Source: Cepaea nemoralis (taxonomy: Eukaryota > Mollusca > Gastropoda > Stylommatophora > Helicidae). From it: DNA of 64,000 nucleotides. Position numbers and translations under genes: made by a program. How positions within the stretch are numbered: the first letter of the stretch is position 1; every line of letters begins with the position of its first letter. Location: NCBI GenBank assembly GCA_014155875.1, contig JACEFZ010018169.1, positions 231,501 to 295,500 of the forward strand, given 5' to 3'. Of the stretch, positions 1-64,000 are shown in pieces. Below the pieces are notes generated by a model, which did no database searches, had not been told where the DNA came from, and worked only from the letters and a program-made list of their open reading frames with translations.

Positions 1-1
1 G

Positions 2-361
2 AGTTTGATGGTAGATGGGCGTAGTGTCACAGGCAAACCCTTAACCATGAATTATACCACAGGTCAGTATGCGCGAGCTTTCCATGGTACCAATTTGGCC
101 CTCGGTCTGACCGGTAAGGATGTCGGGAATGGTATCAATTTTGAGAGTTTCAGTCAAGGGTTCGCTCTGTACGCTTTTGATCTGACTCCCAGTATATTAG
201 ACGGTGAGCAGTTTGAACTGGCCAAATCCGGTCCACTGTCACTGGAACTTAAGTTTGCCGTTATAACGGATGCACCTCTACAAGTCATCATATACGCGGA
301 ACTCGATTCGGTTCTAGAAATTTCCAAGACAAGGCAAGTGCTGACCGATTACGTAGCATAA
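2..361 (+). CDS. F54H12.2-like Polinton protein, C-terminal fragment
   Basis: An open frame enters from the left edge, so the start is outside the window; a methionine at 8 is probably internal. The 119 visible codons match the C-terminal end of the family annotated as 'uncharacterized protein F54H12.2-like', with recognisable blocks around YAFDLTPS, IIYAELDSVLEI and the terminal RQVLTDY. The family belongs to Polinton-type elements and is thought to be virion-associated; I do not assign it as major or minor capsid protein. The stop TAA shares one base with the ATG of the protease gene, suggesting coupled expression. The visible frame has no breaks. Confidence 0.8.
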   Translation, partial: SLMVDGRSVTGKPLTMNYTTGQYARAFHGTNLALGLTGKDVGNGINFESFSQGFALYAFDLTPSILDGEQFELAKSGPLSLELKFAVITDAPLQVIIYAELDSVLEISKTRQVLTDYVA

Positions 362-855
362 TGGATACCCAACACCTAAGACAGTTACTCATGTCTGACC
401 CGTTTGTTCGACGCCTTTCGCTAGTCAACGTCTGTGCTAGAGATCAATTGCCTAGACACATTGATAGAACACAACCAGCCGCTTTTATCGTCAACACCGA
501 CACCAGTGTTTACTCTGGGTCACATTGGATCGCCCTATATTTCGATGGCCTAGGTCAGTTTGAATATTTCGATTCGTTTGGTTTGCCGCCATTACACGCC
601 GACATTATCCGCTTTATACGACGTAACTCGGACCAATCACCTATGTACAATACCCGTATGTTACAAGACATCAATAACGCCACTTGCGGGCTGTACGCCC
701 TGTATTTTCTGGTGATGAAATGCCGCGGCGCGAGCCTGTCGCGTATCCTGCAGCCGTTTGGTCACAGACAACACGTGAATGACCGCCTCGTGTTTCGATT
801 GGTTAGCCCGTGGTTGAAAAAGACAAGTCCAGACACGTTTAAAATCAATCGATAA
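361..855 (+). CDS. Adenain-type cysteine protease (peptidase C5-like) of a Polinton element
   Basis: A 164-residue ORF about the size of adenoviral protease. Visible catalytic elements, in family order, are a His in GSHWIALYFD (about residues 54-63), an acidic residue in the FEYFDSFG block (about 69-76), and the nucleophile Cys in NNATCGLYALYF (about 103-114). In adenoviruses this enzyme processes capsid and core precursors; Polintons carry a homologue thought to do the same. The start is the ATG overlapping the upstream stop. All expected catalytic residues are present and no break is seen, so the gene looks intact, though expression is unknown. Confidence 0.85.
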   Translation: MDTQHLRQLLMSDPFVRRLSLVNVCARDQLPRHIDRTQPAAFIVNTDTSVYSGSHWIALYFDGLGQFEYFDSFGLPPLHADIIRFIRRNSDQSPMYNTRMLQDINNATCGLYALYFLVMKCRGASLSRILQPFGHRQHVNDRLVFRLVSPWLKKTSPDTFKINR

Positions 856-917
856 ATTATGTCCTATAAAACGAGACGAACTGACCACCTTCGTGTTTCG
901 TGCCCACCACCCTCAAG

Positions 918-1370
918 ATGTCTACAGCTACCTGGATATTCATGTCAAGAACTGCTGAAATGCCCAGACCACTAGCCAACGGTTTGAAAGCGGCGACAGT
1001 TTCTCAATACCGAGGCACTACGACTCTCCATTTACGCAAGTATTTCGGTGTCTCTGAGCTCAAGTACCCGACCAAGGTGGGAATTACACTCACGAGAGCC
1101 GAGTTTGAGTCTCTCCTATCAATGAAGGATGACATTCTAGCGGATTTCGATAAACTAACTTACCAACCACCCGAGGTGTCTAGTAAAGACCAGGCTACCT
1201 ACACTCAAGACCCCGTGACGTTTTATCAAGACCAGTCTACCTACAACTTAGACGTACCAGATCCGCCCACCTATGACTACAGTCAAGACATGCCACTGAA
1301 TGACCAGACAGCTTTCTACAGTAATCAAATCCCGCTGATCCCTTTGGGACGTAAACGACGCAAGCTTTAG
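918..1370 (+). CDS. PC4-like single-stranded-DNA-binding domain protein of the Polinton end
   Basis: Residues about 27-65 (RGTTTLHLRKYFG, then KYPTKVGITLTRAEFESLL) resemble the PC4/p15 fold: a beta strand, a basic KxPTKxGIxLT turn and the following helix. The rest is a low-complexity Asp/Gln/Tyr/Pro-rich tail ending in a basic cluster, GRKRRKL, that could be a nuclear signal. The ATG at 918 is chosen because it is the first in frame; a frame without an ATG extends upstream to about 900. PC4 proteins bind single-stranded DNA and act in transcription or replication. That this protein serves the element is inferred from position only. Confidence 0.55.
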   Translation: MSTATWIFMSRTAEMPRPLANGLKAATVSQYRGTTTLHLRKYFGVSELKYPTKVGITLTRAEFESLLSMKDDILADFDKLTYQPPEVSSKDQATYTQDPVTFYQDQSTYNLDVPDPPTYDYSQDMPLNDQTAFYSNQIPLIPLGRKRRKL

Positions 1371-1398
1371 ATGTTGTAACCGAATAGATGTTGTCTAC

Positions 1399-1404
1399 CA
1401 ATAA
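1399..1404 (+). terminator. Polyadenylation signal after the PC4-like gene
   Basis: AATAAA lies about 30 bases after the PC4-like stop and is followed by a T-rich run at 1425-1450. It would end transcripts of the three-gene block. Confidence 0.45.
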
Positions 1405-1496
1405 AATCTGTGTGAAAAATGTTACCTTTTTGTTTGTTTTTTATTTTTAATGTTTTATGTCGTATTTTTATGTCATACACTATAATTACTTGACCA

Positions 1497-1558
1497 CGCA
1501 CGCCACCTCTGATGAGTCACTAGAACACGCCACCTATGATGAGTCACTAGACCACGCC
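1497..1558. repeat. Two ~30-bp tandem units with TGAGTCA cores
   Basis: The segment repeats as CGCCACCT(C/A)TGATGAGTCA followed by CTAGA(A/C)CACG. Each unit holds TGAGTCA, the AP-1/bZIP consensus. Polinton termini often carry short tandem repeats, so this may be the edge of the terminal inverted repeat; a regulatory role is speculative. Confidence 0.5.
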
Positions 1559-1719
1559 TACATTTTTGGGGAAAAAAGAGTTATCGCCCTTTGAGGTGGA
1601 ATATCGATTCCCACCTCAAAAGGACTGGATAATGTACCTATACACTACTCTAGGACTCTTTCTGCCTGTTGGATGATCATTGTTCGAATCCTCCTGATGT
1701 GGAGATTTTTTTTAAAATA

Positions 1720-1905
1720 GTGACCTGGGCTCCCAAGTGGACCCAACAAAAAATGAGTACCTGGAAATGGTCTGGGAAGTCACGTTGTGGGCGTGACATT
1801 GGCCACATGACCTATCGTGTGCTGATTGGTGTTTAAAATATGAGGACAGCACCATATAGCCAATATGCTTGAAGGCCAATAAAGGTTCCTTTTACTTTTA
1901 TTGAA
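1720..1905 (+). repeat. SINE family S1, 3' body
   Basis: Shares the S1 body seen in several other places here: 'gacctgggctcccaag' near the start, a central 'gtgctgattggtgttt', then 'ccaatatgcttgaaggcc' and a 3' end rich in 'ccttttactttta'. The tRNA-like head is missing or degraded. Confidence 0.65.
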
Positions 1906-2009
1906 CATTGTTAGTGCTGCAACGTCGATTGGTGTTTATACTAATGGACTGGGAAAACATCTCCCAATATTTTTATTCTGATGACAATAAGGAATATTTA
2001 TAAATCAGT

Positions 2010-2215
2010 CCACGAAGAGAATTGAAGAAGAGGTTACGGACGCAATTCGTAATCCTGCATACCGCTTTCGTACTACAGCTGCAAGCGATGTGACAGCAGA
2101 CAGGCTAGCGTTGGTTTTCATACAATGGTATGAGTGCAGGGCATTCAGAAAGCAATGACAAACTACTGAGCGTAAACATGCCAAGAAATCACAAACAACC
2201 CAAAATGTGGGGTTA
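2010..2215 (+). repeat. SINE family S4 copy
   Basis: Carries the S4 signature: 'acgcaattcgtaatcctgc' in the head and 'cattcagaaagcaatgacaa' followed by 'actgagcgtaaac' at the 3' end. The same order recurs at 6130 and 6860 (minus), 49440 and 63870 (plus). Confidence 0.6.
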
Positions 2216-2219
2216 ACTG

Positions 2220-2467
2220 CGACGTCCTATAAAGGGTATGCACTGTCTAACCTGTTCAAGATCTGACCAGAAAATGTAACTAGAAACGTCAAAAATTATG
2301 CAACATGGGACACGTGTATCACTTTCTTCAGCTTTAGCTTGAAATCTTCAATAGACAGCTCCTGATTTGTGTCAGTCTATTTTATTGAGTGTCTGTGAGG
2401 ACGTTATTCGTGTTCTCTATATTTGTTGCATTCAAATTTATTCAGTTTGGTTCTTGCTGTTACCATA
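2220..2467. other. Unassigned spacer
   Basis: AT-rich sequence between the S4 SINE and the 3' tail of LINE-A. No coding potential or repeat I recognise. Confidence 0.5.
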
Positions 2468-2479
2468 TCATCATCATCA

Positions 2480-4588
2480 TCAAGTGCCGTGCCCGCTGGC
2501 GTAGGCGTTCGTGGCTCTCCATAGATCTCGGTCTTTGGTTTTCTGGATCAACTCTGCTGCTGATATTCCTCCATGCCACCTTCTCAATCCATCCAGCATC
2601 ACTTCTCTTGGTCTATCTCTGCCTCTCTTCCCCTCGATCTTTCCAGTTGTTACGATGTTCTCCAAAGCCTCTCTTCTCATCACATGACCGAAGAAAGCTG
2701 TTTGTCTCCGTCTTATTGTTGTATATAATGTTCTAGTTTCGTTAGCCTGTTTCAGGCAGTCGTCGTTAGTTACTCTGGCAGTCCAAGGAATTCGCAACAT
2801 TCGTCTCAGGAACCACATCTCTGTTGCTTCTAATTTCTTCTTAATTTGTTCATTTACATTCCAAGATTCACTGCCATACAGCAAAACTGGTTCTACATAG
2901 CATTTCAGCACTCTCTTTCTTACATTCAGTGATAGTGACTTATTGCATAAGATACTCTTCATTTTCTGAAATGCGGCTTTTGCCTGCCCTATTCTGCTCC
3001 TAATCTCTGTTGTACATCTTCCATCTGATGTTATAAATGCCCCTAGGTATCTAAAATTATCAACTTGGTTAAGGATTTTCCCTTCTATTTCTATGTCACA
3101 TTTTGGTGTCACCATTTTCTTTGATATTACCATTGTTACTGTTTTCTTGATATTCAAGGAGAGTCCTTTCCTTGCACTCTCTGTTACTACAACGTCTAAT
3201 AATTGTTGTAGGTCTGTTGAATTATCCGCCACCAATACTGTGTCATCTGCATAGCGTATATTATTTATATTATAACCTCCAACTAGTATTCCTGGCATCT
3301 CTTTGATCTCTCTCATTATTACTTCGCTATACAGGGAGAAAAGATCTGGTGACAAGACACACCCTTGTCGTACTCCTAGCTTTATCTGTTCGTAACTACC
3401 CTCTTTATTTCCCATTTTAATTGCTGCTACTTGGTTCCAGTAAATATTCTTTATTATTCTTAAATCTTTTCCATCAGTGTTGATATCTTCCAACATTTTA
3501 ATCAGTTCATCATGTTTTACTTTATCAAATGCCTTAGTATAATCTATGAAGCACAAATATATGTCTCTCTGTTTCTCTATTGACCTTTCTATTAGTGTCC
3601 GCAATGTATAAATTGCATTGTTTGTGCCCTTTCCTTCCACAAATCCATACTGTTCTTCACTAATTTCCATTTTTATTTTCTTTTTGGTTCTTCTCATTAT
3701 GATTCTGAGTAGAAGCTTAGTGATATGGTTTATAAGGTTAATTGTACGAAAATCTTCACAATCAATTGCTCCTGGTCTTTTTGGTATAGCTATAAATACA
3801 GATTTCAGCATATCACTGGGTAAATATCCACTGCTGTAAATATCATTCAACATTTTGGTTAATATATCTACTCCAAATTCTCCCAATACTTCTAATTCTT
3901 CTATTGTGATTTCATCTGGCCCAGCTGTTTTTCCTTTCTTCATACGTTTCATAGCGTCAGCGACTTCTTCTTTCAGAATAGGTGGACCTTCTAAGTTACT
4001 ATCTTCTGTTAATTCTGCCCTTTCTCCTTCATATAATTCTCTTATATACTCATTCCACCTCTTCATTATAGCATCTTCCTCTAATATTATCTTTCCTGTT
4101 TTTGATTTCAAACACCCTGTATTTATTCTTATTTTTTTTCCTGTAAGCTCACTGATTTGTCTGTGCATATTTTTTGTATCTTTAATGGAATTTAATTCAA
4201 TTTTTTTGCATTGCTCGTTTAACCAACTTTCTTTAGCCTTCCCACATTTATCTTTTATTTCTTTATTTATCTTAGCGTATTCTTGTTTGTCATTTTTACA
4301 CTGTTTTCTTTTGTCCATCAGTTTTAAGATTTCTTCATTCATCCATTTTTTCTTAGCTATTTTGCCTCTCTCCGGTAATACTTCTTTGCTAGTTTGATGA
4401 ATGGAGTCCCTTAACATTTCCCATTGTTCATCTATACTCTGTATTTTAGTTATTGCATTGTACCTATTTTTCACAGTCACTCTGTATTGTTCTTGCATTT
4501 CTTTATCTATTTTCAGAACCTCTTTATTAAGTCTCATGTTCTTAACCATTTTTTCCCTCTCTTTAATCTTACTTTTATTTGTCCACAT
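2480..4588 (-). pseudogene. LINE-A reverse transcriptase region
   Basis: A 702-residue open frame. The fingers/palm region has the conserved FIDYTKAFDKVKHDEL (motif A, about 348-363), GVRQGCVLSPDLF (motif B, about 405-417) and RYADDTVLVAD (motif C, about 445-455). The C-terminal third carries the usual post-RT blocks, WNVNEQIKKKLEATEMWFLR and a basic KRGRDRPREVMLDGLRRWHG stretch, and ends in GHGT-stop at the repeat tail. The catalytic aspartates are present and no internal stop occurs. It is called a pseudogene because the start is only an internal methionine created by a frameshift against the endonuclease ORF. Confidence 0.85.
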
Positions 4589-5406
4589 AGTGGTACATGA
4601 TCACTATTACAGTCAGCACCAGGCATTGTCTTTACATTAATTAAAGCATTTCTAAATCTTTTATTAATTAGTATGTAGTCAATTTGGTTGCGTATTTTCT
4701 TATCAGGGCTTATCCATGTGTACAGTCGTCTTTTATGGTGTTTAAACCATGTGTTTCCAATTATCATATCATTGATATTTGCCCATTCTATTAGCTTTTC
4801 CCCTCTTTCATTTCTTGTACCTAAACCATAATTCCCCACTACATCCTCCATTTTTCCCTTTCCTACTTTTGCATTAAAATCACCAATTATTATCTTTATT
4901 TCTTGTGATCCAATTTGAGCCATCACCATTTCTATTTCGTCGTAAAAGTGTTGTATTTCTTCATCACTACTGCTTGCTGTTGGTGCATATACTTGTATAA
5001 TATTTATGTCTATTGGTTTGCCTTTGATTTTTACCATAATAACTCTATCTGAAATACACCAGTATCCATTAATTGACTTGGCTGTTTTTTCGTCTAATAT
5101 TATTCCTACACCTTTTTCATGTGTATCCCCTCCAGAATAAATTATTGTGTGATTGTCAGCTATAATTTTGCCCGATCCCTTCCATCTCATCTCACTAACG
5201 CCTAGTATATTCATTTTCATGCTATCCATCTCTCTTAGAACATTGGTCAACTTTCCTAGCTCATTTAATGTCCTAACATTCCATGTTCCTACTCTAAATT
5301 TATTTATTTTAGTTAAGATTTTGCCATCAGTAGATGGATGACGGTCTGGTGTCACCTGTGGCTCATGACTGTCCCTACCGGACGAGGATGCCCTAAGTAC
5401 AGCCAT
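4534..5406 (-). pseudogene. LINE-A endonuclease domain (EEP family)
   Basis: A 290-residue frame with the order of an APE-type retrotransposon endonuclease: FRVGTWNVRTLNE at about 38-50 (Asn of the first motif), ILGVSEMRW (catalytic Glu) at about 68-76, IIQVYAPTASSSDEE, then IIIGDFNAKVG (Asp/Asn) at about 173-183 and NSDHVPLCG (terminal Asp-His) near 268. It nicks target DNA to prime reverse transcription. It overlaps the RT frame by 55 bases in a different register, so the fusion protein is broken by one indel near the A-run around 4540. Confidence 0.85.
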
Positions 5407-5584
5407 TAACGTCCTTCACTAACTTTGATATATGTTTTGCCATGAAGTCTTGGGAAGATAATGTGGTGGTTTCCCCTTGCCTTCCACATTCACATGGTGG
5501 TCTTTTTACCTCTGCCTTTGACAGCCATTTCCGACTGTAAGGACAAGTGAGTGCCCTGCCCTGCTCAGCTGCAGAGTTGTCCAC
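5393..5584 (-). other. Short Cys-containing ORF at the LINE-A 5' region
   Basis: A 63-codon frame just upstream of the endonuclease contains LTCPYSRKWLSK followed by PPCECGRQGE, a loose Cys-rich pattern. It may be a degraded N-terminal zinc-finger part of the LINE polyprotein. Nothing more can be supported. Confidence 0.3.
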
Positions 5585-5599
5585 TTATTCCGGTGGATA

Positions 5600-5990
5600 C
5601 TCGGTCCCCAGAGCTGTGTTAGCCACACCGTAGTGTGTTTCCATCCTCTACCACGGGGAGGTGCAGCTGGGATTTTTCCTTCATAAAGTTATGGTCTCTG
5701 ACCAAAACTCTCCAGTACTTTTAGAGGACTGTTACCATAAGGTGAAGTCAAATTGGCCGAATGGATACGAATGAGTGTTGTTAAACATCCAAGGTAAGGG
5801 ATTTAACCCCTACACCGGACAGTTGGAATAAAATGCTGACCTGTCGTCCTTGACTTGGGAACGTTAATTACAAGTACCATGAAGTCGGAATTGTTTCGCC
5901 TGATGACGAGGGTCACTGTTAATAGGTAAAGCTAATCAACACGCAACATTCAGTCCAGAACTGCTAGAAGTAGTGGCTATGGACTACGCT
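5600..5990. other. Unassigned spacer
   Basis: About 390 bases upstream of LINE-A without a recognisable gene. Part may be the untranslated 5' end of the LINE. Confidence 0.4.
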
Positions 5991-6039
5991 TGAGTTCAAA
6001 GCGAGATAGCGCCCAAAAAAACAAAAACAAACTTAGAAC

Positions 6040-6042
6040 CAT

Positions 6043-6075
<33 letters not shown>

Positions 6076-6076
6076 G
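6040..6076. repeat. (CAA)n microsatellite
   Basis: About twelve CAA units. It probably marks the tail of the neighbouring minus-strand SINE. Confidence 0.8.
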
Positions 6077-6124
6077 AAGCTAGTTGCATATTCAATTCTT
6101 TACAGGACGTTTGCAGTCAACACC

Positions 6125-6345
6125 AGCATTTTTCTCTCTCTCTGTTGTTGTCTTGGCAAGTTTACGTTCAGTAGTTTGCCATTGATTTTTGAACGATCGG
6201 CACCCATTCCGTAAAAACACCAGGGCATCGCAGTCTGCTGCCAAATCGCGCGCAGCTGTGTTTCGAACGGGGGTGTGCGGGATCACGAACCGCTTCAGTA
6301 AATCCTTGCCACAGAGAACGGCAGAGCCATCAATCAATTAAACAG
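6125..6345 (-). repeat. SINE family S4 copy
   Basis: On the minus strand it reads from a tRNA-like head, 'ctgtggcaaggatttactg', with a B-box-like 'ccgttcgaaac', to the family 3' end 'caatggcaaactactgaac' then 'gtaaacttgccaagac'. A second copy in the same orientation lies at 6850-7060. Confidence 0.75.
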
Positions 6346-6500
6346 GTGCCGTCTCCACAATGAAGGTTGGCTGCAATGGATCTCCAACACTGTCTCTCTC
6401 CCTGACTCCCATCATTTGATGATGTTATCTTCCCACTTGTATAAGAACCATACAGGTTCGAAAAAAATAACCCAGCCTCTGCTGGCGGTTGAACTCTGGT
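6345..6500. repeat. Repeat fragments in the NBAS 5' flank
   Basis: Bases 6345-6445 recur at 60235-60350 ('tctccacagtgaaggttg', then 'tgatgttatcttccca'). Bases 6452-6500 ('aaaaataacccagcctctg', then 'gttgaactctgg') resemble the tRNA-like part of S1/S2 SINEs on the minus strand. The region just upstream of the NBAS start is therefore mostly repeat-derived, and no clear promoter motif can be named. Confidence 0.5.
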
Positions 6501-6542
6501 ATGGGTTTATGAATGTTCGGAGAGAGTAACGTGCCATGGAAA

Positions 6543-61528
<54,986 letters not shown>

Positions 61529-61699
61529 GTACTAGTGTGTATTTTGAGTTACATCATTTTGTAAACATGCAGGAATGAACGTGTTTCTTGTAATTAGCCA
61601 TCTTAACCAGGACAAAGCAGTTAGAAGAAAGAATCAGTGCATTCAAAATGTGGATATATATATGTGTGTGTGTGCGTGCGTGGGTGGGTGGGTGCATGC

Positions 61700-61975
61700 G
61701 TGCCATAAGTAAAAAAGTAAAGGACCCTTTTACTTGTCGTAAGGTTCATAGAGCGTTTCATGTTACACCCATATTTTAAAAAATAAACCAATCATGTCTC
61801 ATGGAGTATCGCGGTCAATATTACACAGGACTTCACTTTCCCAAGACATTTCATCATACTTATTTTAGGCTGGGTCAACTTTGGAGCACAGGTCAATTTA
61901 AAAAAATCCATGTTAATGCAGATTTGAATTCATAACCATCAGACCAACAATCAAGCGTCCAACCACTATGCTATT
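61700..61975 (-). repeat. tRNA-derived SINE family S1, head end expanded
   Basis: The minus strand reads A box 'tagcatagtggttggac', B box 'gatggttatgaattcaaatc', S1 body 'aaagttgacccagcctaaaa' and end 'gggtcctttacttttttact'. The A-box side runs directly into the 21-bp array. Confidence 0.8.
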
Positions 61976-63124
61976 GTGTCCAACCACTATGCTATTGTGT
62001 CCAACCACTATGCTATTGTGTCCAACCACTATGCTATTGTGTCCAACCACTATGCTATTGTATCCAACCACTATGCTATTGTGTCCAACCACTGTGCTAT
62101 TGTGTCCAACCACTATGCTATTGTGTCCAACAACTATGCTATTGTGTCCAACCACTATGCTATTGTGTCCAACCACTATGCTATTGTGTCCAACCACTAT
62201 GCTATTGTCCAACCACTATGCTATTGTGTCCAACCACTATGCTATTGTGCCCAACCACTATGCTATTGTGCCCAACCACTATGCTATTGTGCCCAACCAC
62301 TGTGCTATTGTGTCCAACCACTATGCTATTGTGTCCAACCACTATGCTATTGTGTCCAACCTTTATGCTGTTGTGTCCAACCACTGTGCTATTGTGCCCA
62401 ACCACTATGCTATTGTATCCAACCACTATGCTATTGTGTCCAACCACTATGCTATTGTGTCCAACCACTATGCTATTGTGTCCAACCACTATGCTATTGT
62501 GCCCAACCACTATGCTATTGTGTCCAACCACTGTGCTATTGTCCAACCACTATGCTATTGTATCCAACCACTATGCTATTGTGTCCAACCACTATGCTAT
62601 TGTGTCCAACCACTATGCTATTGTGTCCAACCACTATGCTATTGTGCCCAACCACTATGCTATTGTGTCCAACCACTGTGCTATTGTAAAGTCCAACCAC
62701 TATGCTATTGTGCCCAACCACTATGCTATTGTGCCCAACCACTATGCTATTGTGCCCAACCACTATGCTATTGTGCCCAACCACTATGCTATTGTGCCCA
62801 ACCACTATGCTATTGTCCAACCACTATGCTATTGTATCCAACCACTATGCTATTGTGTCCAACCACTATATTATTGTGTCCAACCACTATGCTATTGTGT
62901 CCAACCACTGTGCTATTGTGTCCAACCACTATGCTATTGTGTCCAACCACTATGCTATTGTGTCCAACCACTATGCTATTGTGTCCAACCACTGCTATTG
63001 TGCCCAACCACTATGCTACTGTGCCCAACCACTATGCTATTGTGCCCAACCACTATGCTATTGTATCCAACCACTATGCTATTGTGCCCAACCACTATGC
63101 TATTGTGCCCAACCACTATGCTAT
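61955..63124 (-). repeat. 21-bp tandem array of a SINE A-box segment, about 55 units
   Basis: The unit on the minus strand is CACAATAGCATAGTGGTTGG plus A; its core TAGCATAGTGG fits the RNA polymerase III A-box pattern TRGCNNAGYNGG. Variants include T/C changes and a few 18-base or expanded units. As 21 is divisible by three, all frames stay open (for example MLLCPTT repeated); these are not genes. The array begins about 430 bases after exon 24. Confidence 0.95.
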
Positions 63125-63339
63125 CGTGACTTTCTGGTGAATATGGTAAGACCAAACGACACGTTGAGAAGCTCTAAGCAAATTAGAAACTGAAATATAA
63201 TAAATATTAAACAAGATTACAATTTAACAATTAAGATATGTTGGGTGTATATTGTGCTGCTGAATACAATACTAGATTGAAATATGGAAAACAAACATGC
63301 ACGAGGAAAACAGCAGTTTAAATTAGAAGGTGACAGCAA

Positions 63340-63605
63340 AAGCTGGACTGCAGAGAAGATGTTGGACAATACCATCATGCGAGCAACAGAATATTCCTTT
63401 GCAGCTAAGGCAGATTGTGACGACTGGAAAGATTTGAGGAAAGAGACATACAGGAAGACAGTGAGAGAAGATTCTAGACAGCCATGTGTCATGGAATGGT
63501 GTCAGCACATGCATTTATATTTGCTAATAGAGATCGCAAGATGTAGAGAAGTATGATTGCCCATGCCAGTCAGTAAGGCACTTGATGATGATGATGATGA
63601 TGATT
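63340..63605 (+). mobile_element. LINE 3' fragment with (GAT)n tail
   Basis: 'agcagattgtgacgactgg'-type region to 'gtcagtaaggcacttgatg' then (GATGAT)n at 63580-63604. Similar to the minus-strand fragments at 23845 and 47050. The 90-codon frame at 63284-63556 belongs to this remnant. Confidence 0.6.
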
Positions 63606-63609
63606 GCTG

Positions 63610-63860
63610 TTGACATTCATTGTAAAGATGTCAAGTGATCTGTTCTTCACTAGGCCAAGAACAATGTATATAGTAAATAATAATATGCAGATCAAGACTT
63701 TCCAGTTTCTCATGTCTTGTTTGTATGTTCATACAGTTTTCCTTCATTGCACCAAATTATTTGTCTAAGTTTGTGCATACTTTACTCTTTCTGTTGATAT
63801 CAGTTAAAGATCTTTAGCTTATTTCAGTTTGCTGTACAGTTTTCTTTTAAGTTCCCTGGC
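63610..63860. other. Unassigned intron 24 sequence
   Basis: AT-rich; no exon found. Confidence 0.45.
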
Positions 63861-63864
63861 CAAA

Positions 63865-64000
63865 GGCTTGCAAACGTGGTTCGTGAGCCACTTACCAGGT
63901 GTTCAAAATGCAGCCGCGACCGATTTGTGCAGCGGACCGTGTCGTGTTGTGTTATAACGTGTTGGTATGGGAGCCGGTCGTTCAGAAAGCAATGGCAAAC
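63865..64000 (+). repeat. SINE family S4, cut by the window edge
   Basis: 'gtgttggtatgggagccggt' and 'cgttcagaaagcaatggcaa' match the S4 3' half. Confidence 0.7.

Follow-up and report, generated by a model that had tools for sequence, protein, structure and literature searches.

A SINE in the window (the whole 64,000-nucleotide stretch of Cepaea nemoralis DNA that was analysed) carries 1.2 kb of tandemly repeated RNA polymerase III (Pol III) A boxes within its own head. The array is very probably a SINE-derived minisatellite (VNTR), which would have arisen by local duplication in the A-box head of one old SINE, followed by turnover. A second version of the locus holds three times as many copies, and A-box arrays also occur at other SINE heads in this genome.

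Structure of the A-box array

The array consists of 56.0 head-to-tail copies with a period of 21 bp (Tandem Repeats Finder, TRF; 93% matches, score 2016; Table 1), values that place it among minisatellites or VNTRs, whose head-to-tail units measure about 10–60 bp. An initial sequence-only reading had described some 55 A boxes over 1.2 kb (61955..63124), which is borne out by the 56 units found. Cut at the A box, the array gives 56 unit starts, a count that includes the SINE's own A box; 51 units are 21 bp long, four are 19 bp and one is 24 bp. The commonest unit type accounts for 21 of the 56, and the site most often changed in this version is A16 (16 of 51 units).

The exact motif TAGCATAGTGG is present in 46 of the 56 units and absent from 10, so the earlier statement that every intact unit carries it holds for the 46 only. 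The looser A-box consensus TRGYNNARNNG is fitted by 53. With up to two mismatches allowed, TAGCATAGTGGTTGG is found 55 times in the window, 54 of these within the array and one at 27039-27053, against a mean of 0.17 in shuffled versions of the window. A second tRNA-like head, TGGCATAGTGGTTAGTACACCTGCTTACC, is seen at 27020-27080; a short tandem repeat with 21-bp units (26973-27035) comes directly before it. Plus-strand frames are open through the array (407 aa); they were rejected as evidence for a gene, since a stop-free 21-bp unit stays open at any repeat number.

Table 1. Features of the array-bearing SINE and its surroundings (window positions unless stated otherwise).
Feature	Position	Strand	Basis and remarks
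Tandem array, period 21, 56.0 copies	61957..63128	-	TRF and unit list; minus-strand unit TAGCATAGTGGTTGGACACAA
Whole SINE including internal array	61707..63134	-	Alignment with 24 family copies; ends by eye; 3' end at tail AAAAGGGTCCTTTACTTTTTTACTT
SINE 5'-terminal ~11 nt, beyond far side of array	63124..63134	-	Shares a few bases with the TRF interval
SINE's own A box TAGCATAGTGG	61963..61973	-	
Degenerate B-box core TTCAAATC	61921..61928	-	
T7 run, candidate Pol III stop	61900..61906	-	14 bp past B-box core
Diverged region between versions	61700-62000 and beyond 63128 (C16840 about 294629-297000)		Includes gaps of 247 bp and 640 bp
Exon-like stretch, AG/GT ends, upstream of array in host-gene direction	61394..61528	+	By eye
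Nbas_N-domain open frame; NBAS as candidate host gene	29417..29869	+	Pfam PF15492, E 2.8e-24

The host SINE and the place of the array

The alignment consensus of the family has the layout GGGAGCTGTGG-TAGCATAGTGGCTAG...GGTTCAAATC (B box)...body...GGGTCCTTTACTTTTTTACTT; with the A box TAGCATAGTGG and the B box GGTTCAAATC in its head, it is a tRNA-derived SINE. The earlier name 'S1' was the sequence-only reading's own label and is not used here as a family name. The alignment comprises 24 copies (20 fetched genome places and the window) plus both versions of the array-bearing SINE; matches below 35 bits or starting late in the head were left out. Seven more related copies lie within the window (nhmmer, E below 1e-4), and of 746 whole-genome candidates 40 were scored, all of which matched, the window locus among them. 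The SINE is dispersed without an A-box array, as full-length copies such as that at 12764-13042 in the window illustrate. Divergence from the consensus of the other copies is 21.5% for the window SINE and 20.2% for its second version; the 24 copies span 15–39%.

Pol III stops at T runs, and one such run follows the B-box core of the window copy (Table 1). Its B box reads AATTCAAATC, with AA replacing the GG of the family consensus. The earlier statement that only the adjoining SINE keeps a B box needs a correction: the 21-bp unit has none, and the SINE's own is degenerate. Inspection of the SINE flanks by eye revealed no target-site duplication. The SINE had no match in phage or viral collections; Rfam (at gathering scores) and ARAGORN (for tRNAs) also gave no match.

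The repeat derives from the SINE: its unit aligns to the SINE head, and the SINE's head, body and tail continue from the array. The unit had been called identical to the A-box portion of the SINE, which proved too strong; 18 of its 21 letters recur in the SINE's own copy, TAGCATAGTGGTTGGAC being followed by GCTT in the SINE and by ACAA in the unit. At the far side of the array, the second version has 11 nt ahead of its first unit, GGAAGCCATGA, of which 7 match the SINE 5' end GGGAGCTGTGG and the remainder are transitions. Scored against a profile of 17 heads, this 11-mer is matched or surpassed by 0.04% of window 11-mers; this likeness was noticed before scoring, and the register was set by the array edge. 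The homologous 11 nt of the window, GAAAGTCACGA, fit the SINE 5' end less well (4 of 11; 3% of 11-mers score likewise). At three other loci (L079, L080 and L088), GGGAGCGGCG, GGGAGCCGC and GGGA precede the first unit, by eye again a SINE 5' end before an array.

A SINE 5' terminus at the far side puts the array within the SINE head, behind the 5'-terminal ~11 nt, and not next to the element as had been proposed. Read from the sequence, the order is 5' terminus, array, own A box, degenerate B box, body and tail. The proposal that the array grew from a SINE head is well supported: the unit is head sequence, and SINE ends stand on both sides.

A second version of the locus

The window lies on contig C16840 of the 3.47-Gb assembly (26579 contigs), and contig C24302 bears the locus in reverse orientation. 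The two are colinear, with 99.3% identity at both far ends compared and 99.3–99.5% beside the SINE on the exon side. The array has 167.8 copies (3.5 kb) on C24302 against 56.0 (1.2 kb) in the window, exact numbers hinging on the assembly. No run of five unit types is common to both versions. The variant CATAAAGG makes up 51 of 167 listed units in the long version and 1 of 56 in the window, and one 19-unit block occurs twice in the long version. The threefold length gap and the unrelated unit order fit the unstable minisatellite suggested by the sequence-only reading, and the window array is probably a fast-turnover VNTR, its two versions being presumed alleles.

Divergence extends beyond the units themselves. 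Of 260 aligned SINE sites, 19 differ between the versions. Past the far edge of the array, the first 2 kb show 1–18 mismatches per 100 bp, plus gaps, after which the alignment fails; on the exon side, past 400 bp, there are 0–3 per 100 bp. This contrast across the array puts it at the edge of a diverged block.

The two contigs probably represent haplotypes, that is, alleles of one locus, as judged from their sequences. This simple picture is somewhat complicated by the intervening 10-kb stretch (L063), which is broken up and only 94.7–96.5% identical between the versions; on this evidence, C16840 and C24302 may instead stem from a recent duplication.

A-box arrays elsewhere in the genome

The window's exact unit pair occurs 60 times genome-wide, always on C16840 or C24302. 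A satellite would have one homogenised unit at many loci; here both contigs bear the same locus, so the array is not a generic satellite. A loosened motif, TAGCRYAGTGGYTRG twice, gives 826 pairs at a gap of 2–25 and 585 at a gap of 2–21 in the whole genome, against none for the reversed pattern at either setting. Among the matches listed, A-box arrays are found on at least 19 further contigs, and one stretch was fetched from each; outside these 19 stretches, C143 and C3285 each bear a further array and C5323 a further pair. Basic periods of the 19 range from 19 to 47 bp, and array size from 4.3 units (L088) to the 167.8 of the long version. Periods and spacers mostly vary by locus, the exception being L077 and L082, with a period of 28 and nearly the same spacer.

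The SINE begins at the 3' end of the array in 12 of the 19 (E below 1e-5) and, weakly, in two more (E about 0.003). No SINE match was found beside the array in the other five fetched stretches, two of whose arrays run off the fetched end. The sequence-only reading had proposed looking for A-box expansions at other SINE copies, and such expansions are present. It had also held that a generic satellite found without SINE flanks would speak against a SINE origin; the confinement of the exact pair to one locus counts against such a satellite, while the five arrays with no SINE in view lean the other way.

Is the A box special?

The genome searches suggested the A box as a hot spot for arrays; a control with a SINE-body motif of equal length tempers this. 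That motif forms 48 pairs, spread over 15 contigs with 26 in a single array, and none when reversed. Per exact single copy, pairs (gap 2–21) are more frequent for the A box (585/8085, 7.2%) than for the body motif (48/2848, 1.7%), but these rates are rough because the singles include the arrays themselves. Pair-bearing contigs per 1000 singles number 5.3 for the body and at least 2.4 for the A box (19 contigs), or about 4.8 if the 17 contigs among the matches listed are extrapolated by contig number. Thus, relative to its single copies, the body motif has arrays on about as many contigs as the A box does, and these counts do not mark out the A box as special. Contigs with more than one pair are 12 of 17 for the A box (among the matches listed) and, counted in full, 5 of 15 for the body; A-box arrays may be the larger ones, a difference short of significance (Fisher p 0.074).

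Body segments form arrays of their own. One stretch (L005, C21832:13573-16718) has 38-bp units at 1-229 and 1090-1509 (6.2 and 11.1 copies), C104 has a body array with regularly spaced singles, and the SINE at 43237-43481 (-) in the window contains a two-copy 70-bp internal tandem duplication of its body. SINE segments in general hence act as array seeds. The window also holds a 41-bp tandem array at 54890-55305, with 10.1 copies in both locus versions; it resembled a SINE head by eye, a reading dropped as the SINE model gave no match at E 10.

On a bolder reading, the tRNA-type promoter head would itself be a recurrent generator of minisatellites, perhaps with local duplication provoked at the A box by transcription or by Pol III factors; this would leave scattered arrays of tens of A boxes able to titrate TFIIIC or mark chromatin. 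We consider this reading unlikely.

Pol III function

In principle, the array could be a working one: its dozens of A boxes would bind TFIIIC or further Pol III factors and serve, within the host gene, as a weak promoter cluster, a decoy or a chromatin boundary. The 53 units that fit the loose consensus, the SINE with A box and degenerate B box at the array end and the genome-wide recurrence of A-box arrays are all in keeping with such a role. The B box contributes most of the affinity for TFIIIC. Separate TFIIIC subcomplexes contact the A and B boxes, according to the available portion of PMC4490372. None of the 19 other A-box arrays yielded a match to a strict B-box pattern, and the one B box at the window locus, in the SINE, is degenerate; genome-wide, an A-box pair with a B box behind it (a stricter pattern) occurs at five places, two of which are the window locus.

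In the long version, 51 of 167 units fail the loose consensus, and changes inside the box (T1 48, G8 53 and T9 53, each per 165 units) are as common as those at the commonest spacer site (A16, 46). A functional Pol III or TFIIIC cluster would have B boxes with its A boxes, or unchanged A boxes, and the array has neither. To judge from these counts, nothing suggests that the A boxes are maintained. Together, the A-box misses and the lack of B boxes in other arrays leave Pol III function, including the weak TFIIIC binding proposed at first, unsupported, and a working array is decidedly improbable.

Origin of the array

A neutral SINE-derived minisatellite is the best reading of the window array. 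An old SINE would have inserted first, and after insertion about 21 bp of its A-box head would have duplicated locally in tandem. Slippage, unequal exchange or gene conversion would then have expanded the array and turned it over, and the SINE's two ends still enclose it. The A boxes would have multiplied because they are located in the duplicated piece, which requires no role in Pol III transcription. Comparable expansion would have taken place at other copies of the SINE, mostly with different periods and spacers.

Alternatively, the SINE may have been mobilised with its tandem head already formed, much like mouse L1 with its promoter monomers, so that the array would be part of the mobile element. 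This would suit the layout of tandem heads followed by SINE at 12 of the 19 other arrays, but the exact unit pair is restricted to the window locus, periods and spacers are mostly locus-specific, and the SINE 5' end precedes the array both here and at three other loci. With the arrays masked, matches between flanks reached at most 226 bp and at most 83.4% identity, L077 contributing only 112 bp and L091 only 71 bp; this comparison covered pairs other than L077 and L082, the only two arrays alike in period and spacer. A mobile tandem head is accordingly very unlikely.

That the array or its length is an artefact of an assembly in so many contigs is more improbable still: two contigs place the array identically, with different unit make-up and diverged neighbouring sequence. 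A generic satellite, with the SINE inserted in or beside it by chance, would account for the five arrays with no SINE in view, but is scarcely credible for a unit that is SINE head sequence, whose exact pair occurs nowhere else and which has SINE ends flanking both sides.

Genomic context

The array likely lies in a transcribed intron. Another exon-like AG/GT stretch is seen by eye just before that listed in Table 1; neither matches a Pfam family. If these stretches belong to NBAS, the array is intronic and antisense. PDB matches of the listed stretch (designed SAKe proteins and one Kelch-like protein) were taken as chance.

Candidate mobile elements of other kinds are also present in the window. 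Adjacent frames at 253-1370 (+) contain adenovirus-type protease (Peptidase_C5) and PC4 domains (Pfam), a combination we take to be typical of Maverick/adintovirus-like elements. LINE-like open frames lie at 2480-5415 (-), 7444-11318 (+) and 49869-50306 (-). They were named by eye, except for the piece at 4534-5415, the one LINE-like piece scanned, which has an endonuclease domain (Pfam).

Comparison with known systems

Here a single genome offers many minisatellites seeded by one short SINE head, whose original sequence can be read from the family. This allows questions to be asked about how minisatellites are born, what determines unit length and whether promoter elements matter. As a genetic marker, the window array may be highly variable. 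Should the functional reading hold, A-box arrays would lend themselves to tests of TFIIIC binding where no B box is present.

Mouse B1 and human Alu are SINEs derived from 7SL. Both have given rise to minisatellites: PMC9659126 and PMC3389668 cite a mouse B1-derived VNTR family, unstable by its title (Bois et al. 1998), and minisatellites from human Alu (Jurka and Gentles 2006). These were seeded inside SINEs, as here; as far as the citing texts tell, their units differ and are apparently not A-box heads.

The closest parallel is with the SINE-derived satellites (sSats) of squamates, described in the portions available of Vassetzky et al. 2023 (PMC10702118) as tandem SINE segments with separate origins from different SINE families. 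As in the window, SINE sequence continues at the array end; the number of sSat units differs at orthologous loci, a probable parallel to the two versions here. SINE termini on both sides of the repeats, as found here, are an uncommon sSat form. In contrast, sSat units measure 67 to 215 nt in the cases covered, and the snake unit includes box B, whereas units here are 19–47 bp with an A box and no B box. Long sSat loci tend to be subtelomeric, unlike the window array, which is in or near a gene.

The monomers of the mouse L1 5' UTR are likewise tandem promoter pieces at the 5' end of a retroelement. In the descriptions available, they act as Pol II promoters and belong to the element as a matter of course; the units here are mostly locus-specific.

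A-box minisatellites of this sort were not found in the open-access literature, within its partial coverage. SINE-derived tandem arrays as such are already known from squamates, mouse B1 and human Alu, on the portions of those sources available. What sets the present arrays apart is that a single genome has, at many loci, short units restricted to the A-box head of a tRNA-type SINE, and that two versions of one locus differ threefold in copy number.
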